A stretch of 64,000 bases of DNA from Prolixibacteraceae bacterium (GTDB taxonomy: Bacteria > Bacteroidota > Bacteroidia > Bacteroidales > Prolixibacteraceae), in contig JAFLKN010000015.1 in NCBI GenBank assembly GCA_019163175.1, positions 248,001-312,000 on the forward strand. The letters are read 5' to 3'. Each line of letters starts with the position of its first letter. Position 1 is the stretch's first letter. The notes beneath the pieces were generated by a model. It saw nothing but the letters and a program-made list of their open reading frames with translations. It did no database searches and was not told where the DNA came from. Shown one piece after another: positions 1 to 64,000 of this stretch. The translations under genes were made by a program, and so were the position numbers.

Positions 1-1743
1 CATTCATTTAAGCTCGAAAAATCCGAATTTCTGCTTGACGGAAAACCCTTCCAGATGATTTCAGGAGAAATGCACCCGGCCCGAATTCCGGTTGAATACT
101 GGAGACATCGCATCCAGATGGCCAAAGCGATGGGCTGCAATACAATTGCGGCATATATATTCTGGAATTACCATGAAGTTGAGCCCGGTGTGTTTGATTT
201 CCAAACCGGGAACCACAACATCGCGCAATTTATCCGGATCGTTCAGGAAGAAGGTATGTTTTTGATGCTTCGTCCCGGCCCTTATGTTTGTGCCGAATGG
301 GATTTTGGTGGATTGCCATCCTATCTGCTCAGCATTCCAGACATTAAAGTACGCTGCATGGACCCTCGCTACACCGATGCAGTTGAACGGTACATCAAAA
401 CGCTGGCGCTTCAGGTGAACGATTTGCAGGTGACCAAAGGTGGCCCAATCGTGATGGTACAGGTTGAGAATGAATACGGAAGTTACGGAAACGACCGTAC
501 TTACATGAAATGGGTTCAGGATGTTTGGAAGAAATGTGGCATTGAAGTCCCATTCTATACAGCAGACGGAGCTACTCCGTTTATGCTCGAAGCCGGATCA
601 TTGCCCGATGCTGCCATTGGCCTCGATCCTGGTGCCAATGCCGGAAATTTCGAACAGGCAACCAAAGTCAATCCGAATGTTCCTTCGTTTTGCAGCGAGT
701 TGTATCCCGGATGGTTGACCCACTGGGGCGAAAAATGGCAGCGGCCGGACACTACAGAACTGATAAAAGACGTAAAATGGTTGATGGACAACAAAAAGTC
801 GTTCAACTTTTATGTGATTCATGGCGGTACCAACTTCGGTTATTGGGCTGGCGCCAATGCATTTAGCCCAACTCAATACCAGCCCGATGTAACCAGCTAC
901 GACTACGATGCGCCGATTAACGAAATGGGACAGGCAACGCCAAAATATGATGCATTGCGGAAAGTAATGGCCAAATACCTGCCAGCCAAACAAAAATTAC
1001 CCGCAGTTCCGTTAGCAATGCCCGTGATTGAAATTCCGGAAATTAATCTTTCGGCCTCGGCGTCAGTGTGGGAAAACCTACCTGCAGCTATTCAGTCGCC
1101 ACAGCCAAAACCAATGGAAATGTTTGGACAGAAGGGTGGATTCATTTTATACCGGACCAAATTAATCGGGCATAAAAAAGGCAAACTCCGGATTACCGAA
1201 CTGCACGACTATGCTACGGTTTTTGTAGATGGAAAGTACGTTGGAAAATTAGACCGTGCCAAAGCCGAAAATATCATCGAACTACCAGCTTCAACGTCGG
1301 CAAATCCCCAGCTCGACATTTTGGTTGAAGGAATGGGCCGCATCAATTTTGCCGAGTATATGATCGACCGTAAAGGAATTACCGACCGTGTTTCGCTCAA
1401 CGGAATGACGCTTATGGACTGGCAGATTTTTACCCTCCCTTTCGACGAAAACTATCTTCAAAACCTGAAATTTACTTCAGGAGAAGCCAGCCGCCCCGGA
1501 ACTTTCTTTAAAGGCGAATTTGAGCTGGCCGCAACCGGTGATACTTATCTTGATGTGAGTGAGTGGGAAAAAGGAGTTGTTTGGGTGAACGGTCACAACC
1601 TGGGTCGCTACTGGAACATTGGCCCACAGAAACAGTTGTATTGTCCGGCACCCTGGTTGAAAAAAGGGAAGAACGAGATCATAATTTTTGATCTGCATCA
1701 ACTCAGCCCAAAACCGGTAAAAGGAGTGAAGCAGATGGACTAA
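1..1743 (+). CDS. Glycoside hydrolase family 35 beta-galactosidase, 5' truncated by window edge
   Basis: The reading frame is open from base 1, so the true start lies outside the window; the visible residues before Met at 55 (HSFKLEKSEFLLDGKPFQ) are the usual opening beta-strand of GH35 enzymes. The TIM-barrel core follows, with the acid/base region VQVENEYGSYG (codons near 470) and the nucleophile region FCSELYPGWLTHWGE (codons near 690). The C-terminal third forms jelly-roll, galactose-binding-like domains (GKLRITELHDYATVFVDGK; WVNGHNLGRYWNIGPQ), which are standard for the family. It should release terminal beta-linked galactose in the periplasm or outside the cell; the signal peptide cannot be seen because of truncation. 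The neighbouring fucosidase suggests shared work on galactose/fucose-decorated glycans. Family assignment is firm; substrate is inferred. Confidence 0.95.
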   Translation, partial: HSFKLEKSEFLLDGKPFQMISGEMHPARIPVEYWRHRIQMAKAMGCNTIAAYIFWNYHEVEPGVFDFQTGNHNIAQFIRIVQEEGMFLMLRPGPYVCAEWDFGGLPSYLLSIPDIKVRCMDPRYTDAVERYIKTLALQVNDLQVTKGGPIVMVQVENEYGSYGNDRTYMKWVQDVWKKCGIEVPFYTADGATPFMLEAGSLPDAAIGLDPGANAGNFEQATKVNPNVPSFCSELYPGWLTHWGEKWQRPDTTELIKDVKWLMDNKKSFNFYVIHGGTNFGYWAGANAFSPTQYQPDVTSYDYDAPINEMGQATPKYDALRKVMAKYLPAKQKLPAVPLAMPVIEIPEINLSASASVWENLPAAIQSPQPKPMEMFGQKGGFILYRTKLIGHKKGKLRITELHDYATVFVDGKYVGKLDRAKAENIIELPASTSANPQLDILVEGMGRINFAEYMIDRKGITDRVSLNGMTLMDWQIFTLPFDENYLQNLKFTSGEASRPGTFFKGEFELAATGDTYLDVSEWEKGVVWVNGHNLGRYWNIGPQKQLYCPAPWLKKGKNEIIIFDLHQLSPKPVKGVKQMD

Positions 1744-1770
1744 TCTGAAGTTCTCCTGCTTTAGTTATAA

Positions 1771-1840
1771 AAACCCCTGAAGGAGACTTTAGACATGCAT
1801 TAGTTTATAATGCTTGCAGCAAAATCCCCTTCAGGGGTTT
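1771..1840. repeat. GC-rich palindromic element (family a), gene-less
   Basis: AAACCCCTGAAGG at 1771-1783 is the exact reverse complement of CCTTCAGGGGTTT at 1828-1840, enclosing about 44 bases. The core CCCCTGAAGG and the arrangement of two facing ends match the ends around the DUF559 gene at 22431-22890. It lies 28 bp after the GH35 stop codon and upstream of the GH29 start. It could act as an mRNA hairpin between the two genes; there is no T-run after it that would make a convincing terminator. Confidence 0.7.
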
Positions 1841-1899
1841 GGTATAAGAATACCACAATAAACGAATTAGTTAAAGCACAATTTCAAAAATCACATGCA

Positions 1900-4134
1900 A
1901 TGAATATACGTCAAACATTAATGCTGTTGCTTTTTAGTACGGTACTTACCGGAGCTTTTGCCCAGAATAAAACGACAAGTAATCTGGTTGAAATATTCCC
2001 ACAGGACAATCAAAATGAGATTATCCGGAAATCAACCTTGGTGGTTCCGACCGACAAGCAATACGAATGGCAGAAAAACGAATTTATTGCATTTATTCAT
2101 TTTGGACCCAATACGTTTAACCGGGTTGAGTGGGGAAACGGAAAAGAAAATCCTGCCGTATTTAATCCTTCTGAACTGAATGCCGATCAATGGGTTTCGA
2201 CGATAAAAGCTGCTGGCATGAAAATGGCCATGGTTACGGCCAAACATCACGATGGGTTTTGTTTGTGGCAAAGTACGGTAACCAAACATTCGGTTGCCAG
2301 TTCGCCATGGAAAAACGGGAAAGGCGATGTGTTTGGCGAATTAACTATAGCAGCAGCAAAACAGGGAATCAAAATCGGGGTTTACCTCTCCCCTGCCGAT
2401 ATGCACGAGATTGAGCGTGAAAACGGAACTTATGGAAATAAATCAGCTTTCAGGAAAGTAAAAATACCAACCGACCCTGAGCTTCAGAAAAAAGCCAAAC
2501 AGGTTTTTGAATACGAACTCGACGATTACAATACCTTGTTTATGAACCAGCTTTACGAAGTACTATCGCAGTACGGTCCAATTTACGAAGTCTGGTTCGA
2601 TGGTGCCAATCCAAAACCCGGAACCGGTCAAACCTACAATTACAAAGCATGGTTCGAAATGATCCGAAAGCTTCAGCCCATGGCCGTTATTGCCATTAAA
2701 GGGCCTGACGTTCGCTGGTGTGGCAACGAAGCCGGTGATACCCGCGAGAGCGAATGGAGTGTTATTCCACTTCAGGAAGACCCAGAAAATAACAAATGGC
2801 CTGATTTGATGAGCCACGATTTGGGAAGCCGCGAAAAACTGAAAAATGCAAAATACTTATATTGGTATCCGGCCGAAACCAATACCTCCATTCGCGGCGG
2901 ATGGTTTTACCGCGATGATGATCAGTACGTAAAAACGGTGGATCAATTGGTTGATACCTGGTACCGTTCGGTAGGTGGTAATACGGTATTCCTGCTCAAT
3001 ATGACTCCCGATCGCAGAGGTTTAATTCCTGAAACTGATGCCGCACGCTTGAAAGAAGTGGGTCGCATTATTGAAGCTTCCTTCAAAACCAACCTCATTT
3101 CAGGAAGCATCGTTTCGGCTTCGGAAGCTGAAATAAACAGACCGGCAAAAAACATGACAGATGGAAATCCCGAAACTTTTTGGAACCCGAAGGATGGAAA
3201 TGAATCGCCCGAAATAACGATCAAACTTCAAAGACTAACCGAATTTAACCGGCTGGTTTTGCAGGAAGAAATTCGTACCCAAGGGCAACGTATTGAAGAT
3301 TTTGCTGTTGAGGTCCACGGAAACGGTGTATGGAAAGAAATAGCACGGGGGAAAACTGTTGGTTATAAAAGCATACTTCGGTTTCCAATGGTCAAATCCG
3401 ACGAGTTGAAAATTCGTATCTTGAATTCACGAATTTGTCCGACACTAGCAGAGATTGGTATTTACAAGGCCCCTGAAATGCTTGCAAACCCAGCAATCGC
3501 GCGAAGCAAAGATGGAATGGTGCGGATAAGCTGCCCTTCTCCTGATCCTGAAATATATTACACACTTGATGGAACGGAGCCAACTGGCAAATCAATCCGC
3601 TACGAAAAACCATTTGCCCTTCCACAAGGTGGTCGGGTAAAAGCAATAGCATTGGTCAATGAAGGCACCCAGTCCAGCGAGGTCATCAGCGTAAAATATG
3701 ATATTTGCGGCGATAAATGGAAAGTTGTTGCCCCCGGCGATGCACAAAAAGGATTCGACGAAAATCTGGCTATTGATGGTGAACCAAAAACCATGTGGCA
3801 CACGCCATGGGAAGGAAAGATAACCAATCACCCACACCAGCTAACGATTGATTTGGGCGAAACTATCGGATTGCTCGGCTTTAGCTATCTTCCACGTACT
3901 GATGGTAATCTTTCGGGAGTATGTCAAACCTACAATTTGGAAGTGAGCTCCGATGGAAAAACGTGGATTCAGGCCAAACAAGGCGAGTTCAGCAACATCA
4001 GGAACAATCCCGTTTTTCAGGAAGTCTTTTTCGAAAAAATACAGTCCGCCAGGTTCATCCGGTTTACCAGCTTATCAACGGTAAAAAAAGACGCTTATTT
4101 GTCGATGGCAGAAATTGGAATTATAACGCACTAG
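1900..4134 (+). CDS. GH29 alpha-L-fucosidase with discoidin and chitobiase-like C-terminal modules
   Basis: Start chosen at 1900 because MNIRQTLMLLLFSTVLTGAF followed by AQ is a clean Sec signal; the upstream in-frame ATG at 1810 would place a repeat-derived, non-signal tail in front. The 744-residue protein has the GH29 barrel motifs EFIAFIHFGPNTFN, AKHHDGFCLWQS and the nucleophile motif YEVWFDGANP. After the barrel come an F5/8 type C (discoidin) domain, a CHB_HEX_C-like module (EIYYTLDGTEPT) and a second discoidin-like domain at the C-terminus. GH29 enzymes remove alpha-L-fucose with retention; the extra modules suggest binding to a complex glycan. It follows the GH35 gene on the same strand and ends at a shared bidirectional terminator. 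Fucosidase call is strong; linkage preference is unknown. Confidence 0.95.
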   Translation: MNIRQTLMLLLFSTVLTGAFAQNKTTSNLVEIFPQDNQNEIIRKSTLVVPTDKQYEWQKNEFIAFIHFGPNTFNRVEWGNGKENPAVFNPSELNADQWVSTIKAAGMKMAMVTAKHHDGFCLWQSTVTKHSVASSPWKNGKGDVFGELTIAAAKQGIKIGVYLSPADMHEIERENGTYGNKSAFRKVKIPTDPELQKKAKQVFEYELDDYNTLFMNQLYEVLSQYGPIYEVWFDGANPKPGTGQTYNYKAWFEMIRKLQPMAVIAIKGPDVRWCGNEAGDTRESEWSVIPLQEDPENNKWPDLMSHDLGSREKLKNAKYLYWYPAETNTSIRGGWFYRDDDQYVKTVDQLVDTWYRSVGGNTVFLLNMTPDRRGLIPETDAARLKEVGRIIEASFKTNLISGSIVSASEAEINRPAKNMTDGNPETFWNPKDGNESPEITIKLQRLTEFNRLVLQEEIRTQGQRIEDFAVEVHGNGVWKEIARGKTVGYKSILRFPMVKSDELKIRILNSRICPTLAEIGIYKAPEMLANPAIARSKDGMVRISCPSPDPEIYYTLDGTEPTGKSIRYEKPFALPQGGRVKAIALVNEGTQSSEVISVKYDICGDKWKVVAPGDAQKGFDENLAIDGEPKTMWHTPWEGKITNHPHQLTIDLGETIGLLGFSYLPRTDGNLSGVCQTYNLEVSSDGKTWIQAKQGEFSNIRNNPVFQEVFFEKIQSARFIRFTSLSTVKKDAYLSMAEIGIITH

Positions 4135-4163
4135 AGATTGTGTAACATCACCATTTTCATATC

Positions 4164-4194
4164 AAATGGCGCTGAAAATTAATCAGCGCCATTT
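4164..4194. terminator. Bidirectional hairpin terminator between GH29 and histidine kinase
   Basis: A perfect 12-bp stem AAATGGCGCTGA / TCAGCGCCATTT with a 7-nt loop sits between two convergent genes. The stem ends are A/T-rich on both strands (followed by CATTTT on plus and ATTTGATATG on minus), as expected for a shared intrinsic terminator. Confidence 0.8.
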
Positions 4195-4219
4195 CATTTT
4201 ACAGCCAAGTACATTTCCC

Positions 4220-5572
4220 CTAAAAAATCATACAAAAAACAGTCTCCTTATTCGGAACCGAGCGCACCTGCAGACTTCCACCATGCATGCGCATAATCTG
4301 TCGCGAAAGACTTAAGCCAATTCCAGACCCATTTTCGCGTGTAGTAAAAAACGGTACAAATATTTGCTCAATAATTTCTTCAGGAATTCCCGGGCCATTA
4401 TCCAGCACACAAATTTCAGGGCGATTACTGGTAGTGTAGCCAGCCCTAATGTGAATTCTTCCGGCCGGATTTTCTGAACTAGCTTCCAATGCGTTCTTCA
4501 TCAGGTTAAGCAATACCTGCGAAATCAGGTTTTCGTCAGCAAAAAGTTCGAGTCCTGGTGGATTGATGGTAACCGTAAGCTTTACTTTGTCGCTATTACT
4601 TAGTGAGGAGTACAACACTTTTATCCGGTCGACCAGATCTTCTATCCTGAACACTATTTTGTCAGGCTTTGGTAGCCGGGTTAGTTTTCTGTATGATTCA
4701 ACAAAAAGCATCAGTCCATTGCCCTGCTCTTTAATCACGTTTAGCCCACGAATGGTGGTTTGAATGGTCTTTTCATCCACTTCCTCAGGCAGCACGGCAC
4801 GATCGTCAATAGTAAAGAATTTGCTCAGGCTTTCTGAGAGGGAAGTGATCGGGGCAATCGAATTCATGATTTCGTGCATCAAAACACGGATCAACTTCAT
4901 CCACGAATCCAGCTCTTTCTCGTCCAGTTCATTGCGGATATCCTGAATCGAAAGCAATATCAGTTCGTCGCTATTGGTTTTGAAGGATGTAGCTTTTAAC
5001 GACAATTCAATCGTACCGCGTTCGGTGGTAACTGGCACCAGTTTTTGGTCAAAAGGCTTTATATTTTGCACCACCTGAAAAAGGTTCCTGTTGATGCGAT
5101 CCAGTTGATTGATATGCGTAAGCACATCAACAGACAGCATTTTTTTTGCCGCCGAATTGGCGTGAAGTACAAATCCTTTGGAATTGAAGGTCACAATTCC
5201 GGTGGCAACATGTTCAAGTAAGGTTTGAAAGTACTGTTCGCGCTGCTGATTTTCGATTTTCAATTGCTGAATCTGCTCGTTTATTTTGCTCAATCCCTGA
5301 TACAATTCGCGGATTGGCTTACCTGAAATATTGGTCGGGAACAGCAAAGTTGAATCATTATTCCGAACTGATTCAAGAAAATAGCCCATTTTCCGATTTG
5401 TTGTATTTAGGTATTTAATCAGATTTAAAACAACCAGTAACTCAAAAAAAAGACACACAATTGAAAGCAAAATAGAGTTTACTATTGTATAAGCCCATGC
5501 CGCAGCCAAAGCAAATGTGGTTACCAACAGAACCCTGAAAACAAGCTGGAAATATAGGTTTCGACTGATCAT
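4220..5572 (-). CDS. NtrY-like sensor histidine kinase
   Basis: 450 residues. Two membrane segments lie in residues ~10-56 with almost no periplasmic loop, so the sensed signal is probably membrane or cytoplasmic. A PAS-like region (residues ~110-215, ATGIVTFNSKGFVLHANSAA) is followed by the dimerisation/phosphoacceptor helix with His233 in LMHEIMNSIAPITSLSESL, and then the HATPase domain with VLDNGPGIPEE and NGSGIGLSLSRQIMRMHGG. This His-box form (HEIMNSIAPI) is typical of kinases paired with NtrC-type regulators in Bacteroidota. Its start overlaps the stop of the upstream regulator gene by 4 bases (5569-5572), so the two are translationally coupled. It presumably phosphorylates that regulator to control the efflux operon read in the opposite direction. 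Confidence 0.93.
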   Translation of the reverse strand: MISRNLYFQLVFRVLLVTTFALAAAWAYTIVNSILLSIVCLFFELLVVLNLIKYLNTTNRKMGYFLESVRNNDSTLLFPTNISGKPIRELYQGLSKINEQIQQLKIENQQREQYFQTLLEHVATGIVTFNSKGFVLHANSAAKKMLSVDVLTHINQLDRINRNLFQVVQNIKPFDQKLVPVTTERGTIELSLKATSFKTNSDELILLSIQDIRNELDEKELDSWMKLIRVLMHEIMNSIAPITSLSESLSKFFTIDDRAVLPEEVDEKTIQTTIRGLNVIKEQGNGLMLFVESYRKLTRLPKPDKIVFRIEDLVDRIKVLYSSLSNSDKVKLTVTINPPGLELFADENLISQVLLNLMKNALEASSENPAGRIHIRAGYTTSNRPEICVLDNGPGIPEEIIEQIFVPFFTTRENGSGIGLSLSRQIMRMHGGSLQVRSVPNKETVFCMIF

Positions 5573-6933
5573 TGTCCGAATTTTTTAATCTTGTTGTAGA
5601 GTGTTTGCCGGGTAACGCCAAGCTGATCTGCAGCTGCGCTTAAATTACCATTGTTTTTTTCGATGGCCATGTTGATCATTCGCTTTTCCATTTCTTCGAG
5701 GGTCAATTCGGGCGAAACATTTTTGCCTGACTGAATAGGCCGCATAAAGAAATCCTCGGGTTTCAACACATGATTTTCGCTCAGGATAACCGCCTTTTCG
5801 ATAGTATGCTGCAACTCGCGGATGTTGCCCGGCCAGGCATATTTAAGCAACTTTTCCTGAGCCTGCTGATTGATTTTCAGGTTCGGCTTGTTGTATTTCG
5901 AGGCATATTTTTTCAGGAAGAAATCGGCCAGTACCAGCACATCGTTTTCCCTTTCGCGAAGCGGCGGAACTTCAATCTGGATGGTATTGATGCGGTAAAG
6001 AAGGTCCTCGCGAAATAAACCCTCGCGCACCATATTTTCAAGATTTTTGTTTGTGGCGCAAATCAGGCGGATGTCAACCGGAACAGTTTGATTGGAACCA
6101 ATGCGCGAAATCTGCCGGTTCTGAATAGCGGCCAGTAATTTAGCCTGAAGATGAAACGACAGGTTCCCTATTTCATCGAGGAAAAGACTGCCTTTATCGG
6201 CCACTTCAAATTTACCGGGGCGGCTTTCGCGGGCATCGGTAAAAGCGCCTTTCACATGGCCGAAAAGCTCGCTTTCGAACAAAGTTTCGGTAATTGCTCC
6301 CATGTCAACGCTCACCAAAACTTCTTCGGCCCTTTTCGAAAGACGATGAATTTCCTGAGCAATCAACTCTTTACCTGTACCGTTCTCGCCGGTAATCAGC
6401 ACATTGGCATCGGTTTTGGCTACTTTGCGAACCAAGTTCAGCACATTCATCAATTGTGGCGACGAACCCACAATGAACTTTTGCTCACGGTTGATCTCGC
6501 TTTTCAATCCTTTTTCTTTCTCTTTCAGCTGGCTCACTTCTTTTTTTGAAAGATTCAGTTGGAGAGCCGACTTCAGGGTGGCCAGCAACTTGGCATTGTC
6601 CCAAGGCTTTAGCACAAAGTCAGTAGCCCCGGTTTTTAGGGCTTTTACGGTCAGCTCAACATCGCCATAAGCCGTAATCATCACCACCGAAATCTCCGGA
6701 TTGCTTTCTTTGATGCGGCTCAGCCAATAAATACCTTCATTTCCGGTATTTATTCCGGCATTAAAATTCATGTCGAGAATAACGAGGTTGTATTCCCTTT
6801 TACGCAGCTCGGTGGGAATCAGGTTGGGGTCAGAAAGAGTTGTGACCGTTTGGAATTCCGGAGAAAGGAGGATCTCCAGTGCACTTAAAATGCTTTTATT
6901 GTCATCAACAATCAGCAGGTTTCCTTTGGCCAT
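5569..6933 (-). CDS. NtrC-family sigma54-dependent response regulator
   Basis: 454 residues in the classic three-part order. The receiver domain (1-120) has acidic DD at 10-11, phosphoacceptor Asp54 in VILDMNF and Lys109. The AAA+ domain has Walker A GENGTGKE (~182-189), the sigma54-contacting loop reading GAFTDA (229-234) instead of canonical GAFTGA, and Walker B SLFLDEIG. The Fis-type helix-turn-helix is at 422-454 (NLSAAADQLGVTRQTLYNKI). It should activate transcription by sigma54 RNA polymerase when phosphorylated. It is encoded with its kinase and diverges from the TolC gene, before which a sigma54 promoter is visible, so that operon is the likely target. The gene is intact. Confidence 0.95.
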   Translation of the reverse strand: MAKGNLLIVDDNKSILSALEILLSPEFQTVTTLSDPNLIPTELRKREYNLVILDMNFNAGINTGNEGIYWLSRIKESNPEISVVMITAYGDVELTVKALKTGATDFVLKPWDNAKLLATLKSALQLNLSKKEVSQLKEKEKGLKSEINREQKFIVGSSPQLMNVLNLVRKVAKTDANVLITGENGTGKELIAQEIHRLSKRAEEVLVSVDMGAITETLFESELFGHVKGAFTDARESRPGKFEVADKGSLFLDEIGNLSFHLQAKLLAAIQNRQISRIGSNQTVPVDIRLICATNKNLENMVREGLFREDLLYRINTIQIEVPPLRERENDVLVLADFFLKKYASKYNKPNLKINQQAQEKLLKYAWPGNIRELQHTIEKAVILSENHVLKPEDFFMRPIQSGKNVSPELTLEEMEKRMINMAIEKNNGNLSAAADQLGVTRQTLYNKIKKFGQ

Positions 6934-6978
6934 TTTTTTATTTTTTTTAAGTATTGGCTAATGTGCCGTTTCAAAATT

Positions 6979-7160
6979 GAACCCGCTTCGGGATTCCAAA
7001 TCATCACATTCTATTTACCACGGGTTTACACCCGAGGTTATTCAAATTAAACCACATTTGTGGTTTCGAAGAAAAAATCCTGAAGGGATTTAATCTGAAT
7101 AACCCCGTACGAAGTGCGGGGTAAGAAAATACAGCACGAAAGGAACCCCGAAGTGGGTTC
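6979..7160. repeat. Hairpin-triad island A (two head-to-head units)
   Basis: Six short hairpins fill this stretch in the order c-b-a | a-b-c. The left unit, read on minus, has c at 6979-6996 (GAACCC..GGGATTC), b at 7018-7037 (CGGGT..ACCCG) and a at 7049-7066 (AAACCAC..GTGGTTT). The right unit, read on plus, has a at 7076-7090 (AATCC..GGATT), b at 7102-7122 (ACCCCG..CGGGGT) and c at 7143-7160 (GAACCC..GGGTTC). Spacers such as TTTGAATAA and TCTGAATAA between a and b are shared. Island B at 33793-33988 uses the same parts in opposite polarity. The layout resembles REP/BIME elements mobilised by RAYT transposases, but no such gene is present here. Confidence 0.8.
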
Positions 7161-7311
7161 AATAAAGCGCTTATACTTCCCTCCAAAGTTATCGGACTTA
7201 AAACCCAAACACAATAGTATGTAAATTTTTTTTACACAATCATGTCAATTATTTTAACTTTAAACGTTGTATCCAATTTCTAAATTTATAGATATCAATT
7301 AATTACAAGTC

Positions 7312-7327
7312 TGGCATTATTCTGGCA
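7312..7327 (+). promoter_or_regulatory. Sigma54 (-24/-12) promoter for the efflux operon
   Basis: TGGCAT-N5-TGGCA matches the sigma54 consensus TGGCAC-N5-TTGC, keeping the essential GG (-24) and GC (-12) pairs at the right 10-base gap, with one change in the -12 block (TG for TT). Predicted start of transcription is near 7338, leaving a leader of about 17 nt before the ATG at 7355. It lies between an NtrC-type activator gene and the TolC gene, exactly where such a promoter is expected. No matching activator-binding palindrome was clearly identified upstream. Confidence 0.72.
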
Positions 7328-7354
7328 CACTACCTAACAAAGAAAACTACAACG

Positions 7355-8683
7355 ATGCGAAAGAATTTTATACTTTTTTTCATTTTTTGGTTTGCATTGG
7401 GGCACGCGCTGGCTCAAACCAACTGGAATTTGAACCGGTGCATTTCCTTTGCAATTGAAAATAACATTGGCCTGAAGCAAATGGAAATTCAGGAGAAAAT
7501 TGCTTCGGAAGATTTGAGCCAGTCGAAACGAAACCTGTTACCGGGAGTCAGCGCTTCTTCGCGTGCCGGGATAAGTTTTGGGCGATCGGTCGACCCGAAT
7601 ACGAACGACATTGTGAACAATGAGTTCTTTAATAACAGCTACGACATTGGAGCTTCGATGACCCTGTTTAACGGCTTCAGGTTGGTGAACCAGATTGAAT
7701 ATCAAAAATTCAGGAAAAAGGCCAGTGAGTTAAACCGGCTGAATACTCTTGATGATCTGGCTTTTGGCGTGATGAATTCGTATTTCGATGTTCTGTACTA
7801 CAAAGGCATGTTAAAAATTGCCGGGGAGCAAGTAGAGACCTCGAGAATTAACGTCAAAAAGATGGAAAAACAGCTTGAGTTGGGAATGAAATCGAAACCC
7901 GATTTACTTGAAATGCGCGCCAATTTCGAGTCGGAAGAATTGCGCCGGATTCAGGTTGAGAATAGCCTGAAAACAGCAATGCTCAAGTTGAAACAACGCA
8001 TGAACCTGACTGACGGAACAGAACTTGTTTTGGATGAAGAACAAAGCCCAATGGTTGCTTCCGGAAAACAAGAGCAGAACAATCTGTTTACCGCCTATAC
8101 GCAATGGTCGCCTTATTACCAGTCGTTTGAAGCACGACTAAAGGCAAGCCGCAAGTCGTTGGCAATCAGCCGTTCGCAATTGTATCCTTCGGTTAGTGCT
8201 TACAGCTCGATGGGAACCGGTTTTTACGAAACCACCAAAGACGAATCCGGAAGAACAATCGGATTTGGAACTCAGTTGGACAATAACCGAAGTCAATATC
8301 TGGGTGGAGCTATAAATATTCCGATTTTCAGTCGCTGGGCTGTACGCTCTGATATTAAAAAAGCCAAACTCGAAGTTGAACAGGCACAAAATACACTGGA
8401 TCAGGAAAAGCAAAAATTATATTTTGAGATGGCCAACAACCTGAACGACCTTGAAGCTTTGGAAAAAGAGTACAATCAATACCAAAGACAGCAGGAAGCC
8501 GATCAGCTTGCTTTTCAGGCTTCGGAGAAAAAATTTGAACAGGGATTGGTCAATGTGGTCGATTTCTATATCGCCAAAAACCGCCTGGCTAATTCGGCTA
8601 GTCAGGTGTTAAAAGCCCGCCTCCAATGGGAAATCAAACGAAAAGTGCTTGATTTTTACATGGGGAAAAGGTTTTGGGAATAG
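7355..8683 (+). CDS. TolC-family outer membrane efflux protein
   Basis: 442 residues starting with a Sec signal (MRKNFILFFIFWFALGHALA then Q). The mature part has the two-fold repeat of long alpha-helices typical of outer membrane factors: N-terminal repeat around LNRCISFAIENNIGLKQMEI and SRAGISFGRSVDPNTN, and C-terminal repeat around AINIPIFSRWAVRSDIKKAK and FEQGLVNVVDFYIAKNRLA. It forms the outer-membrane exit channel for a tripartite pump. First gene of the efflux operon and directly behind the sigma54 promoter. Length is normal for the Bacteroidota type. Only one such channel serves two ATPases and five permeases downstream. Confidence 0.95.
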   Translation: MRKNFILFFIFWFALGHALAQTNWNLNRCISFAIENNIGLKQMEIQEKIASEDLSQSKRNLLPGVSASSRAGISFGRSVDPNTNDIVNNEFFNNSYDIGASMTLFNGFRLVNQIEYQKFRKKASELNRLNTLDDLAFGVMNSYFDVLYYKGMLKIAGEQVETSRINVKKMEKQLELGMKSKPDLLEMRANFESEELRRIQVENSLKTAMLKLKQRMNLTDGTELVLDEEQSPMVASGKQEQNNLFTAYTQWSPYYQSFEARLKASRKSLAISRSQLYPSVSAYSSMGTGFYETTKDESGRTIGFGTQLDNNRSQYLGGAINIPIFSRWAVRSDIKKAKLEVEQAQNTLDQEKQKLYFEMANNLNDLEALEKEYNQYQRQQEADQLAFQASEKKFEQGLVNVVDFYIAKNRLANSASQVLKARLQWEIKRKVLDFYMGKRFWE

Positions 8684-8689
8684 AGAACC

Positions 8690-8910
8690 CAAAGCCCCCT
8701 CTAACTCCCCCGAAGGGGAGGACCGAGAAAAAGCCTCTCCCTAGCCCTCTCCAAAGGAGAGGGAACTTGGATAGAGCAAAGAAGATAAATTGACGTAATA
8801 TAAAGAGTAATTAGATAAAAATAAGTAAGTTAAAACAAATTAAAAATACGACAAAATCTGATGGAAGGGATTCTTTCTCCCCTCCTTCGGAGGGGTCGGG
8901 GGAGGCACTC
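8690..8910. repeat. Family-a palindromic ends between TolC and HlyD genes
   Basis: Three related GC-rich blocks: 8690-8732 (AGCCCCCTCTAACTCCCCCG then AAGGGGAGG), a second in the same orientation at about 8730-8770 (AGCCTCTCCCTAGCCCTCTC then CAAAGGAGAGGGAAC), and an inverted one at 8876-8908 (CTCCCCTCCTTCGGAGGGG then TCGGGGGAGGC). The facing outer ends make an element of about 220 bp without a gene; the AT-rich middle (8771-8875) shows nothing recognisable. The element begins 7 bp after the TolC stop and its right end touches the HlyD start codon. Confidence 0.75.
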
Positions 8911-10167
8911 ATGGGAATGGATAAAGTAATTGAAAAGAAAAAGGGCATCAGACCCAAACACATCATCTGGGGTGTGGGAATATTAGCGGTCGCTTTTTTG
9001 CTCTATAAAGCGATATTTGCCGAAACGGGTTCGACCTTCCGGGCTGAAAAAGATAAGCTGACCATCAGCACCGTGGAAGACGGCTTGTTTAACGACTACA
9101 TCACAGTTATTGGGAATGTTGAGCCAATCACAACCATTTTTCTCGATGCCGAGGAAGGTGGAAAAGTTGAAGAAAAGCTGATTGAAGAAGGTGAGATGGT
9201 GAAAAAAGGCGATGTAATCCTGAAACTAAGGAACAACGACCTCAACCTGAGTATCATGAATAGCGAATCGAGTATGGCTTACCAGACCAACGAGTTGCGC
9301 AATACCCAGATACAAATGGAGCAGCAGAAAATTCAAAATAAACAACAGTTGCTCCAAATTGACTATGAAATTCTGCGGCTGAAACGAAACTACGAACAGC
9401 AGAAAGCCTTGTTTAACGAAGAGTTAATTGCCAAAGAAGATTTCCTGAAAGCTGAAGAAGACTATCTCCGGACTAAGAAAAACCGCGAACTCATTTTTAT
9501 GAAACTGGTGCAGGATTCCATTTTTCGCGAAAATCAGAAAATTCAAATGGATCAAAATCTTGGGAACATGCATCTTAATCTAAAAGTGGTTCAACAACGT
9601 CGCGAAGACCTGAACGTAAAGGCGCCTGTTGACGGACAGCTCGGTTTACTTGAAGCCGAAATTGGCGAATCGATTAGTAAAGGGCAACGGATCGGACAAA
9701 TTAACATCCTCGATAATTTCAAAATCAAAGCTTTAATCGATGAGCATTACATCGACCGTGTGAAGCGCGATCTTCCGGCAACTTTAGATCGCAATGGAAC
9801 CAACTTCAACCTGAAAGTGCGGAAAGTATATCCTGAAGTACGCAATGGCCAGTTTGAAATTGATCTAGTTTTCGACGGTACTACTCCAGACAATATCCGT
9901 ACCGGTCAGACATACCACATCAAGCTTGAACTCGGCGAATCGGGCAAAGCTGTGCTGCTCCCGCGGGGTGGGTTCTTCCAAAGTACGGGTGGACAATGGG
10001 TATTTGTGTTGAACGAAGATGGAGGCGAAGCCACCAAACGGAACATTAAAATCGGCAAGCAAAATCCACAGTATTATGAAGTGTTAGAAGGCCTCAACGC
10101 CGGCGAAAAAGTAATCACTTCAGGATATGAAATGTTTGGGACTAATGACAGGATTGTGATGAAGTAG
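8911..10167 (+). CDS. HlyD/MacA-type periplasmic adaptor subunit
   Basis: 418 residues; Met at 8911 or 8917 are both possible starts because a repeat abuts the first codon. A single N-terminal membrane anchor (IIWGVGILAVAFLLYKAIF) is followed by a lipoyl-like half motif (EEGGKVEEKLIEEGEMVKKG), a long coiled-coil hairpin (~residues 115-225), the second lipoyl half (VKAPVDGQLGLLEAEIGES) and beta-barrel/membrane-proximal domains ending with LNAGEKVITSGYEMFG. It should bridge the inner-membrane FtsX-type permeases and the TolC channel. Second gene of the operon, in phase with its neighbours although separated from TolC by a repeat element. Substrate of the pump cannot be told. Confidence 0.93.
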   Translation: MGMDKVIEKKKGIRPKHIIWGVGILAVAFLLYKAIFAETGSTFRAEKDKLTISTVEDGLFNDYITVIGNVEPITTIFLDAEEGGKVEEKLIEEGEMVKKGDVILKLRNNDLNLSIMNSESSMAYQTNELRNTQIQMEQQKIQNKQQLLQIDYEILRLKRNYEQQKALFNEELIAKEDFLKAEEDYLRTKKNRELIFMKLVQDSIFRENQKIQMDQNLGNMHLNLKVVQQRREDLNVKAPVDGQLGLLEAEIGESISKGQRIGQINILDNFKIKALIDEHYIDRVKRDLPATLDRNGTNFNLKVRKVYPEVRNGQFEIDLVFDGTTPDNIRTGQTYHIKLELGESGKAVLLPRGGFFQSTGGQWVFVLNEDGGEATKRNIKIGKQNPQYYEVLEGLNAGEKVITSGYEMFGTNDRIVMK

Positions 10168-10708
10168 AAGGAGAACGGAAACCGAAGACCGGAAAAAGTA
10201 AAAAGGAAAACGTGATTGGATTGAAAGATTGGAATCGAAAAATAGGTAAATTTATCTGTATCCTAATTTTTACTCATTTCCAAAACTAAAATATTATGAC
10301 GGCAAAAATCGAAAAATTTGAAGATCTGGATGTTTGGCAAAATGCAATTTCGCTTAGTGTCGATGTTTACAGCAGATTTCAAAATTGTAAAGACTATTCT
10401 TTAAAAGATCAGATTTGCAGAGCATCAGTTTCCGTTCCCTCAAACATTGCTGAAGGCTTTGAAAGGCAATATAATAAAGAGTTTATTCAATATTTGTTTA
10501 TAGCAAAAGGTTCAGCAGGAGAAGTTCGCACACAATTATTGATCGCCTGCAAGCTGGGTTTCTTAAGCGAGACGGATTACCAGTTTTTATTGGAGAATAC
10601 CAGAAAGATATCAGCACAATTATACAATTTAATCAAAACCAGAAAAGAACGATTCAGTTAATAACTTATGAAAGGGCCATGCATTCCGGTTTCCGGTCTC
10701 CATTCTCC
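10168..10708. mobile_element. Putative single-gene cassette: four-helix-bundle gene between inverted repeats
   Basis: A GA-rich 25-bp block at 10170-10194 (GGAGAACGGAAACCG then AAGACCGGAA) is matched at 21 of 25 positions by the reverse complement of 10684-10708 (TTCCGGTTTCCGG then TCTCCATTCTCC). Between them lies one gene, the four-helix-bundle protein. The left repeat begins directly after the HlyD stop codon and the right repeat ends 19 bp before the ATPase start at 10728. The unit therefore looks inserted between two operon genes. No direct target duplication is obvious. Confidence 0.6.
10296..10661 (+). CDS. Four-helix-bundle protein (23S rRNA intervening-sequence protein family)
   Basis: 121 residues with the family hallmarks FEDLDVWQNAISLSVDVY near the N-terminus, the basic/hydrophobic middle LKDQICRASVSVPSNIAEGF and the C-terminal helices KGSAGEVRTQLLIACKLGFL. 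Proteins of this family form small pentameric helical bundles and are often encoded in 23S rRNA intervening sequences or as lone intergenic genes in Bacteroidota; no biochemical function is established. Here it interrupts an efflux operon and is bracketed by GA-rich inverted repeats, which argues that it arrived as a cassette and has nothing to do with transport. Complete and apparently functional reading frame. Confidence 0.9.
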   Translation: MTAKIEKFEDLDVWQNAISLSVDVYSRFQNCKDYSLKDQICRASVSVPSNIAEGFERQYNKEFIQYLFIAKGSAGEVRTQLLIACKLGFLSETDYQFLLENTRKISAQLYNLIKTRKERFS

Positions 10709-10727
10709 CTTTTCCAATTTTTTCACT

Positions 10728-11426
10728 ATGATACGAACAGTAAAACTTAACAAAGTATTCCGCACGGAAGAGATTGAAACCAGTGCTTTGAACAACGTGA
10801 GCCTTCACATTCAGAAGGGCGAATTTGTAGCCATCATGGGGCCTTCGGGCTGTGGCAAGTCAACCTTACTGAACATTATCGGGCTGCTCGACAACCCAAG
10901 TTCGGGTGAGTATTATTTCGACAATCAGGAGGTTGGCGGATTCAAAGAACGTAACCGTACCTTGTTACGGAAAGGCAACATCGGCTTCGTGTTCCAGAGT
11001 TTTAACCTGATCGACGAACTCAACGTATACGAAAACGTTGAACTTCCGCTCATCTATTTGAAATTGAGCGCCAAAGAACGCAAAGAGATGGTCGAGAAAG
11101 TGCTGGATCGGATGCAAATCAGTCACCGCAAAAAACATTTTCCGCAGCAACTCTCCGGAGGACAGCAGCAGCGTGTTGCCATAGCACGTGCCGTGGTTGC
11201 CAATCCCAAACTGATTTTAGCCGATGAGCCAACCGGTAACCTTGATTCGAAAAACGGTCTGGAGGTGATGAACCTGCTCACTGAACTTAACCGCGAAGGA
11301 ACCACCATTGTAATGGTAACCCACTCGATGCACGATTCCGAATTTGCACACCGCGTGATCAACCTCTTCGACGGACAAGTGATTACCGAAGAGGTAAAAA
11401 AGCAGATGGGAGAATTGCTAGTGTAA
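10728..11426 (+). CDS. MacB/LolD-type ABC transporter ATPase (first)
   Basis: Start placed at 10728 (MIRTVKLNKVFRTEEIETSA): an upstream in-frame ATG at 10668 would translate the inverted repeat of the preceding cassette. The 232-residue protein has Walker A GPSGCGKST, Q-loop FVFQSFNLIDELNVYENVEL, signature LSGGQQQRVAIARA, Walker B LILADEPTGNLDS and the switch histidine in MVTHSMHDSEFA. This is the LolD/MacB subgroup that energises FtsX-type permeases. It should pair with the permeases that follow. All catalytic motifs are intact. Confidence 0.95.
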   Translation: MIRTVKLNKVFRTEEIETSALNNVSLHIQKGEFVAIMGPSGCGKSTLLNIIGLLDNPSSGEYYFDNQEVGGFKERNRTLLRKGNIGFVFQSFNLIDELNVYENVELPLIYLKLSAKERKEMVEKVLDRMQISHRKKHFPQQLSGGQQQRVAIARAVVANPKLILADEPTGNLDSKNGLEVMNLLTELNREGTTIVMVTHSMHDSEFAHRVINLFDGQVITEEVKKQMGELLV

Positions 11427-11437
11427 TATTGGCTCAA

Positions 11438-11498
11438 CCAATGATTTTTGTGATTAACCGATTATCCTGATTTTGGTAACAGAAAAATCAAAGATTGG
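11438..11498. repeat. Short MITE-like element R1 (family b, partial)
   Basis: The core TGTGATTAACCGATTATCCT then GATTTTG is shared almost exactly with R2 at 13865-13957. The ends CCAATGATTTTT (11438) and AAAAATCAAAGATTGG (to 11498) are an imperfect inverted pair. It lies in the gap between the first ATPase and the first permease. It is shorter than the other copies and probably decayed. Confidence 0.55.
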
Positions 11499-11524
11499 GG
11501 TATTAAACGAATAACGAAAAGAAC

Positions 11525-13861
11525 ATGAATCTACACAACATTAAACTGGCCATCCGGAACCTGAAACGACACAAATTGTACAGCATTTTAAGCATTACCG
11601 GTTTTTCAGTCGGCTTTGCAGTTTGTATTTTCATTGCCTTGTTCGTTTACAACGAACTGTCGATGGACAAATGCTTCTCCGGCTACAAAAATATTGTCAG
11701 GGTATATGACCCAAAAGAAAACAATTGCAGTTTGGATATTCTACTCAATCAGCAGTTTAAAGAAAAATATCCTGAAATCAGGTATGCCTGTCCGCTCGAA
11801 CAAATGAGCGATATGGAGATTTCAGCCAAAAGTGGACTGAACTTCACCCGTTTCACCGGCTTGATTTCGACGACAAACGATTTTTTCAATGTATTTCCGG
11901 TCAAAACAATTTCAGCCATTGGCAGGCTTCCGTTTGAAGGGAAAGAATCGATCCTGATTACCAAATCTTTTGCCGCCATTTTATTCCCAAACGAAGATCC
12001 GCTTGGAAAACCGATCACCATTTTCGATTTCATCAAAGGACAAGTTACTGCCGTTATAGAAGATTTTCCTAAAAGCTCTAGCATTCAGGCCAAAGTGCTG
12101 ATTAATGCAGAAAATCCGGATTTCCGCTTGTCTCAAAATTGCAACAATGGAAGGTGCTGGAGTCCAATGAACCATTTTTTGGTGCTTCAGACAAAGACAG
12201 ACTTTGCCGCTTTAGCAAAAAAAATGACTGCCGATATTCCTAAAGATCATCCTGAAATTAAAACCATTGCGCTTCAAAAACTGACCGATATTTACCTTTC
12301 AGCACCAATAAACGGCAACGGAAACATCACCGGGAATCTTTCTCTTTTATTCATTTTCCTATCGGTAGGTCTGGTTGTTCTGGTACTTTCAATCATCAAT
12401 TTCCTGAATTTTTACGTTTCGTTGCAATACACTAAGCTGAGAGAAATTGGAATTAAGAAAATTAATGGTGCCAGTTTCAAAAACCTTCTGCGCTTTTCAT
12501 TGGCCGAGGTTTCAGTAAGTATCCTGATTTCTGTTGCTATTTCACTGGTTCTTTTCTTAATTTTTCTTCCTTTTGCCAACCAACTGTTCGAGCGAAATCT
12601 GGAAGCAAGCTGGCTGTTGCGGCCTGCCCTTTTATCGGTTTTAATACTGATCACAGTTGCAATCATCCTGATTAACAGCCTTGCGCCAATTTCTATTTTA
12701 TCCAGATTCAATACAAGTTCATTTCTGACTAAAATGAATGTTGGTGGTAATAAGCAAACTGGACGCCGCTTGCTAACTTTAATGCAATTTGCCGCATCAA
12801 TCGTTTTGCTGGCGGTAGTATTTTCGCTGCAAAAGCAAATTTCGTATGCCAAACATGCCAATCTGGGTTTCAGCAAAGAACAATTATTACTCCTGAAACT
12901 GCCCATTGGCTTTAAAAGTCAGGACGCTTTCAAGCAAAAGATAAAAGAATTGCCGCTTTGCGAAAGTGTATCGTTAAGCCGCGGTGTTCCCGGATCGGTA
13001 AACCTATTTATGGGTGACGGCAAATCGGGAAAAACGGTGATGCTGCAAACCCTTTACGTTGACGAGGACTTTTTTAAAACAATGGAAATTGGACTGAAGT
13101 CGGGACGAACGTTTCTTCCCGGAGATATGGGAAATGCCTGTATAATGAACGAAGAAGCCGTGCGACAATACGAATGGGCCGATTTTGAAGGAAAGCGGTT
13201 TGAAAATGGTCGTGAAGATGGTTACCAGGTTGTTGGTGTAACGAATGATTTTCATATTGAATCGATGCATACAAAGATAAAACCCGCTTGTATGCTGGCG
13301 GCTGCTAACGACAGGCACGACGACCTCCGGAATGTTTCAATCCGGTTGACTCAAGGAAATCTGAGCCAGCAAATGGATGAGCTTCGGGCAGTCTGGAAAA
13401 CATTTATTCCGGACGAGCCAATGAGTTATTCGTTTTACGACGAGCAATTTGAGGTCATGTATCAGAAAGATGAACGATTGGGAGAAGCAATTGGAATTGC
13501 CTCGGTTATTGCACTGATTTTGACTTTCATGGGAATTCTCGGGCAGGTATTCCAGATAAGCCTGAACCGCACAAAAGAAATTGGTATCCGAAAAGTAAAT
13601 GGCGCTAAGGTCTCCGACATACTGGCCTACATGAACAAGGAATTTCTGATTTGGGTGATCCTTTCGATTATTCTGGCCATTCCTCTGGCTATTTACCTGA
13701 TAAACAAATGGCTCGAAAGTTTTGCCTATAAAACAGAAATTGGCTGGTTAACTTATGCTTTTGCAGGCCTTATCATGCTAACAACAGTTGTGCTCACTGT
13801 TACATTGCAAAGTTGGAAAGCAGCTACAAAAAACCCAGTGGATGCGCTGAGGTATGAATAA
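11525..13861 (+). CDS. FtsX/MacB-type ABC transporter permease 1
   Basis: 778 residues. Layout is two tandem MacB_PCD-FtsX halves: TM1 near residues 20-45, a periplasmic domain, three TM helices around 275-400, then TM (LLTLMQFAASIVLLAVVFSL) near 425, a second periplasmic domain, and three TM helices in the last 130 residues. Conserved FtsX signatures IGIKKINGASFKNLLRFSLA and RTKEIGIRKVNGAKVSDILA are present, as is the family's C-terminal tail WKAATKNPVDALRYE. Such permeases couple ATP hydrolysis to periplasmic work rather than moving substrate across the inner membrane. First of five paralogues here; it ends at an R2 repeat. Confidence 0.92.
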   Translation: MNLHNIKLAIRNLKRHKLYSILSITGFSVGFAVCIFIALFVYNELSMDKCFSGYKNIVRVYDPKENNCSLDILLNQQFKEKYPEIRYACPLEQMSDMEISAKSGLNFTRFTGLISTTNDFFNVFPVKTISAIGRLPFEGKESILITKSFAAILFPNEDPLGKPITIFDFIKGQVTAVIEDFPKSSSIQAKVLINAENPDFRLSQNCNNGRCWSPMNHFLVLQTKTDFAALAKKMTADIPKDHPEIKTIALQKLTDIYLSAPINGNGNITGNLSLLFIFLSVGLVVLVLSIINFLNFYVSLQYTKLREIGIKKINGASFKNLLRFSLAEVSVSILISVAISLVLFLIFLPFANQLFERNLEASWLLRPALLSVLILITVAIILINSLAPISILSRFNTSSFLTKMNVGGNKQTGRRLLTLMQFAASIVLLAVVFSLQKQISYAKHANLGFSKEQLLLLKLPIGFKSQDAFKQKIKELPLCESVSLSRGVPGSVNLFMGDGKSGKTVMLQTLYVDEDFFKTMEIGLKSGRTFLPGDMGNACIMNEEAVRQYEWADFEGKRFENGREDGYQVVGVTNDFHIESMHTKIKPACMLAAANDRHDDLRNVSIRLTQGNLSQQMDELRAVWKTFIPDEPMSYSFYDEQFEVMYQKDERLGEAIGIASVIALILTFMGILGQVFQISLNRTKEIGIRKVNGAKVSDILAYMNKEFLIWVILSIILAIPLAIYLINKWLESFAYKTEIGWLTYAFAGLIMLTTVVLTVTLQSWKAATKNPVDALRYE

Positions 13862-13864
13862 GTC

Positions 13865-13957
13865 TTGAACTTTGATTCTTGTGATTAACTGATTATCCTG
13901 ATTTTGAAAACGGGAGGAATCGAAGTCCATCAAGAAATCAAACGAATCAAAGTTCAA
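13865..13957. repeat. MITE-like element R2 with perfect 14-bp terminal inverted repeats
   Basis: TTGAACTTTGATTC at 13865-13878 is the exact reverse complement of GAATCAAAGTTCAA at 13944-13957. The 93-bp unit starts 3 bp after the stop codon of permease 1. Its inner core GATTAACTGATTATCCTG then ATTTTG is shared with R1 and, more loosely, with R3 and R4. No reading frame inside. Size and terminal repeats fit a non-autonomous miniature element; the mobilising enzyme is not in this window. Confidence 0.78.
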
Positions 13958-14114
13958 TATCCACTGACAAATAAATATACAAAATCTGTCAAATATTTTG
14001 ACGGCCAAACGATTTGAAAACAAAACTATACACTGAATATCAATCGGTTAATATTGTGGTATGGTTTCTGGAATTTCAGGAAACAGAAAACAAAACCATT
14101 GAAAACTCAAAGCC

Positions 14115-16493
14115 ATGATTAAACATTTTTTTACAAACATTTATCGGAATTTCATCCACAATAAGGTTTTTACGGTCATCAACTTAACGAATCTCGTGAT
14201 CGGATTTGCCGTTTTCATCTTATTCAGTTCACTGATAAGCTACGAACTGAGCTACGATAAATTCAATACCAATTATAAAAATATCTATCGGGTCCAAACC
14301 CGTCAGGAAGACTCGTATCCAACCAATTTTTGCACCTACAGTCCGCCAGCTTATCGTTACCATTTAATGGCCGATGTTCCGGAGGTTGAAGAGGTTTTGC
14401 TGATGCGCGAGGTTTCGGGCGGAGCCAAAGGTTCAGGCCAGTATTTTACACTTCCCGATGGCAGTCAGTTGTATCAACTCAACGGCTACTGGAGTGAAAA
14501 TTCGATTTTCGATGTCTTTAGCATTAAACTTATTGAAGGAAATAAGAGCAATGCACTCACAGAGCCCAACACCATTGCCATTTCAGAAACATTATCCAAA
14601 AAACTTTTCCCAGAAGGGAATGCACTGGGGAAACAGGTGGTTGTTGGGAAACGATTTCCGGTAAGTGTTTCAGCTGTTTATGCCGATTTTCCTCAAAACT
14701 CGGACCTGAAGGCTACTTATCTGGTTTCGATGCCAACATACCCGGTACTGAGCGGTGAACCTACATATAGCGAAAATTGGACCAGTATTTCGTTCGATAA
14801 CTACGTATTACTGAAAAATGGAGCCGACCCCAAATTGGTTGATAGCAAAATTAAAGATGCATTTAAGGATGTGAAAAACTTTGAAAAAAGCTTCCCTTAC
14901 CTGCATCCGCTTTCCAAATTACACATCTCGCCAAATAGCCAGTCGGATATGATTATTGGCTTGGCCATTCTTTCGCTGGCAGCCATTCTGGTTCTCATTT
15001 TGGCATGTGTCAATTATGTGAACCTTTCGCTGGCAAATTCCACCCAGCGTTCCACCGAAATCGGGATCAAAAAAGTGATTGGCTCTTCCAAAAAACTAAT
15101 TGCCACTCAGTTTCTGGCCGAAACCGTCCTGCATACCTTAATCTCCACCACACTGGCGCTATTCGTTGCACAGGCTTCGTTTCCATTGCTGAACCGAATC
15201 CTGAATAAGAATATAGATTTCACCTTATGGAACAATGCGCCGCTTTTGATCTTTATCTTTTTGGCAAGTTTGCTGGTGGGCGTCCTTTCAGGATTGTATC
15301 CTTCGTTGGTGATTTCGGCCTACAACCCTGTTAAAGTGCTGAAAGGCAAAATATTCAGCAATGGCGGAAACTCAATCAGTATTAAAAAGATTTTGGTAGC
15401 GGCACAGTTTTCCATCTCGCTGTTTATGCTTATCGTGAGTTTTATCCTTTTCAACCATGTTAATTTTATCCTGAACAAAGATTTGGGATTCGATGCCAAA
15501 AACATTCTTTATACCGAAATCAATCCGCGCGATAAAATGCCGTTCGAAACTGTAAAAACCGCTATTTTACAGCATCCCGAAATTGCAGATATTTCATTTT
15601 CGAGTACTATTCCTTTCGTTGGAAATATTGGTGGGTACGTGACCTGGGACGGCGCCGGTCAGGATGAAAAGGTAATGATAAGTCGAAACTATGTGAATTA
15701 CGACTTTATTCCAACTTATAACCTGAAAATGGCATATGGCCGCAATTTTTCGCAGGAATATCCGGCCGACAACAAGGGCTGTATTATTAACGAAACAGCG
15801 CTGAAAATTTTCGGTTGGAGCGATCCGATAGGAAAACAGATTTATCTGGAAGGGAAACCGTTTCCGGTCATCGGTGTCGTAAAAGATTTCCATCCCTATT
15901 CGGTCCACAATCCAATTCCAACCTATATCATGTTCCTGAACAGCAATGTAATTTCAGGGTCAACACTACTATCGGTGCGGTTTACAGGTGATGAGCAAAA
16001 AGCCAGAGCTTTAGTAGCCAGGGAACTGGGTAACGTTTTTCCGAACTATCCGTTCGAGTTTAAAGATTTTAGTGTTGCTTTTTACCTCGATGCAGCAATC
16101 CCATTCTGGCAATCGATGAAACGAATGTTTATGTTTTTTTCGGTGGTTACCTTGGTCATTTCTACGATTGGGCTATTCGGATTGATTCTGTTTACCGTGA
16201 AGCGCCGGACAAAAGAAATTGGTGTTCGGAAAGTGCTTGGCAGCTCTGTCGGTTCAATTTATTGGCAGCTGTCAACCGAAGTGATTAGTATGCTTGGTTT
16301 CGCCATTTTGGTTGGGTGTCCAGCTGCAATTTACATTTACAAAACGATGCCCGGAGCCTATAAAGAGCCCCTTTCGATTGCCGCATTTTTTGTTTCGGTA
16401 GCACTAGTAGCCATTATTGCATTACTTACCATCAGCTACCATGTATTGAAAATTGCAGTGAGTAACCCGGTAAAAGCGCTGAGGTATGAATAG
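14115..16493 (+). CDS. FtsX/MacB-type ABC transporter permease 2
   Basis: 792 residues with the same two-half architecture: TM1 at ~20-45 (VINLTNLVIGFAVFILFSSL), a periplasmic domain, TM helices around 280-400 (LAILSLAAILVLILACVNYV), a mid-protein TM (LVAAQFSISLFMLIVSFILF), a second periplasmic domain and three terminal TM helices. FtsX motifs STEIGIKKVIGSSKKLIATQ and RTKEIGVRKVLGSSVGSI are clear, and the tail is VSNPVKALRYE. It differs from the other copies by ending in YHVLKIAVSNPVKAL rather than the WQSWKAATKNP tail, suggesting an older branch. Upstream 14024-14114 has no convincing promoter. Confidence 0.92.
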   Translation: MIKHFFTNIYRNFIHNKVFTVINLTNLVIGFAVFILFSSLISYELSYDKFNTNYKNIYRVQTRQEDSYPTNFCTYSPPAYRYHLMADVPEVEEVLLMREVSGGAKGSGQYFTLPDGSQLYQLNGYWSENSIFDVFSIKLIEGNKSNALTEPNTIAISETLSKKLFPEGNALGKQVVVGKRFPVSVSAVYADFPQNSDLKATYLVSMPTYPVLSGEPTYSENWTSISFDNYVLLKNGADPKLVDSKIKDAFKDVKNFEKSFPYLHPLSKLHISPNSQSDMIIGLAILSLAAILVLILACVNYVNLSLANSTQRSTEIGIKKVIGSSKKLIATQFLAETVLHTLISTTLALFVAQASFPLLNRILNKNIDFTLWNNAPLLIFIFLASLLVGVLSGLYPSLVISAYNPVKVLKGKIFSNGGNSISIKKILVAAQFSISLFMLIVSFILFNHVNFILNKDLGFDAKNILYTEINPRDKMPFETVKTAILQHPEIADISFSSTIPFVGNIGGYVTWDGAGQDEKVMISRNYVNYDFIPTYNLKMAYGRNFSQEYPADNKGCIINETALKIFGWSDPIGKQIYLEGKPFPVIGVVKDFHPYSVHNPIPTYIMFLNSNVISGSTLLSVRFTGDEQKARALVARELGNVFPNYPFEFKDFSVAFYLDAAIPFWQSMKRMFMFFSVVTLVISTIGLFGLILFTVKRRTKEIGVRKVLGSSVGSIYWQLSTEVISMLGFAILVGCPAAIYIYKTMPGAYKEPLSIAAFFVSVALVAIIALLTISYHVLKIAVSNPVKALRYE

Positions 16494-16608
16494 AGGCCTC
16501 CCCCAACCCCTCCGAAGGAGGGACGAAAAAAAGGCAGTAGATAAAAGAGTAAATAAAGAAGTATGCACTTCCCCAATAATCTCCCCTTCGGGGAGATTAT
16601 TGGGGCTT
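16494..16608. repeat. Family-a palindromic element with a perfect 16-bp hairpin
   Basis: The left end (16494-16525, GGCCTCCCCCAACCCCTCCG then AAGGAGGGAC) begins directly after the permease 2 stop codon. The right end holds a perfect stem CCCCAATAATCTCCCC (16571-16586), loop TTC, and its exact complement at 16590-16605. There is no gene between the two ends. Within an operon transcript the 16-bp stem would be very stable; it is followed by CTTATC and not a T-run, so it is more likely an RNA stabiliser or attenuator than a full terminator. Confidence 0.75.
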
Positions 16609-16645
16609 ATCAATCTAGATTCAGACAACATTAAACAAAGACAAT

Positions 16646-17320
16646 ATGCTCCACTTATCCAACATCGACAAGTATTACGATTCGAAATTTCAACGGACTT
16701 TCGTACTGAAAGCCGTTAACATGGAAGTAAAAGAAGGCGATTTTCTGAGCATTATGGGTCCCAGCGGTTCTGGTAAATCAACTTTGCTGAATATCATTGG
16801 CCTGCTTGATCAACCTTCAGCAGGGGAATATTCGCTGTACGATAAATCGGTACTCGACCTGAAAGAAAAAGTAAAAGTGGATTACCACCGTAATTTCATG
16901 GGCTTCATCTTTCAGGCTTATCACCTGATTGAAGATATGACTGTGTACGAAAATATAGAGACTCCTCTCATCTACAAAGGTGTAAAAAGCCGCGACCGGC
17001 AGGCGATGGTAGCCGACCTACTCGACCGCTTTAACATGGTAGCCAAAAAAGATCTGTTTCCGCAGCAACTTTCGGGCGGCCAACAACAACTGGTGGGCAT
17101 TGCACGCGCCATCGTCGGCAAACCCAAACTTTTGCTGGCCGACGAACCTACCGGAAACCTGCAATCTGTTCAGGGCGAAATGATCATGGAAACGCTGAAA
17201 ACCCTGAATCAAGAAGGGATGACCATCATCCAGGTTACCCACAACGAAAAGTTCGCCGAGTACGGGAAAAGGATTATTCGCTTGGAAGATGGGATTATCC
17301 GGAAAGATGAAAAGTCTTGA
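16646..17320 (+). CDS. MacB/LolD-type ABC transporter ATPase (second)
   Basis: 224 residues with Walker A GPSGSGKST, Q-loop FIFQAYHLIEDMTVYENIET, signature LSGGQQQLVGIARAI, Walker B LLLADEPTGNLQS and switch His in QVTHNEKFAEYG. Compared with the first ATPase, the signature helix reads LVGIARA instead of RVAIARA and the D-loop reads NLQS instead of NLDS, so the D-loop aspartate, usually conserved, is replaced by glutamine. It is in the same operon between permeases 2 and 3. It may form a second pump complex with permeases 3-5, or mixed dimers with the first ATPase. Functional unless the D-loop change lowers activity. Confidence 0.94.
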   Translation: MLHLSNIDKYYDSKFQRTFVLKAVNMEVKEGDFLSIMGPSGSGKSTLLNIIGLLDQPSAGEYSLYDKSVLDLKEKVKVDYHRNFMGFIFQAYHLIEDMTVYENIETPLIYKGVKSRDRQAMVADLLDRFNMVAKKDLFPQQLSGGQQQLVGIARAIVGKPKLLLADEPTGNLQSVQGEMIMETLKTLNQEGMTIIQVTHNEKFAEYGKRIIRLEDGIIRKDEKS

Positions 17321-17412
17321 ACTTTGATTCATTTGATTGAATGATTAACATGATTTTGAGAATAGAAAAAATCAAAGTATTCATAAAATCAAGCGAATCT
17401 AAGTTCCGACAA
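17318..17412. repeat. MITE-like element R3 (family b, 95 bp)
   Basis: A 95-bp copy that agrees with R4 (19823-19917) at about 88 of 95 positions by my alignment. The outer ends TGAACTTTGATTC and GAATCTAAGTTC are inverted with one mismatch. The element includes the TGA stop codon of the second ATPase gene as its first bases, so the stop may be supplied by the element. Confidence 0.78.
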
Positions 17413-17435
17413 TTTAAAACGAAACAATTTAGGTC

Positions 17436-19814
17436 ATGCAAAACATTTTTAAATCAACTTATCGGAATTTCGTCCGGAAACCGGCGACCAACCTGATTAA
17501 TTTGGGTGGTTTGGCGGTTAGTTTAGCTTTGGTCATCATCCTTTCGGTGTATTCGTACAGCGAACTGACTACTGACAATTTCCATAAAAATGGGAAACGG
17601 CTTTATATTTATTCCGACTTGAATAATGAATTTAAAAATCTGAATACTCCGGCTATTCTCAAAGATCAGATTGACCTGAATATTCCGGAGATTGAATCAT
17701 CAGTCCGGATAGCGGGAACATGGGAAGAACCAGTTTTTCAGGTTGATGACCACGACCCCATAACTTCAGACATCATAACTGCCGATCCCGATTTTTTCAA
17801 GCTATTTACTTATCAAGCCATTGAAGGAAATTTGGAGATGGCGCTAAATGACCCGTTGACCATTGTTCTGGCAGAACCACTGGCAAAAAAACTGTTTGGA
17901 AATGAGCATGCCTTGGGCAAAACCTTGAGAATAAACAACAAACATACATTAACAGTATCGGCAGTAGTTAAACCGCCAAAAGACAATAGTAGCCTTTCTT
18001 TTAGCTCAATTGCTTCGAATGATACCCGAAAAATTGTTTACTCCAACGGAAGCGAATTTACAGAATGGGGATGGTGGAATTTTAATCTGTTTGTGCTTTT
18101 AAAAGAAGGCGCCAATCCAACGGCAACGGCACAAAAGATTGCCGCACTGTTTCCTAAAGGGGACCAGGGTAACGAAAACTATAAGACCTACCAACTAAAT
18201 CATCTCAATGATCTCTATTTTTCGAATTTCACAATATCATGGGGCGACTACCTGCACGGTGGAGATAAACGAAAAGTAATGATTTTGCTGATGGTCGCCG
18301 CACTGGTACTGATTATTGCACTGGTTAATTTCATCAACATATCCTCGTCACAATGGCTCGAAAAAATAAAGCAAACCGGCGTTCTTAAAGTGATTGGCGC
18401 CGATAAAATTTCGATCTTGCGGAGTGTGCTTTCCGAAGCTTTCATCCTGTTCCTGATGGCGCTCTTTCTGGCTATTTTGATTGTTCAGCTTTTGTTTCCT
18501 TTTATCAGTAGTTATACCGGAATCCATTTCAATCCATTTTTACTTTTTACACCTACATTCCTTATTGTTTCCATAGCCGGAATATTTCTCCTTAGCCTGA
18601 TATTCAGCATTATTCCTGCCATACGCATTTCGTCGTCGAAAGCTGTCGATAACCTGAAGAAAACGATTCACAACGGTTCATCAAACTCGGTATCAAGAGG
18701 AATACTGGTTACCGCCCAATTTGCAATAGCTATTATTCTCATTGCCTTTACTGTTTTGGTGCAGAAACAAATAGATTTTGGCAGCAGCAACTTTCGGTTC
18801 GATAAGGAAAGTATTATCGGTATAAAACTTACTCCCCAACTGAGAGACAAAAAGGAAGTCCTTAAAAAACTGATCGGAGACAATCCTAGCGCTTCAAAAG
18901 TCTCATTTTCACAATTCTTCCCCGGAAAGTTAAACGAACACTGGTCATCGTTTCAGCAAATAAACGGAGAAAAAAAGCAACTTAATTTTGATACGTTTAA
19001 CGGCGATGCCAGTCTGTACTCCATGTTGGGATTACAACTTGTCCAGGGCCGTTTTTTCTCCGACGATTTAGTTACCGATGAGCACAAGATGATCGTGAAC
19101 GAAACATTTGTCCGCGAACATAAAATGGAAAACCCTATTGGCGCCAAATTCGTGATGGGCTTTGGCGAAAATCCTCCCCTTTCTGAAATTATTGGAGTTG
19201 TGAAAGATTTTCATTACAAACCAGTTACAGTACCAATTGGGTCGCTGATTATACAGAATGAACCGTGGTCTTCATACTGTCTGGTTAGCCTTAACACCAG
19301 CGATTTCAAATCGCTTAATCGTTTTATCCAGGAAATAAAGTCTGAAACAAGTAAGCTTTCTCCATCCTTTCCTGTAGAAATCAGCTTTCTTGACCAGGCC
19401 GTTGAAAGTCTGTATCAATCGGAAATCCAGTTCCGCCGCACCTTCTCGCTGTTTGCCGGATGTGCCATCGTAATTTGCTGTCTGGGTATTTTAGCCATGT
19501 CGCTGTTTGCCTGCCAGCGCAGAATTAAAGAAATTGGTATCCGGAAAGTAAACGGCGCCAAAGTAAGCGAAGTATTGGCCATGCTCAACCGTGATTTCGT
19601 GCGGTGGGTAGCTATTTCTTTCGTGATAGCCACACCGGTTGCGTGGTATATCATGAGCAAATGGCTTGAAAGTTATGCATACAAAACCGAATTGAGCTGG
19701 TGGATTTTTGCGTTGGCTAGTTTGTTGGCATTGGGAATTGCACTGCTTACAGTGAGCTGGCAAAGCTGGAAAGCAGCAACGCGAAACCCGGTGGAAGCAT
19801 TAAGGTATGAATAA
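17436..19814 (+). CDS. FtsX/MacB-type ABC transporter permease 3
   Basis: 792 residues. TM1 at ~18-42 (LINLGGLAVSLALVIILSVY), periplasmic domain, TM cluster near 280-410 (VMILLMVAALVLIIALVNFI), mid TM (GILVTAQFAIAIILIAFTVL), second periplasmic domain, and a terminal TM trio. FtsX motifs IKQTGVLKVIGADKISILRS and RRIKEIGIRKVNGAKVSEVL; tail WKAATRNPVEALRYE. In the first FtsX signature the usual EIGI is replaced by QTGV. It sits between R3 and R4, which are near-identical, so this gene plus one repeat could have been duplicated or could be lost by recombination between them. Confidence 0.92.
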   Translation: MQNIFKSTYRNFVRKPATNLINLGGLAVSLALVIILSVYSYSELTTDNFHKNGKRLYIYSDLNNEFKNLNTPAILKDQIDLNIPEIESSVRIAGTWEEPVFQVDDHDPITSDIITADPDFFKLFTYQAIEGNLEMALNDPLTIVLAEPLAKKLFGNEHALGKTLRINNKHTLTVSAVVKPPKDNSSLSFSSIASNDTRKIVYSNGSEFTEWGWWNFNLFVLLKEGANPTATAQKIAALFPKGDQGNENYKTYQLNHLNDLYFSNFTISWGDYLHGGDKRKVMILLMVAALVLIIALVNFINISSSQWLEKIKQTGVLKVIGADKISILRSVLSEAFILFLMALFLAILIVQLLFPFISSYTGIHFNPFLLFTPTFLIVSIAGIFLLSLIFSIIPAIRISSSKAVDNLKKTIHNGSSNSVSRGILVTAQFAIAIILIAFTVLVQKQIDFGSSNFRFDKESIIGIKLTPQLRDKKEVLKKLIGDNPSASKVSFSQFFPGKLNEHWSSFQQINGEKKQLNFDTFNGDASLYSMLGLQLVQGRFFSDDLVTDEHKMIVNETFVREHKMENPIGAKFVMGFGENPPLSEIIGVVKDFHYKPVTVPIGSLIIQNEPWSSYCLVSLNTSDFKSLNRFIQEIKSETSKLSPSFPVEISFLDQAVESLYQSEIQFRRTFSLFAGCAIVICCLGILAMSLFACQRRIKEIGIRKVNGAKVSEVLAMLNRDFVRWVAISFVIATPVAWYIMSKWLESYAYKTELSWWIFALASLLALGIALLTVSWQSWKAATRNPVEALRYE

Positions 19815-19822
19815 AAAATGTC

Positions 19823-19917
19823 TGAACTATGATTAGATTGATTGAATGATTAACATGATTTTGAGAATAGAAAAAATCAAAGTCTTCATAAAATCAAGCG
19901 AATCAAAGTTTCGACAA
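19823..19917. repeat. MITE-like element R4 (family b, 95 bp)
   Basis: Near-identical in length and sequence to R3; differences are concentrated in the left arm (TGAACTATGATTAGAT against TGAACTTTGATTCATT). The shared core is GATTGAATGATTAACATGAT then TTTGAGAATAG. It begins 8 bp after the permease 3 stop codon and ends 34 bp before the permease 4 start. Confidence 0.78.
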
Positions 19918-19951
19918 ATGGATTGAAGAAATTAAAATATCAGTAAAACAT

Positions 19952-22426
19952 ATGAACTCAACCAATTGGAAAATATCGGCTCGAAATCTGCTCAGGCACA
20001 AGTCGCTAACCTCGATTAATATTTTAGGACTGGCTGTTGGGCTGGCATCCTCAATCCTCATTTTAATGCATGTAGCATACGAATACAGCTACGACAAAAA
20101 CTGGGAAAAAGCCGGCAACATTTGTCGGATCAGCTATACCCGCTATCAGAATGGCGAGCTTAGTTTTAAAAGTGCACGCACCCTTGGTGGGATGGCCCCG
20201 GTTTTAAAAGAAAAAATACCGGAAGTGATTGGCAGCACCCAGCTTTTTAAAGATGTGGTGACGGTTTACAACGAAGATAACCAGATTGCGGACATTCAGA
20301 TGTATGTAGTCGACTCGACCTTTCAAAGTGTATTTAAACTCGACTACATCAACAAGAAAACCGATAATCCGCTTATTCCGCTCTATTCCTCGGTTATTTC
20401 CGAGTCAGCGGCACTTAGCTTGTTTGGAACCACTGATGCCGTTGGAAAATGGTTCAAAGTATGCCAGGGATGGCGTTTTTGTGTGACCGGTGTTTACAAA
20501 GATTTGCCATCGAATTCACATATCTCGTTCGATATGTTGCTAAGTCTGCAAACCTACTACCACTATTATCAAAACTGGGACGATGCAACAGGGTCGGAAA
20601 TCATCAAAAACCCGAAAGCTTACATTCAAAACAAAAAAGTAACAAGCTGGGAGTATGGGTATGCGGGATGGTATAGTTACCTTTTGCTTCAACCCGGAAC
20701 CGATCCGAAACAAATAGAATCGAAAATCGCTCAAATCGGGGTTGACTATACCCAAAAGATCACGCAAAACAATGGTAAAGCAGAGTTCCAGCTTCAGCCA
20801 ATAAAAAGTATCCACCTTAATTCGCATCTTGATAATGAAATGAAAGCCAATGGCGACCGCAATTCAGTCATGGCGATGGTATTTATTGCTCTGGTCATTC
20901 TGGTTATTGCCTGGATCAATTTTGTCAATCTAACGCTAATCCGCGCAGTGGAACATGCCAAATCAATCGGAATCCGGAAATCGGCAGGTGCCACGAAAAA
21001 ACATTTGGTTTTCCAATTCCTGACCGAGGCATTAATTACCAATCTGATTAGTGTTTTAATCGCTTTGGGTTTGGTGTTTCTACTGCAAAACTGGTTCTCG
21101 TCACTCAGCAATCTGCCCATCATCGCCTCAATCGGATGGAATTACACTTTGATTCTGGCAGCGATCATTTTGGCTGGAGTCTTGATTTCAGGACTTTATC
21201 CGGCGTTGTATCTTTCATCATTCAAAGCCATTGATTTATTTAAAGGAATTCACTCGACAGTGACCAATTCACTCGATTTGCGGAAGTTTCTGGTGGTCGC
21301 GCAGTTTGCGGCATCCATATTCCTGATTGCCGGTGTGATCACAGTTTTCAAGCAAATCAGTTACATGAAATCGCGCGACCTGGGAGTGAATATCGAACGG
21401 ACACTGGTTACTTTCTCGCCTCCAACGCAGATCGGACGGCCACAACGGATGAGCAAACTGAATGCCTATAAAGAACAGATCAGGCAAACTTCGGGTGTAG
21501 AGTCGGTAGCAACCTCGTCGATTCTTCCGGGAAAAGAAATTCTTTGGAAGAAACAGGATGTCCGGAAGGTGACCGATCAGCCCAATTCGACCAATGTTTA
21601 TGCCTACGCCTATGTCGATTATGATTTTATCCCGACTTTTAACCTGAAACTGGCTGCAGGACAAGGCTTTTCACGTGAAGAAAATGAAAGCAACAATACG
21701 ATGATTGTGAACGAATCGGCAATGAAACAATTGGGTTATTCCGATCCTTCATCCACCATAAACTCATTCGTAAAGGTTGGAGATAAAGATTTTAAAATCA
21801 TTGGTGTCCTGAAGGATTATCACCACGAATCGCTCCGGAAGGAAATTAAACCGATTATTTTCTTTTATGGATACCGCTGGATGTCAGACATTGGGTACTA
21901 TTCCATCAAAGTAAATTCAGCCAATCTGGATCAGACCATTGCCCAGATCGAAAAAATCTGGAAGCAAACCTATCCTGAAGATCATTTTCAGTACTTTTTC
22001 CTCGACGATGAATTTAATACGCAATATAAAGCCGATCAGGCATTTGGACGTGTATTTACCTTGTTTACCTTTCTGGCAATTTTCATTGCTGCTATCGGAC
22101 TTTTTGGCCTAGCTGTCTATTCTGCCAATCAACGAACCAAGGAAATCGGGGTTCGAAAAGTAAACGGTGCCAAAGATTCTGAAATACTGATCATGCTGAA
22201 TCGTAATTTTGTCAAATGGGTTGTCTTGGCCTTTGTAATTGCTACACCTCTGGCCTGGTTTATCCTGACCAAATGGCTCGAAAACTTTGCCTACCAAACT
22301 AATTTGAGCTGGTGGATTTTTGCACTGGCAGGATTAATCTCAGTTACTATTGCTATTATTACTGTGACCTGGCAAAGCTGGAAAGCCGCCACAAAAAACC
22401 CCGTGGAAGCGCTGAGGTATGAGTAG
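19952..22426 (+). CDS. FtsX/MacB-type ABC transporter permease 4
   Basis: 824 residues, the longest of the five. TM1 at ~20-45 (SINILGLAVGLASSILILMH), large periplasmic domain, TM cluster around 310-425 (VMAMVFIALVILVIAWINFV), mid TM (FLVVAQFAASIFLIAGVITV), second periplasmic domain, and a terminal TM trio. FtsX motifs AKSIGIRKSAGATKKHLVFQ and RTKEIGVRKVNGAKDSEILI; tail WKAATKNPVEALRYE. The last 57 bases of the gene (22369-22425) are duplicated at 22898-22954 on the far side of the DUF559 cassette. The gene itself is intact. Confidence 0.92.
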   Translation: MNSTNWKISARNLLRHKSLTSINILGLAVGLASSILILMHVAYEYSYDKNWEKAGNICRISYTRYQNGELSFKSARTLGGMAPVLKEKIPEVIGSTQLFKDVVTVYNEDNQIADIQMYVVDSTFQSVFKLDYINKKTDNPLIPLYSSVISESAALSLFGTTDAVGKWFKVCQGWRFCVTGVYKDLPSNSHISFDMLLSLQTYYHYYQNWDDATGSEIIKNPKAYIQNKKVTSWEYGYAGWYSYLLLQPGTDPKQIESKIAQIGVDYTQKITQNNGKAEFQLQPIKSIHLNSHLDNEMKANGDRNSVMAMVFIALVILVIAWINFVNLTLIRAVEHAKSIGIRKSAGATKKHLVFQFLTEALITNLISVLIALGLVFLLQNWFSSLSNLPIIASIGWNYTLILAAIILAGVLISGLYPALYLSSFKAIDLFKGIHSTVTNSLDLRKFLVVAQFAASIFLIAGVITVFKQISYMKSRDLGVNIERTLVTFSPPTQIGRPQRMSKLNAYKEQIRQTSGVESVATSSILPGKEILWKKQDVRKVTDQPNSTNVYAYAYVDYDFIPTFNLKLAAGQGFSREENESNNTMIVNESAMKQLGYSDPSSTINSFVKVGDKDFKIIGVLKDYHHESLRKEIKPIIFFYGYRWMSDIGYYSIKVNSANLDQTIAQIEKIWKQTYPEDHFQYFFLDDEFNTQYKADQAFGRVFTLFTFLAIFIAAIGLFGLAVYSANQRTKEIGVRKVNGAKDSEILIMLNRNFVKWVVLAFVIATPLAWFILTKWLENFAYQTNLSWWIFALAGLISVTIAIITVTWQSWKAATKNPVEALRYE

Positions 22427-22430
22427 TGTC

Positions 22431-22890
22431 CACCCCAAACCCCTGAAGGGGCTTAAAGTAGTGCAAACATGAGCATAAATGATAAAATTTCAATGTTTTA
22501 CAATGCCAAACCAATCATTTTTGAGAGAGCAAAAGCGATGCGTGAGAATATGACACAAGCAGAAAATGCTGTTTGGGAGGTATTGAAATCAAAAAATATG
22601 TTGGGATTAAGATTTAAACCTCAACATCCTATTGACATTTTTATTGCCGATTTTTATTGTCATCCGTTAAAACTGGTCATTGAAATAGATGGAGGAATTC
22701 ATAAATCCAAAGAACAGAAAGAATATGACATTGGCCGAGAAGCTGAACTAGAAAAATGGGGAATAAAAGTAATTCGGTTTACTAACGAGGAAGTAGAAAA
22801 AAGCATTGAACATGTTAAGAAAGAAATCGAACAAGAATGTGCAAGGCATAGATCGGAGCTACAAAGTCCCCTTCAGGGGATTTAGGGGTG
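22431..22890. mobile_element. Putative DUF559 cassette bracketed by family-a inverted ends
   Basis: The left end at 22431-22454 (CACCCCAAACCCCTGA then AGGGGCTT) and the right end at 22864-22890 (AAGTCCCCTTCAGGGG then ATTTAGGGGTG) are inverted copies apart from three single-base insertions. One gene, DUF559, lies between and uses the right end for its last codons and stop. The cassette is itself flanked by a 57-bp direct duplication of the preceding permease's 3' end (22369-22425 and 22898-22954, one mismatch). The boundaries are clear by eye; mobility is inference. Confidence 0.65.
22469..22885 (+). CDS. DUF559 protein, Vsr-like PD-(D/E)XK endonuclease fold
   Basis: 138 residues with the family signatures RAKAMRENMTQAENAVWEVL, LGLRFKPQHPIDIFIADFYC and KLVIEIDGGIHKSK, followed by GIKVIRFTNEEV. 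The Asp in ADFY and the Glu-x-Asp of IEIDGG fit a restriction-endonuclease-like active site related to very-short-patch repair (Vsr) nucleases. DUF559 proteins are common as lone genes in Bacteroidota and have no settled role. Here the final residues SPLQGI and the TAG stop are encoded by the right inverted end of the cassette. It is an intruder in an efflux operon; no cognate methylase is nearby, so a restriction-modification role is unlikely. Confidence 0.88.
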   Translation: MSINDKISMFYNAKPIIFERAKAMRENMTQAENAVWEVLKSKNMLGLRFKPQHPIDIFIADFYCHPLKLVIEIDGGIHKSKEQKEYDIGREAELEKWGIKVIRFTNEEVEKSIEHVKKEIEQECARHRSELQSPLQGI

Positions 22891-22897
22891 CAATATA

Positions 22898-22954
22898 CTG
22901 GCAAAGCTGGAAAGCAGCCACAAAAAACCCCGTGGAAGCGCTGAGGTATGAGTA
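22898..22954 (+). repeat. 57-bp direct duplication of the permease 4 3' end
   Basis: This stretch repeats 22369-22425 with a single mismatch (C at 22387, A at 22916) and still encodes GKAGKAATKNPVEALRYE-like codons ending in a stop. Paralogous permease ends elsewhere in the locus are clearly more diverged at the DNA level, so it is either a recent local duplication linked to cassette insertion or the remnant of a deleted, recently duplicated permease. Confidence 0.85.
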
Positions 22955-22960
22955 AGAAAG

Positions 22961-23010
22961 AAGCCTCATCTAAAAAGGCTGCACTTCAGGGAGATTTAGA
23001 GGGACTTTAT
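22961..23010. repeat. Decayed family-a end before permease 5
   Basis: GCACTTCAGGGAGATTTAG then AGGGACTTT at about 22981-23008 resembles the cassette's right end (CTTCAGGGGATTTAGGGG) with substitutions, and AAGCCTCATCTAAAAAGGCT just before it forms a short stem. It suggests that an earlier element already stood at this junction before the DUF559 cassette. Confidence 0.5.
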
Positions 23011-23045
23011 TGCTAGCTTTATAACCAACGACTAAACCGAACACC

Positions 23046-25445
23046 ATGTTGAGAATTATCTTCCTTTCTGCCTTCAGAAGTTTACTGAAATACAAGCACA
23101 TGAGCATCATTAATCTCGTGGGCTTAATAGCCGGATTAACTTCGTTTTTATTTGCTGTCCATTATATTTTATTCGAGTTTTCGTACGATTCGTTTTTCAA
23201 CAAAACGGAGAATGTTTACCGTGTAAACCTGGAGGTTGAAAAAGAAGGACAGACCATTTTTCACGGGGCCAAAACACCGCGGGCATTGTTTTTTGCCATT
23301 AAACGCGAAATCCCCGAAATTGAAGCCAACGGATTGGCCTATTTCGAGAAATGCCTGGTGAACTTTCAGGACCGAACCATTGCTAATCAGGATGTGCTAT
23401 GGGTTTCCGAAGATTTTGAAAAAGTTTTTCCTCTTGACATGATTGCGGGAATTGCTGATTACACCCGACCGCGGTCTGGGGTTATTTCTGAAACCTGCGC
23501 CAAAGCGCTCTACGGAAATGAAAACCCAATCGGGAAAATTATGCGGGTTAACGAGGGAATGCCAATCGAAATAACCGGTATTTTCAAGGATTTGCCACCC
23601 AACACGCATTTGCGGGCGCAGTATTTTATAGCAGTAAAAACCTGGGTCGAAATGGGTGCCATTAATGCAGAAGGCGACTGGCGATGGAATGGCTGGTGGA
23701 ATTACATCAGACTCAAAGACGGCAGCTCTCCGGAAGTAACAACCTCAAAAATCAACAGTCTCATTCAGTCGTACATGGGGTTTCTGGCAGATGACCAAAG
23801 GAGCGCACGATTTTCCTTACAGCCTTTAAAAACTATGCACTTTATTCAGGGTATAGAGGGCGAAATGGGCGCTATTACCAATTATTCGTCGCTCATCAAC
23901 CTAATCGTTATTGCGGTAATTACCCTTTTTATTGCGTGGATCAATTACGTGAATCTTTCGGTGGCACACGCGCAGTCGCGGTCAATCCAGATTCGCACCC
24001 GCAAATTAATTGGCGCGTCCGATTTTCATCTCTGGCACCAGTCGCTGGCCGAAAGTTCTATCCTGAACATTGCAGCATTAATCGCTTCTTTTCTGCTCTA
24101 CCTGATTTTGCTGAATACGGTGGCCTCGGTTTTTAACATTCCGGTCAATCAGGCACAAATACCTCTTGGGTATGTCATTCTCATTTCGGTGCTCACTGTT
24201 TTTGGAGGAATCTTGTTTTCGGGCATGTATCACGGCATTGAACTGGCACGGATTAAGATTTTGCCTGATCAGAAACAAGCCAACGGAGGAAAGGTAAAGA
24301 GTGGGCTGGTCGTCTTACAAATGGCGCTTTCCATCATTTTCCTGATCAGCACGCTGACCGTCTACAAACAAATTTCGTTCATGAAAAACAAAGATTTGGG
24401 TGTGGCGCTGAATAATGTGGTGGTTTGTACCGGACCGGCCTCATTAAATTCTGATGGCAACAAACGTCAACGATTTGAAGGATTCCGCAGCGATCTTCAA
24501 AATCAGGCAGGTTTTGAGGGAGTGACTTTTAACCAGTTTGTTCCCGGGCAGGAACCGGCCTTCGGATTTAGAGAGTTTAACAACCCAACCAAAGGGAAAT
24601 CACCAGACAAACAAATTTTTGAGAATCATGCAGGTAGCGGATTCATCAAAACATACGGACTTAAATTATTGGCAGGAAACGATTTCAGTGAAAATCAGTC
24701 ACAAAACCTTAACCGTATAATCCTGAATGAATCGAGTATGAAACTGCTTGGATTTGATAATCCGGAGGATGCTGTTGGCAAAGAGATTTTCAGAAAAGGT
24801 AACAACTCTGCAGCTTTAAAAATTGAGGGCGTGGTGGCCGATTTCCATCACGAAGGATTGCATAAAGCCATTTACCCCATCATCTGGAATAACCAGTTCC
24901 CCAATGAATTCGGTTATTTTTCTATCCGGGTAAACACGCAAAATGTACAGGAAACCTTAAGCCACCTGCAAACCACATGGACGCGCCATTACCCGAAAGA
25001 CAACTTCGATTATGTGTTTGCCGACGAACAGTTCAACCGGCAATACGAATCCGACAGCCGTTTCAGCAAATTGTATGTCTGGCTAACGTTGCTTTCCATC
25101 GGAATTGCCACCATTGGTTTGTATGGACTGATTCTTTTCTATCTCGAAAAGCGTAAAAAAGAAATCAGTTTAAGAAAAGTGAACGGAGCCAACATTGCCC
25201 AGGTCATTCATTTAATCAACCTGACTTTCATCAAATGGGTGGCTGTAGCTTTTGTGATTGCCATTCCATTGGCGTACTATGCCATGTATCGCTGGCTCGA
25301 AAATTTTGCCTACAAAACCGAACTAAGTTGGTGGATTTTTGTCCTGGCAGGTTTGCTCACCCTGGGAATTGCTCTGCTTACAGTTAGCTGGCAAAGTTTT
25401 AAAGCGGCTTCGAAGAATCCAATGGAAGTGCTGAGGTACGAGTAG
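23046..25445 (+). CDS. FtsX/MacB-type ABC transporter permease 5
   Basis: 799 residues, last gene of the efflux operon. TM1 at ~20-45 (SIINLVGLIAGLTSFLFAVH), periplasmic domain, TM cluster near 285-400 (NLIVIAVITLFIAWINYVNL), mid TM (SGLVVLQMALSIIFLISTLT), second periplasmic domain and terminal TM trio. The first FtsX signature is atypical (RSIQIRTRKLIGASDFHLWH, lacking EIGI), whereas the second, KKEISLRKVNGANIAQVIHL, is close to standard. Tail is FKAASKNPMEVLRYE. The operon ends at the hairpin 25481-25513. Confidence 0.92.
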   Translation: MLRIIFLSAFRSLLKYKHMSIINLVGLIAGLTSFLFAVHYILFEFSYDSFFNKTENVYRVNLEVEKEGQTIFHGAKTPRALFFAIKREIPEIEANGLAYFEKCLVNFQDRTIANQDVLWVSEDFEKVFPLDMIAGIADYTRPRSGVISETCAKALYGNENPIGKIMRVNEGMPIEITGIFKDLPPNTHLRAQYFIAVKTWVEMGAINAEGDWRWNGWWNYIRLKDGSSPEVTTSKINSLIQSYMGFLADDQRSARFSLQPLKTMHFIQGIEGEMGAITNYSSLINLIVIAVITLFIAWINYVNLSVAHAQSRSIQIRTRKLIGASDFHLWHQSLAESSILNIAALIASFLLYLILLNTVASVFNIPVNQAQIPLGYVILISVLTVFGGILFSGMYHGIELARIKILPDQKQANGGKVKSGLVVLQMALSIIFLISTLTVYKQISFMKNKDLGVALNNVVVCTGPASLNSDGNKRQRFEGFRSDLQNQAGFEGVTFNQFVPGQEPAFGFREFNNPTKGKSPDKQIFENHAGSGFIKTYGLKLLAGNDFSENQSQNLNRIILNESSMKLLGFDNPEDAVGKEIFRKGNNSAALKIEGVVADFHHEGLHKAIYPIIWNNQFPNEFGYFSIRVNTQNVQETLSHLQTTWTRHYPKDNFDYVFADEQFNRQYESDSRFSKLYVWLTLLSIGIATIGLYGLILFYLEKRKKEISLRKVNGANIAQVIHLINLTFIKWVAVAFVIAIPLAYYAMYRWLENFAYKTELSWWIFVLAGLLTLGIALLTVSWQSFKAASKNPMEVLRYE

Positions 25446-25480
25446 TTTTTACCCATATTCAAAGGGGTGTGTATCAAAAA

Positions 25481-25513
25481 AGTCAGGGCTTCAATTTGCA
25501 TGAAACCCTGACT
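25481..25513. terminator. Bidirectional hairpin terminator
   Basis: AGTCAGGG at 25481-25488 pairs with CCCTGACT at 25506-25513, with extra pairing TTCA/TGAA inside. It stands between the convergent efflux operon and the phosphate transporter gene. On the minus strand the stem is followed by TTTTTTGATACAC, a good terminator T-run for the minus-strand gene; on the plus strand only a weak T-rich tail follows. Confidence 0.75.
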
Positions 25514-25543
25514 CCTGTAGATTTTAATTTTCAAAAATCCCAC

Positions 25544-27802
25544 TTAGTTTTTCATGATGTTGGTAAAATCATTCTGAATCTTCATCAGGTTAATCGAATA
25601 GATCATGATATTTCGGGCTTCGCTAAGGATATTCAGCAGCAGCATGCTATTCTTGGTTCCAACATCATTTTTCTTTATCGATTTGATCAGATTTTTACGA
25701 GCCTCACGAACTAAACCTATGATTCGAAGCTGTTCTGCATTAATCTCTTCCAGCTTGACTTCATTGTTTGAGTCCAGGGCATCAATCATCTTTTTGGTAA
25801 ATACCGAAAACTCTTCAGCAATTTGAGTCAGTTCAACTGCCTGAGTAGATAAAATGGGCTTGTGGTTATTGTCAACGTGATTAAAAACCGGTTCGGCCAT
25901 AAAGTTTATACAATGAGCCAGTTCTTTTAGATAATCAAGTGTTAAAACGTAATAATGACTGGCTTCAACCGAATCGGCCGGAAGAGAATTGATTGTTTGA
26001 TGGATTTTGCTCTTTTTATTCGCCAGTTTTTGCTCCAGTTCTACAGCGGTCTGCAGCTGCTTCTTCAATTCCTTCCGATTTTCCTTGATCAGTCCTTTTA
26101 CGGTATCGCTGAAAATACCACTTATCGCATTCAGGGTTTTTGTAATTCCCTTGTTGTTTGTTTCAAACATTGATATCACCGTTGGGATCACTTCAACATC
26201 ATCAGATTTAGACTGAAAATTCTCTTCGCGCTTTTTGTGAACCAAGTGAGTTCTGTAAAAAGCAAGAATGGCAAAAGCAAGAATGGCAATTACGCCGAAA
26301 ATCTGAGCCCAACCCATAAACATGGAAAGAAAAAATGCGACCGAGAATGCAGCAAGACCAGTAATAAACCAACCGCCAATAACAGTAAATACGCCGGTTA
26401 TGCGGTAAACAGCACTGTCTCGACCCCAGGCGCCATCGACCAGCGAAGTACTCATGGCCACCATGAAGGTAACATAAGTGGTTGAAAGCGGTAATTTGTA
26501 TGAAGTCCCAACAGCAATTAGTATAGAGGCAACCATCATATTTACCGAAGCCCGCACCATATCAAACATTGGTGGGTTCAGATCGTTCTTGCTTCTTTCA
26601 TCCATTTCAGTGGTATCAAACCGCTTACTTATTTTATCGATGATTGGCTGTGGCAACACGTGACTGAAGAATGTCCCGACATTTACAACTCGCCTGACTA
26701 AGACTCTTGAAAAGGCTGACGAACCAAAACGTTCAGTTCCCTCATCTTGTCGGCTAAGTTTCAATTCTGTTTCAGCAACAGTTTGTGCTTTTTTAGATGT
26801 CCAGAGTGTAATAACCATAACAATTCCAGAGCCAATCAAAAAATAAATTGGTGTTTTAATTTCGCCAAGTAAACCTCCCATTAATAAATCGTTACTGCCA
26901 TTTGCAACATATGTTTTGTACGACTCAAACCCTGCCAATGGAACTCCAATAAAGTTTACCAGATCGTTTCCGGCAAAGGCCATTGCCAAGGCAAAAGTGC
27001 CTGTCAATACAACTATTTTAAGCGGATTGGTCTTGAAAACCCAACTTATTATTTGTAAAAGAAAAGTCCAAAACATGAAACTCATCCCAACAATTAAAAG
27101 AGTATTATCCTGGATTGTTTTATAGGCTTCCTTGGTCATGAAAGAGGCATCTTTCAACCCCTTAATCAGTATAAAATAGGTAATAGCAGATATCGCCAAT
27201 CCACCCCACAGGGCTCCATAATATTTAATTGTTTTTTCAGTATTAAAACTAAACAGCAAACGGCTGATCCATTGAATTACTACACCAAAAACAAAGGAAA
27301 GTACCACTGATAGTAATATACTTGATATAATAGTGAGGGCTTTGGATGAGTTTATAAAATCACTGATCTCGGCAATTTTTTGAGTCCCATCAACTAGAAT
27401 AGTTGCACCATCGCCAACTTTGAGAAAAGCCATTCCGATGGCAGCACCCAACAATCCAAAAACCATGGAAACCGTTGTAGATGTAGGTAATCCAAAAGTG
27501 TTAAAGAAATCGAGCAACAGAACATCAGTAAACATAACCGCCATAAAGATGATGATGATTTCGGTAAACAAAAAGTACTGTGGATGGAAAAGTCCTTTGC
27601 GTGCAACTTCCATCATTCCGTTCGAAAGAAGTGCACCAGCTAAAATACCGGCACTAGCTACAATCATAATGATCCGACGTTTCGCTACATTAGAACCAAT
27701 TGCCGAATTCAAAAAGTTAATAGCATCATTGGCAACCCCGACCATCAGGTCGGAAATAGCCAAAAGGAAAAGTACTACTAAAAAGAAAATGTAAATACTC
27801 AT
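25544..27802 (-). CDS. PiT-family inorganic phosphate transporter with C-terminal PhoU-like domain
   Basis: 752 residues. The PHO4 permease signature appears twice, as SDLMVGVANDAINFLNSAIG near the N-terminus and AMAFAGNDLVNFIGVPLAGF in the middle, within about twelve membrane helices (residues 1 to ~530). Residues ~560-752 are soluble, charged and helical (KTLNAISGIFSDTVKGLIKE; EARNIMIYSINLMKIQNDFT), matching DUF47/PhoU-like domains that are usually separate proteins. The fusion suggests built-in regulation of Na+ or H+ driven phosphate entry. It is the only gene in its unit, with its own terminator and a 334-bp upstream gap. Confidence 0.93.
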   Translation of the reverse strand: MSIYIFFLVVLFLLAISDLMVGVANDAINFLNSAIGSNVAKRRIIMIVASAGILAGALLSNGMMEVARKGLFHPQYFLFTEIIIIFMAVMFTDVLLLDFFNTFGLPTSTTVSMVFGLLGAAIGMAFLKVGDGATILVDGTQKIAEISDFINSSKALTIISSILLSVVLSFVFGVVIQWISRLLFSFNTEKTIKYYGALWGGLAISAITYFILIKGLKDASFMTKEAYKTIQDNTLLIVGMSFMFWTFLLQIISWVFKTNPLKIVVLTGTFALAMAFAGNDLVNFIGVPLAGFESYKTYVANGSNDLLMGGLLGEIKTPIYFLIGSGIVMVITLWTSKKAQTVAETELKLSRQDEGTERFGSSAFSRVLVRRVVNVGTFFSHVLPQPIIDKISKRFDTTEMDERSKNDLNPPMFDMVRASVNMMVASILIAVGTSYKLPLSTTYVTFMVAMSTSLVDGAWGRDSAVYRITGVFTVIGGWFITGLAAFSVAFFLSMFMGWAQIFGVIAILAFAILAFYRTHLVHKKREENFQSKSDDVEVIPTVISMFETNNKGITKTLNAISGIFSDTVKGLIKENRKELKKQLQTAVELEQKLANKKSKIHQTINSLPADSVEASHYYVLTLDYLKELAHCINFMAEPVFNHVDNNHKPILSTQAVELTQIAEEFSVFTKKMIDALDSNNEVKLEEINAEQLRIIGLVREARKNLIKSIKKNDVGTKNSMLLLNILSEARNIMIYSINLMKIQNDFTNIMKN

Positions 27803-28136
27803 GGGAAAGTTTTTAGTTCGCAGATTTTGATTTTATACAGAAAGCTATGATGAAAAAGCAGTAAATATTGAATTGGGGGGATTTCATATTCTATATTTTT
27901 TTAATAGTTAGATACCTGCTTGATAGGTAGGCAGTGAACTTGCCAATTGGCTATACTTTGAGTAAGTTGTACATTTGGCTTGCATAATAGTATCTTAACC
28001 AACTATTAATCTGTTTGTAATTTCTATCGACAAAAATAATTATTTTATCCTTGACAAGGTAGTAAATAAATTGCTTAACCAAATTATAACATTGATTTTT
28101 TTAATCCCTTTTAATTGTCTTTTGTCTGAAAAACAA
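27803..28136. other. 334-bp intergenic region upstream of the phosphate transporter
   Basis: AT-rich and without a credible reading frame. It must hold the minus-strand promoter of the phosphate transporter gene; CAAAAATA at 28032-28039 reads TATTTTTG on minus, a match to the Bacteroidota -7 box, but the leader would be about 220 nt. A small stem TACCT/AGGTA lies at 27913-27929. No repeat family of this window is recognised here. Confidence 0.4.
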
Positions 28137-30512
28137 TTACTTAAGATTCTCTTCAAACAGCTTGTAAATGCGTTTGTATTCGTCTGCCCAGCTTGTAGGT
28201 TCAGTAAAACTGTGCCGCTCAACAGGATATACCGCCAGTTCCCAGTTTTCCTTGCCCAGTTCGATCAGCCTTTGCGACAAGCGAACAATATCCTGAAAAT
28301 GTACATTGTCGTCAATCATTCCATGACACATTAGCAAAGCGCCTTTTAATCCGGCGGCATAATAAATCGGTGAACTTCGCACAAAAGCCAGACTATCTTC
28401 AACCGGAGTATTCAGTATATTTGAAGTATAACCGTGATTGTAATGGGCCCAGTCAGTTACCGAACGCAATGCGGCTCCGGCTTTAAAAACATCAGGAGTT
28501 TTAAACATGGCCATCAGGGTAATAAAACCACCATACGAACCGCCATAAATGCCAATTCGCGCAGGCGAAATCCCATATTTTTCTACCAGAAAACGCGCAC
28601 CATCAACATGGTCGGTTAAATCTTTTCCTCCCATGTTGCGATAAATTCCCGTTCTCCAGTCGCGGCCATAGCCCGAACTTCCACGGTAATCAATATCAAG
28701 AACCGTATAACCATTGTCGACTAAAAAGTTATGAAACTGGTATTCCCTTTGGTACTGACTCCACCATTTGTGTGCATTCTGTAAATAGCCGGCACCATGC
28801 ACAAAAACAACAGCTGGCCCGTTTTTCTCCGGACTAACGGGGCGGTACAAACGGGCATAAACGGTTTGTCCATCTTCGGCCTGATAACTTACAAATTCAG
28901 GTTTTCGCCAGGGATAAGCCTCAAATTCCTTAGTTAACGATTGAGTAATTTTTTGAGGTGCAGCACCAGGTTTATTGGCTTGAAGGTACAATTCCCAGGG
29001 CTGGTTGGCAGAAGAAAACCGAATAGCCAGTTGTTTTTCGTCAGGCGAAAGTTGAACTTCGTTATTTCCTTCCATTGATGTAATTTGCACTGGTTCGCCA
29101 CCCCAAACAGGTATCCGGTAAAAATGGCGAACTCCGGGATGCACCTTGTTGGCTGTGAAATAAAACCACTTTTTATCCTTCGAAATAAACGGATCGTAAA
29201 CTTCAAACTGTCCTTGGGTTAACTGCTTCTTTTCGCCTGAAATTGTATTCAGCGTATACAAGTGCGAATATCCCGACTCTTCAGACTGGAACCAAATGGA
29301 TTGATTATCGGGCATCCAGCCAACCAGGCCGGGAGACATCGGATAACTTTCTATTCCGGGACCTCCAACCCAGGCTTCGTCGTGCTGACGATCGAGTAAT
29401 TTGGGTTCTCCGCTTGCCAAATCGAGCTGCATAATCCAGCGGTCTTTGCTGTTGTGCGAACGAGCAACCACAATGGCTTGGTCCTTTGTTGGATTCCAGA
29501 ACGGGCCAAGTACATTCACTTTTCGGTCATCGGACTTTTCCAGCTTCGAATGTGGGTAATCATTTTTATAAGCTGGTAAATCTTTGATTCCGGGAATATT
29601 CGAAGTTTCAACTTTATACGATTTATCCGTTTCCAGATTTAAAATTCTCAAGCTCGCCGCTGTCTGCGGTCCACCAACTTTCCGTCGGCTGGGTTCTGTT
29701 TCCGAATAGCCTGATTCGCTTACAAAATTCAACAATTCAGTTTCTTTTTCAGCTGATGCATTTTCGATGACGGAGTAAATAACGTATTTACCCGATGGAC
29801 TTAGCGAAATACTGCGCAGTCGACCCGTGCCCAGATAAACCGGCTCCATCTGTTTTTCTTTGTCTAAGTTTGCCCGATACTCCTGTGTTTTCCGAAGTTC
29901 GTCCTTCGACTTCAGCACATCGAACAGTTGCATTTGCTGCGCCTCAAGCCATTCATCCTGCGCATTGCCCTTTTTCTCTTTCTTCTTTTCGCCCGAAACA
30001 AAATTGGTGAGTTGCTTAATCATTCCTGACTCCAGTTTCAGCAGGTATAGGTTTTGGTTAAAAACAAAGCTGATGCTTTGCTGATCGGCCAGAAAGTGAA
30101 CCTGGGATGTCTGTCCAAGCCAGTCGGTAAGCTGTTTCTCGGTGCCATTTTTCAGGTCAAGAAGAAAAATATTTCCATTCCGGACAAATACTTTGGCCGA
30201 ATAATCGAGCCGATACTCACCTTCATGAATCGAAAGTTTTGATTTTTCTTCCGGCAATACTTTCGATATATTTCGTGTAAGAAGTGAATACGAATGAACC
30301 GACGAAAGTGTATCTTTTTCAGGGTTCCAACTAAAAAAAATCGTTTTGCTATCCTCGCTCCACGACAAATTTTCGGGGGCTGTTCCTATCCACTTTTCAG
30401 GATTCTGCATGATTTTATCGATGGTCAATGCACTTTGGTTGGACTTCTGAATCTGGCCAAAGGCTGAAACTGAAAAACAAATCAAAAGAAAAATGGAAAG
30501 AGTTTTTTTCAT
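28137..30512 (-). CDS. S9-family prolyl oligopeptidase-like peptidase (DPP IV type)
   Basis: Start set at 30512 (MKKTLSIFLLICFSVSAFGQ, a Sec signal); a longer frame from 30590 would overlap the neighbouring gene. The 791-residue protein has an N-terminal beta-propeller (repeats such as SISLSPSGKYVIYSVIEN and QVQLSPDE-type blades) and a C-terminal alpha/beta hydrolase with nucleophile Ser659 in GIYGGSYGGF, Asp in HGMIDDNVHFQD and His in PVERHSFTEP. It should cleave short peptides after Pro or Ala in the periplasm. It follows the aldo/keto reductase by 19 bp and is the last gene of a three-gene unit. Confidence 0.94.
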   Translation of the reverse strand: MKKTLSIFLLICFSVSAFGQIQKSNQSALTIDKIMQNPEKWIGTAPENLSWSEDSKTIFFSWNPEKDTLSSVHSYSLLTRNISKVLPEEKSKLSIHEGEYRLDYSAKVFVRNGNIFLLDLKNGTEKQLTDWLGQTSQVHFLADQQSISFVFNQNLYLLKLESGMIKQLTNFVSGEKKKEKKGNAQDEWLEAQQMQLFDVLKSKDELRKTQEYRANLDKEKQMEPVYLGTGRLRSISLSPSGKYVIYSVIENASAEKETELLNFVSESGYSETEPSRRKVGGPQTAASLRILNLETDKSYKVETSNIPGIKDLPAYKNDYPHSKLEKSDDRKVNVLGPFWNPTKDQAIVVARSHNSKDRWIMQLDLASGEPKLLDRQHDEAWVGGPGIESYPMSPGLVGWMPDNQSIWFQSEESGYSHLYTLNTISGEKKQLTQGQFEVYDPFISKDKKWFYFTANKVHPGVRHFYRIPVWGGEPVQITSMEGNNEVQLSPDEKQLAIRFSSANQPWELYLQANKPGAAPQKITQSLTKEFEAYPWRKPEFVSYQAEDGQTVYARLYRPVSPEKNGPAVVFVHGAGYLQNAHKWWSQYQREYQFHNFLVDNGYTVLDIDYRGSSGYGRDWRTGIYRNMGGKDLTDHVDGARFLVEKYGISPARIGIYGGSYGGFITLMAMFKTPDVFKAGAALRSVTDWAHYNHGYTSNILNTPVEDSLAFVRSSPIYYAAGLKGALLMCHGMIDDNVHFQDIVRLSQRLIELGKENWELAVYPVERHSFTEPTSWADEYKRIYKLFEENLK

Positions 30513-30531
30513 GTAGGATTGGAATAAGTGT

Positions 30532-31362
30532 CTAAAAATTAAACTGGTCAGGATCTTCACCCATCCGGCTAAACCGATCGAGGCCATCAATTCGGTCCAT
30601 GTCTGCCGGGCTCAATTCGAAATCGAAAATATCAGCGTTGTGGATAATCCGTTCCGGTGTAACCGATTTGGGAATAGTAACCACCCCTTTCTGAATATCC
30701 CACCGAAGTACGATTTGTACTGGTGACTTTTGGTATTTTTCGGAAAGGTGCTGCAAAAGAGGAAGGTCATTCACTCGCCCTTTCATAATTGGTCGCCAGG
30801 CTTCAGGCTGAATTTGATTCGCCTTGCAGAATTCCAAAAGCTCAGGCTGAACCAGTTCAGGGTGAAATTCAAACTGATCTACCATCGGCTTAATGGTAGC
30901 CTTTGACATCAACGATTTTAAATGTTTTACAAGAAAGTTGGAAACTCCGATAGCGCGAACCTGCCCTTTCTGATAAAGTTCCTCCATCGCTTTCCATGTG
31001 TCGAGAGTCAACTCGTTTTGTGGCCAGTGAATCAGGTACAAGTCGAGGTAATCGGTTTGCAATTTCTCCAGACTTTGCTCAAATGCCCTAATTGTGGAAT
31101 GATAGCCCTGATCGCTGTTCCATACTTTGGATGTGATAAAAATATCTTCGCGCCGAATTCCGCTTTCGGCAATGACTTTGCCTACACAATGTTCGTTTTG
31201 ATAATATGTTGCGGTATCAATGCTTCGGTAGCCTGCCTGAAGTGCGCATCTAAGCGCGGTTAAAACCTCCGAACCAGCACCTGATCTGTGAACGCCAAGC
31301 CCAAACCAAGGCATTTCAACGCCATTGTAAAGTTTTGTTGTTGATGTTAGTGTGGCTGTCAT
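30532..31362 (-). CDS. Aldo/keto reductase
   Basis: 276 residues, TIM-barrel oxidoreductase of the AKR superfamily. Visible motifs: YRSIDTATYYQNEHCVG with the catalytic Asp and Tyr, FITSKVWNSDQ with the catalytic Lys, DLYLIHWPQNE with the active-site His, and the NADPH-binding GVVTIPKSVTPERI near the C-terminus. No signal peptide, so cytoplasmic. It reduces aldehydes or ketones with NADPH; the real substrate is not predictable. It lies between a CoA-binding protein gene (26 bp upstream) and the S9 peptidase gene, apparently co-transcribed without a functional theme. Confidence 0.94.
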   Translation of the reverse strand: MTATLTSTTKLYNGVEMPWFGLGVHRSGAGSEVLTALRCALQAGYRSIDTATYYQNEHCVGKVIAESGIRREDIFITSKVWNSDQGYHSTIRAFEQSLEKLQTDYLDLYLIHWPQNELTLDTWKAMEELYQKGQVRAIGVSNFLVKHLKSLMSKATIKPMVDQFEFHPELVQPELLEFCKANQIQPEAWRPIMKGRVNDLPLLQHLSEKYQKSPVQIVLRWDIQKGVVTIPKSVTPERIIHNADIFDFELSPADMDRIDGLDRFSRMGEDPDQFNF

Positions 31363-31388
31363 TAATGCATTTCAGATAGAATGAAAAA

Positions 31389-31829
31389 TTACAGTTTCCC
31401 GAAAATACCAACAATGGTGCGGTGAAACTTATGCACCGACTTAACAGGTGGAGCATACATCATGATGCACTTTTTGGTAACCACCGGCAATTGCAACTGA
31501 TCAATCGTTTGCTGAACTTCTGCCGACCACGCGCCTTGTTGCAACCAAATGTTTTTCAGGCCAATTTGAGCTGCTTCTTCCAATACCGGCGAAACATTTT
31601 TAGGCGGTATAGAAATCCAGACAGCATCCACTTTCCCGCTTAAACTTTGAAGATCAGGATAGCAGGTCATTCCATCAATTTCTGTGGCTTCGGGATGAAC
31701 AGGGAAAATTTCGTAGCCCTTTTCTTTCAATTCTTTGCTGGCCATGTTTCCAAACTTTTTCCCAGAACGAGACATACCCACAACGGCAATCCGTTTGGAC
31801 GATACAAATTGGTCGATTAATGGATTCAT
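31389..31829 (-). CDS. CoA-binding domain protein (YccU-like)
   Basis: 146 residues made of a single Rossmann-like CoA_binding_2 domain: KRIAVVGMSRSGKKFGNMAS near the N-terminus, KGYEIFPVHPEATEIDGM, VDAVWISIPPKNVSPVLEEA and NIWLQQGAWSAEVQQTI. The family resembles the CoA-binding part of succinyl-CoA ligase; its cellular role is not established. Cytoplasmic. First gene of a minus-strand unit with the aldo/keto reductase and the S9 peptidase. Confidence 0.9.
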   Translation of the reverse strand: MNPLIDQFVSSKRIAVVGMSRSGKKFGNMASKELKEKGYEIFPVHPEATEIDGMTCYPDLQSLSGKVDAVWISIPPKNVSPVLEEAAQIGLKNIWLQQGAWSAEVQQTIDQLQLPVVTKKCIMMYAPPVKSVHKFHRTIVGIFGKL

Positions 31830-31899
31830 TGGGCGAAATTTAAAGTTTTGGTGAAATTACAGTTTTTGAAGCAAATCATCGTCGCAAAAATAGATTCAG

Positions 31900-31922
31900 G
31901 ATGGACTTTTTCATAGTCCATC
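31900..31922 (-). terminator. Hairpin downstream of the B12 uptake operon
   Basis: GATGGACT (31900-31907) and AGTCCATC (31915-31922) form a perfect 8-bp stem with a 7-nt loop 15 bp beyond the end of the ATPase gene. On the minus strand the T-run (TATTTTTG) comes only several bases later, so termination may be weak. Confidence 0.5.
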
Positions 31923-31937
31923 ATTAAATCAGACACA

Positions 31938-32756
31938 TCAAAGTTTTGACAGCTTTTCCTGAATGTCTTTCAATACCTTCCGCGAGGCCAGGAAAACAGC
32001 AGGTTTGCCCGATAGCGGGTTGTTTTGCGTGACAACCACTGTTTTATAAACGTCTTCAATATTTTGGAAAGTCAGCACTTCTTCCGGAGTGCCCTGCGTA
32101 TGTATTTTACCCTGATTAACCAAAATCAGCCGGTCGCAATATTCCGATGCTAAATTTAGGTCATGAATGACCATTAGTACCGACAGTCCCATTTCCTGAT
32201 TCAGTTGCTGCAATACATTCAGAATATGAACCTGATGGGTAATATCGAGGTGCGAGGTTGGTTCGTCGAGCAAAAGCAATTGAGGTTGCTGCGTCAGGGC
32301 ACGGGCAATTCCGGCCAACTGTTGCTCACCGCCACTCAATTCCGACATCAGCTGATCTTTAAACCGCCAGGTGTCGGTCATTTCCATGTATTTGCGTGCA
32401 ATTGAAAAATCTTCGTTGGTTTCGAAAAAATTGAACCGGCTGTGGTAAGGAATCCGGCCCATCAACACGTAATCTTCTACACTCATGTCGCCCGCTTCGA
32501 TAAACTGGCTGACAATGGCAATATTTTGTGCCCTTTCGCGCAAAGAAAACGATTTCAGGTTTTTGTCGGAAAGTAAAATTTTTCCTGTTTTCAAACCCAA
32601 TATTCCGGTTATTGCCCTGAAAAGTGTGGTTTTTCCCGATCCGTTTGGGCCAATAATTCCGGCAAATGAACCTTTCGGTATCTCGAAATTGATTTCGGAC
32701 AACTGGAATTTTGGATATCCGCAACCCAGGTTTTGTATGTTCAGGATGTTGATCAT
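31938..32756 (-). CDS. btuD: ABC transporter ATPase, cobalamin/siderophore type
   Basis: 272 residues. Walker A GIIGPNGSGKTTL, Q-loop IVSQFIEAGDMSVEDYVLMG, signature ELSGGEQQLAGIARAL, Walker B LLLLDEPTSHLD and switch His in MVIHDLNLASEYCDRL place it in the FecE/BtuD/HmuV group. It overlaps the permease gene by 4 bases (32753-32756). The operon starts with a cobalamin riboswitch, so vitamin B12 or another corrinoid is the expected substrate. A ~35-residue tail after the ATPase fold (NPLSGKPAVFLASRKVLKDI) is common in Bacteroidota homologues. The assignment to corrinoids rests on context. Confidence 0.88.
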   Translation of the reverse strand: MINILNIQNLGCGYPKFQLSEINFEIPKGSFAGIIGPNGSGKTTLFRAITGILGLKTGKILLSDKNLKSFSLRERAQNIAIVSQFIEAGDMSVEDYVLMGRIPYHSRFNFFETNEDFSIARKYMEMTDTWRFKDQLMSELSGGEQQLAGIARALTQQPQLLLLDEPTSHLDITHQVHILNVLQQLNQEMGLSVLMVIHDLNLASEYCDRLILVNQGKIHTQGTPEEVLTFQNIEDVYKTVVVTQNNPLSGKPAVFLASRKVLKDIQEKLSKL

Positions 32757-33781
32757 CGGCTTTTATTGAGTGAACGGATGGAAGTATGGCTCATCATCAG
32801 AAGGAAAGCGATTCCTCCGGCAATTCCGGTGATAACCCCAATCGGCAATTCATTGGGCGATATGATGGTCCGGGCAATGACATCGGAAAGAACCAGGAAA
32901 ATGGACCCCGACAAAAAAGAAGTGACCAATAAAATGCGGTAATCGGAACCCACCAAAAGCCGCATCAGATGTGGGATAATCAGCCCTACAAAACCAATGA
33001 CACCAGCCACTGCAACCGAAACTCCAGCTAAAAGTGATGCCACCAGGAAGATGAGTTTTATTGCCGTATCAGTGTTAATCCCCAAGTGTTTGGCCTTCTC
33101 CTCGCCCAAACGCAGCGCATTGAGTGGTTGTACAAATAAGTACGAAACGACCAACGAAACCAGAGCAATAATCAACGTAATATATATCAGCGACATATCG
33201 GGCTCGTCCAGCGAACCCATAATCCAGAAAATAATGCCATGAAGGTTTTCGGAACTGGTAGTCGCCATCAACAACATCATCGCTGACGAAGCAATGAAAC
33301 TGATCATAACCCCGGTAAGCAGCATGGTTTGAATGTTCACGCGGCCATTGCGTGTGCTAATGGTGTAAACCAGGAAAATAATCAGGAACGAACCGGCAAA
33401 ACCAGCTATTGGCAGCACAAACGATCCGACGAGCAGATGCAATCCAAACACAATGGCAAAGGCAACACCCAATGATGCTCCGCCGGAAATTCCCAATGTA
33501 TAAGGCTCAACCAGTGGATTGCGATAAACGCCCTGCAACAAAATACCAGAAAGACTGAGCGCCCCGCCAACTGCAATCCCAAGCAGCACCCGCGGAAAGC
33601 GGATTTGGCTCAAAATAGTATATTCCATGCTTTCGTGCCCTTTTCGGAGAATGCTGAAAATGTCCATGAAGCCGAGGTTCATTTCGCCAACCGACAGCGA
33701 CAAAACCACCGAAGCAGCAAGCAGGACGAGCAATCCGGCCAAATACAACGACCATTGAAGGTATTTTTTTTGCATCTTCAA
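32753..33781 (-). CDS. btuC: FecCD/BtuC-family ABC transporter permease
   Basis: 342 residues with about ten membrane helices. Typical FecCD motifs are visible: IRFPRVLLGIAVGGALSLSG, LQGVYRNPLVEPYTLGISGG, the ATPase-coupling region KAKHLGINTDTA and GVIGFVGLIIPHLMRLLVGS. It should form the inner-membrane channel for corrinoid import with the ATPase encoded just after it. Upstream, a 248-bp gap filled by hairpin-triad island B separates it from the binding-protein gene, so distal expression may depend on readthrough. Confidence 0.9.
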   Translation of the reverse strand: MKMQKKYLQWSLYLAGLLVLLAASVVLSLSVGEMNLGFMDIFSILRKGHESMEYTILSQIRFPRVLLGIAVGGALSLSGILLQGVYRNPLVEPYTLGISGGASLGVAFAIVFGLHLLVGSFVLPIAGFAGSFLIIFLVYTISTRNGRVNIQTMLLTGVMISFIASSAMMLLMATTSSENLHGIIFWIMGSLDEPDMSLIYITLIIALVSLVVSYLFVQPLNALRLGEEKAKHLGINTDTAIKLIFLVASLLAGVSVAVAGVIGFVGLIIPHLMRLLVGSDYRILLVTSFLSGSIFLVLSDVIARTIISPNELPIGVITGIAGGIAFLLMMSHTSIRSLNKSR

Positions 33782-33792
33782 AGCTAGTTAAT

Positions 33793-33988
33793 AATCCCGA
33801 AGGGATTAAATGTTAATCACCCCCAGTTTAACTGGGGGAAGAAACAATAACCAAAGAACAGAACCCTGACAGGGGTTCAACCATAAGCACATTCCATTAC
33901 ATTGAACCCACTTCCGGGTTCTATCTCTTTTTCGTTCTTTTCCCCCCAATTTCATTGGGGGTGATTAATATTATACCACTTCGTGGTA
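33793..33988. repeat. Hairpin-triad island B (two tail-to-tail units)
   Basis: Six hairpins in the order a-b-c | c-b-a: a AATCCC/GGGATT 33793-33807; b CCCCCAGTT/AACTGGGGG 33820-33838; c GAACCC/GGGTTC 33861-33878; c GAACCC/GGGTTC 33904-33921; b CCCCCAAT/ATTGGGGG 33943-33961; a TACCAC/GTGGTA 33974-33988. The second unit is an inverted relative of the first, including the TTAATCA spacer between a and b. It uses the same parts as island A (6979-7160) but with the units facing each other. Confidence 0.82.
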
Positions 33989-34029
33989 GACTGAATTTAT
34001 GAATAGTCCTTGTTCTCTTCGAACTCATT

Positions 34030-34839
34030 TCAATACATCAGTTTAATCATTTCTTCCAGTGCATCCACAAACAAAATCGGCGTTGGACTGCAGGTTTTAT
34101 CTGCATCCAGGATAAATATCTTTTTGCTTTTACTTGCCGAAAGAGCAGAATATCCCAGCCAGGTATCTTTTTCTTCCTGTGCAACAATTCCCATCGTCAC
34201 GATAAAAATCACATCTGGATTTTGTTTCAATACATATTCGCGGGTAACACTACCAAGTTTTAGCTCACTGGCAATATTTTCCCCTCCTGAAAACCTTATA
34301 AAATCTTCCATAAAAGTATTTGGAACCGCACAAAACAAAGGTTTCGCGCCAATCTGGATAAACACGTTTGGATTTTTCCCAGGAGGAATGCTGGCTTTCA
34401 ACTTAGCCAAACGAACTTTCTGCTGATCAACAATCGCTTTGGCTTTGACCCCTTGCCCCACCAGTTCTCCAATTTGGATAAAATAAGTGCAAATCTCCTC
34501 GAATGACTCGGGGTAAGGCTGCAACACCACCTTAATACCAAGCTTTTTGAGGTTTTCAATGGTTTCAGGCTTGTTTAGTGACGACGCAATCACTACATCA
34601 GGCTTTAGAGTGAAGGTTTTTTCGATGTTTACACTCATGGCATTGGCCACCACAGGGATTTTGTATGAAGCCTCAACCGGACAGAAGCTGGTGCATCCCA
34701 CCAACCGGTTTTGCTCACCCATCAGGTATAAACTTTTGGTTACCCACGGCACCAGCGAAACAATGCGCTTGGCTTGCTGCGCCTGGCTATGCAATTGACA
34801 AACAAGCAGTATTGCAAATAGAAAAAAAAATCTTTTCAT
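34030..34839 (-). CDS. btuF: Periplasmic corrinoid/metal-chelate binding protein (BtuF/TroA-like)
   Basis: 269 residues: Sec signal MKRFFFLFAILLVCQLHSQA, then the helical-backbone binding-protein fold with AKRIVSLVPWVTKSLYLMGE, ADVVIAS-like KPDVVIASSLNKPETIENLK, a long connecting helix (VKAKAIVDQQKVRLAKLKAS) and the C-lobe KQNPDVIFIVTMGIVAQEEK. It should hand substrate to the BtuC-like permease. Its start lies 1 bp from the end of the Gfo/Idh-like gene, so they are co-translated. Riboswitch control makes a corrinoid the likely ligand. Confidence 0.86.
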   Translation of the reverse strand: MKRFFFLFAILLVCQLHSQAQQAKRIVSLVPWVTKSLYLMGEQNRLVGCTSFCPVEASYKIPVVANAMSVNIEKTFTLKPDVVIASSLNKPETIENLKKLGIKVVLQPYPESFEEICTYFIQIGELVGQGVKAKAIVDQQKVRLAKLKASIPPGKNPNVFIQIGAKPLFCAVPNTFMEDFIRFSGGENIASELKLGSVTREYVLKQNPDVIFIVTMGIVAQEEKDTWLGYSALSASKSKKIFILDADKTCSPTPILFVDALEEMIKLMY

Positions 34840-34840
34840 A

Positions 34841-35965
34841 CTACTTTTTCAGGATTACGGTTTTTCCGGTTTTGGCCGATTCGCGCGCAGCATCCAGAAT
34901 CTGAACAACGATGAAATTATTGGTCAGGGAATATGGATCGTAGCTTGTCATTTTTATTTTTCCGCTGATTACATCGGCAAAATAGCAGAACGGATCTTCA
35001 TAGGCGGCATTATTTCTGGAAGCTATATGCTTGGTTTGTTCGGCTTGCATCGTTCCTTTCCTCATCCGCATTTCTTTGTTGTTAACTGCGACAATATAGC
35101 CCGAATCCCCATAAATTTCCATGTCCTTTCGGCCAAAAGGCCAGTTCCACGATGCCTGAATGATGCATTGTGCGTTGGGATAACTGACAATTATGGTTGC
35201 TTCGTCGTCGACTTTGGGATAAATTTCAGGTTTTAATTGCCGTGTAACAGCGGTAACCGAAACGGGGGCTTCTCCTTTCATCAAGTAGGTCATCAAATTC
35301 GCACCATAGCAGCCGAAATCAATCAAAGCGCCACCTCCATTTTGAACCGGATCGGTCAGCCAATCGAGAAATTCCTTTTCGCAACCAATTTCTTTCGGTC
35401 CCTGATGCCCGTCATGAACAACCACTTTTTTGATGTTTCCAATATAGTTGCTGTCGTTTACCAACTGAAACGATTTTTCGGTGGTTGGATACCACGAGGT
35501 TTCGAAATCAGTTAACAAATGTATGTGATTCTTTTCAGCAAGTTCAACCATTCTTTTGGCATGTTCAATAGTAGTTGCGAGCGGTTTTTCAACCATCACA
35601 TTTATGCCACGCGGGGCGCAAGCTTCAACGGTTGCCAGGTGTTCGAAAACCGATCCGAATGCGACAACAGCCTCAGGTTTTACCTGTTCCAACATGTTTT
35701 CCAGATTGTGGTAAATTAGTTTGGGATCGAACTTATACTGTTTGGCCAATCGCTGAGCCAAATCTGCGTTTGGTTCATAAACTCCAACCAATTGAAAATC
35801 CTTTTTGTCTTTACGGCCTAAAATAAAGGAAATGTGTCCGTGAGTCATTCCTGAAATAGCCAAACGAATTGGCTTTTCTGGATTGGATTGTGCCTGAGTT
35901 TTTGATCCGATCATCAAAAGCAATATAAATACAACAATGACATTTTTATTGATTCGCATGTGCAT
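34841..35965 (-). CDS. Secreted Gfo/Idh/MocA-like oxidoreductase in a B12-regulated operon
   Basis: 374 residues; Met at 35965 or 35959. An N-terminal Sec-type signal (NKNVIVVFILLLMIGSKTQA) precedes a Rossmann domain starting IRLAISGMTHGHISFILG, in which the dinucleotide-binding loop is GMTHGH rather than GxGxxG. The catalytic-type motif VEKPLATTIEHAKRM and the alpha/beta C-terminal domain (GGALIDFGCYGANLMTYLM) are typical of the family. Most relatives are cytoplasmic or Tat-exported with bound cofactor; no twin-arginine is present here. First gene after the cobalamin riboswitch and coupled to the binding-protein gene, so a link to corrinoid capture or processing is plausible but unproven. 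Confidence 0.87.
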   Translation of the reverse strand: MHMRINKNVIVVFILLLMIGSKTQAQSNPEKPIRLAISGMTHGHISFILGRKDKKDFQLVGVYEPNADLAQRLAKQYKFDPKLIYHNLENMLEQVKPEAVVAFGSVFEHLATVEACAPRGINVMVEKPLATTIEHAKRMVELAEKNHIHLLTDFETSWYPTTEKSFQLVNDSNYIGNIKKVVVHDGHQGPKEIGCEKEFLDWLTDPVQNGGGALIDFGCYGANLMTYLMKGEAPVSVTAVTRQLKPEIYPKVDDEATIIVSYPNAQCIIQASWNWPFGRKDMEIYGDSGYIVAVNNKEMRMRKGTMQAEQTKHIASRNNAAYEDPFCYFADVISGKIKMTSYDPYSLTNNFIVVQILDAARESAKTGKTVILKK

Positions 35966-36069
35966 AAATCTTTACGTTACAAATCATGTTCAATTCCGGA
36001 AAAATAAAAGGAAACTCGAAGAACCTTTCACCGATCTTTTTTCCCGAAGATTCGACTAAACTAATTTTG

Positions 36070-36247
36070 AACTGGCAGGTCTTCTGGCTCACCTCACCTT
36101 TTGCGGCCTTCCCGTCGCGAAGAATCGAAACAGTGGCGGGGATTGCAAAAAGCTTTCGTCGAGGCTTACAGCTGCGGGCACAGCTCCGGTATCGCACCGG
36201 ATTCCCTTTTCAGACTCACTCCCGAAGCAGGAAGCTCGTCAACCAAT
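36070..36247 (-). promoter_or_regulatory. Cobalamin riboswitch (B12 element)
   Basis: Read on the minus strand, the conserved features appear in order: GGGAATCCGGTGCGAT then ACCGG (plus positions 36185-36208), CCCGCAGCTGTAA (36165-36180 region), CCGCCACTG (around 36130) and the 3' B12 box GCCAGAAGACCTGCC (36074-36088). This is the established AdoCbl-type arrangement. It lies about 105 bp before the Gfo/Idh-like start codon and should repress the corrinoid uptake operon when B12 is plentiful. The ends of the element are approximate. Confidence 0.93.
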
Positions 36248-36370
36248 ACGTCGTAAAAATAGATAAAAACTGAGAGAATCACCTTATGCCCTAACAGGAT
36301 TTTGTCTTTTATCGAAGGTCTGAAATCTAAAAATCTTTTATCGTACTTTTACCTTTCAAAATTTCTGATT

Positions 36371-38569
36371 GTGAGCCAAAAAGTATTGCTAGTAACACCG
36401 CCGTTTACACAATTGAATACGCCCTATCCGGCAACGGCTTATCTGAAAGGATTTCTGAATACGCAGAACATCGACTCGTTTCAGTGCGATCTGGGTATTG
36501 AAACTATCCTTAAACTATTCTCTTCGGAAGGACTGAAATCACTTTTCTCGCAACTCGCAACCGGCAACCCGGACCTCTCTGCTAACAGTCAGCGGATTTT
36601 CAATCTGCGCGAAAGTTACATCCAAACCATCGACCCGGTGATTGCTTTTCTACAGGAAAAAAATGTGACTCTGGCACATGTCATTTGCGAAGGAAATTAT
36701 TTGCCCGAAGCCTCGCGCTTTGCTCAAACCGAAGATTTGGAGTGGGCATTCGGAACGATGGGAAACCGTGACAAAGCCAAGCATCTGGCTACCCTTTATC
36801 TTGAGGATTTGTCGGATTTGATCGTGGAAGCCATCGATCCGCATTTTGGATTTAGCCGGTATGCCGAGCGACTTGGGCGATCGGCTGCCACTTTTGATGA
36901 GTTAAATTCTGAACTGCAAAAGCCCGAAAGCTTTATCGATCAAATATTGCTAAAACTCCTTCAGGAAAAAATCGAGCTTTCCAATCCAACTTTGGTGGCT
37001 TTTTCGGTTCCTTTCCCTGGAAATTTATACAGCGCTTTCAAGTGCGCCCAATACCTCAAAAAACAATATCCTGATTTGAAAATCGCGATGGGCGGCGGCT
37101 TCCCGAATACAGAACTTCGCTCGCTTTCTGATCCGCGGGTTTTCGAATATTTCGATTTTATTTTGCTCGACGACGGCGAAGCGCCAATCCTGAACCTGAT
37201 TGAATACCTTGATGGGAAACGCGAAAAAGCCGATTTGAAAAGGACTTTTGCACTCGAAAACGGTGAAGTAGTATACCTGAACGGCTCCCAACAAAACGAC
37301 TTTTCGCAGTTTGAAGTTGGTACGCCCGATTATTCCGATTTTCAGCTGGACAACTACCTTTCTGTCATCGAAATTGTGAACCCAATGCACCGCCTTTGGA
37401 GTGACGGCCGCTGGAACAAACTAACCTTGGCACACGGTTGCTATTGGGGACGTTGCACCTTTTGCGACACTTCACTCGATTACATTCGTCGTTACGAACC
37501 AAATACCGTTCAACATTTGTGCGACCGCATTGAAGAAATGATTCGCCAAACCGGACAAATCGGCTTCCACTTTGTGGACGAAGCTGCTCCACCAGCTTTG
37601 ATGCGGGCTTTGGCCCTTGAAATTATCCGCCGCAAACTCACTGTGGTTTGGTGGACCAATATTCGGTTCGAGAAAAGTTTTACCTACGACCTATGCTTGC
37701 TCCTGAAAGAATCCGGCTGCATCGCGGTTTCCGGAGGTTTGGAAGTCGCTTCCGATCGATTGCTGGGAATGATCAACAAAGGGGTGAGCGTTTCGAAAGT
37801 TGCCAAGGTTACCGATAATTTCACCCGTGCCGGAATCATGGTTCATGCATACTTGATGTACGGATTTCCAACGCAAACCGCGCAGGAAACCATTGATTCG
37901 CTGGAAGTGGTGCGACAATTGTTCGAGGCAGGAGTCATTCAATCCGGCTTCTGGCACCAGTTTGCCATGACGGCACATAGCCCGATTGGCCTGAATCCAA
38001 CGCAATTCAAGGTAAAAATTGAGAACGAAAAACCGGGTACTTTTGCCAACAACGATTTGATTCACACCGACCCAAGCGGGACGGAACACGAACGCTTTAG
38101 CGAAGGATTGAAAAAATCGCTTTTCAATTACATGCACGGCATCTGTTTCGATTTCCCGCTTCAGGATTGGTTCGGTTTTAAAGTTCCGAAAACTACCGTT
38201 GCGCCAAAATACATTCAGGAAGCCATTGATGAACAGGCCTACGAGCCAGCCAGTCCAAATGCCAAAATCGTTTGGCTGGGAGGCATTCCATCCATCCGGA
38301 ATTTTACCAAAAAGAAGAAAAACAATAGCTTCGAGATGGCCGAACTGACCTTCAGCAATAAAAAACACGATTTGGTGATTCAATTGAAACAGAAGGAAGG
38401 CGAATGGTTATTTGCACAAATGCCGGTACTTTCAGTTTATAATCCAACACAAACTTCATTTGGCGATCTCGAAAAAAGCTTCGAACAGCAAACCGGCGAC
38501 GATTTCGTACTTTTCTGGAACAGCCCGGCAATAAAGGAATTGCGGGAAAATGGTTTGCTGATGTTGTAG
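36371..38569 (+). CDS. B12-binding-domain radical SAM enzyme
   Basis: Start proposed at GTG 36371 (VSQKVLLVTPPFTQLNTPYP); the frame extends back to a TTG at 36302 but those residues look non-homologous. The 732-residue protein has an N-terminal cobalamin-binding-like domain (KIAMGGGFPNTEL; FILLDDGEAPILNLIEYL) and a radical SAM barrel. The cluster-binding cysteines are in HGCYWGRCTFCDTS, spaced CX4CX2C (Cys357, 362, 365) and not the canonical CX3CX2C. Later motifs include GFHFVDEAAPPALMRA, SGGLEVASDRLLGMINKGVS and HAYLMYGFPTQTAQETID. It diverges from the cobalamin riboswitch. Class B radical SAM enzymes perform methylations or rearrangements; the substrate here is unknown. Confidence 0.9.
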   Translation: MSQKVLLVTPPFTQLNTPYPATAYLKGFLNTQNIDSFQCDLGIETILKLFSSEGLKSLFSQLATGNPDLSANSQRIFNLRESYIQTIDPVIAFLQEKNVTLAHVICEGNYLPEASRFAQTEDLEWAFGTMGNRDKAKHLATLYLEDLSDLIVEAIDPHFGFSRYAERLGRSAATFDELNSELQKPESFIDQILLKLLQEKIELSNPTLVAFSVPFPGNLYSAFKCAQYLKKQYPDLKIAMGGGFPNTELRSLSDPRVFEYFDFILLDDGEAPILNLIEYLDGKREKADLKRTFALENGEVVYLNGSQQNDFSQFEVGTPDYSDFQLDNYLSVIEIVNPMHRLWSDGRWNKLTLAHGCYWGRCTFCDTSLDYIRRYEPNTVQHLCDRIEEMIRQTGQIGFHFVDEAAPPALMRALALEIIRRKLTVVWWTNIRFEKSFTYDLCLLLKESGCIAVSGGLEVASDRLLGMINKGVSVSKVAKVTDNFTRAGIMVHAYLMYGFPTQTAQETIDSLEVVRQLFEAGVIQSGFWHQFAMTAHSPIGLNPTQFKVKIENEKPGTFANNDLIHTDPSGTEHERFSEGLKKSLFNYMHGICFDFPLQDWFGFKVPKTTVAPKYIQEAIDEQAYEPASPNAKIVWLGGIPSIRNFTKKKKNNSFEMAELTFSNKKHDLVIQLKQKEGEWLFAQMPVLSVYNPTQTSFGDLEKSFEQQTGDDFVLFWNSPAIKELRENGLLML

Positions 38570-38574
38570 AAATT

Positions 38575-38610
38575 GTGTGCAAGTTTGCCTACTAAAGTTT
38601 TGTTGCGCAC
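38575..38610. terminator. Possible hairpin between convergent genes
   Basis: GTGTGCAA (38575-38582) can pair with TTGCGCAC (38603-38610), with one G-U pair and a 20-nt loop. It lies in the 49-bp gap between the convergent radical SAM gene and PUL regulator gene. There is no clear T-run, so this is tentative. Confidence 0.35.
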
Positions 38611-38618
38611 CAGTCAAT

Positions 38619-41438
38619 TTATAGCCGGATAATAAACTCCGTGAGATTGCTGTCGGCATCGAGATTGAGCTTTTTGCGCAGCCGATAGCGGTGATTTTCG
38701 ACACCACGAACCGAAATACCCAACAATGGTGCAATTTCCTTTGACGACAAATTCATCCGCAGAAAAGCACATAAGCGAAGATCGCTTGGAGTAAGATCAA
38801 TATAATTGTCCTTCAAGGTATTCATAAACTGCTCGTGTGCCCGTTCAAAATTGGCTTCAAAAACCTTCCATTCATCCTGGCTGGCCATGTTGTCGTCAAT
38901 TTTTTGCACCAGTGTGTCGTAATATTTATCGGGGTAGCGTGTGCCAAGTTGTTCTTTCTGAATTCGTAACATGTCCTTCACATTCATCAGAAATTCGTTT
39001 TTCTTGATAATCGCCATCGTTGAACTAGCCAATTCCGAACTCTTAAACGACAATTCGGCCTGAAGTTTTTCGTTCCGAAGTTTGATCAGTTCGCGCTCAC
39101 GTTCTTCCCTGTCACGACTTTCCTTCTGGCGTGTACGTTCAATAATCCTTCGGCGGAAAATCAGAAGTCCGGCCAGCACAATCAGGAAATAGCTGATATA
39201 AGCCAGCACTGAAAGGTACCAAGGCGGAAGAATAACAAGATTTACGGTATACTCCTGACTCGATTGTCCCCACGTGTTGATCGCGCGCACTTTAATTTGG
39301 TAATGTCCTATAGGAATACGTTTGAAACTAAAAATTGGTTTTTCGAGTGGCTCCGACCATCTCTGATCAAGTCCTTCAATCCATGATTGATATTTGATGT
39401 TATCGCTGCTGAAAAAAGGAAATGAAAACCGCAGTTGAAGATTATTTCGGTTGAAGCGCAAAGTAATATCCTTCCCGGTAAGTGGCAAATCGGTAAACTG
39501 ATCGTTTGTGCCGCTAATAGTTACCCGCCGAAGTTCGGGCCTTTTTTCTGAAATCTGGGAGGCTGGGCTAATCGTATCCGCATTCAAGAGTGCATACCCG
39601 TTTTCGAGACAAAGAATTGCTTTGCTGGCGCTCACCGGAACGATATTTTCATAGCCGGTAATCAACTGATTGTTGAACAGACTAGTTGGGAACTCCTTAA
39701 TTTTCCGGACCTCTGAATTATGAATGCTAAACAATCCGCAGGCCGCACTGGTAATAAACCAATACCTATTTTCAGGGGCTGCAACGATTCGGGTTGCTTT
39801 CCGGAAATCCCCAAGTTTTTCGTTCAGACTCACATAATCGGTGATGGAATCTTTCAAATCATCAAACGTATACAGTTTTTCGCCGGTCGTAAAAACAATC
39901 CTGCTTTCAACCTTAAACACATGTATGCTATGATCTTTTCCAAAAACACTTTCCCCAAAATAACGATTGTAAATTAATGAGTCGCGCTGATCGAATTTGA
40001 GTCGGAAAATGCCACGATACAAATGGCTTGCCCAGTAATTACCAAAATGGTCAATTTCAATGTAGCGGATCAGATCGTTAAACTGATAAATGATCTTGTC
40101 AACCTTCCAATCTGCATTCTCCTTTTTGTATGAAATTAGGTTTGAATACGTGCTTTGCATGAGTGAGTTGGGCTTCAGTGGATTTTCAATAATTGAAAAC
40201 CCTCCAGAAACAGAAGAAAGCTGCCTGGCCTGATCACCTTTGATTTCGTATGTTCCTTTATTGTGGTTTACAAACAGGCGGTCGTCAATTACCTTACAAT
40301 CCCAAACCTGGCCCTGCGTTTCAGGAACCAGGCTGAAAGGCTCTATTGTTGAGTTAAATGGTCTAAAATACAAACCCTGATTGGTTCCGAGGTACAATTT
40401 TTTGCCGTAAACAGCGGCTGTGTATACAGCTCCAAGTTCTTTTCGCTCGGTGATGGAAAACGAGGGATCGGGCGAAACCGAAATAAAGTCGATGCCCTTG
40501 TCAAGTGCAATCCATATATTTTGATTTGTGTCAGACATTACACCCAACACCGTATTGTTTTGCAATCCATTTTCTTTGTTGAATCGATGAAGAAGAGTTC
40601 CGTTCCGGTCAAAAACTGAAATTCCATCCAAAATGGTTCCAATAATGATTTTCCCATCCGGTGTGAGACAGGCTCTGTTGATGATATTCTTCCGGAAATA
40701 ATCGGTTTGCTCGGGTCGCCATGCCGATAATTTTTGCCCGTTGTATAGCAGAATTCCATCGTTGGCTGTTCCAATGAGCTTCTGTGATGGGCTGAGCGGA
40801 ATGATAAAGCGGATTTCCTTTCGGTTGAAAAAATCATCAACCAAGTAGGCTGATAGGTGATTACCTGTAATCTGGTAAATTCCCTTATCCATTATATTTA
40901 CAAAAATCAGGTCACCATCAGTTGAAATTGAATTGATAAAACCATTAGGTTGAACTAGTTCAAACTTTTCGTAATCGTAAATATAAATTTTTGAAAATGA
41001 TTGAAAATAAACGTGTTTCCCTGAAATTATAACATTCCAGAATTCTTCGTTATTGGTAAAATATTGTTCAACTTCCTGTTTTAACGAATGGTATTCGAGT
41101 CGGCCCAACTCGTTACGCTCCCAAAAGCCCATTTCTCTGTAACCAGCGGTAAAAACCTTATTGTTCTGGTCGACAGCTACTGCGCGAATTATAGCCCCTT
41201 CAGGAGCGGGATAAAGCGTCCAGGTTATTCCATCAAATTCGAGCAGACCGATATTGTTAGCAAAGTACATGTATCCGTTGGCATCTTGTGCAACCGACCA
41301 GTTTTGACTAGCAGCCTGATATTCCTGTTTGGAGTAATTTTTTAAATACAAGCCTGAACTGGCAAATGAGGACAGACCGATAAGCAGTAATATGATTGTC
41401 TTGATTATATATCCTTGTTTTGTGTTGACCATAAACAA
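38619..41438 (-). CDS. PUL regulator: periplasmic beta-propeller, Y_Y_Y, TM and LuxR-type HTH
   Basis: 939 residues. After a signal/anchor (IIKTIILLLIGLSSFASSGL) come two-component-regulator propeller repeats (WSVAQDANGYMYFANNIGLL; NIWIALDKGIDFISVS; LYLGTNQGLYFRPF), a Y_Y_Y domain (~640-725, LRFNRNNLQLRFSFPFFSSD), one TM helix (VLAYISYFLIVLAGLLIF), a coiled coil (~770-840) and a C-terminal helix-turn-helix (LRMNLSSKEIAPLLGISVRG then VENHRYRLRKKL). There is no histidine kinase domain, so it is a one-component membrane regulator. It diverges from susC and should sense an oligosaccharide from the target glycan and switch the PUL on. Anti-repressor details are unknown. Confidence 0.92.
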   Translation of the reverse strand: MFMVNTKQGYIIKTIILLLIGLSSFASSGLYLKNYSKQEYQAASQNWSVAQDANGYMYFANNIGLLEFDGITWTLYPAPEGAIIRAVAVDQNNKVFTAGYREMGFWERNELGRLEYHSLKQEVEQYFTNNEEFWNVIISGKHVYFQSFSKIYIYDYEKFELVQPNGFINSISTDGDLIFVNIMDKGIYQITGNHLSAYLVDDFFNRKEIRFIIPLSPSQKLIGTANDGILLYNGQKLSAWRPEQTDYFRKNIINRACLTPDGKIIIGTILDGISVFDRNGTLLHRFNKENGLQNNTVLGVMSDTNQNIWIALDKGIDFISVSPDPSFSITERKELGAVYTAAVYGKKLYLGTNQGLYFRPFNSTIEPFSLVPETQGQVWDCKVIDDRLFVNHNKGTYEIKGDQARQLSSVSGGFSIIENPLKPNSLMQSTYSNLISYKKENADWKVDKIIYQFNDLIRYIEIDHFGNYWASHLYRGIFRLKFDQRDSLIYNRYFGESVFGKDHSIHVFKVESRIVFTTGEKLYTFDDLKDSITDYVSLNEKLGDFRKATRIVAAPENRYWFITSAACGLFSIHNSEVRKIKEFPTSLFNNQLITGYENIVPVSASKAILCLENGYALLNADTISPASQISEKRPELRRVTISGTNDQFTDLPLTGKDITLRFNRNNLQLRFSFPFFSSDNIKYQSWIEGLDQRWSEPLEKPIFSFKRIPIGHYQIKVRAINTWGQSSQEYTVNLVILPPWYLSVLAYISYFLIVLAGLLIFRRRIIERTRQKESRDREERERELIKLRNEKLQAELSFKSSELASSTMAIIKKNEFLMNVKDMLRIQKEQLGTRYPDKYYDTLVQKIDDNMASQDEWKVFEANFERAHEQFMNTLKDNYIDLTPSDLRLCAFLRMNLSSKEIAPLLGISVRGVENHRYRLRKKLNLDADSNLTEFIIRL

Positions 41439-41860
41439 ATTTTGATTATGAGAAACTAAAGGTAGAAAAAAAAGGAAAAATGCTGGTTTTGTTTCCTGAT
41501 AATTAAGTTCTAAATGCTAAACGAACTCTTTACACGAGCTTTTTAAACAATGGGACGTCCTTTGAGGTGTGAATTATGTAACTTTTTAAGTAAATTGTAT
41601 AACGAATTTGACAACTCTGTTGATAAACTTTGACTTACAAGAGCAGTAGGCGTTAAAACCATTACGTTCAGAGAAGTAATTTCTGTTTTTTAAAACTGGC
41701 TTTGTGTAAAACACATCTGGCTTTAAAATTCAATGCATCAACTACTTAAAACACACAAAATAAAATACGATGAGGTAAAAGTGTAGTTGTTCTGCAACAT
41801 CTTTTGGGTGCGATGAATCAGAGGTGTACTGTTTTTTTTCTTTTTCGATGACAGGTGATC
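41439..41860. other. Regulatory intergenic region between PUL regulator and susC
   Basis: About 420 bp of AT-rich DNA with no credible gene. It separates the divergent regulator and susC genes and should hold the regulator's promoter and its binding site upstream of susC. I looked for a strong long palindrome that could be an operator and did not find a convincing one. Confidence 0.5.
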
Positions 41861-41868
41861 TAGCTTTG
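41861..41868 (+). promoter_or_regulatory. Bacteroidota -7 promoter box for susC
   Basis: TAGCTTTG matches the Bacteroidota sigma-ABfr -7 consensus TAnnTTTG exactly. A T-rich segment at 41831-41846 lies in the -33 region. The inferred transcript start near 41875 leaves a leader of about 29 nt before the ATG at 41904. Confidence 0.65.
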
Positions 41869-41903
41869 ATTTGTGAATTTTTGTTAACTAAAACAATGAG
41901 ACT

Positions 41904-44900
41904 ATGAAAAAACTATTTGTTGTACTGAACTTACTATTGTCAGTAACAATCCTTTTTGCCCAAAATCCTATTGCGGTAAAAGGAAAAGTAACTGATTCCG
42001 CAAATGGTGAGCCCATTCCCGGTGTAAGCGTGCTGATTAAAGGCACCAATACCGGACTGATTACCGATTTTGATGGTAATTATTCTATACAGGCCACCGG
42101 CAACAGCACATTGGTCTTCAGCTTTATTGGCATGAAAACCAAAGAAGTTGAGGTTAATAACTCAACCTTAATTAATGTGTCGTTGGAAACAAGCACCGAA
42201 ATGGTTGACGAAGTTATTGTCGTTGGCTACGGAAAATTGAATGTCAAAGACCTCACTTCTTCCATTTCGACGATAAAGACAGAAGAACTTGCCAAAACTC
42301 CTACCGGTCAGACCATGCAGGCTTTACAGGGTAAAGTTCCCGGCTTGCAGGTTGTCAGCAGTGGAGGTCCAGGCGATGCGCCAACCATTCGCGTTCGCGG
42401 TGTTGGTTCATATCCGGGCAGTGAAAACGAATCTCCTCTGTACGTTGTTGACGGAATGTTCTTCGATAACATCGACTTTTTGAATACTTCCGATATTGCA
42501 TCGGTTTCGGTACTGAAAGATGCCTCGGCTGCCGCAATTTATGGTGTACGTGCTGCCAACGGGGTTATCTTGATTGAGACCAAATCGGGTGCACTAAACC
42601 AGAAAACAGAAATCAGTTATGATGGCTATTATGGAACACAGGTAGCACAAAATGTATTGAAAATGGCTAATGCCGAACAGTTTGCAACAATGGCCAACGA
42701 ATCAGGATCGACAGCCGATGCCAGTTTTATTCTGAATGCCATGCAACGCTACGGACGTAGCCGTGTCAACCCCAACGTTCCGGATGTAAATACCGATTGG
42801 TATAAAGAAATTCTTCGTCCGGCCACTATTCAGAATCACAGTGTCAATGTTTCGGGCGGTAACCAGAAAGCTTCCTATTCAATCGGAGCTAACTATTTTG
42901 CTCAGGAAGGTATTCTGAAAATGAAAAATGAATACGAACGTTTCAACCTCCGGAATAAAATTGATTTTAAAGCTACCGACTGGCTGACGATTGGCGGTAA
43001 TATGATTTTCAGCAATGCAACAAAATACGACGACGAGGCGGGAGCATGGAATCAGGCCTATTTTGCAGTGCCCGTTTTACCTGTTCTCGATGATCAAAAC
43101 ACTACCGCATGGCCAAAACATTATGCCAATGCACAAAATATGGGTTACCGGAGCGGACAAAATCCTTTCCCAACACTCGAACTCAGCGAAAATAAGTTGA
43201 AGATCAGAAAAATGTTGGCTAATTTCTATGCCGACCTGGAACTGATTCCTAAAAAATTGAATTTTAAAACTACATACAATCATGCATTCACTTCGCTCGA
43301 AGAACGTTACGTTGATCTCCCCTACTTTGCCGGAAATAATTTTCAACGTGTTGATGCTTCGCTGACCAAGAATGCTATTTCCTATTCGAACCAGATTTGG
43401 GACAATGTACTGACTTATACCGATCGGTTTGGCGACCACAGTTTTACCGCAATGCTCGGAACATCATACCGCGATGAGGCCTATCATAAACTGAATGCAC
43501 AGGGTTTAAATTTCCCAACCGATCAGGAACAGGCATGGTACATTAACCAAGCCGACGAAATACCAACAACAGGAGTTGGCGATGATGGCAAACGCGAATA
43601 CGGTATTTCATATTTCGGACGTGTTTCATACAACTTCCTCGATCGTTATCTGCTTTATGGAACCATGCGTGCTGACGGTAGTTCGAAATATCAGCAGAAA
43701 TGGGGATATTTCCCTACAATTGGTGCCGGATGGGTTGTTTCTGAAGAAGCCTTCATGAAAGACAGCAAAGCAATTAATTACCTGAAATTACGCGCCAGCT
43801 GGGGACAGTTAGGTAACGATAAAATTCAGGCCAGCTACGGGGCAACAACAACAACCGATATTACAACTGCTATAGGTGGAGTAAAGGTTACCGGCAATAA
43901 AACATCGAGTACCTTTTCTTCATTGAAATGGGAAGTTACCGAAGAAACCAACATTGGCGCCACTGCCCGTTTGTTCAAAAACCATTTAACGGTTGATGCC
44001 GATTACTACATTCGTGATACCAAGAATGCTGCAATTTTTGTGAAAATACCTTTAATTGGCGGTGAAGTTTTGAAGAATGTAGGCGTTTTCCGCAATTCAG
44101 GAATTGAATTGGCGATGAACTGGAGCAACGAAATTTCCAAAGATTTTAGCTATAACGTTGGCTTGAATTTCTCCACCCTTAAAAACGAAGTTCGCGATTT
44201 GTACGGACAGCCTTACATCGATGGAGGTTCTGCTGAGTTCCGTCAACGTTCCATGATAGGCGAACCTCTGCTGGCATTCTTCGGATACAAAGTTTTGGGC
44301 GTTTACCAGAATCAGGCGGATATCGCTGCCGATCCTTCAGCCCCCGCATCTGCAGTACCCGGCGATTTAAAATATCAGGATCAGCAGGTAGAAGGCGAAG
44401 CTGGTTATGGAGTAATTAACGACGACGACCGCGTAATTCTGGGTTCTTATTTCCCGAATTTCATGTACGGCGCCAATTTGAGCATTTCCTACAAAAACTT
44501 CGATTTTTCAACCAACATCATGGGCCAGTCGGGTAATAAAATTCTGAACCGTAAACGTGGAGAACTGATCTGGACTTCTGATGGCAACCTTGATGCTGAC
44601 CTCGCAATCAACCGCTGGCATGGCGAAGGAACATCAAATAAATATCCTTCTTCGGCCGGACTGCGCAAAGGCTGGAACCAGAAAATGAGCGACTACTTTG
44701 TGGAAGACGGTTCTTTCTTCCGTGTTCAAAACATCCAGTTGGCCTACAACCTGAAAGGGAAACATCTTTCAGGAGTTCTGATACCTGATTCAAGGATTTC
44801 ATTGACAGCCGAACGACCGTTGACCATGTTCAAATACAATGGGTTCAATCCTGAAGTGGCAAACGGAATTGATGCACAGACTTACCCAATTCCTGCTGTT

Positions 44901-44930
44901 TATACCATCGGGTTAAATGTCAAATTTTAA
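41904..44930 (+). CDS. SusC/RagA-family TonB-dependent outer membrane transporter
   Basis: 1008 residues: Sec signal MKKLFVVLNLLLSVTILFAQ, then a carboxypeptidase-regulatory-like domain (VKGKVTDSANGEPIPGVSVL, residues ~25-105), the plug (VDEVIVVGYGKLNVKDLTSS; GKVPGLQVVSSGGPGDAPTI) and a 22-strand barrel ending in the aromatic VYTIGLNVKF. It is the energised pore that takes oligosaccharides across the outer membrane with the SusD partner encoded 19 bp downstream. First gene of the PUL behind a -7 box. No N-terminal STN domain, which fits control by the nearby regulator and not by an anti-sigma system. Confidence 0.97.
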   Translation: MKKLFVVLNLLLSVTILFAQNPIAVKGKVTDSANGEPIPGVSVLIKGTNTGLITDFDGNYSIQATGNSTLVFSFIGMKTKEVEVNNSTLINVSLETSTEMVDEVIVVGYGKLNVKDLTSSISTIKTEELAKTPTGQTMQALQGKVPGLQVVSSGGPGDAPTIRVRGVGSYPGSENESPLYVVDGMFFDNIDFLNTSDIASVSVLKDASAAAIYGVRAANGVILIETKSGALNQKTEISYDGYYGTQVAQNVLKMANAEQFATMANESGSTADASFILNAMQRYGRSRVNPNVPDVNTDWYKEILRPATIQNHSVNVSGGNQKASYSIGANYFAQEGILKMKNEYERFNLRNKIDFKATDWLTIGGNMIFSNATKYDDEAGAWNQAYFAVPVLPVLDDQNTTAWPKHYANAQNMGYRSGQNPFPTLELSENKLKIRKMLANFYADLELIPKKLNFKTTYNHAFTSLEERYVDLPYFAGNNFQRVDASLTKNAISYSNQIWDNVLTYTDRFGDHSFTAMLGTSYRDEAYHKLNAQGLNFPTDQEQAWYINQADEIPTTGVGDDGKREYGISYFGRVSYNFLDRYLLYGTMRADGSSKYQQKWGYFPTIGAGWVVSEEAFMKDSKAINYLKLRASWGQLGNDKIQASYGATTTTDITTAIGGVKVTGNKTSSTFSSLKWEVTEETNIGATARLFKNHLTVDADYYIRDTKNAAIFVKIPLIGGEVLKNVGVFRNSGIELAMNWSNEISKDFSYNVGLNFSTLKNEVRDLYGQPYIDGGSAEFRQRSMIGEPLLAFFGYKVLGVYQNQADIAADPSAPASAVPGDLKYQDQQVEGEAGYGVINDDDRVILGSYFPNFMYGANLSISYKNFDFSTNIMGQSGNKILNRKRGELIWTSDGNLDADLAINRWHGEGTSNKYPSSAGLRKGWNQKMSDYFVEDGSFFRVQNIQLAYNLKGKHLSGVLIPDSRISLTAERPLTMFKYNGFNPEVANGIDAQTYPIPAVYTIGLNVKF

Positions 44931-44949
44931 TTCTTAAAACGATTATACT

Positions 44950-46482
44950 ATGAAACTAATAAATAAAATATTCGCGCTCACCGCTCTTGTTTCACTATTT
45001 GCAACAACAGCCTGCCAGGATCTTCTGGATGAGCCTGCCGAAAACAAAGAGTTTACGGAAGAAACTGATTATACCCTCACCGCTAACATGATTAAGCCGC
45101 TTCAGGGTATGTATGCCGAATTTTATGCCCGTGGCTGGGAAGATTTCCCGCTGATTTCTGTCAGGGGAGACGATGTGAATGCAGGTGGGCTGGGCGACCA
45201 GCAAGATTATACCGAAACTGATAAATTCAGCTACAACAAAGACTACTGGATGTATAACTCGGTTTGGCAAAATTTATATGCCGATGTTATAACTGCACAT
45301 TCAACAATGAAACAGCTCGAACTTTATAAAGCAAATGCAACCAATAAAGCGGTGGCCGACCAGTACATTGCCGAGGCAAAAACAATGCGAGCCTGGTTGT
45401 TATTAACTCTTTCACGGGTTTGGGGAAACGTTTTTATTCCTCAAAGTTCTGACCCATCGGAACTTCTGGTTGCTGAAGTAGCAACTAAAGATGATGTGAT
45501 GAAACACATTTCGGCTCAGATGGACGAAGCAATTCCATTCTTGCCCAATATGCACCCGAACGAACGCACCGACATCAAGGGTGGAATGACCAAATACACT
45601 GCATTGGCAATTAAAGCCCTGGCAAACCTTGAATTGAAAAATTATCAGGCTGTTGCCGATGCTACATCACAAATCATCAGCTCAGGAGAATTTGCGTTGG
45701 AATCCAGTTTTTACGATTTGTTTAAAATCAAAGGTAAACTGAATACCGAAAATCTTCTGGAATTGCAGTACTCCGACCTGGGGAAAGGTGCTGGCGACAA
45801 TTACGGCTATTTGTATGGCTTCTTCGGCCCGCAGGGTTGGACACCCAAAGTTGCAGGTGCTGGCGATGGTTGGGGATTTTATGAACCTAGTATGAAATAC
45901 ATTAAATTTATGTTGGATCGTGGTGAATCGGTTCGTCTGGAAACAAGCGTCCTATTTACCAATCGCGGTATTGCCGAAATTAAGAAAGATGCAAAATATG
46001 CAACTTTACCAACATGGTTGTTGAATACCACACGCTCAGGTGATAAAATTAACGACTATGCACGTGCCATGTTTGCTAGCGGAAAACATTATCTGCCTTC
46101 ATCGATGCTGACACCCGGCCGTACGGATTATGGTACCAACAAAAATTTCCCGGTTATTCGTTATGCTGAAGTATTACTGATGCACGCTGAAGCCCTTACA
46201 CAGGGAGCAACAAGCTCGACAATGACAGCATTGGCCGCTGTTAATTTAGTAAGATCGCGCGCAAGTTTACCAGCACTCACCGCAGTAACCAACGCTCAGG
46301 TGATGGAAGAAAAATATGCAGAGCTGGCTATGGAATGGGGAACTCGTTATTACGACATGATCCGCCTTGGCAAATACAGCGAATTGACTTACGACGGAAG
46401 AACCTTTACTGAAGCTAAAATCTTCCTGCCTTATCCGCAGGTTCAGGTTGACTTATTACCTGGACTGAAAAGCAAGAACTAA
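44950..46482 (+). CDS. SusD/RagB-family glycan-binding lipoprotein
   Basis: 510 residues. Lipoprotein signal MKLINKIFALTALVSLFATT then AC (lipobox with Cys22) followed by QDLLDEPAENKEF. TPR-rich SusD fold with FTEETDYTLTANMIKPLQGM, TMRAWLLLTLSRVWGNVFIP and the C-terminal AVNLVRSRASLPALTAVTNA, EKYAELAMEWGTRYYDMIRL signature. It forms the lid of the SusC pore and binds the incoming oligosaccharide at the cell surface. Immediately follows susC; ligand is predicted from neighbouring GH144 and GH3 genes to be a beta-1,2-glucan. Confidence 0.96.
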   Translation: MKLINKIFALTALVSLFATTACQDLLDEPAENKEFTEETDYTLTANMIKPLQGMYAEFYARGWEDFPLISVRGDDVNAGGLGDQQDYTETDKFSYNKDYWMYNSVWQNLYADVITAHSTMKQLELYKANATNKAVADQYIAEAKTMRAWLLLTLSRVWGNVFIPQSSDPSELLVAEVATKDDVMKHISAQMDEAIPFLPNMHPNERTDIKGGMTKYTALAIKALANLELKNYQAVADATSQIISSGEFALESSFYDLFKIKGKLNTENLLELQYSDLGKGAGDNYGYLYGFFGPQGWTPKVAGAGDGWGFYEPSMKYIKFMLDRGESVRLETSVLFTNRGIAEIKKDAKYATLPTWLLNTTRSGDKINDYARAMFASGKHYLPSSMLTPGRTDYGTNKNFPVIRYAEVLLMHAEALTQGATSSTMTALAAVNLVRSRASLPALTAVTNAQVMEEKYAELAMEWGTRYYDMIRLGKYSELTYDGRTFTEAKIFLPYPQVQVDLLPGLKSKN

Positions 46483-46511
46483 TTAACTGATCAATTTAAA
46501 ACTTTAGAAAA

Positions 46512-48251
46512 ATGAAAATATTCAAATATGTTTTGGTTGGTTTATTTGCCATCGTTTTTGCAACAGCATGTAACGAAGGAATCGACCCAATATCTGCAGT
46601 AGATCCGGGACCCGACGCAAGCGCTCCGGCAATCACCATCAAATATCCAATCGAAGGAACTAAAATTCAGGTTCCCGAACTCGTCACATCTGTCAACATT
46701 CAGTTTGAAGCAACAGATGATATTGAGCTTAAATCTGTAGCAATTCTTATCGACAATGTTGAAGTTACCAGTTTTGCCACCTTCAAAGATTACCGTCGGC
46801 TAGTTCAGGAATATCTGTACGACAAAGTAACCAATGGCGCTCATAAACTGACAATTAAAGCAACTGATATTGGCGGAAAAGTGACCAGTACCACGGTTAA
46901 TTTCGAAAAGAAACCTCCTTATACTCCGCTCTATGCAGGTGAAACATTCTATATGCCTTTTGATGGCGATTATATGGAAAAGATCAGTTTCAAAGAAGCA
47001 ACAAAGGTTGGTACACCTGCTTTTGCAGGCGAAGCACTTAAAGGCACCAATGCCTATTTGGGAGCTACCGATTCGTACCTGACTTTCCCGTTGACCGGAC
47101 TTACCGGTAATGAGTTCAGTGCTGAGTTCTGGTATAAGTCCAATCCAACACCCGACCGGTCTGGCTTAATTTCAATAAGCCCCGCTGGAGAAGATCGCAC
47201 CAAAGGTTTACGTTTCTTCCGTGAAGGAAGCGCCACCTCTCAACGCTTCAAACTGAATGTTGGTACCGGTGCAGGAGAAACATGGAATGATGGTGGTGTA
47301 ATCACTCTGCCTAACACCAAATGGATTCATCTGGCCTTTACGATTTCGCAAACGGCTTGTGTGATTTACATTAATGGTGCTGTTGCAGCCTCAGTTCCTA
47401 CAGCTAAAATCGATTTTACCGGATGTACAAGTATCTCGATTGCTTCGGGTGCACCAAACTTTGCATACTGGGATCACAAATCAGATTTAAGTAAATACGA
47501 CGAAATGCGCTTCTTCAACCGGGCATTGACCGGCGATGAAATTCAGGCCATTATTCAGAACGACTCTCCTTATGTTGCAAAATACAGTGGAGAAGTATTC
47601 TATATGCCTTTCGAAGGAAATTACAAGGAATTGAATTCCAACACAACTGCTTCGAAAGTAGGAACACCAACATTTGCTGACGGAAAAGTTGGTAAAGCTT
47701 ATGCAGGCGCTACCGATTCGTACCTGACATTCCCAACCACCAACCTGGTTAAAACTTCTGAAGTGAGTGCCGTTTTCTGGATGAAAGTGAATGCTTCGCC
47801 GGACCGTGCAGGTATTTTAACACTTGGTCCTGAAGATAAGACCAACGCTGGCTATCCGGCTTTACAGAACAAGCGTACAAGTGGATTCCGTTTCTTCCGC
47901 GAAGGAAGTGCAACCTCGCAACAGTTCAAAGTAAATGTTGGATTGGGAGGTACGAACGAAAGCTGGAACGATGGTGGTAAAATTGATCCTTCGGCTGGCG
48001 AATGGGTACACATGGCGTTTACAGTTTCCGGATCGAAAAGTATCATCTACATCAATGGTGAGTTGGCCCGCGAATCTGCATTGACTGCAATTGATTGGAC
48101 AGGCTGCGACCTGCTGTCGATCATGTCGGGTATTCCACGATTCACAGAATGGGGACATAAATCTGATTTAAGCCTGATGGACGAGCTGCGTATTTTTAAT
48201 AAAGCGCTCTCTCAGGACGATATAAAAACAATTATGAACGCGGAGAAATAG
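46512..48251 (+). CDS. LamG-repeat surface lipoprotein, likely glycan-binding (SGBP)
   Basis: 579 residues. Lipobox FATAC near residue 20, an Ig-like domain (~35-135, SAPAITIKYPIEGTKIQVPE), then two tandem concanavalin-like LamG domains that are clear duplicates: YAGETFYMPFDGDY ... ATDSYLTFPLTGL ... RFFREGSATSQRFKLNVGTG and YSGEVFYMPFEGNY ... ATDSYLTFPTTNL ... RFFREGSATSQQFKVNVGLG. No catalytic motif is apparent. In the position right after SusD, such lipoproteins usually act as surface glycan-binding proteins. 29 bp separate it from susD and a terminator follows, closing the transport part of the PUL. Confidence 0.85.
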   Translation: MKIFKYVLVGLFAIVFATACNEGIDPISAVDPGPDASAPAITIKYPIEGTKIQVPELVTSVNIQFEATDDIELKSVAILIDNVEVTSFATFKDYRRLVQEYLYDKVTNGAHKLTIKATDIGGKVTSTTVNFEKKPPYTPLYAGETFYMPFDGDYMEKISFKEATKVGTPAFAGEALKGTNAYLGATDSYLTFPLTGLTGNEFSAEFWYKSNPTPDRSGLISISPAGEDRTKGLRFFREGSATSQRFKLNVGTGAGETWNDGGVITLPNTKWIHLAFTISQTACVIYINGAVAASVPTAKIDFTGCTSISIASGAPNFAYWDHKSDLSKYDEMRFFNRALTGDEIQAIIQNDSPYVAKYSGEVFYMPFEGNYKELNSNTTASKVGTPTFADGKVGKAYAGATDSYLTFPTTNLVKTSEVSAVFWMKVNASPDRAGILTLGPEDKTNAGYPALQNKRTSGFRFFREGSATSQQFKVNVGLGGTNESWNDGGKIDPSAGEWVHMAFTVSGSKSIIYINGELARESALTAIDWTGCDLLSIMSGIPRFTEWGHKSDLSLMDELRIFNKALSQDDIKTIMNAEK

Positions 48252-48286
48252 TTTGGTTAAAAGAGAAAAGGTAGATTTATCCGTGT

Positions 48287-48330
48287 ATAAGAAAGGCTGC
48301 TCACTAAACAGTCGGGCAGCCTTTTCTTAT
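48287..48330 (+). terminator. Hairpin terminator after the SusC-SusD-LamG unit
   Basis: ATAAGAAAGGCTGC (48287-48300) pairs with GCAGCCTTTTCTTAT (48316-48330) across a 15-nt loop; the right arm contains its own T-rich run. It separates the transport genes from the enzyme genes and may be partly leaky, giving more transporter than enzyme mRNA. Confidence 0.8.
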
Positions 48331-48382
48331 ATTTAAAAACCTCAAGCTGTTTCGGTCCGATTATTCAATTAAAGATATTCTG

Positions 48383-50380
48383 ATGAGTTTCATAAAGAAT
48401 CAAGTCGTTGCGTTGGTCTTTCTTTTCGGTTTGGTAATCGGATTTTCGTGCTCCGAGAAAACTCCGGATGAAGAGATTCCATCGGCTATCGAGTTGCTCT
48501 CGGTAAATGTGGGCATTAAAATGCTCTCGCTTACCGAAGAAAATAAAGATTTGCCGACCGATCAGACTATCATGATCCGGTTCAAAGCTGCGCTAGACAC
48601 CGCTTCGGTGAGGCAAAGCACACGGCTGACCGACAAAAATGCAGTTGTGGTTCCTTATAAACTCACATTTCTTGATAATAACTCCACCGTTTCGCTGGTT
48701 CCATCCAAAGTATTAACGGTAAATTCAGTTTATACATTAACGATTTCAAACCTGCTCAAAGGCAAAAAGAAAGAAACTTTTGCAGGTCTTTCGGTTTCGT
48801 TTAAAACCCTTTTACCGGCATTGATTGTTCAAACCATGACGATCGATTCAAAAGTTTATTATCCGGCCATCCGAATGCTTGACATTGCCCTCGAACCTGA
48901 AATCAAACTAAACTTTTCGGATGCGGTAACTTTAAGCGATATCACATCGAAAGTAAATTTATCGCAGGGAACAGCCAGCCAAAAACTAGTATTTACGGCC
49001 TCTGCCGATAAAAAATCGTACACCATAAAACCAGAGTCGAAGCTGAAAGGACTTGCCAAATTCAAGCTCGAAATTTCACCAACATTGGTCTCAGAAAACG
49101 GGCATCCTTACGAAGGATTTTCAGGATATTTCTACACGAAACCCGATCCAACACCCAAATTTCCCTTAGTTTCCGACAACGAACTGCTTACCTTGGTTCA
49201 GAGGCAAACTTTCAGGTATTTCTGGGACTTTGGCCATCCCACAAGCGGATTGGCCCGCGAGCGAAACACTTCAGGAGATATTGTTACCACAGGTGGCTCG
49301 GGATTTGGCCTGATGGCAATGGTGGTTGCTATGGAGCGAGGCTTTATAACCCGCACCGAAGGGGTTGACCGGTTAAAAAAGATCGTCGATTTTTTGTCTA
49401 CAGCCGATCGCTTTCACGGAGCATGGCCGCATTGGTTGAATGGAGTAACAGGCAAAGTACAGCCTTTCAGCACCAAAGACAATGGTGGCGATCTGGTTGA
49501 AACTTCGTATCTGGTGGCCGGACTTTTAACGGTGCGACAGTACCTGAATTCAACGGTTCCCGGCGAAAAATACCTGATTGATAAAATCAACGACCTGAAT
49601 AAATCGGTTGAGTGGGACTGGTATACCAAAGAGGCAAGCAAAGTGCTCTACTGGCACTGGTCGCCCAACTACGGATGGGAAATGAACCACCAGATTAAGG
49701 GCTACAACGAAGCGCTGATCACCTATATCATGGCTGCTTCATCGCCTACTCATACAATTACAGCTGATGTATATGATCAGGGTTGGGCAGGCAGCGGAGC
49801 CATTAAAAACGGAAAAAGTTTTTATGGAATAAAACTTCCGTTGGGCTACGATTACGGCGGACCTTTGTTTTTTGCGCAGTATTCCTTTTTGGGAATCAAT
49901 CCAAGCGAACTATCGGATAAATATGCCAACTATTTGGAGCAAAATGTAAATCATTCACTCATCAACCGGGCGCACTGCATCAACAATCCAAATAATTTTG
50001 TCGGGTACAGTGCCAGTTGCTGGGGCTTGACAGCCAGTGACAACAACACAGGCTATTCGGCTCATTCGCCAACCAACGACCTGGGCATAATTTCGCCAAC
50101 GGCAGCAATTTCTTCAATTCCTTATACCCCAACCGAATCGCTTGAGGCGGTTAAATTTTTCTATTATACGCTCGGTGACCGCTTGTGGGGCGAATATGGT
50201 TTTTACGATGCCGTCAATCTGACTGAAGACTGGACAGCGACCTCAACATTAGCTATTGATCAGGGACCAATCATTGTAATGATTGAAAATTACCGGACCG
50301 GCCTGATTTGGAAACTACTGATGTCATGCCCTGAAGTTCAGAGTGGGTTGACCAAATTGGGATTTACCTATAAATTATAA
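48383..50380 (+). CDS. GH144-type glycoamylase-domain protein with N-terminal Ig-like domains
   Basis: 665 residues. Lipoprotein-like N-terminus (VALVFLFGLVIGFSC, Cys near 23), two Big_5/Ig-like domains (PTDQTIMIRFKAALDTASVR; EPEIKLNFSDAVTLSDITSK), then an (alpha/alpha)6 glycoamylase domain from ~265: TFRYFWDFGHPTSGLARER, GSGFGLMAMVVAMERGFITR, RFHGAWPHWLNGVTGKVQPF, KDNGGDLVETSYLVAG, YWHWSPNYGWEMNHQIKGYN and GPIIVMIENYRTGLIWKL. Known members of this Pfam domain in CAZy family GH144 are endo-beta-1,2-glucanases or related beta-1,2-glucan enzymes. Probably surface exposed, cutting the polymer to sophoro-oligosaccharides. Substrate is inferred from family. Confidence 0.9.
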   Translation: MSFIKNQVVALVFLFGLVIGFSCSEKTPDEEIPSAIELLSVNVGIKMLSLTEENKDLPTDQTIMIRFKAALDTASVRQSTRLTDKNAVVVPYKLTFLDNNSTVSLVPSKVLTVNSVYTLTISNLLKGKKKETFAGLSVSFKTLLPALIVQTMTIDSKVYYPAIRMLDIALEPEIKLNFSDAVTLSDITSKVNLSQGTASQKLVFTASADKKSYTIKPESKLKGLAKFKLEISPTLVSENGHPYEGFSGYFYTKPDPTPKFPLVSDNELLTLVQRQTFRYFWDFGHPTSGLARERNTSGDIVTTGGSGFGLMAMVVAMERGFITRTEGVDRLKKIVDFLSTADRFHGAWPHWLNGVTGKVQPFSTKDNGGDLVETSYLVAGLLTVRQYLNSTVPGEKYLIDKINDLNKSVEWDWYTKEASKVLYWHWSPNYGWEMNHQIKGYNEALITYIMAASSPTHTITADVYDQGWAGSGAIKNGKSFYGIKLPLGYDYGGPLFFAQYSFLGINPSELSDKYANYLEQNVNHSLINRAHCINNPNNFVGYSASCWGLTASDNNTGYSAHSPTNDLGIISPTAAISSIPYTPTESLEAVKFFYYTLGDRLWGEYGFYDAVNLTEDWTATSTLAIDQGPIIVMIENYRTGLIWKLLMSCPEVQSGLTKLGFTYKL

Positions 50381-50405
50381 GCATAATGCTTTAAAGATTA
50401 GAACC

Positions 50406-51767
50406 ATGAACAAAAAAACACAAATAATTACCCTGATATTTCTTTTGCTTGGCGGTTGGATGATCTCGTGCAAAAACCTGGCAAAAACAAATAAAAAGGA
50501 GGAATCAAAAGCTCAGCTATCTGACGATTCTCTGCTGACTAAAATTCAACACCAGACTTTTCAGTATTTCTGGGACGGTGCTGAACCTACTTCGGGAATG
50601 GCTTGTGAACGTATTCATATGGATGGAAATTATCCGGAAAACGATCAGGCAGTGGTTACCCTTGGAGGATCTGGTTTTGGCGTAATGGCCATTTTGGTTG
50701 GAATTGAGCGTGGTTTTATTACCCGTGAAGAAGGTCTTGCCCGATTTCAAAAAATTGTGGGTTACCTTTCTAAAGCCGACCGCTTTCACGGCGCCTGGCC
50801 GCATTGGTTAAATGGCCCAACGGGTAAAGTAAAACCATTTGGTAAAAAAGATAATGGTGGCGATTTAGTCGAAACAGCATTTATGATTCAGGGACTTTTA
50901 ACAGTTGCAGAATATTTCAAAACCGGAAATGAGGCCGAAAAACAGTTGGCTGCCGATATTGATAAGCTTTGGCGCGAAGTGGAATGGAGCTGGTACACCC
51001 AAGGGAAAGATGTATTATACTGGCACTGGTCGCCCGAATACAACTGGGAAATGAATTTTCCGGTTGGTGGTTACAACGAGTGTCTCATCATGTATGTTTT
51101 GGCGGCCTCCTCACCAACTTTCCCAATTAAGCCCGAAGTTTACCACAAAGGTTGGGCACTGAACGGAGCCATTGCCAAAGATACAGTTTACTATGGCCTG
51201 AATACCGTCCTGAATTTTTATGAACATGGTAACGATCCTACCGGACCGCTTTTCTGGGCGCATTATTCCTACCTTGGACTGAATCCGAATGGGCTGATCG
51301 ACAAATATGCTGATTACTGGAAACTGAACCAGAATCATGCATTGATCCATTACAAATATGCGCTAGACAATCCGAAAAAATTTGAAGGTTACGGCGAGAA
51401 ACAATGGGGAATGACTTCCAGTTATTCTATGAATGGCTATGCAGGGCATCATCCGGGCGGAGAAGATTTGGGCGTAATTTCACCAACAGCAGCATTGTCA
51501 TCTTTCCCTTACACACCAACCGAATCGATGCAATTTGCCAAATACCTGTACCTCGAAGCTGATTCGCTGATTGGCAAATACGGACCATACGATGCTTATA
51601 GTCATTCCAGTAAATGGGTTTTGCCACACTACCTGGCTATCGATCAGGGCCCAATTCCGGTGATGATCGAAAACTACCGCACTGGCTTACTCTGGAACCT
51701 TTTCATGAAAAATGAAGACGTAAAAGGCGGATTGAAAAAACTGGGATTCAGTTTTCCGGAGAAATAA
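50406..51767 (+). CDS. Second GH144-type glycoamylase-domain enzyme
   Basis: 453 residues, a tandem paralogue of the preceding gene (25 bp apart) without the Ig-like domains. Lipoprotein signal ITLIFLLLGGWMISC followed by KNLAKTNKKEE. Domain motifs repeat those of the first copy: TFQYFWDGAEPTSGMACERI, RFHGAWPHWLNGPTGKVKPF, KDNGGDLVETAFMIQGLLTV, YWHWSPEYNWEMNFPVGGYN, GPIPVMIENYRTGLLWNLFM. The active-site loop after TSGMACERI carries an insertion (HMDGNYPENDQA) absent from the first copy. It may act on shorter chains in the periplasm while the first works at the surface. Confidence 0.9.
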   Translation: MNKKTQIITLIFLLLGGWMISCKNLAKTNKKEESKAQLSDDSLLTKIQHQTFQYFWDGAEPTSGMACERIHMDGNYPENDQAVVTLGGSGFGVMAILVGIERGFITREEGLARFQKIVGYLSKADRFHGAWPHWLNGPTGKVKPFGKKDNGGDLVETAFMIQGLLTVAEYFKTGNEAEKQLAADIDKLWREVEWSWYTQGKDVLYWHWSPEYNWEMNFPVGGYNECLIMYVLAASSPTFPIKPEVYHKGWALNGAIAKDTVYYGLNTVLNFYEHGNDPTGPLFWAHYSYLGLNPNGLIDKYADYWKLNQNHALIHYKYALDNPKKFEGYGEKQWGMTSSYSMNGYAGHHPGGEDLGVISPTAALSSFPYTPTESMQFAKYLYLEADSLIGKYGPYDAYSHSSKWVLPHYLAIDQGPIPVMIENYRTGLLWNLFMKNEDVKGGLKKLGFSFPEK

Positions 51768-51858
51768 TTAGATTTTTCAGTCCCAATCACAGTGTTCAGT
51801 TTTTAATTGATTTTGAGCAGTGGATATTCAGTATTGGATATTTAAAAAAATTTTGAGC

Positions 51859-54156
51859 ATGAAAACACCAACATACCTATTAATTATACTGGCTTTATGG
51901 GCATCAATCCTGATGTCGTGCAATCAGAAACAGACTACCGATGGAGATAAGCAGATGAACGACCTTATTGACGATCTGATTGGGAAAATGACGCTCGAAG
52001 AAAAGCTCGGGCAGCTCAACCTGCCGGCATCTGGCGATATTACTACCGGATCGGTCAGTAGTTCCAACATTGCCGAAAAAATTAAAGAAGGTAAAGTTGG
52101 CGGACTTTTCAACATTAAATCCGTTGAAAAAATACGCGCTGTTCAGCAAATTGCCATGGAGCAAAGTCGCCTTAAGATTCCGCTGATTTTCGGGATGGAC
52201 GTCATTCACGGCTACCAGACTTTGTTCCCCATTCCGTTGGGAATGTCGTGCAGTTGGGATATGGAACTGATTGAAAAAAGTGCCCGGCTTGCCGCGCAGG
52301 AAGCCAGTGCCGATGGAATTTGCTGGACCTTTTCACCTATGGTTGATATTGCCCGCGATCCACGCTGGGGGCGAGTTTCCGAAGGTTCTGGTGAAGATGC
52401 TTACCTCGGTTCGCAAATTGCACGAGCGATGGTAAAAGGCTATCAGGGTGACGACCTGAGTAAAAACAATACGATTTTGGCTTGCGTCAAACATTTTGCA
52501 TTGTATGGTGCTGCCGAGGCTGGTCGCGATTACAACACCACCGACATGAGCCGAATCCGCATGTACAACGAATATCTACCTCCATACAAAGCTGCTCTTG
52601 AAGCTGGCGCTGGCAGCGTGATGGCATCGTTTAACGAGATCGACGGAATTCCGGCTACCGCCAACAAGTGGCTACTAACCGATCTATTGCGCCAGAAATG
52701 GGGTTTCAACGGGTTTGTTGTGACTGATTACACCGGTATTCTGGAAATGGTCGATCACGGGTTGGGTAATTTGAAAGAGGTTTCGACACTTGCGCTGAAA
52801 GCTGGAGTTGACATGGACATGGTGAGTGATGGTTTACCCGGAACCCTGAAACAGGCTCTGGATGAAGGAAAAATAACTCAGCAGGAAATCGATCAGGCTT
52901 GTCGCCGGATTCTGGAAGCCAAATACAAGCTTGGCTTATTCGAAGATCCATACCGCTATTGCGATGTTAATCGCGCCAAAAACGAAATTTTTACTCCCGA
53001 AAACCGGCAGGTTGCCCGCGAAGTTGCTGCACAAACTTTTGTCCTCCTGAAAAACGACAACCAAACATTGCCACTTCAGCATACAAAAACCATTGCCTTG
53101 ATTGGACCGCTGGCCGATAACCGCGAAAATATGCCCGGCACCTGGAGTGTTGCCGGCGATTTTTCAAAATCGGTATCACTGCTCGACGGTTTGAAAAATG
53201 CTCTCGGAAATGAAACAAATATCCTATATGCCATGGGAACCAATGTGGTGCGCAATCCGGAACTCGATGCACGCATCAGCATTTTTGGGAAACCAACCAA
53301 ATGGGATAAGCGGTCGCAAAAAGAAATGATTGCCGAAGCTGTTGCCGCAGCAAAAAAATCAGATGTAGTTGTTGCTGCCGTTGGCGAATCGTCTGAAATG
53401 AGCGGTGAAGCTTCAAGCCGGTCAGACATCAGCCTTCCGGAGAACCAGAAAGAATTACTGGAAGCCCTACTTGCCACCGGGAAACCTTTAGTGATGGTGC
53501 TGTTTACAGGCCGCCCGCTAACCATCAGTTGGGAAAAAGCGAATGTGCCGGCTATCCTGAACGTGTGGTTTGCCGGTACCGAAGCCGGAAATGCCATTGC
53601 CGATGTGTTATTGGGCAAAGTCAATCCTTCCGGAAAACTGAGTGCAACTTTCCCGCAAAACGTTGGACAGATTCCAATTTTCTACAACCACAAAAATACA
53701 GGGCGACCGCTGGCTGAAGGCAAATGGTTCACTAAATTCCGTTCCAATTACCTCGACATTCCGAACGAGCCACTTTTCCCGTTTGGCTTCGGGTTGAGCT
53801 ACTCCACTTTCGATTATAAGAACCTAAAATTATCCGATTCAAGCCTTACCGCTGAAGGACAAATAAAGGTTTCTGTTGATGTAACCAACTCCGGAAATTA
53901 TGATGGGGCAGAGGTCGTTCAGTTGTACATCCGTGATATGGTAGGCAGTGTAACTCGTCCGGTGAAAGAACTAAAAGGCTTTCAGAAAATATTCTTAAAA
54001 AAAGGAGAAACCCGCACCATTGAATTTACCCTGACCGAAAAAGACCTGCTTTTCTACAACAGCGAACTGAAATTTGTGAGCGAACCCGGCGATTTCAAAG
54101 TGTTTGTAGGAACCAGTTCGGCCAGTACCCTCGAAGCCGGTTTTGTGTTGAAATGA
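51859..54156 (+). CDS. GH3 beta-glucosidase (lipoprotein)
   Basis: Start set at 51859 (MKTPTYLLIILALWASILMS then C, a lipobox); the frame extends back to 51820 without homology. 765 residues in the usual GH3 order: TIM barrel with KIPLIFGMDVIHGYQTLFPI, SPMVDIARDPRWGRVSEGSG, nucleophile Asp in GFVVTDYTGILEMVDHG; alpha/beta sandwich with acid/base Glu in SSEMSGEASSRSDISLP; and a fibronectin-III-like C-terminal domain (DGAEVVQLYIRDMVGSVTRP). It releases glucose from non-reducing ends. Beside GH144 enzymes it is expected to split beta-1,2-linked glucose dimers and oligomers in the periplasm, as known for a GH3/GH144 pair in Bacteroides. Confidence 0.95.
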   Translation: MKTPTYLLIILALWASILMSCNQKQTTDGDKQMNDLIDDLIGKMTLEEKLGQLNLPASGDITTGSVSSSNIAEKIKEGKVGGLFNIKSVEKIRAVQQIAMEQSRLKIPLIFGMDVIHGYQTLFPIPLGMSCSWDMELIEKSARLAAQEASADGICWTFSPMVDIARDPRWGRVSEGSGEDAYLGSQIARAMVKGYQGDDLSKNNTILACVKHFALYGAAEAGRDYNTTDMSRIRMYNEYLPPYKAALEAGAGSVMASFNEIDGIPATANKWLLTDLLRQKWGFNGFVVTDYTGILEMVDHGLGNLKEVSTLALKAGVDMDMVSDGLPGTLKQALDEGKITQQEIDQACRRILEAKYKLGLFEDPYRYCDVNRAKNEIFTPENRQVAREVAAQTFVLLKNDNQTLPLQHTKTIALIGPLADNRENMPGTWSVAGDFSKSVSLLDGLKNALGNETNILYAMGTNVVRNPELDARISIFGKPTKWDKRSQKEMIAEAVAAAKKSDVVVAAVGESSEMSGEASSRSDISLPENQKELLEALLATGKPLVMVLFTGRPLTISWEKANVPAILNVWFAGTEAGNAIADVLLGKVNPSGKLSATFPQNVGQIPIFYNHKNTGRPLAEGKWFTKFRSNYLDIPNEPLFPFGFGLSYSTFDYKNLKLSDSSLTAEGQIKVSVDVTNSGNYDGAEVVQLYIRDMVGSVTRPVKELKGFQKIFLKKGETRTIEFTLTEKDLLFYNSELKFVSEPGDFKVFVGTSSASTLEAGFVLK

Positions 54157-54268
54157 TTTCTTCAAACACGAAGGCATCATAACACGAAGAAATATTTTTA
54201 ATTCCGGTGGATTAATGTCTTCATGTTAAGTCGTATTTTTGAGGAGAACTATATCAAAACCTAATCCA

Positions 54269-55135
54269 ATGAACTGCCGGTACCTACTTCTATTGCTTCT
54301 TATATTTCTGTTTGCGTATTCTTTTGGCATAAAACCTGAGAAAAAGGGGAATCCTGAACTCGTTTCAAGAATCAAATCCACATCGGGATTGGTTGCTTTG
54401 TGGAATTTCAAAGAGGATGCCGGCAAAGCACGTAAAGCATTTGGAGAAGGGAAATTTCCATTAAAAGAGCAGAAAGGATTGGTTCCGCGGATAGACGATG
54501 GACCACTTTCTGGCTATTCAGCTTTGTTTCGTGATAGCTCATTTCTGTGTTTGCCCAATTCAAAAACAGGAAAGCTGAATATTTATGGTAAAAATCGAGG
54601 CTTAACTGTGATGGCCTGGGTAAAATGGGAAGGCAAAACCGGCTTTGTGGGCGGCATGTGGAACGAATATGCTTCCGGAGGAAAGCGGCAATATGGCTTG
54701 TTTGTGAGTTTGCCGTATTACAATGGTAGCGATCAGGTGTGCGGGCATATTTCCTATACCGGAAAACCAACTCCGCCATTCCCCTATTCCATCGACTACT
54801 CAGCAAGCAAACAAAAAGTTGACAAAGGCAAGTGGCAATTTGTAGCCTTTACCTATGACGGGCAGCACATCCGATCGTATCTGAATGGCGAACTTGAAGC
54901 CCGGGAACCGGAAAAAATAGATCACACAATCGGCTTTCCTGGCTATCCGGAAGGAATCACCCATTCGAAAAATCCGTATTATTTTCCTGACGGAATGGGC
55001 AACAGCGGATCGGATTTTACTGTTGGTGCTGTTTTACTTGCCCGCGGAATGGGCAACTATTTTCGGGGGCAAATTGGTGGATTGGCCGTGTTCGACCGGG
55101 CGTTAGGTTCCGAAGAAATTGGGAGATTGAAATAG
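54269..55135 (+). CDS. LamG/concanavalin-like domain protein
   Basis: 288 residues from ATG 54269 (MNCRYLLLLLLIFLFAYSFG, a signal peptide or anchor). One LamG-like jelly roll fills the protein: GLVALWNFKEDAGKARKAFG, LTVMAWVKWEGKTGFVGGMW, GKWQFVAFTYDGQHIRSYLN and the closing FRGQIGGLAVFDRALGSEEI. No catalytic signature that I recognise. In this context it is probably a secreted carbohydrate-binding or structural partner for the PUL. It could also be a distant lyase or hydrolase of the concanavalin fold. It ends at a family-a repeat that begins at its stop codon. Confidence 0.8.
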   Translation: MNCRYLLLLLLIFLFAYSFGIKPEKKGNPELVSRIKSTSGLVALWNFKEDAGKARKAFGEGKFPLKEQKGLVPRIDDGPLSGYSALFRDSSFLCLPNSKTGKLNIYGKNRGLTVMAWVKWEGKTGFVGGMWNEYASGGKRQYGLFVSLPYYNGSDQVCGHISYTGKPTPPFPYSIDYSASKQKVDKGKWQFVAFTYDGQHIRSYLNGELEAREPEKIDHTIGFPGYPEGITHSKNPYYFPDGMGNSGSDFTVGAVLLARGMGNYFRGQIGGLAVFDRALGSEEIGRLK

Positions 55136-55270
55136 AAGCCCCATCCCCAACCCTTCCCCCAAAAGGGAAGGGGGTTGCGGCAGTGAAAAATCGGCTTGTC
55201 TGACTATAAATGAGATTATAGTCAGACTTTGCAGGATTTAAAGTCCCCCGGTTGGGGGATTTAGGGGGCT
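55134..55270. repeat. Family-a palindromic element containing a separate perfect hairpin
   Basis: Left end 55134-55180 (AGAAGCCCCATCCCCAACCC then TTCCCCC/GGGAAGGGGG) starts within the stop codon of the LamG gene; the right end 55241-55270 is AAGTCCCCCGGTTGGGGG then ATTTAGGGGGCT. Between them is an unrelated perfect 12-bp hairpin GTCTGACTATAA / TTATAGTCAGAC (55198-55209, 55216-55227, 6-nt loop). No gene inside. The right end's ATTTAGGGG motif is identical in layout to that of the DUF559 cassette. Confidence 0.78.
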
Positions 55271-55287
55271 AAACAAAACTTTAAACC

Positions 55288-57393
55288 ATGAAAAAATTAT
55301 TTCTTACGCTCATCATATTCCCTTTGTTCTGCACTTTTCAGGCAAAAGCACAGGAGCCCGAAGACAGCGTTATTGTTGTAAAAGGCCAGGTAAGCGACTA
55401 TACCATCACCCTGAAAAAGAAGAAATTTCGTACCGGACAGGTGCTTGGCCCTGATGGCAAACCGTTGGAGGGTGCAACAGTCATGTTTCAGTATAGCCCC
55501 GTGCACGACAATACGGATGCAAAAGGGATGTACAAAATTATCGATGGCGGATACGACTCGGTAATGGTGGTGTATTATCCCGGCATGGAAATGGCCAATG
55601 TGTATGTGAAACGATTGGGAAGTAAGGTCGATTTCAAACTGAATCCGCAAAAAACAACATCAGTAAAACCGGAAAAAGCTCGGGCAACCGAATGGTTCGA
55701 TCCGCTGAACGACCACCCGAAAACTTTCTGCAACCCGGTAAACATCAGTTACAATTTTGAACCCTACAACAACAATGTAAAACCGAATGGCTCATTCCGC
55801 TCGGCAGCCGACCCGATTTTGGTGAACTACAAAGGCGAATATTTCCTGTTTTCGACCAATCAGGGCGGATTTCATGTTTCCAAAGATTTAAGTCACTGGG
55901 AATTTGTTTATGCCAGTTTCCAACGCACCCCAACTGACGACGATCAGTGTGCTCCTTCAGCATATGTGAGCGGCGACACGCTGTTTTATACCGGATCAAC
56001 CTACCGCGGATTGCCTGTTTGGTACAGCACCGATCCGAAAAGCGGACGCTTCAAACGGAAAATTGAGTCGGTTTCTTTGCCTTTCTGGGATCCGGGATTC
56101 TTTCTCGACGATGACAAACGTTTGTACATGTACTATGGATCGAGCAACGAATTTCCGCTGAAAGCTGTTGAATTGAACCGGAGTAACTTTTACCCGAAAA
56201 GCAAAATTACTGATGTGATGATGTTACAACCCGAACAGCACGGCTGGGAACGTTTTGGCATGAACAACGATGACAGCACCACCCTGGCACCTTTTACGGA
56301 AGGAGCTTTTATGAATAAACACAAGGGCAAATACTATTTTCAATACGGCGCTCCCAGAACCGAATTTAAGGTGTATGCCGATGGTGTTTATGTAGCCGAC
56401 AATCCACTTGGGCCATTTACTTATCAGAAACACAACCCCATGTCGTACAAACCCGGTGGATTTGTGCAGGGTGCCGGTCATGGCGGAACTTTTGCTGATA
56501 ACTTCGGGAATTACTGGCATGTGGGCACCTGCATGTTATCACTTAAATACAAATTCGAAAGGCGCATTGGTATTTATCCGGCAGGTTTTGATGAGGACGG
56601 AACAATGTACGCTTCCACTGGCTATGGCGATTATCCTTGTCTGACACCAACTAAAGCCACCGACCACCGCAACGGAACATTCTCTGGCTGGATGTTGCTT
56701 TCGTACCAGAAACCAATCATCGCTTCTTCTACTGATGGTGACCTGATTGCAAAAAATGCTTCGGATGAAAATATGCGCACCTATTGGGCTGCTCAAACCG
56801 GTAATCCGGACGAATGGTTGCAAATGGATTTGGGCGCATTGAAAGAAGTCCGCGCTTTGCAAATCAATTACTACGAGCACAAGGCATTTCAGCACAACAA
56901 GGCGATGGATTTGTACCACCAATACCGCATATCCCATTCGGTTGACGGCCAAAACTGGACACTGCTGGTGGATAAACGCGACAACGACCGCGATGTACCA
57001 CACGATTATGTGGAATTTAAAAAACCTGTCAATACCCGTTTCCTGAAAATCGAGAATATCCACATGCCCACCGGATCGTTTGCCATTAGCGATTTCCGGG
57101 TATTTGGGCTGGCCAAAGGCGAGAAACCTGAAGCAGTGCACAACTTTAAAGTGAACCGCTCAACCGCCGACCAACGTAATGCACAAATAAACTGGAGCCC
57201 ATCAGCAAAAGCTTATGGCTACAACATTTGGTATGGCGTTTCACCCGGCAAATTGTACAACTGCATTACCGTAAACGGCGAAACGAACTACAATTTCCGC
57301 GGAATGGACAAAGGCACAACTTACTATTTTTCGATTGAAGCGTTGGGAGAAAGCGGGAGGTCAACAATAGGAAAAGCGATAGAGGTAAGGTGA
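55288..57393 (+). CDS. GH43-like glycosidase with regulatory-like, discoidin and Fn3 modules
   Basis: 701 residues: Sec signal MKKLFLTLIIFPLFCTFQAK then AQ; a carboxypeptidase-regulatory-like domain (~50-125, TGQVLGPDGKPLEGATVMFQ); a five-bladed GH43-type propeller (~165-465) with SAADPILVNYKGEYFLFSTN carrying the base Asp, PFWDPGFFLDDDKRLYMYYG, and EGAFMNKHKGKYYFQYGAPR carrying the likely acid Glu; an F5/8C domain (~480-615) and an Fn3 domain at the end (KVNRSTADQRNAQINWSPSA). GH43 usually covers arabinanases and xylosidases; for a glucan PUL this is unusual, so it may trim side groups or belong to a neighbouring family. Last gene of the PUL. Confidence 0.88.
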   Translation: MKKLFLTLIIFPLFCTFQAKAQEPEDSVIVVKGQVSDYTITLKKKKFRTGQVLGPDGKPLEGATVMFQYSPVHDNTDAKGMYKIIDGGYDSVMVVYYPGMEMANVYVKRLGSKVDFKLNPQKTTSVKPEKARATEWFDPLNDHPKTFCNPVNISYNFEPYNNNVKPNGSFRSAADPILVNYKGEYFLFSTNQGGFHVSKDLSHWEFVYASFQRTPTDDDQCAPSAYVSGDTLFYTGSTYRGLPVWYSTDPKSGRFKRKIESVSLPFWDPGFFLDDDKRLYMYYGSSNEFPLKAVELNRSNFYPKSKITDVMMLQPEQHGWERFGMNNDDSTTLAPFTEGAFMNKHKGKYYFQYGAPRTEFKVYADGVYVADNPLGPFTYQKHNPMSYKPGGFVQGAGHGGTFADNFGNYWHVGTCMLSLKYKFERRIGIYPAGFDEDGTMYASTGYGDYPCLTPTKATDHRNGTFSGWMLLSYQKPIIASSTDGDLIAKNASDENMRTYWAAQTGNPDEWLQMDLGALKEVRALQINYYEHKAFQHNKAMDLYHQYRISHSVDGQNWTLLVDKRDNDRDVPHDYVEFKKPVNTRFLKIENIHMPTGSFAISDFRVFGLAKGEKPEAVHNFKVNRSTADQRNAQINWSPSAKAYGYNIWYGVSPGKLYNCITVNGETNYNFRGMDKGTTYYFSIEALGESGRSTIGKAIEVR

Positions 57394-57535
57394 AAACTAT
57401 TCAATAATTTTATTTTTGATATTGGCAAAATAGTTTATTAAATTTACAACACATATTTGATTAAAAGACATTTAAGATGCGAAGGTTACCAATGGCATTG
57501 TCTCTGACATGTAAGTCCGGCGGTGGCCTTTATTA

Positions 57536-58306
57536 TTAATAGTATTCTTCTTTGTTTCTAACAAACTTCAGATAATGTCCAAGTAGATTCCTTCGAATTG
57601 AACTCTTACTCTTTTCACTAAGTTTATTGCGATAAATGTCTCTCTTCCTCACAATCTGATGCTTTGGATCAAAGTGATCAATCAAAATCGCAACAAGAAC
57701 ACCAAAAACCAATATTTTCTGTCTTATTTCCTTGTCAGAAGTTGCGACTAATTTACTTTCAAGTAATGTAATCCATTTTCTAATATTTGAATCTTGCTCG
57801 TGAAGCTTATTAACAAACTGGTTTAAACTCATTACTTTAAATGTATTTCCAGATTCTTCCAATAAAGCTTCACCAATAATCCGTTGTATTGATCTATCCA
57901 GAATTCTGAATTCTCTGGACTCATATGTTTCTATAAACCTTAACAATTCATTCCCCTTCTTAATTCTGGCAATTGAAAAATAATGACTTTTCATTCGCAT
58001 ATATTCAAGTTGAGCCCAGAATTGTGCGAACAGGTAATAAATATACTTTCTATTTTGTTCTACATCGTCTGATATTGAGTGCTTTTCATTAACGAATGTC
58101 GCAAAATCCTCCTTGGTCAACGACAGAATTTTCCCATATAATTCATCCGAAGCTTTTAAAATAGGATCAAGATTTTCAAATAACTGCTTTTTTGCTTTGC
58201 TGTAATTATCAATTGGCCGTCTTATTTCAGGGTATAAAAATTTAAACCCTTCCCATAATGCTCCCCCACTTATTAAGGCAATTGTATTTTTAATCCAATC
58301 TTCCAT
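57536..58306 (-). CDS. Hypothetical protein, 256 aa, N-terminal membrane-associated
   Basis: I do not recognise a family. The N-terminus WIKNTIALISGGALWEGFKF is moderately hydrophobic and may anchor the protein. The rest is charged and helical, with a second hydrophobic stretch (ILVFGVLVAILIDHF, ~residues 203-217) and a strongly basic C-terminus (RNKLSEKSKSSIRRNLLGHY). Coding sequence is noticeably AT-richer than the PUL before it, with many AAA/ATT codons. It stands alone on the minus strand and could be an acquired gene of a defence or membrane-sensing type, but nothing in the sequence proves this. Confidence 0.7.
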   Translation of the reverse strand: MEDWIKNTIALISGGALWEGFKFLYPEIRRPIDNYSKAKKQLFENLDPILKASDELYGKILSLTKEDFATFVNEKHSISDDVEQNRKYIYYLFAQFWAQLEYMRMKSHYFSIARIKKGNELLRFIETYESREFRILDRSIQRIIGEALLEESGNTFKVMSLNQFVNKLHEQDSNIRKWITLLESKLVATSDKEIRQKILVFGVLVAILIDHFDPKHQIVRKRDIYRNKLSEKSKSSIRRNLLGHYLKFVRNKEEYY

Positions 58307-58677
58307 AAGATGTTTATTAGTGAGATAATACCATGATCAAATATAATGATACCAATTGAGTTTTTGGCATTCCTTTTCTAATGTAAAACCCCTTTCCCCA
58401 ATATAATGTAATTGATTGCAGTTACCGACTTCCTTCATTAACCTAATATTCTAGTTGAAAACTCCTTCCGACTACTTCACGCATAGGGAGCCGAGCGATG
58501 TATAGGGAGACCCCTTTTTTCAAGTTGCCTCATTTTCATTGGTATAAAAATCCAACGGCAAAAGATAAAGCGGAATGATTAAAGAAATTTGCTGATTAAA
58601 GAACCGATATTCCTTATAGTAAGCTTTAAATGAGGAATTAAATAGCAATTTAAGCTTGATAATATCGTTAACTCGTT
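58307..58677. other. 371-bp AT-rich intergenic region
   Basis: No credible gene. It contains a short hairpin AGGG/CCCT followed by TTTTTTC at about 58502-58520 on the plus strand, and the odd GC-rich patch CGCATAGGGAGCCGAGCGAT at 58481-58500 in otherwise AT-rich DNA. The minus-strand promoter of the 256-aa hypothetical gene should lie near its left side. Nothing else is recognised. Confidence 0.4.
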
Positions 58678-59136
58678 CTATTTTTTATATACGCTTGACA
58701 ATACCAACTCATTCATCGACGCCAGGATAAAAAGAACACCGATAAAGACTACCGCCAGAAAAACAGCGATTCCAATAATAAACGAAAAAATGAGTTGGGT
58801 AACAATGCTGGTAATAATAAGCGAAATGAAAGCAATACTAAAAGCCATTGCATACAAAGTATCTAATTTAACGGTCCACGTAATTATTAATGAACCTCCA
58901 TGTTTGTCAATGACAACGCTTCCTTCCTTATAAATCCTTAATAATATGGGACTTGCTTCAGTATTGCCGAGACCATAAATTATTTTGATAGTTTTAAAAT
59001 CAATTTTATTTGCTGACACATTGGTTCTTGCTTTCAACGCATTTAATTGAGATTCTATTTTGGTTTTAATAAGTGGAATCCCATTTATTTTTCTTTCGGT
59101 AATTGTCAATGAATTATGCAATTCAAATAAGTTCAT
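58678..59136 (-). CDS. Hypothetical membrane protein, 152 aa
   Basis: No family recognised. The first ~95 residues are soluble with beta-strand character (NKIDFKTIKIIYGLGNTEAS; GSVVIDKHGGSLIITWTVKL). Residues ~95-145 form two close membrane helices (MAFSIAFISLIITSIVTQLI and FSFIIGIAVFLAVVFIGVLF). The soluble part therefore probably sits in the cytoplasm with a C-terminal hairpin anchor. AT-rich like the neighbouring hypothetical gene and on the same strand, 371 bp upstream of it. Complete reading frame with plausible start at 59136. Confidence 0.7.
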   Translation of the reverse strand: MNLFELHNSLTITERKINGIPLIKTKIESQLNALKARTNVSANKIDFKTIKIIYGLGNTEASPILLRIYKEGSVVIDKHGGSLIITWTVKLDTLYAMAFSIAFISLIITSIVTQLIFSFIIGIAVFLAVVFIGVLFILASMNELVLSSVYKK

Positions 59137-59301
59137 AGTTAAATCTTGGATTTATCGGCTACTAAAGATAATGATAAATGAAAATATTTTGAGAGGTTAA
59201 AGCGCCTATTTTATAAAAAAGATGTTGATAGGTTTAACCCAACTGCAAGGAGTAAATTGTTTTGAAAAAAGGAAGTTAAGCCAATCAATAGCCCAGAATT
59301 C

Positions 59302-59781
59302 TTATTTCTCCCTTTTGTACAGTGGCAGGCCAGCCAGTTGTGCAATCATTTCAGCCGCCTTATCTCCTTCGGGACTGAAGGCCCAAACGAATGCAGCCCG
59401 CAGCGGATGTTTTTTGCGCATCTTCTCAATGGCCTTCAGGGCAAGCTGTTTAGTAATTCCTTTCCGGCGGTATTCGTCCAAAACCAAAGCGGAACACAAA
59501 TAAATGGCATCGTATTTTGCTTTAAGTGGAGTAAGCTCGTAAAGTTCCTTCTCCGAGATTTCATTGGCAAGGAATCGATTCATCAAACCGAGTGTGGTAG
59601 GAATGAGTAAAACCCATGCGCATGGGCCGTTTCCTTCGTTGTATTCCGAAATGGTAGCTGGGTGAATCTTTTTAAGGCGGATTAAAACGTCCTGATCAAC
59701 GTCGAGCTGGCTGGGGTCGCTTTTTACCGCAAACACTTCGTCGGCCAGTTTTATCAGTCGTTGGTAGTTGCCTAAAGTCAT
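59302..59781 (-). CDS. GNAT-like N-acetyltransferase domain protein
   Basis: 159 residues. The region AIYLCSALVLDEYRRKGITK then QLALKAIEKM resembles the GNAT acetyl-CoA pyrophosphate-binding motif A (strand 4, then R-x-x-G-x-x and helix), and LRAAFVWAFSPEGDKAAEMI resembles the following strand and helix. The N-terminal half (residues 1-70) has little to identify. Its start overlaps the stop of the TrmH-family methyltransferase gene by 4 bases (59778-59781), so the two are coupled; an RNA or ribosome-related target is possible but speculative. Confidence 0.7.
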   Translation of the reverse strand: MTLGNYQRLIKLADEVFAVKSDPSQLDVDQDVLIRLKKIHPATISEYNEGNGPCAWVLLIPTTLGLMNRFLANEISEKELYELTPLKAKYDAIYLCSALVLDEYRRKGITKQLALKAIEKMRKKHPLRAAFVWAFSPEGDKAAEMIAQLAGLPLYKREK

Positions 59782-60593
59782 ACTGATTTTTCAAAATTCC
59801 TTTGCCGGCAGGCTTCAAACACCACGACTGCTGCTGCGGTTGACACATTCATCGAATCGGCACTTCCCTGCATCGGAATAATGATGTTTCGGTCGGCAGC
59901 TGCAACCCATTTGGGGGTAATTCCTTCCGATTCGGTACCCATTACAATGGCAGATGGTTTGGCAAAATCAACTTCAGTATAAGGCACGGCAGCCTTCAGG
60001 TAAGTGCAGTAAATAGCAATATGATGCGATTTCATCCAGGCAATGGCTTCGTCAGAATTGCACACAGCCAGCGGTACGGTAAACAAGCACCCGATGCTCG
60101 AACGCACCACATTCGGGTTGTAAATATCGGTTTGAGGATCGCAGACAATCACAGCATCAACGCCTGCAGCATCAGCCGTCCGGAGAATGGCGCCTAAATT
60201 TCCGGGTTTCTCAACCGACTCCAGAATCAGCAACAAGGGATTTGTGCTCAGATTTAAGTCCTGAAGGGTATTATTCTTCGGTCGAGCCAGAGCAATGATT
60301 CCGCCACTTCCTTCGCGATAAGCAATTTTATCGAACACATCTTTCGAAACCGGATACACCTCGGCATCGTGATTAATTCCTGCCGATAATGCTTTAAAAT
60401 GAACTTCAGAAATCAGATCGGAACAAACGAAAATACTGGCAAACTGATATTGGTGTCGGATTGCCTGCGCATATTCCTTGGAGCCTTCAACCACAAATAC
60501 GTTCTGTTCTTTTCTTTCGCGTGCCTTTTGCAGGTGAATAAAGTTTTTTATCCGTGGGTTCTGTGCGCTGGTTATCGGGTCTCTGAAAAGCAT
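59778..60593 (-). CDS. TrmH/SpoU-family RNA 2'-O-methyltransferase
   Basis: 271 residues. N-terminal substrate-binding domain (PITSAQNPRIKNFIHLQKAR; NVFVVEGSKEYAQAIRHQYQ) and a C-terminal SPOUT knot with the three family motifs: ILESVEKPGNLGAILRTADA, AIVMGTESEGITPKWVAAAD and IIIPMQGSADSMNVSTAAAV. The knot binds SAM and methylates a ribose 2'-OH in rRNA or tRNA; resemblance to RlmB-like rRNA enzymes is general and the target nucleotide cannot be assigned. First gene of a minus-strand pair and divergent from another RNA methyltransferase gene 78 bp away. Confidence 0.92.
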   Translation of the reverse strand: MLFRDPITSAQNPRIKNFIHLQKARERKEQNVFVVEGSKEYAQAIRHQYQFASIFVCSDLISEVHFKALSAGINHDAEVYPVSKDVFDKIAYREGSGGIIALARPKNNTLQDLNLSTNPLLLILESVEKPGNLGAILRTADAAGVDAVIVCDPQTDIYNPNVVRSSIGCLFTVPLAVCNSDEAIAWMKSHHIAIYCTYLKAAVPYTEVDFAKPSAIVMGTESEGITPKWVAAADRNIIIPMQGSADSMNVSTAAAVVVFEACRQRNFEKSV

Positions 60594-60671
60594 AAAATCA
60601 ACATTAAAATAAGCGCATAAATTTAGGTTAAAATCAATTACTTTTGGAGCCTGATACCCATTTATATCGAA

Positions 60672-61565
60672 ATGATCATTCTGAAAGCTGAAGGTTGGAA
60701 AGATTACGAACTCATTGATTGCGGCGGGTTTGAAAAAATGGAACGATTCGGAAAATATATCCTTATTCGTCCCGAGCCGCAGGCCATCTGGAACAAACGA
60801 CTTCCGGAAGAAGATTGGCTAAAAATGGCCAATGCCCGCTATGTGCGCGAAAAACAGAAGAAAGCTTACCGTTTTGCCGACGAGGAAAATGGCGGGTGGA
60901 CGTTCTTCAAAAAGATGCCCGAAAACTGGACAATTACTTACCAACTGGGTGATGTTCTCCTGAATTTCAAGCTGAATCTGACCACTTTCGGACACATCGG
61001 AGTTTTCCCCGAACAGGCTGAAAACTGGAAATACATTGCCGAAAATGTAAAAAAGGCAGGCGTTGGATGCAAAGTGCTGAACTTGTTTGCCTATACGGGC
61101 GGTGCCTCGCTGGCCGCTAAAGCTGCCGGAGCCGATGTTACCCATGTTGATGCCGTTAAAAACGTGATCACCTGGGCACGCGAAAACATGGAACTTACCG
61201 GTTTAAAAGACATCCGCTGGCTGGTTGAAGACGCACTTAAATTTGTAAAACGCGAAGTCAACCGCGGCAAAAAATACCAGGGAATTATTCTGGATCCTCC
61301 GGCTTACGGGCGTGGTCCGGCTGGCGAAAAATGGGTACTCGAAGAAAATTTCAATGAATTGATGAGTCTTTGTGCTCAGCTTCTGGCCGGGAAAGATAGT
61401 TTTCTGGTATTGAATTTATATTCGCTTGGCTTTTCATCGCTAATCGGGAACAATGTAGTAGAAAGCTACCTGACCGCATCGGAAAAAGAATACGGTGAAT
61501 TTTACCTGCTTTCACAAACCGGAATTCAGTTGCCACTCGGAACATTTTTACGTCTGAAGGTATAG
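60672..61565 (+). CDS. Class I SAM-dependent rRNA methyltransferase (RlmI/RlmK-like)
   Basis: 297 residues. The N-terminal ~100 residues contain a small beta domain (ERFGKYILIRPEPQAIWNKR; WTFFKKMPENWTITYQLGDV), then a Rossmann methyltransferase with motif I VLNLFAYTGGASLAAKAAGA, VTHVDAVKNVITWARENMEL, and catalytic motif IV GIILDPPAYGRGPAGEKW. The DPPAYG motif fits m5C or N-methyl rRNA enzymes of the RlmI/K group. Cytoplasmic. It is followed 10 bp later by a pseudouridine synthase gene, so the pair forms an RNA-modification unit. Confidence 0.9.
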   Translation: MIILKAEGWKDYELIDCGGFEKMERFGKYILIRPEPQAIWNKRLPEEDWLKMANARYVREKQKKAYRFADEENGGWTFFKKMPENWTITYQLGDVLLNFKLNLTTFGHIGVFPEQAENWKYIAENVKKAGVGCKVLNLFAYTGGASLAAKAAGADVTHVDAVKNVITWARENMELTGLKDIRWLVEDALKFVKREVNRGKKYQGIILDPPAYGRGPAGEKWVLEENFNELMSLCAQLLAGKDSFLVLNLYSLGFSSLIGNNVVESYLTASEKEYGEFYLLSQTGIQLPLGTFLRLKV

Positions 61566-61575
61566 AAACAAACCC

Positions 61576-62433
61576 ATGAAATTCAGAGCAAAAAAAAATT
61601 GCACCCTCATCGAACTACTTTTGGCTTACCATGCGGGAATGTCGAATTCGAAAGCCAAAAAGCTAATTGACAACCACACGGTAAAATGCGGCGATAAAAT
61701 TCTGAAACGCCCTGACGAGCCCATTGCTGAAGGACAAACCGTAGAACTGTTGCCCAAATCGGTGGAACGGGCTGTAAAATTAGATGGATTTCAGCTAAAA
61801 ATAATTCATGAAGACCAATGGCTGTTGGTGGTTCACAAGCCTCCCGGAATTGTTTCCAGTGGCGATACTGCTCTTGAGGGACAAACCCTTTTCACTCATG
61901 TGCGCAGTTACCTCCGCGACCGTTACGGCAGCCGCGAACAGCTTTTCCCTGTTCACCGGCTCGACAAGGCTGTTGAAGGTCTGATTATTTTTGCACGTTC
62001 CAACGAAGTCAAGGAAAAATTTCAGGAGAACTGGAAATTGGTAAACAAGTATTATCTGGCTCAAACCACCGCCATTCCTGAAAAAAAAGAAGGCACCATC
62101 CGGAGTTGGCTGCGTGAAGAGGCCAACATGAAAATGGTTTCGTACGACCGTGAAGTACCCGGCTCGAAAGAAGCAATTACCGAATACCGAGTGTTAAAGA
62201 CTTTTCATTCCATGGCTTTACTCGAGATTAAACTCGATACCGGCCGGAAAAACCAGATACGGATTCATCTTTCGACCATCGGCTGCCCCATTGTTGGCGA
62301 TCGCCGCTATAACGATGACGGCAAAACCGTGAACTACATCAAACTTCTATCCTACAAACTCGAATTTACCCATCCGGTTACCAATCAACAACTGGCCTTT
62401 AAGCTGCCCATTCCGCCAAGTTTTCAGAGATAA
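61576..62433 (+). CDS. RluA-family pseudouridine synthase
   Basis: 285 residues. An S4-like RNA-binding domain at ~1-65 (SNSKAKKLIDNHTVKCGDKI) is followed by the RluA catalytic domain with WLLVVHKPPGIVSSGDTALE, the active-site HRLDKAVEGLIIFARS with catalytic Asp, and LDTGRKNQIRIHLSTIGCPI plus VGDRRYN. It isomerises specific uridines in rRNA or tRNA. It lies directly behind the methyltransferase gene. The exact site is not predictable. Confidence 0.94.
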   Translation: MKFRAKKNCTLIELLLAYHAGMSNSKAKKLIDNHTVKCGDKILKRPDEPIAEGQTVELLPKSVERAVKLDGFQLKIIHEDQWLLVVHKPPGIVSSGDTALEGQTLFTHVRSYLRDRYGSREQLFPVHRLDKAVEGLIIFARSNEVKEKFQENWKLVNKYYLAQTTAIPEKKEGTIRSWLREEANMKMVSYDREVPGSKEAITEYRVLKTFHSMALLEIKLDTGRKNQIRIHLSTIGCPIVGDRRYNDDGKTVNYIKLLSYKLEFTHPVTNQQLAFKLPIPPSFQR

Positions 62434-62438
62434 AAAAA

Positions 62439-62464
62439 GAGGCTGAACTTTGCAGAACAGCCTC
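62439..62464 (-). terminator. Hairpin terminator between convergent genes
   Basis: GAGGCTG (62439-62445) and CAGCCTC (62458-62464) form a stem with a 12-nt loop. Read on the minus strand it is followed by TTTTTTTATC, a strong intrinsic terminator for the purine permease unit. On plus it is not followed by a T-run, so it is a weaker stop for the RluA gene. Confidence 0.8.
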
Positions 62465-62488
62465 CTTAGGGGTATTTCATTTATCCGA

Positions 62489-63868
62489 TCATCCTTCGGT
62501 AAGGAAGACATAACGTATTACTACCAAAGCAAACAAAAGGTACATCATCCAATGTACATTCTTAGCTTTTCCTGTAATCACTTTAAGAATTGTGTAGAAA
62601 ATGATACCGGCAGCAACTCCATTGGCGATGCTGTAAGTAAAAGGCATCATGATGATACACATGAATGCTGGCATGCCTTCAGTAAAATCTGAGAAGTCGA
62701 TTTCCTTAATGGCCGAAACCATAAGTAAACCTACAATGATCAACGCTGGAGCTGTTGCTGCATTGGGGATCATAGTTGCCAGAGGTGCAAGAATCAGAGC
62801 TACCAGAAATAAAATACCGGTAGTTACGGCGGTTAAACCAGTACGTCCACCTTCGCCAATACCGGCAGCACTTTCAACGTAAGCTGTAACAGTGCTGGTT
62901 CCCATCAATGCACCAAACGATACACCGAAAGCATCAACCAACATAGCTTTACCAATTTTTGGAGAGTTGCCGTCTTTGTCAATCAATCCGGCTTTATTGG
63001 CTGTACCAACCAATGTTCCGAAAGTATCGAACAATTCAACAAAAGTGAAAGTAAATACAACAGTCCAGATACCCATGCTGAGGGCACCTTTTATATCGAG
63101 TTCGAAAACTGCAAGGTTAGAAAAATCAGGAAGAGAAATGGGAGAAAAACCATCAGCAATTTTGGTAACACCAAATGGAATTCCGATGATTGTTGTTACG
63201 ATAATACCGATGAGCAAGGAGCCCTTTACCCGCAATGCCATTAGCGCAGAGGTAATAGCCAGACCTGCCAGAGTAAGCAACATTGCAGGGTTTTTCAGAC
63301 TGCCCAATCCAATGTTCCATTCAAAAAACAACAGTCCTGACTGACCTTTTGTGGCATTCAGTTTTTCGAGTGTTGGAGGAATCACATTAGCTGACACTGC
63401 CATGATTTCAGAAAGTTTCAGACCAATAATGGTAATAAACAAACCGATACCTACAGTGATTGCTACTTTTAATGAGTGGGGAACTGCAACCACCAAAATC
63501 TGACGAACTTTGGTAATGGTAAGCAGGATAAAAATGATACCTGAAATGAAAACCGCACCCAAAGCAACTCTCCAAGGCATACCCACGCCAGCCAGAGCAA
63601 CAGTTGCAAAGAAGGCATTCAATCCCATACCGGGAGCAAGAGCAATCGGGAAATTGGCAACCAAACCCATTGCTATAGTTACAAAACCTGCAGCAATGGC
63701 AGTAGCGAAGAATACAGCATTCTTATCCATTCCGGTAGCCGAAAGAATATTCGGATTCAGGAAAAGGATATAGGCCATGGTCATGAAGGTAGTGATACCT
63801 GCAATGATCTCGGTACGTACAGTCGTTTTATTCTCCTGTAGCTTAAAAAACTTAGTGATAAATTCCAT
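62489..63868 (-). CDS. NCS2-family purine permease (AzgA/GhxP type)
   Basis: 459 residues with about twelve to fourteen membrane helices. Family landmarks: FFKLQENKTTVRTEIIAGIT then TFMTMAYILFLNPNILSATG at the N-terminus, AMGLVANFPIALAPGMGLNA, FVELFDTFGTLVGTANKAGL (substrate-binding region) and LMGTSTVTAYVESAAGIGEG then GRTGLTAV. These match the guanine/hypoxanthine/adenine subgroup (COG2252), which imports nucleobases with protons. It lies 12 bp downstream of an outer-membrane barrel gene, suggesting a two-step uptake route across both membranes. Guanine or hypoxanthine is likely; this cannot be settled from sequence. Confidence 0.94.
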   Translation of the reverse strand: MEFITKFFKLQENKTTVRTEIIAGITTFMTMAYILFLNPNILSATGMDKNAVFFATAIAAGFVTIAMGLVANFPIALAPGMGLNAFFATVALAGVGMPWRVALGAVFISGIIFILLTITKVRQILVVAVPHSLKVAITVGIGLFITIIGLKLSEIMAVSANVIPPTLEKLNATKGQSGLLFFEWNIGLGSLKNPAMLLTLAGLAITSALMALRVKGSLLIGIIVTTIIGIPFGVTKIADGFSPISLPDFSNLAVFELDIKGALSMGIWTVVFTFTFVELFDTFGTLVGTANKAGLIDKDGNSPKIGKAMLVDAFGVSFGALMGTSTVTAYVESAAGIGEGGRTGLTAVTTGILFLVALILAPLATMIPNAATAPALIIVGLLMVSAIKEIDFSDFTEGMPAFMCIIMMPFTYSIANGVAAGIIFYTILKVITGKAKNVHWMMYLLFALVVIRYVFLTEG

Positions 63869-63880
63869 GTTTGGTTATGA

Positions 63881-64000
63881 TTAGAAAGTGTATTTTGCTC
63901 CTAAGGTTGGCATAACTTTAAAACCATCCATTCCGCCAAAATTGTTGCTTAATTCAACCTCTCCCCCAACAGAAAATTTCTTGGTTGCGTTAAACCACAA
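63881..64000 (-). CDS. C-terminal end of an outer membrane beta-barrel protein, truncated by window edge
   Basis: The minus strand is open from 64000 to a TAA at 63881-63883, giving 39 residues that include FSVGGEVELSNNFGG and the ending MPTLGAKYTF. Alternating hydrophobic strands and the terminal Phe fit a barrel's last strands. The closeness to the purine permease start (12 bp) suggests a nucleoside-channel type protein (Tsx/DUF5020-like), but too little is visible to be sure. Confidence 0.6.
   Translation of the reverse strand: MWFNATKKFSVGGEVELSNNFGGMDGFKVMPTLGAKYTF

Follow-up and report, generated by a model that had tools for sequence, protein, structure and literature searches.

A palindrome-ended DUF559 nuclease cassette with duplicated gene 3' ends in Bacteroidota as a possible homing-type mobile element

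Introduction

Islands integrated at the 3' ends of genes, such as tRNA genes, carry a copy of the gene end that restores the gene and leave a spare copy on the distal side. Gene ends are also occupied by the mobile open reading frames of fungal mitochondria, described for atp6, atp9, cox2 and nad3 in Glomus (PMC3630166) and for atp6 in Allomyces (Paquin 1994, cited in PMC3630166). According to the sections of PMC3630166 that deal with their origin, the copy fused to the gene body is foreign, whereas the distal one is native. For nucleases of the DUF559 family, the sections of PMC9403480 on inteins assign a DUF559 gene in an intein context to the EDxHD family, and the placement of DUF559 with EDxHD homing endonucleases is thus already published. 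Our search of the open-access literature found nothing that links DUF559 to palindromic repeats or to gene-end duplication. Here we describe a DUF559 cassette in which these features occur together, and compare it with related loci and genomes.

Results

Anatomy of the cassette

The window analyzed here is a stretch of 64,000 nucleotides from a Prolixibacteraceae bacterium (contig JAFLKN010000015.1), and all its features described below lie on the forward strand. The host gene, permease 4 (ORF at 19952..22426), encodes an FtsX/MacB-type permease with Pfam matches to MacB_PCD and FtsX (PF12704, PF02687), and its 3' end is present twice. The left tail copy (22369..22425) consists of the last 57 bp of the gene minus the third base of its stop codon and encodes ..NPVEALRYE, while the right, orphan copy (22898..22954) is identical to it at 56 of 57 positions, with a start-to-start distance of 529. 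Between the two copies lie a left palindromic end, REP-L (CACCCCAAACCCCTGAAGGGGCTTAA, 22431..22456), of a kind also found in other cassettes, a DUF559 (Vsr/EDxHD-like) nuclease gene of 138 aa (22469..22885), and a right palindromic end, REP-R (AAAGTCCCCTTCAGGGGATTTAGGGGTG, 22863..22890), which overlaps the end of the nuclease ORF and there encodes ..SPLQGI. The ends face each other as CACCCCAAACCCCTGAAGGGG on the left (22431-22451) and CCCCTTCAGGGGATTTAGGGGTG on the right (22868-22890), within inverted arms of 28 nt (22424-22451 and 22868-22895) that are 75% complementary and separated by a gap of 416 nt. The lone DUF559 gene between facing palindromes, with an outer 57-bp repeat of the permease 4 tail, is thus confirmed as the first-pass annotation described it. 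Since the permease tail is copied beyond the cassette, the host gene stays intact.

The similarity of the two tails has to be read against that of permease tails in general. On a 60-bp measure, the right tail is 93% identical to its own left copy, compared with a mean of 76% and a best value of 88% against the other permease tails of the window; the excess is therefore smaller than the bare 56/57 suggests, because these tails are alike anyway. The palindromic sequence is repeated well beyond the cassette and more often than chance would explain, with 6 copies of CCCCTTCAGGGG in the window at up to one mismatch (0.18 expected) and 11 copies of CCCCTTNAGGGG in the genome of origin (reversed control, 0). 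One short facing pair of the cassette's palindromes without an ORF (1774..1845) is probably a non-autonomous relative.

Several other candidate features were rejected or weakened. A degenerate tail at about 19920-19950 was not significant (85/500 shuffles), and no intrinsic terminator was called at either end of the cassette. The DUF559 ORF stands alone and does not reside in an intron or intein. A search of 22000-23300 against Rfam gave no match at E<=1, which speaks against an intron.

The nuclease

The 138-aa ORF matches PF04480 (DUF559) at 6e-32, with 110.2 bits against a gathering score of 20.6, and, below Pfam cut-offs, MTES_1575 and DUF2726. Profile searches matched 3hrl and 3r3p, the latter being I-Bth0305I, for which both the profile match (E 5.9e-5) and the Foldseek comparison (E 4.0e-4, TM by target 0.80) show that the nuclease resembles this homing endonuclease in profile and fold; Vsr itself is a weak fold match (E 0.58). 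A dN/dS of about 0.11 over 16 pairs, which have a high dS (0.65-2.43) and include two repeats of other pairs owing to duplicate loci, indicates, at the level of codon comparison, that purifying selection is acting on the nuclease. A role as a defence gene was rejected, as PADLOC gave only weak matches to parts of DpdF and mREase_II.

Palindromes across genomes

The comparison covered 100 loci, made up of 76 of the best 80 among at least 559 confirmed relatives (four near contig ends were left out) and 24 from a further set, from which the window genome's own second copy and six loci whose frames were long or end-cut were left out. Six of the 100 are duplicate entries under a second name, leaving 94 distinct loci. 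Facing palindromes, which the first-pass annotation had expected at DUF559 genes elsewhere, are often present: inverted repeats surround 39 of the 74 named loci with enough flank, compared with 5 of 304 neighbouring control ORFs. At the genome level, the palindrome is found in 20 of the 24 genomes that carry a close DUF559 relative and in 13 of 77 others (P=5e-9), and at least two copies occur in 17/24 and 7/77, respectively. Protein similarity also tracks flank similarity (rho about 0.2, reached in at most 1 of 500 permutations), a correlation that still includes genome relatedness.

As the palindromes both flank the DUF559 gene and occur dispersed as short pairs, a REP/RAYT-like transposition must be considered, in which DUF559 acts on the palindromic ends and moves cassette and short pairs alike, with a long target duplication at gene ends. 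The co-occurrence with the nuclease, the correlation of protein and flanks, and four loci that carry nearly identical tails of 57-59 bp are all consistent with such a process, yet other observations make it improbable. No long flanking repeat was found at 24 short pairs (inner gaps 30-45 bp) within 110 bp on either side, where the highest repeat score was 13.0, so that the idea of a long target duplication accompanying the palindromes in general is rejected. Of the 54 pairs found, 52 were tested, and 20 of them scored at or above the 95th percentile of their own controls; most of these 20, by eye, are gap-12 pairs in a MITE-like element of about 190 bp with internal repeats, and two pairs, one of them the G012 cassette, exceeded every control. 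Many palindrome pairs are enclosed in MITE-like elements with terminal repeats of their own, and copied units can be larger than the palindrome-bounded stretch, as in G053, where the duplicated unit extends 114 and 79 bp past the palindromes. Finally, the Pfam matches of the window nuclease include no HUH or DDE domain. The earlier suggestion that the palindromes drive movement is not borne out by the short pairs without a long repeat and the copied units that reach past the palindromes.

Tail copies behind permeases and radA

Among the loci listed, 13 of the 94 distinct DUF559 loci are found no more than 240 bp past the stop codon of a permease, and in 11 of these 13 a permease tail follows the right palindrome. 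The tail-to-tail spacing is 522-532 bp in seven of the 11 and 570-726 bp in the other four. One degenerate right tail is common to elements behind different permeases. Permease-end cassettes recur in several Bacteroidota, and a cassette at the end of radA in Mangrovibacterium has a tail copy identical at 53 of 53 positions. The gene-end duplication first noted at permease 4 therefore recurs, behind other permeases as well as behind radA, although no sequence common to the permease and radA tails was identified. In the gene-tail test, 17/95 loci reached the score before duplicates were removed and 15 of 64 distinct loci did so with the upstream gene (10 permeases, radA, L029, L053, L086 and L118), compared with 0/24 for convergent neighbours and 148/4032 control cross pairs, 121 of them permease against permease. 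Among the 81 of 94 loci that are not behind permeases, 51 had a testable upstream gene, and the tail copy is convincing only at radA; the scores of L029, L053, L086 and L118 are due to palindromic or A-rich sequence.

One reading of the duplicated tails is that the right copy is what is left of a deleted permease, with the cassette merely lying in between. The orphan tail at L180 5998, which by eye is an N-terminal piece of a permease fused to a tail, has the form expected of such a loss. The exact radA copy speaks against it, as do arrays with three tails and a similar breakpoint in several genera, about 6-10 nt after GGGGT and near CTGGC (by eye), and we consider it very improbable as a general explanation.

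Another possibility is that the cassette is a passive passenger that originated behind a permease and has since been shuffled by ordinary homologous recombination and gene conversion in tandem permease arrays with alike 3' ends, the nuclease playing no part in movement and perhaps having a cellular function such as Vsr-like mismatch repair; a Caulobacter VsrA with DUF559 has been proposed to act in repair (PMC12907096, in its treatment of that protein). This spread is a serious rival because recombination is strong in permease arrays and not every tail copy comes with a cassette. Orphan tails that have no DUF559 cassette occur at L175 1286, L213 and L180 5998, one orphan tail sits behind a GxxExxY gene, and the last ~290 bp are conserved among paralogous permeases. 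Against it stand the recurrence of the junctions, the palindromes that accompany the DUF559 gene, and the same arrangement at radA, where no second radA was seen in the stretch of Mangrovibacterium read. GxxExxY (PF13366) nuclease genes, for which 26 of 30 loci were testable and a permease end was judged by its last residues, also argue against it: inverted repeats are common there, but six of seven genes at permease ends lack a tail copy, and these cassettes were rejected as a second case. On balance, we regard passive spread as rather unlikely.

Comparison of related genomes

The mobility that the first-pass annotation had proposed is supported by two close species, G122 and G109, in which the same cassette (407/420 nt) lies behind different permeases, while a permease common to both has a different DUF559 cassette behind it in one species. 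At one site, the permease body is replaced between conserved ends, and the right tail of G122 has the same 3' end and flank as the tail of the differing G109 permease, a match that bears both on the origin of proximal and distal copies and on the lost or replaced paralogue alternative, which this single readable site comes close to. The swapped body is also what passive recombination would produce. The permease body of G109 is the outlier at this site (61-66% compared with 76-80% among the others), and G109 therefore does not qualify as a clean ancestral empty site. By eye, 13 of the 17 best permease matches to the G122 gene have just one tail and lack a palindrome of this kind.

In a second group, G012 and G018 carry a cassette behind an orthologous permease and G019 carries none; the permeases of all three are mosaic, as passive shuffling would predict. 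The two tails of G012 are identical, and its permease and cassette match those of G018 at 84% aa and 307/414 nt, respectively; because G012 shares the permease with G018, tail identity may reflect later conversion rather than recent insertion. The expectation of empty sites thus held in so far as matching permeases in related species have no cassette behind them, but none was clean for the window cassette itself: no permease 4 orthologue was found at E<=1e-200 in 30 relatives, and the two full-length permease-5 orthologues (87%, in G011 and G015) have neither a cassette nor a second tail upstream, and their flank differs.

Discussion

We give about even credence to the cassette being a free-standing homing-type mobile element that uses gene-tail copies as arms. 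The nuclease would cut a permease gene in its conserved 3' end, and the cut would be repaired from another permease end, bringing in a copy of the cassette together with the tails beside it, which would serve as homology arms; the host gene would retain a complete end and a spare tail would remain beyond the cassette. This reading draws on what was observed of the cassette's anatomy and recurrence, of purifying selection on the nuclease and its kinship with homing nucleases, and of the differing positions in related genomes, as well as on the degenerate right tail common to several elements and on the duplicated unit of G053. The direction of each move is something we infer, and recombination alone could move the cassette, because permease bodies in the arrays are themselves exchanged. 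More tentatively, and with doubt prevailing, the loci may represent a class of bacterial homing elements that spare the gene end, in which a palindrome-ended Vsr/EDxHD-type nuclease carries the 3' end of its target, invades conserved tails (permeases, radA), leaves the gene working and is accompanied by ORF-less followers. If true, many Bacteroidota DUF559 genes would gain a testable role, part of the palindromic intergenic repeats in Bacteroidota would be accounted for, and the element would show how a selfish nuclease can inhabit coding sequence harmlessly.

Compared with known systems, the cassette shares the DUF559 domain and PD-(D/E)XK superfamily with Caulobacter VsrA, which differs in being a proposed mismatch-repair protein (PMC12907096, as above). 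With the REPtron and REPIN-RAYT systems it shares a palindrome-flanked gene whose palindromes also occur as short dispersed pairs (as outlined in PMC3733652), but its Pfam matches contain no HUH tyrosine transposase, it has a long gene-tail duplication, and the GTAG/CGTC tag was not seen by eye. Unlike in a classical DNA transposon, the target duplication is not common to autonomous and short copies. As in islands at gene 3' ends, the gene end is restored and the spare copy is distal, but the unit is only ~530 bp and has no integrase ORF. The EDxHD homing endonucleases (I-Bth0305I) are similar in fold and profile, whereas the cassette lies outside an intron or intein and has palindromic ends of its own and a gene-tail copy. 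With the mobile ORFs of fungal mitochondria it shares a free-standing endonuclease ORF at a gene 3' end with the C-terminal part on both sides; those ORFs encode LAGLIDADG or GIY-YIG nucleases in organelle genomes, and the sections of PMC3630166 describing them do not mention palindromic ends. C-terminus-duplicating homing ORFs have thus been described from fungal mitochondria, and the cassette, if our reading is true, would be their chromosomal bacterial counterpart with a Vsr-like nuclease.

Structure of the DUF559 cassette and fold of its nuclease

In the window, permease 4, an FtsX/MacB-type gene supported by its ORF and domain matches (19952-22426), is followed by a left palindromic end (22431-22451) that starts four bases past the gene. 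Next come a 138-aa DUF559 ORF (22469-22885), whose last codons lie inside the right, facing palindromic end (22868-22890), and a repeat of permease 4's final 57 bp (22898-22954); permease 5 starts at 23046. Behind the preceding permease, an inverted repeat without an ORF (19815-19951, score 18) resembles the cassette ends of GxxExxY (PF13366) genes, another nuclease gene family.

The AlphaFold model of the DUF559 protein (pLDDT 84) has as its best PDB folds 3hrl (3e-6) and then the catalytic domain of the homing endonuclease I-Bth0305I (4e-4), the match to the Vsr fold being far weaker (0.58), and a profile search agrees with the fold search. The dN/dS ratio ranges from 0.065 to 0.134, with a median of 0.106 (16 of 91 pairs, dS below 2.5). 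According to PMC9403480, a DUF559 gene in an intein context has already been assigned to the EDxHD homing family, and PMC12907096 proposes a Caulobacter DUF559 protein as a Vsr-like repair enzyme.

Distribution of the palindromic ends

Inverted-repeat flanks (score 18 or more) were found at 39 of 74 DUF559 genes in named genomes, drawn from the best 80 of 559 relatives, versus 5 of 304 other ORFs of the same loci; counting inverted or direct repeats, the figures are 54/74 and 6/304. DUF559 protein similarity rises with flank similarity (rho 0.18-0.21, at most 1 in 500 permutations, relatedness of genomes not removed). The second DUF559 gene of the window's own genome (G000:C6:107000-113000; L002/L260) is flanked by a long palindrome of another kind, present as two direct copies (105 bp, 98%).

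The sequence CCCCTTNAGGGG occurs in 11 copies in the own genome, mostly as facing pairs (reversed control, 0). Its longer form, AAATCCCCTNAAGGGGACTT, was found in 33 of 101 own and related genomes, with a control of 0 in all: 20 of the 24 with a close DUF559 relative (E<=1e-30) versus 13 of the 77 others (Fisher P=5e-9). Because the cassette brings its own palindrome copy, genomes with at least two copies were also counted, giving 17/24 versus 7/77. The exceptions are real: G034 (21 copies) and G097 (9 copies) have the palindrome without a DUF559 match, and it is absent (0 copies) from G030, G031, G086 and G087 despite their close DUF559 gene.

Among pairs read in the own genome, G012, G018 and G019, an inner gap of 416 bp marks the DUF559 cassette, 169 bp a cassette with an internal deletion (G012), and 42-45 bp an 86-bp palindrome pair, while pairs with gaps of 12, 20 or 31/32 bp lie nearly all within MITE-like elements having their own terminal repeats. 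One MITE-like element of ~190 bp, with ends GAGGCTGTATCAAAAGT, has the pair mid-element (e.g. L129, L141, L146, L162), and two further MITE types also carry it.

Gene-tail copies and arrays

Thirteen of 94 distinct DUF559 loci (from the best 80 of 559 confirmed relatives plus 24 from another search) lie downstream of a permease, at most 240 bp from its stop codon. A permease tail stands beyond the right palindrome in 11 of these, named ones including Maribellus and Carboxylicivirga; the same test gave none in L028 and L066. Four loci have a distal tail whose best match, among all tails compared, is the tail of their own gene: the tails are alike at 56/57 positions in the window, 57/57 in G012, 56/59 in Maribellus sp. 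CM-23 and 56/57 in L077 (tails 1 vs 3). In other loci it is decayed or resembles another paralogue's tail (L015, L019, L044). From tail to tail, 7/11 loci measure 522-532 bp and the remaining ones 570-726 bp. A pattern joining the right palindrome to the start of the tail matched 12 times, in 10 of 140 family genomes (reversed control, 1); eight of the loci were read, of which L184, L187, L191 and L195 proved to be something other than permease tails, leaving 8/12 matches that are. Judged by eye, L190 has a DUF559 gene between degenerate permease-like tails; the gene ahead of it is SMP-30-like, not a permease. In L154 (13277-13984), a methyltransferase gene is bordered by palindromes and by a degenerate permease tail, as though other cargo occupied the same site.

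Outside permeases, 51 loci had an upstream gene that could be tested, and one of them showed a convincing tail copy, which gives a second host gene for the arrangement. In this Mangrovibacterium marinum locus (L046, the same as L020), a DUF559 array lies behind a gene that, with its domain matches, we take to be RadA-like, with tail copies at 4600-6200: its final 53 bp, which include the stop codon, are repeated 53/53 behind a deleted cassette, and a slightly altered second copy lies nearer to the gene.

Tail-element-tail-element-tail arrays occur in L017/L180 and L077, and arrays one tail shorter, at either end, in L186 and L189. In G032, two elements that follow different permeases and differ in their left parts have one degenerate right tail in common; in G053, two cassettes are 95.6% alike over ~650 bp, and the likeness runs past the left palindrome by 114 bp and past the right one by 79 bp. 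The copied unit can therefore exceed the palindrome-bounded cassette. Near two DUF559 genes of L253 (G048:C1:1202000-1211000) there are tandem repeats of a 264-bp unit, ~98-99% identical.

Cassette positions in related genomes

Across the stretch compared between the related genomes G122 and G109, 19 reciprocal best hits have 89-99.6% protein identity; the cassette and two poor pairs are not counted among these. Behind the same permease M (98%), G109 has one DUF559 cassette and G122 another (59% protein identity). G122 also has a twin of the G109 cassette (407/420 nt), which follows a different permease; the corresponding site in G109 is without a cassette. At the twin's site (G122 array 27091-29580, G109 29139-31647) the two permease genes are conserved at the start (92-94%) and over their final 100 bp (92%), but their bodies are 51-80% identical per 100 bp, which we read as body swapping in permease arrays. 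The 3' end and downstream flank of G122's orphan tail are common to G109's gene tail. The G122 body is 76% identical to that of G115, which has the cassette, and 78-80% to those of G135, G136, G138 and G114, which do not; the G109 body is an outlier (61-66%), so G109 is probably a recombinant rather than an untouched empty site.

In the window's own genus, the orthologous permease has the cassette in G012 and G018 and lacks it in G019, where the cassette stands one permease further on. Between the G018 and G019 genes, identity is 83-98% across positions 1400-2200 and 77-83% in the final 230 bp ahead of the cassette, the pattern that co-conversion would leave, but the same gene is mosaic elsewhere too.

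Proposed mobility and comparison with known systems

Passive recombination moving the cassette along is a serious, if less likely, rival, because recombination exchanges permease bodies and tails in any case and some orphan tails (L175 1286, L213, L180 5998) stand without a DUF559 cassette. Against it, the radA arrangement favours a specific role of the cassette, as does the contrast with GxxExxY genes: of 26 testable loci, 7 are at a permease end, and 1/7 has a tail copy (by a test on the gene's own tail plus 350 bp, slightly different from the DUF559 permease-end test). Many GxxExxY genes (L261-L280; G109 array 23880-24290) have inverted-repeat flanks, and 8/26 lie behind another recurring gene end (..GRDDVYC).

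Searches of the open-access literature yielded no report that DUF559 genes have palindromic ends or copies of a gene tail, which is no proof of absence. We give about even chances that the DUF559 unit is a homing-type cassette. The anatomy matches that of the fungal mitochondrial mobile ORFs described in PMC3630166, in which an endonuclease ORF is accompanied by a copy of the gene's C-terminus.
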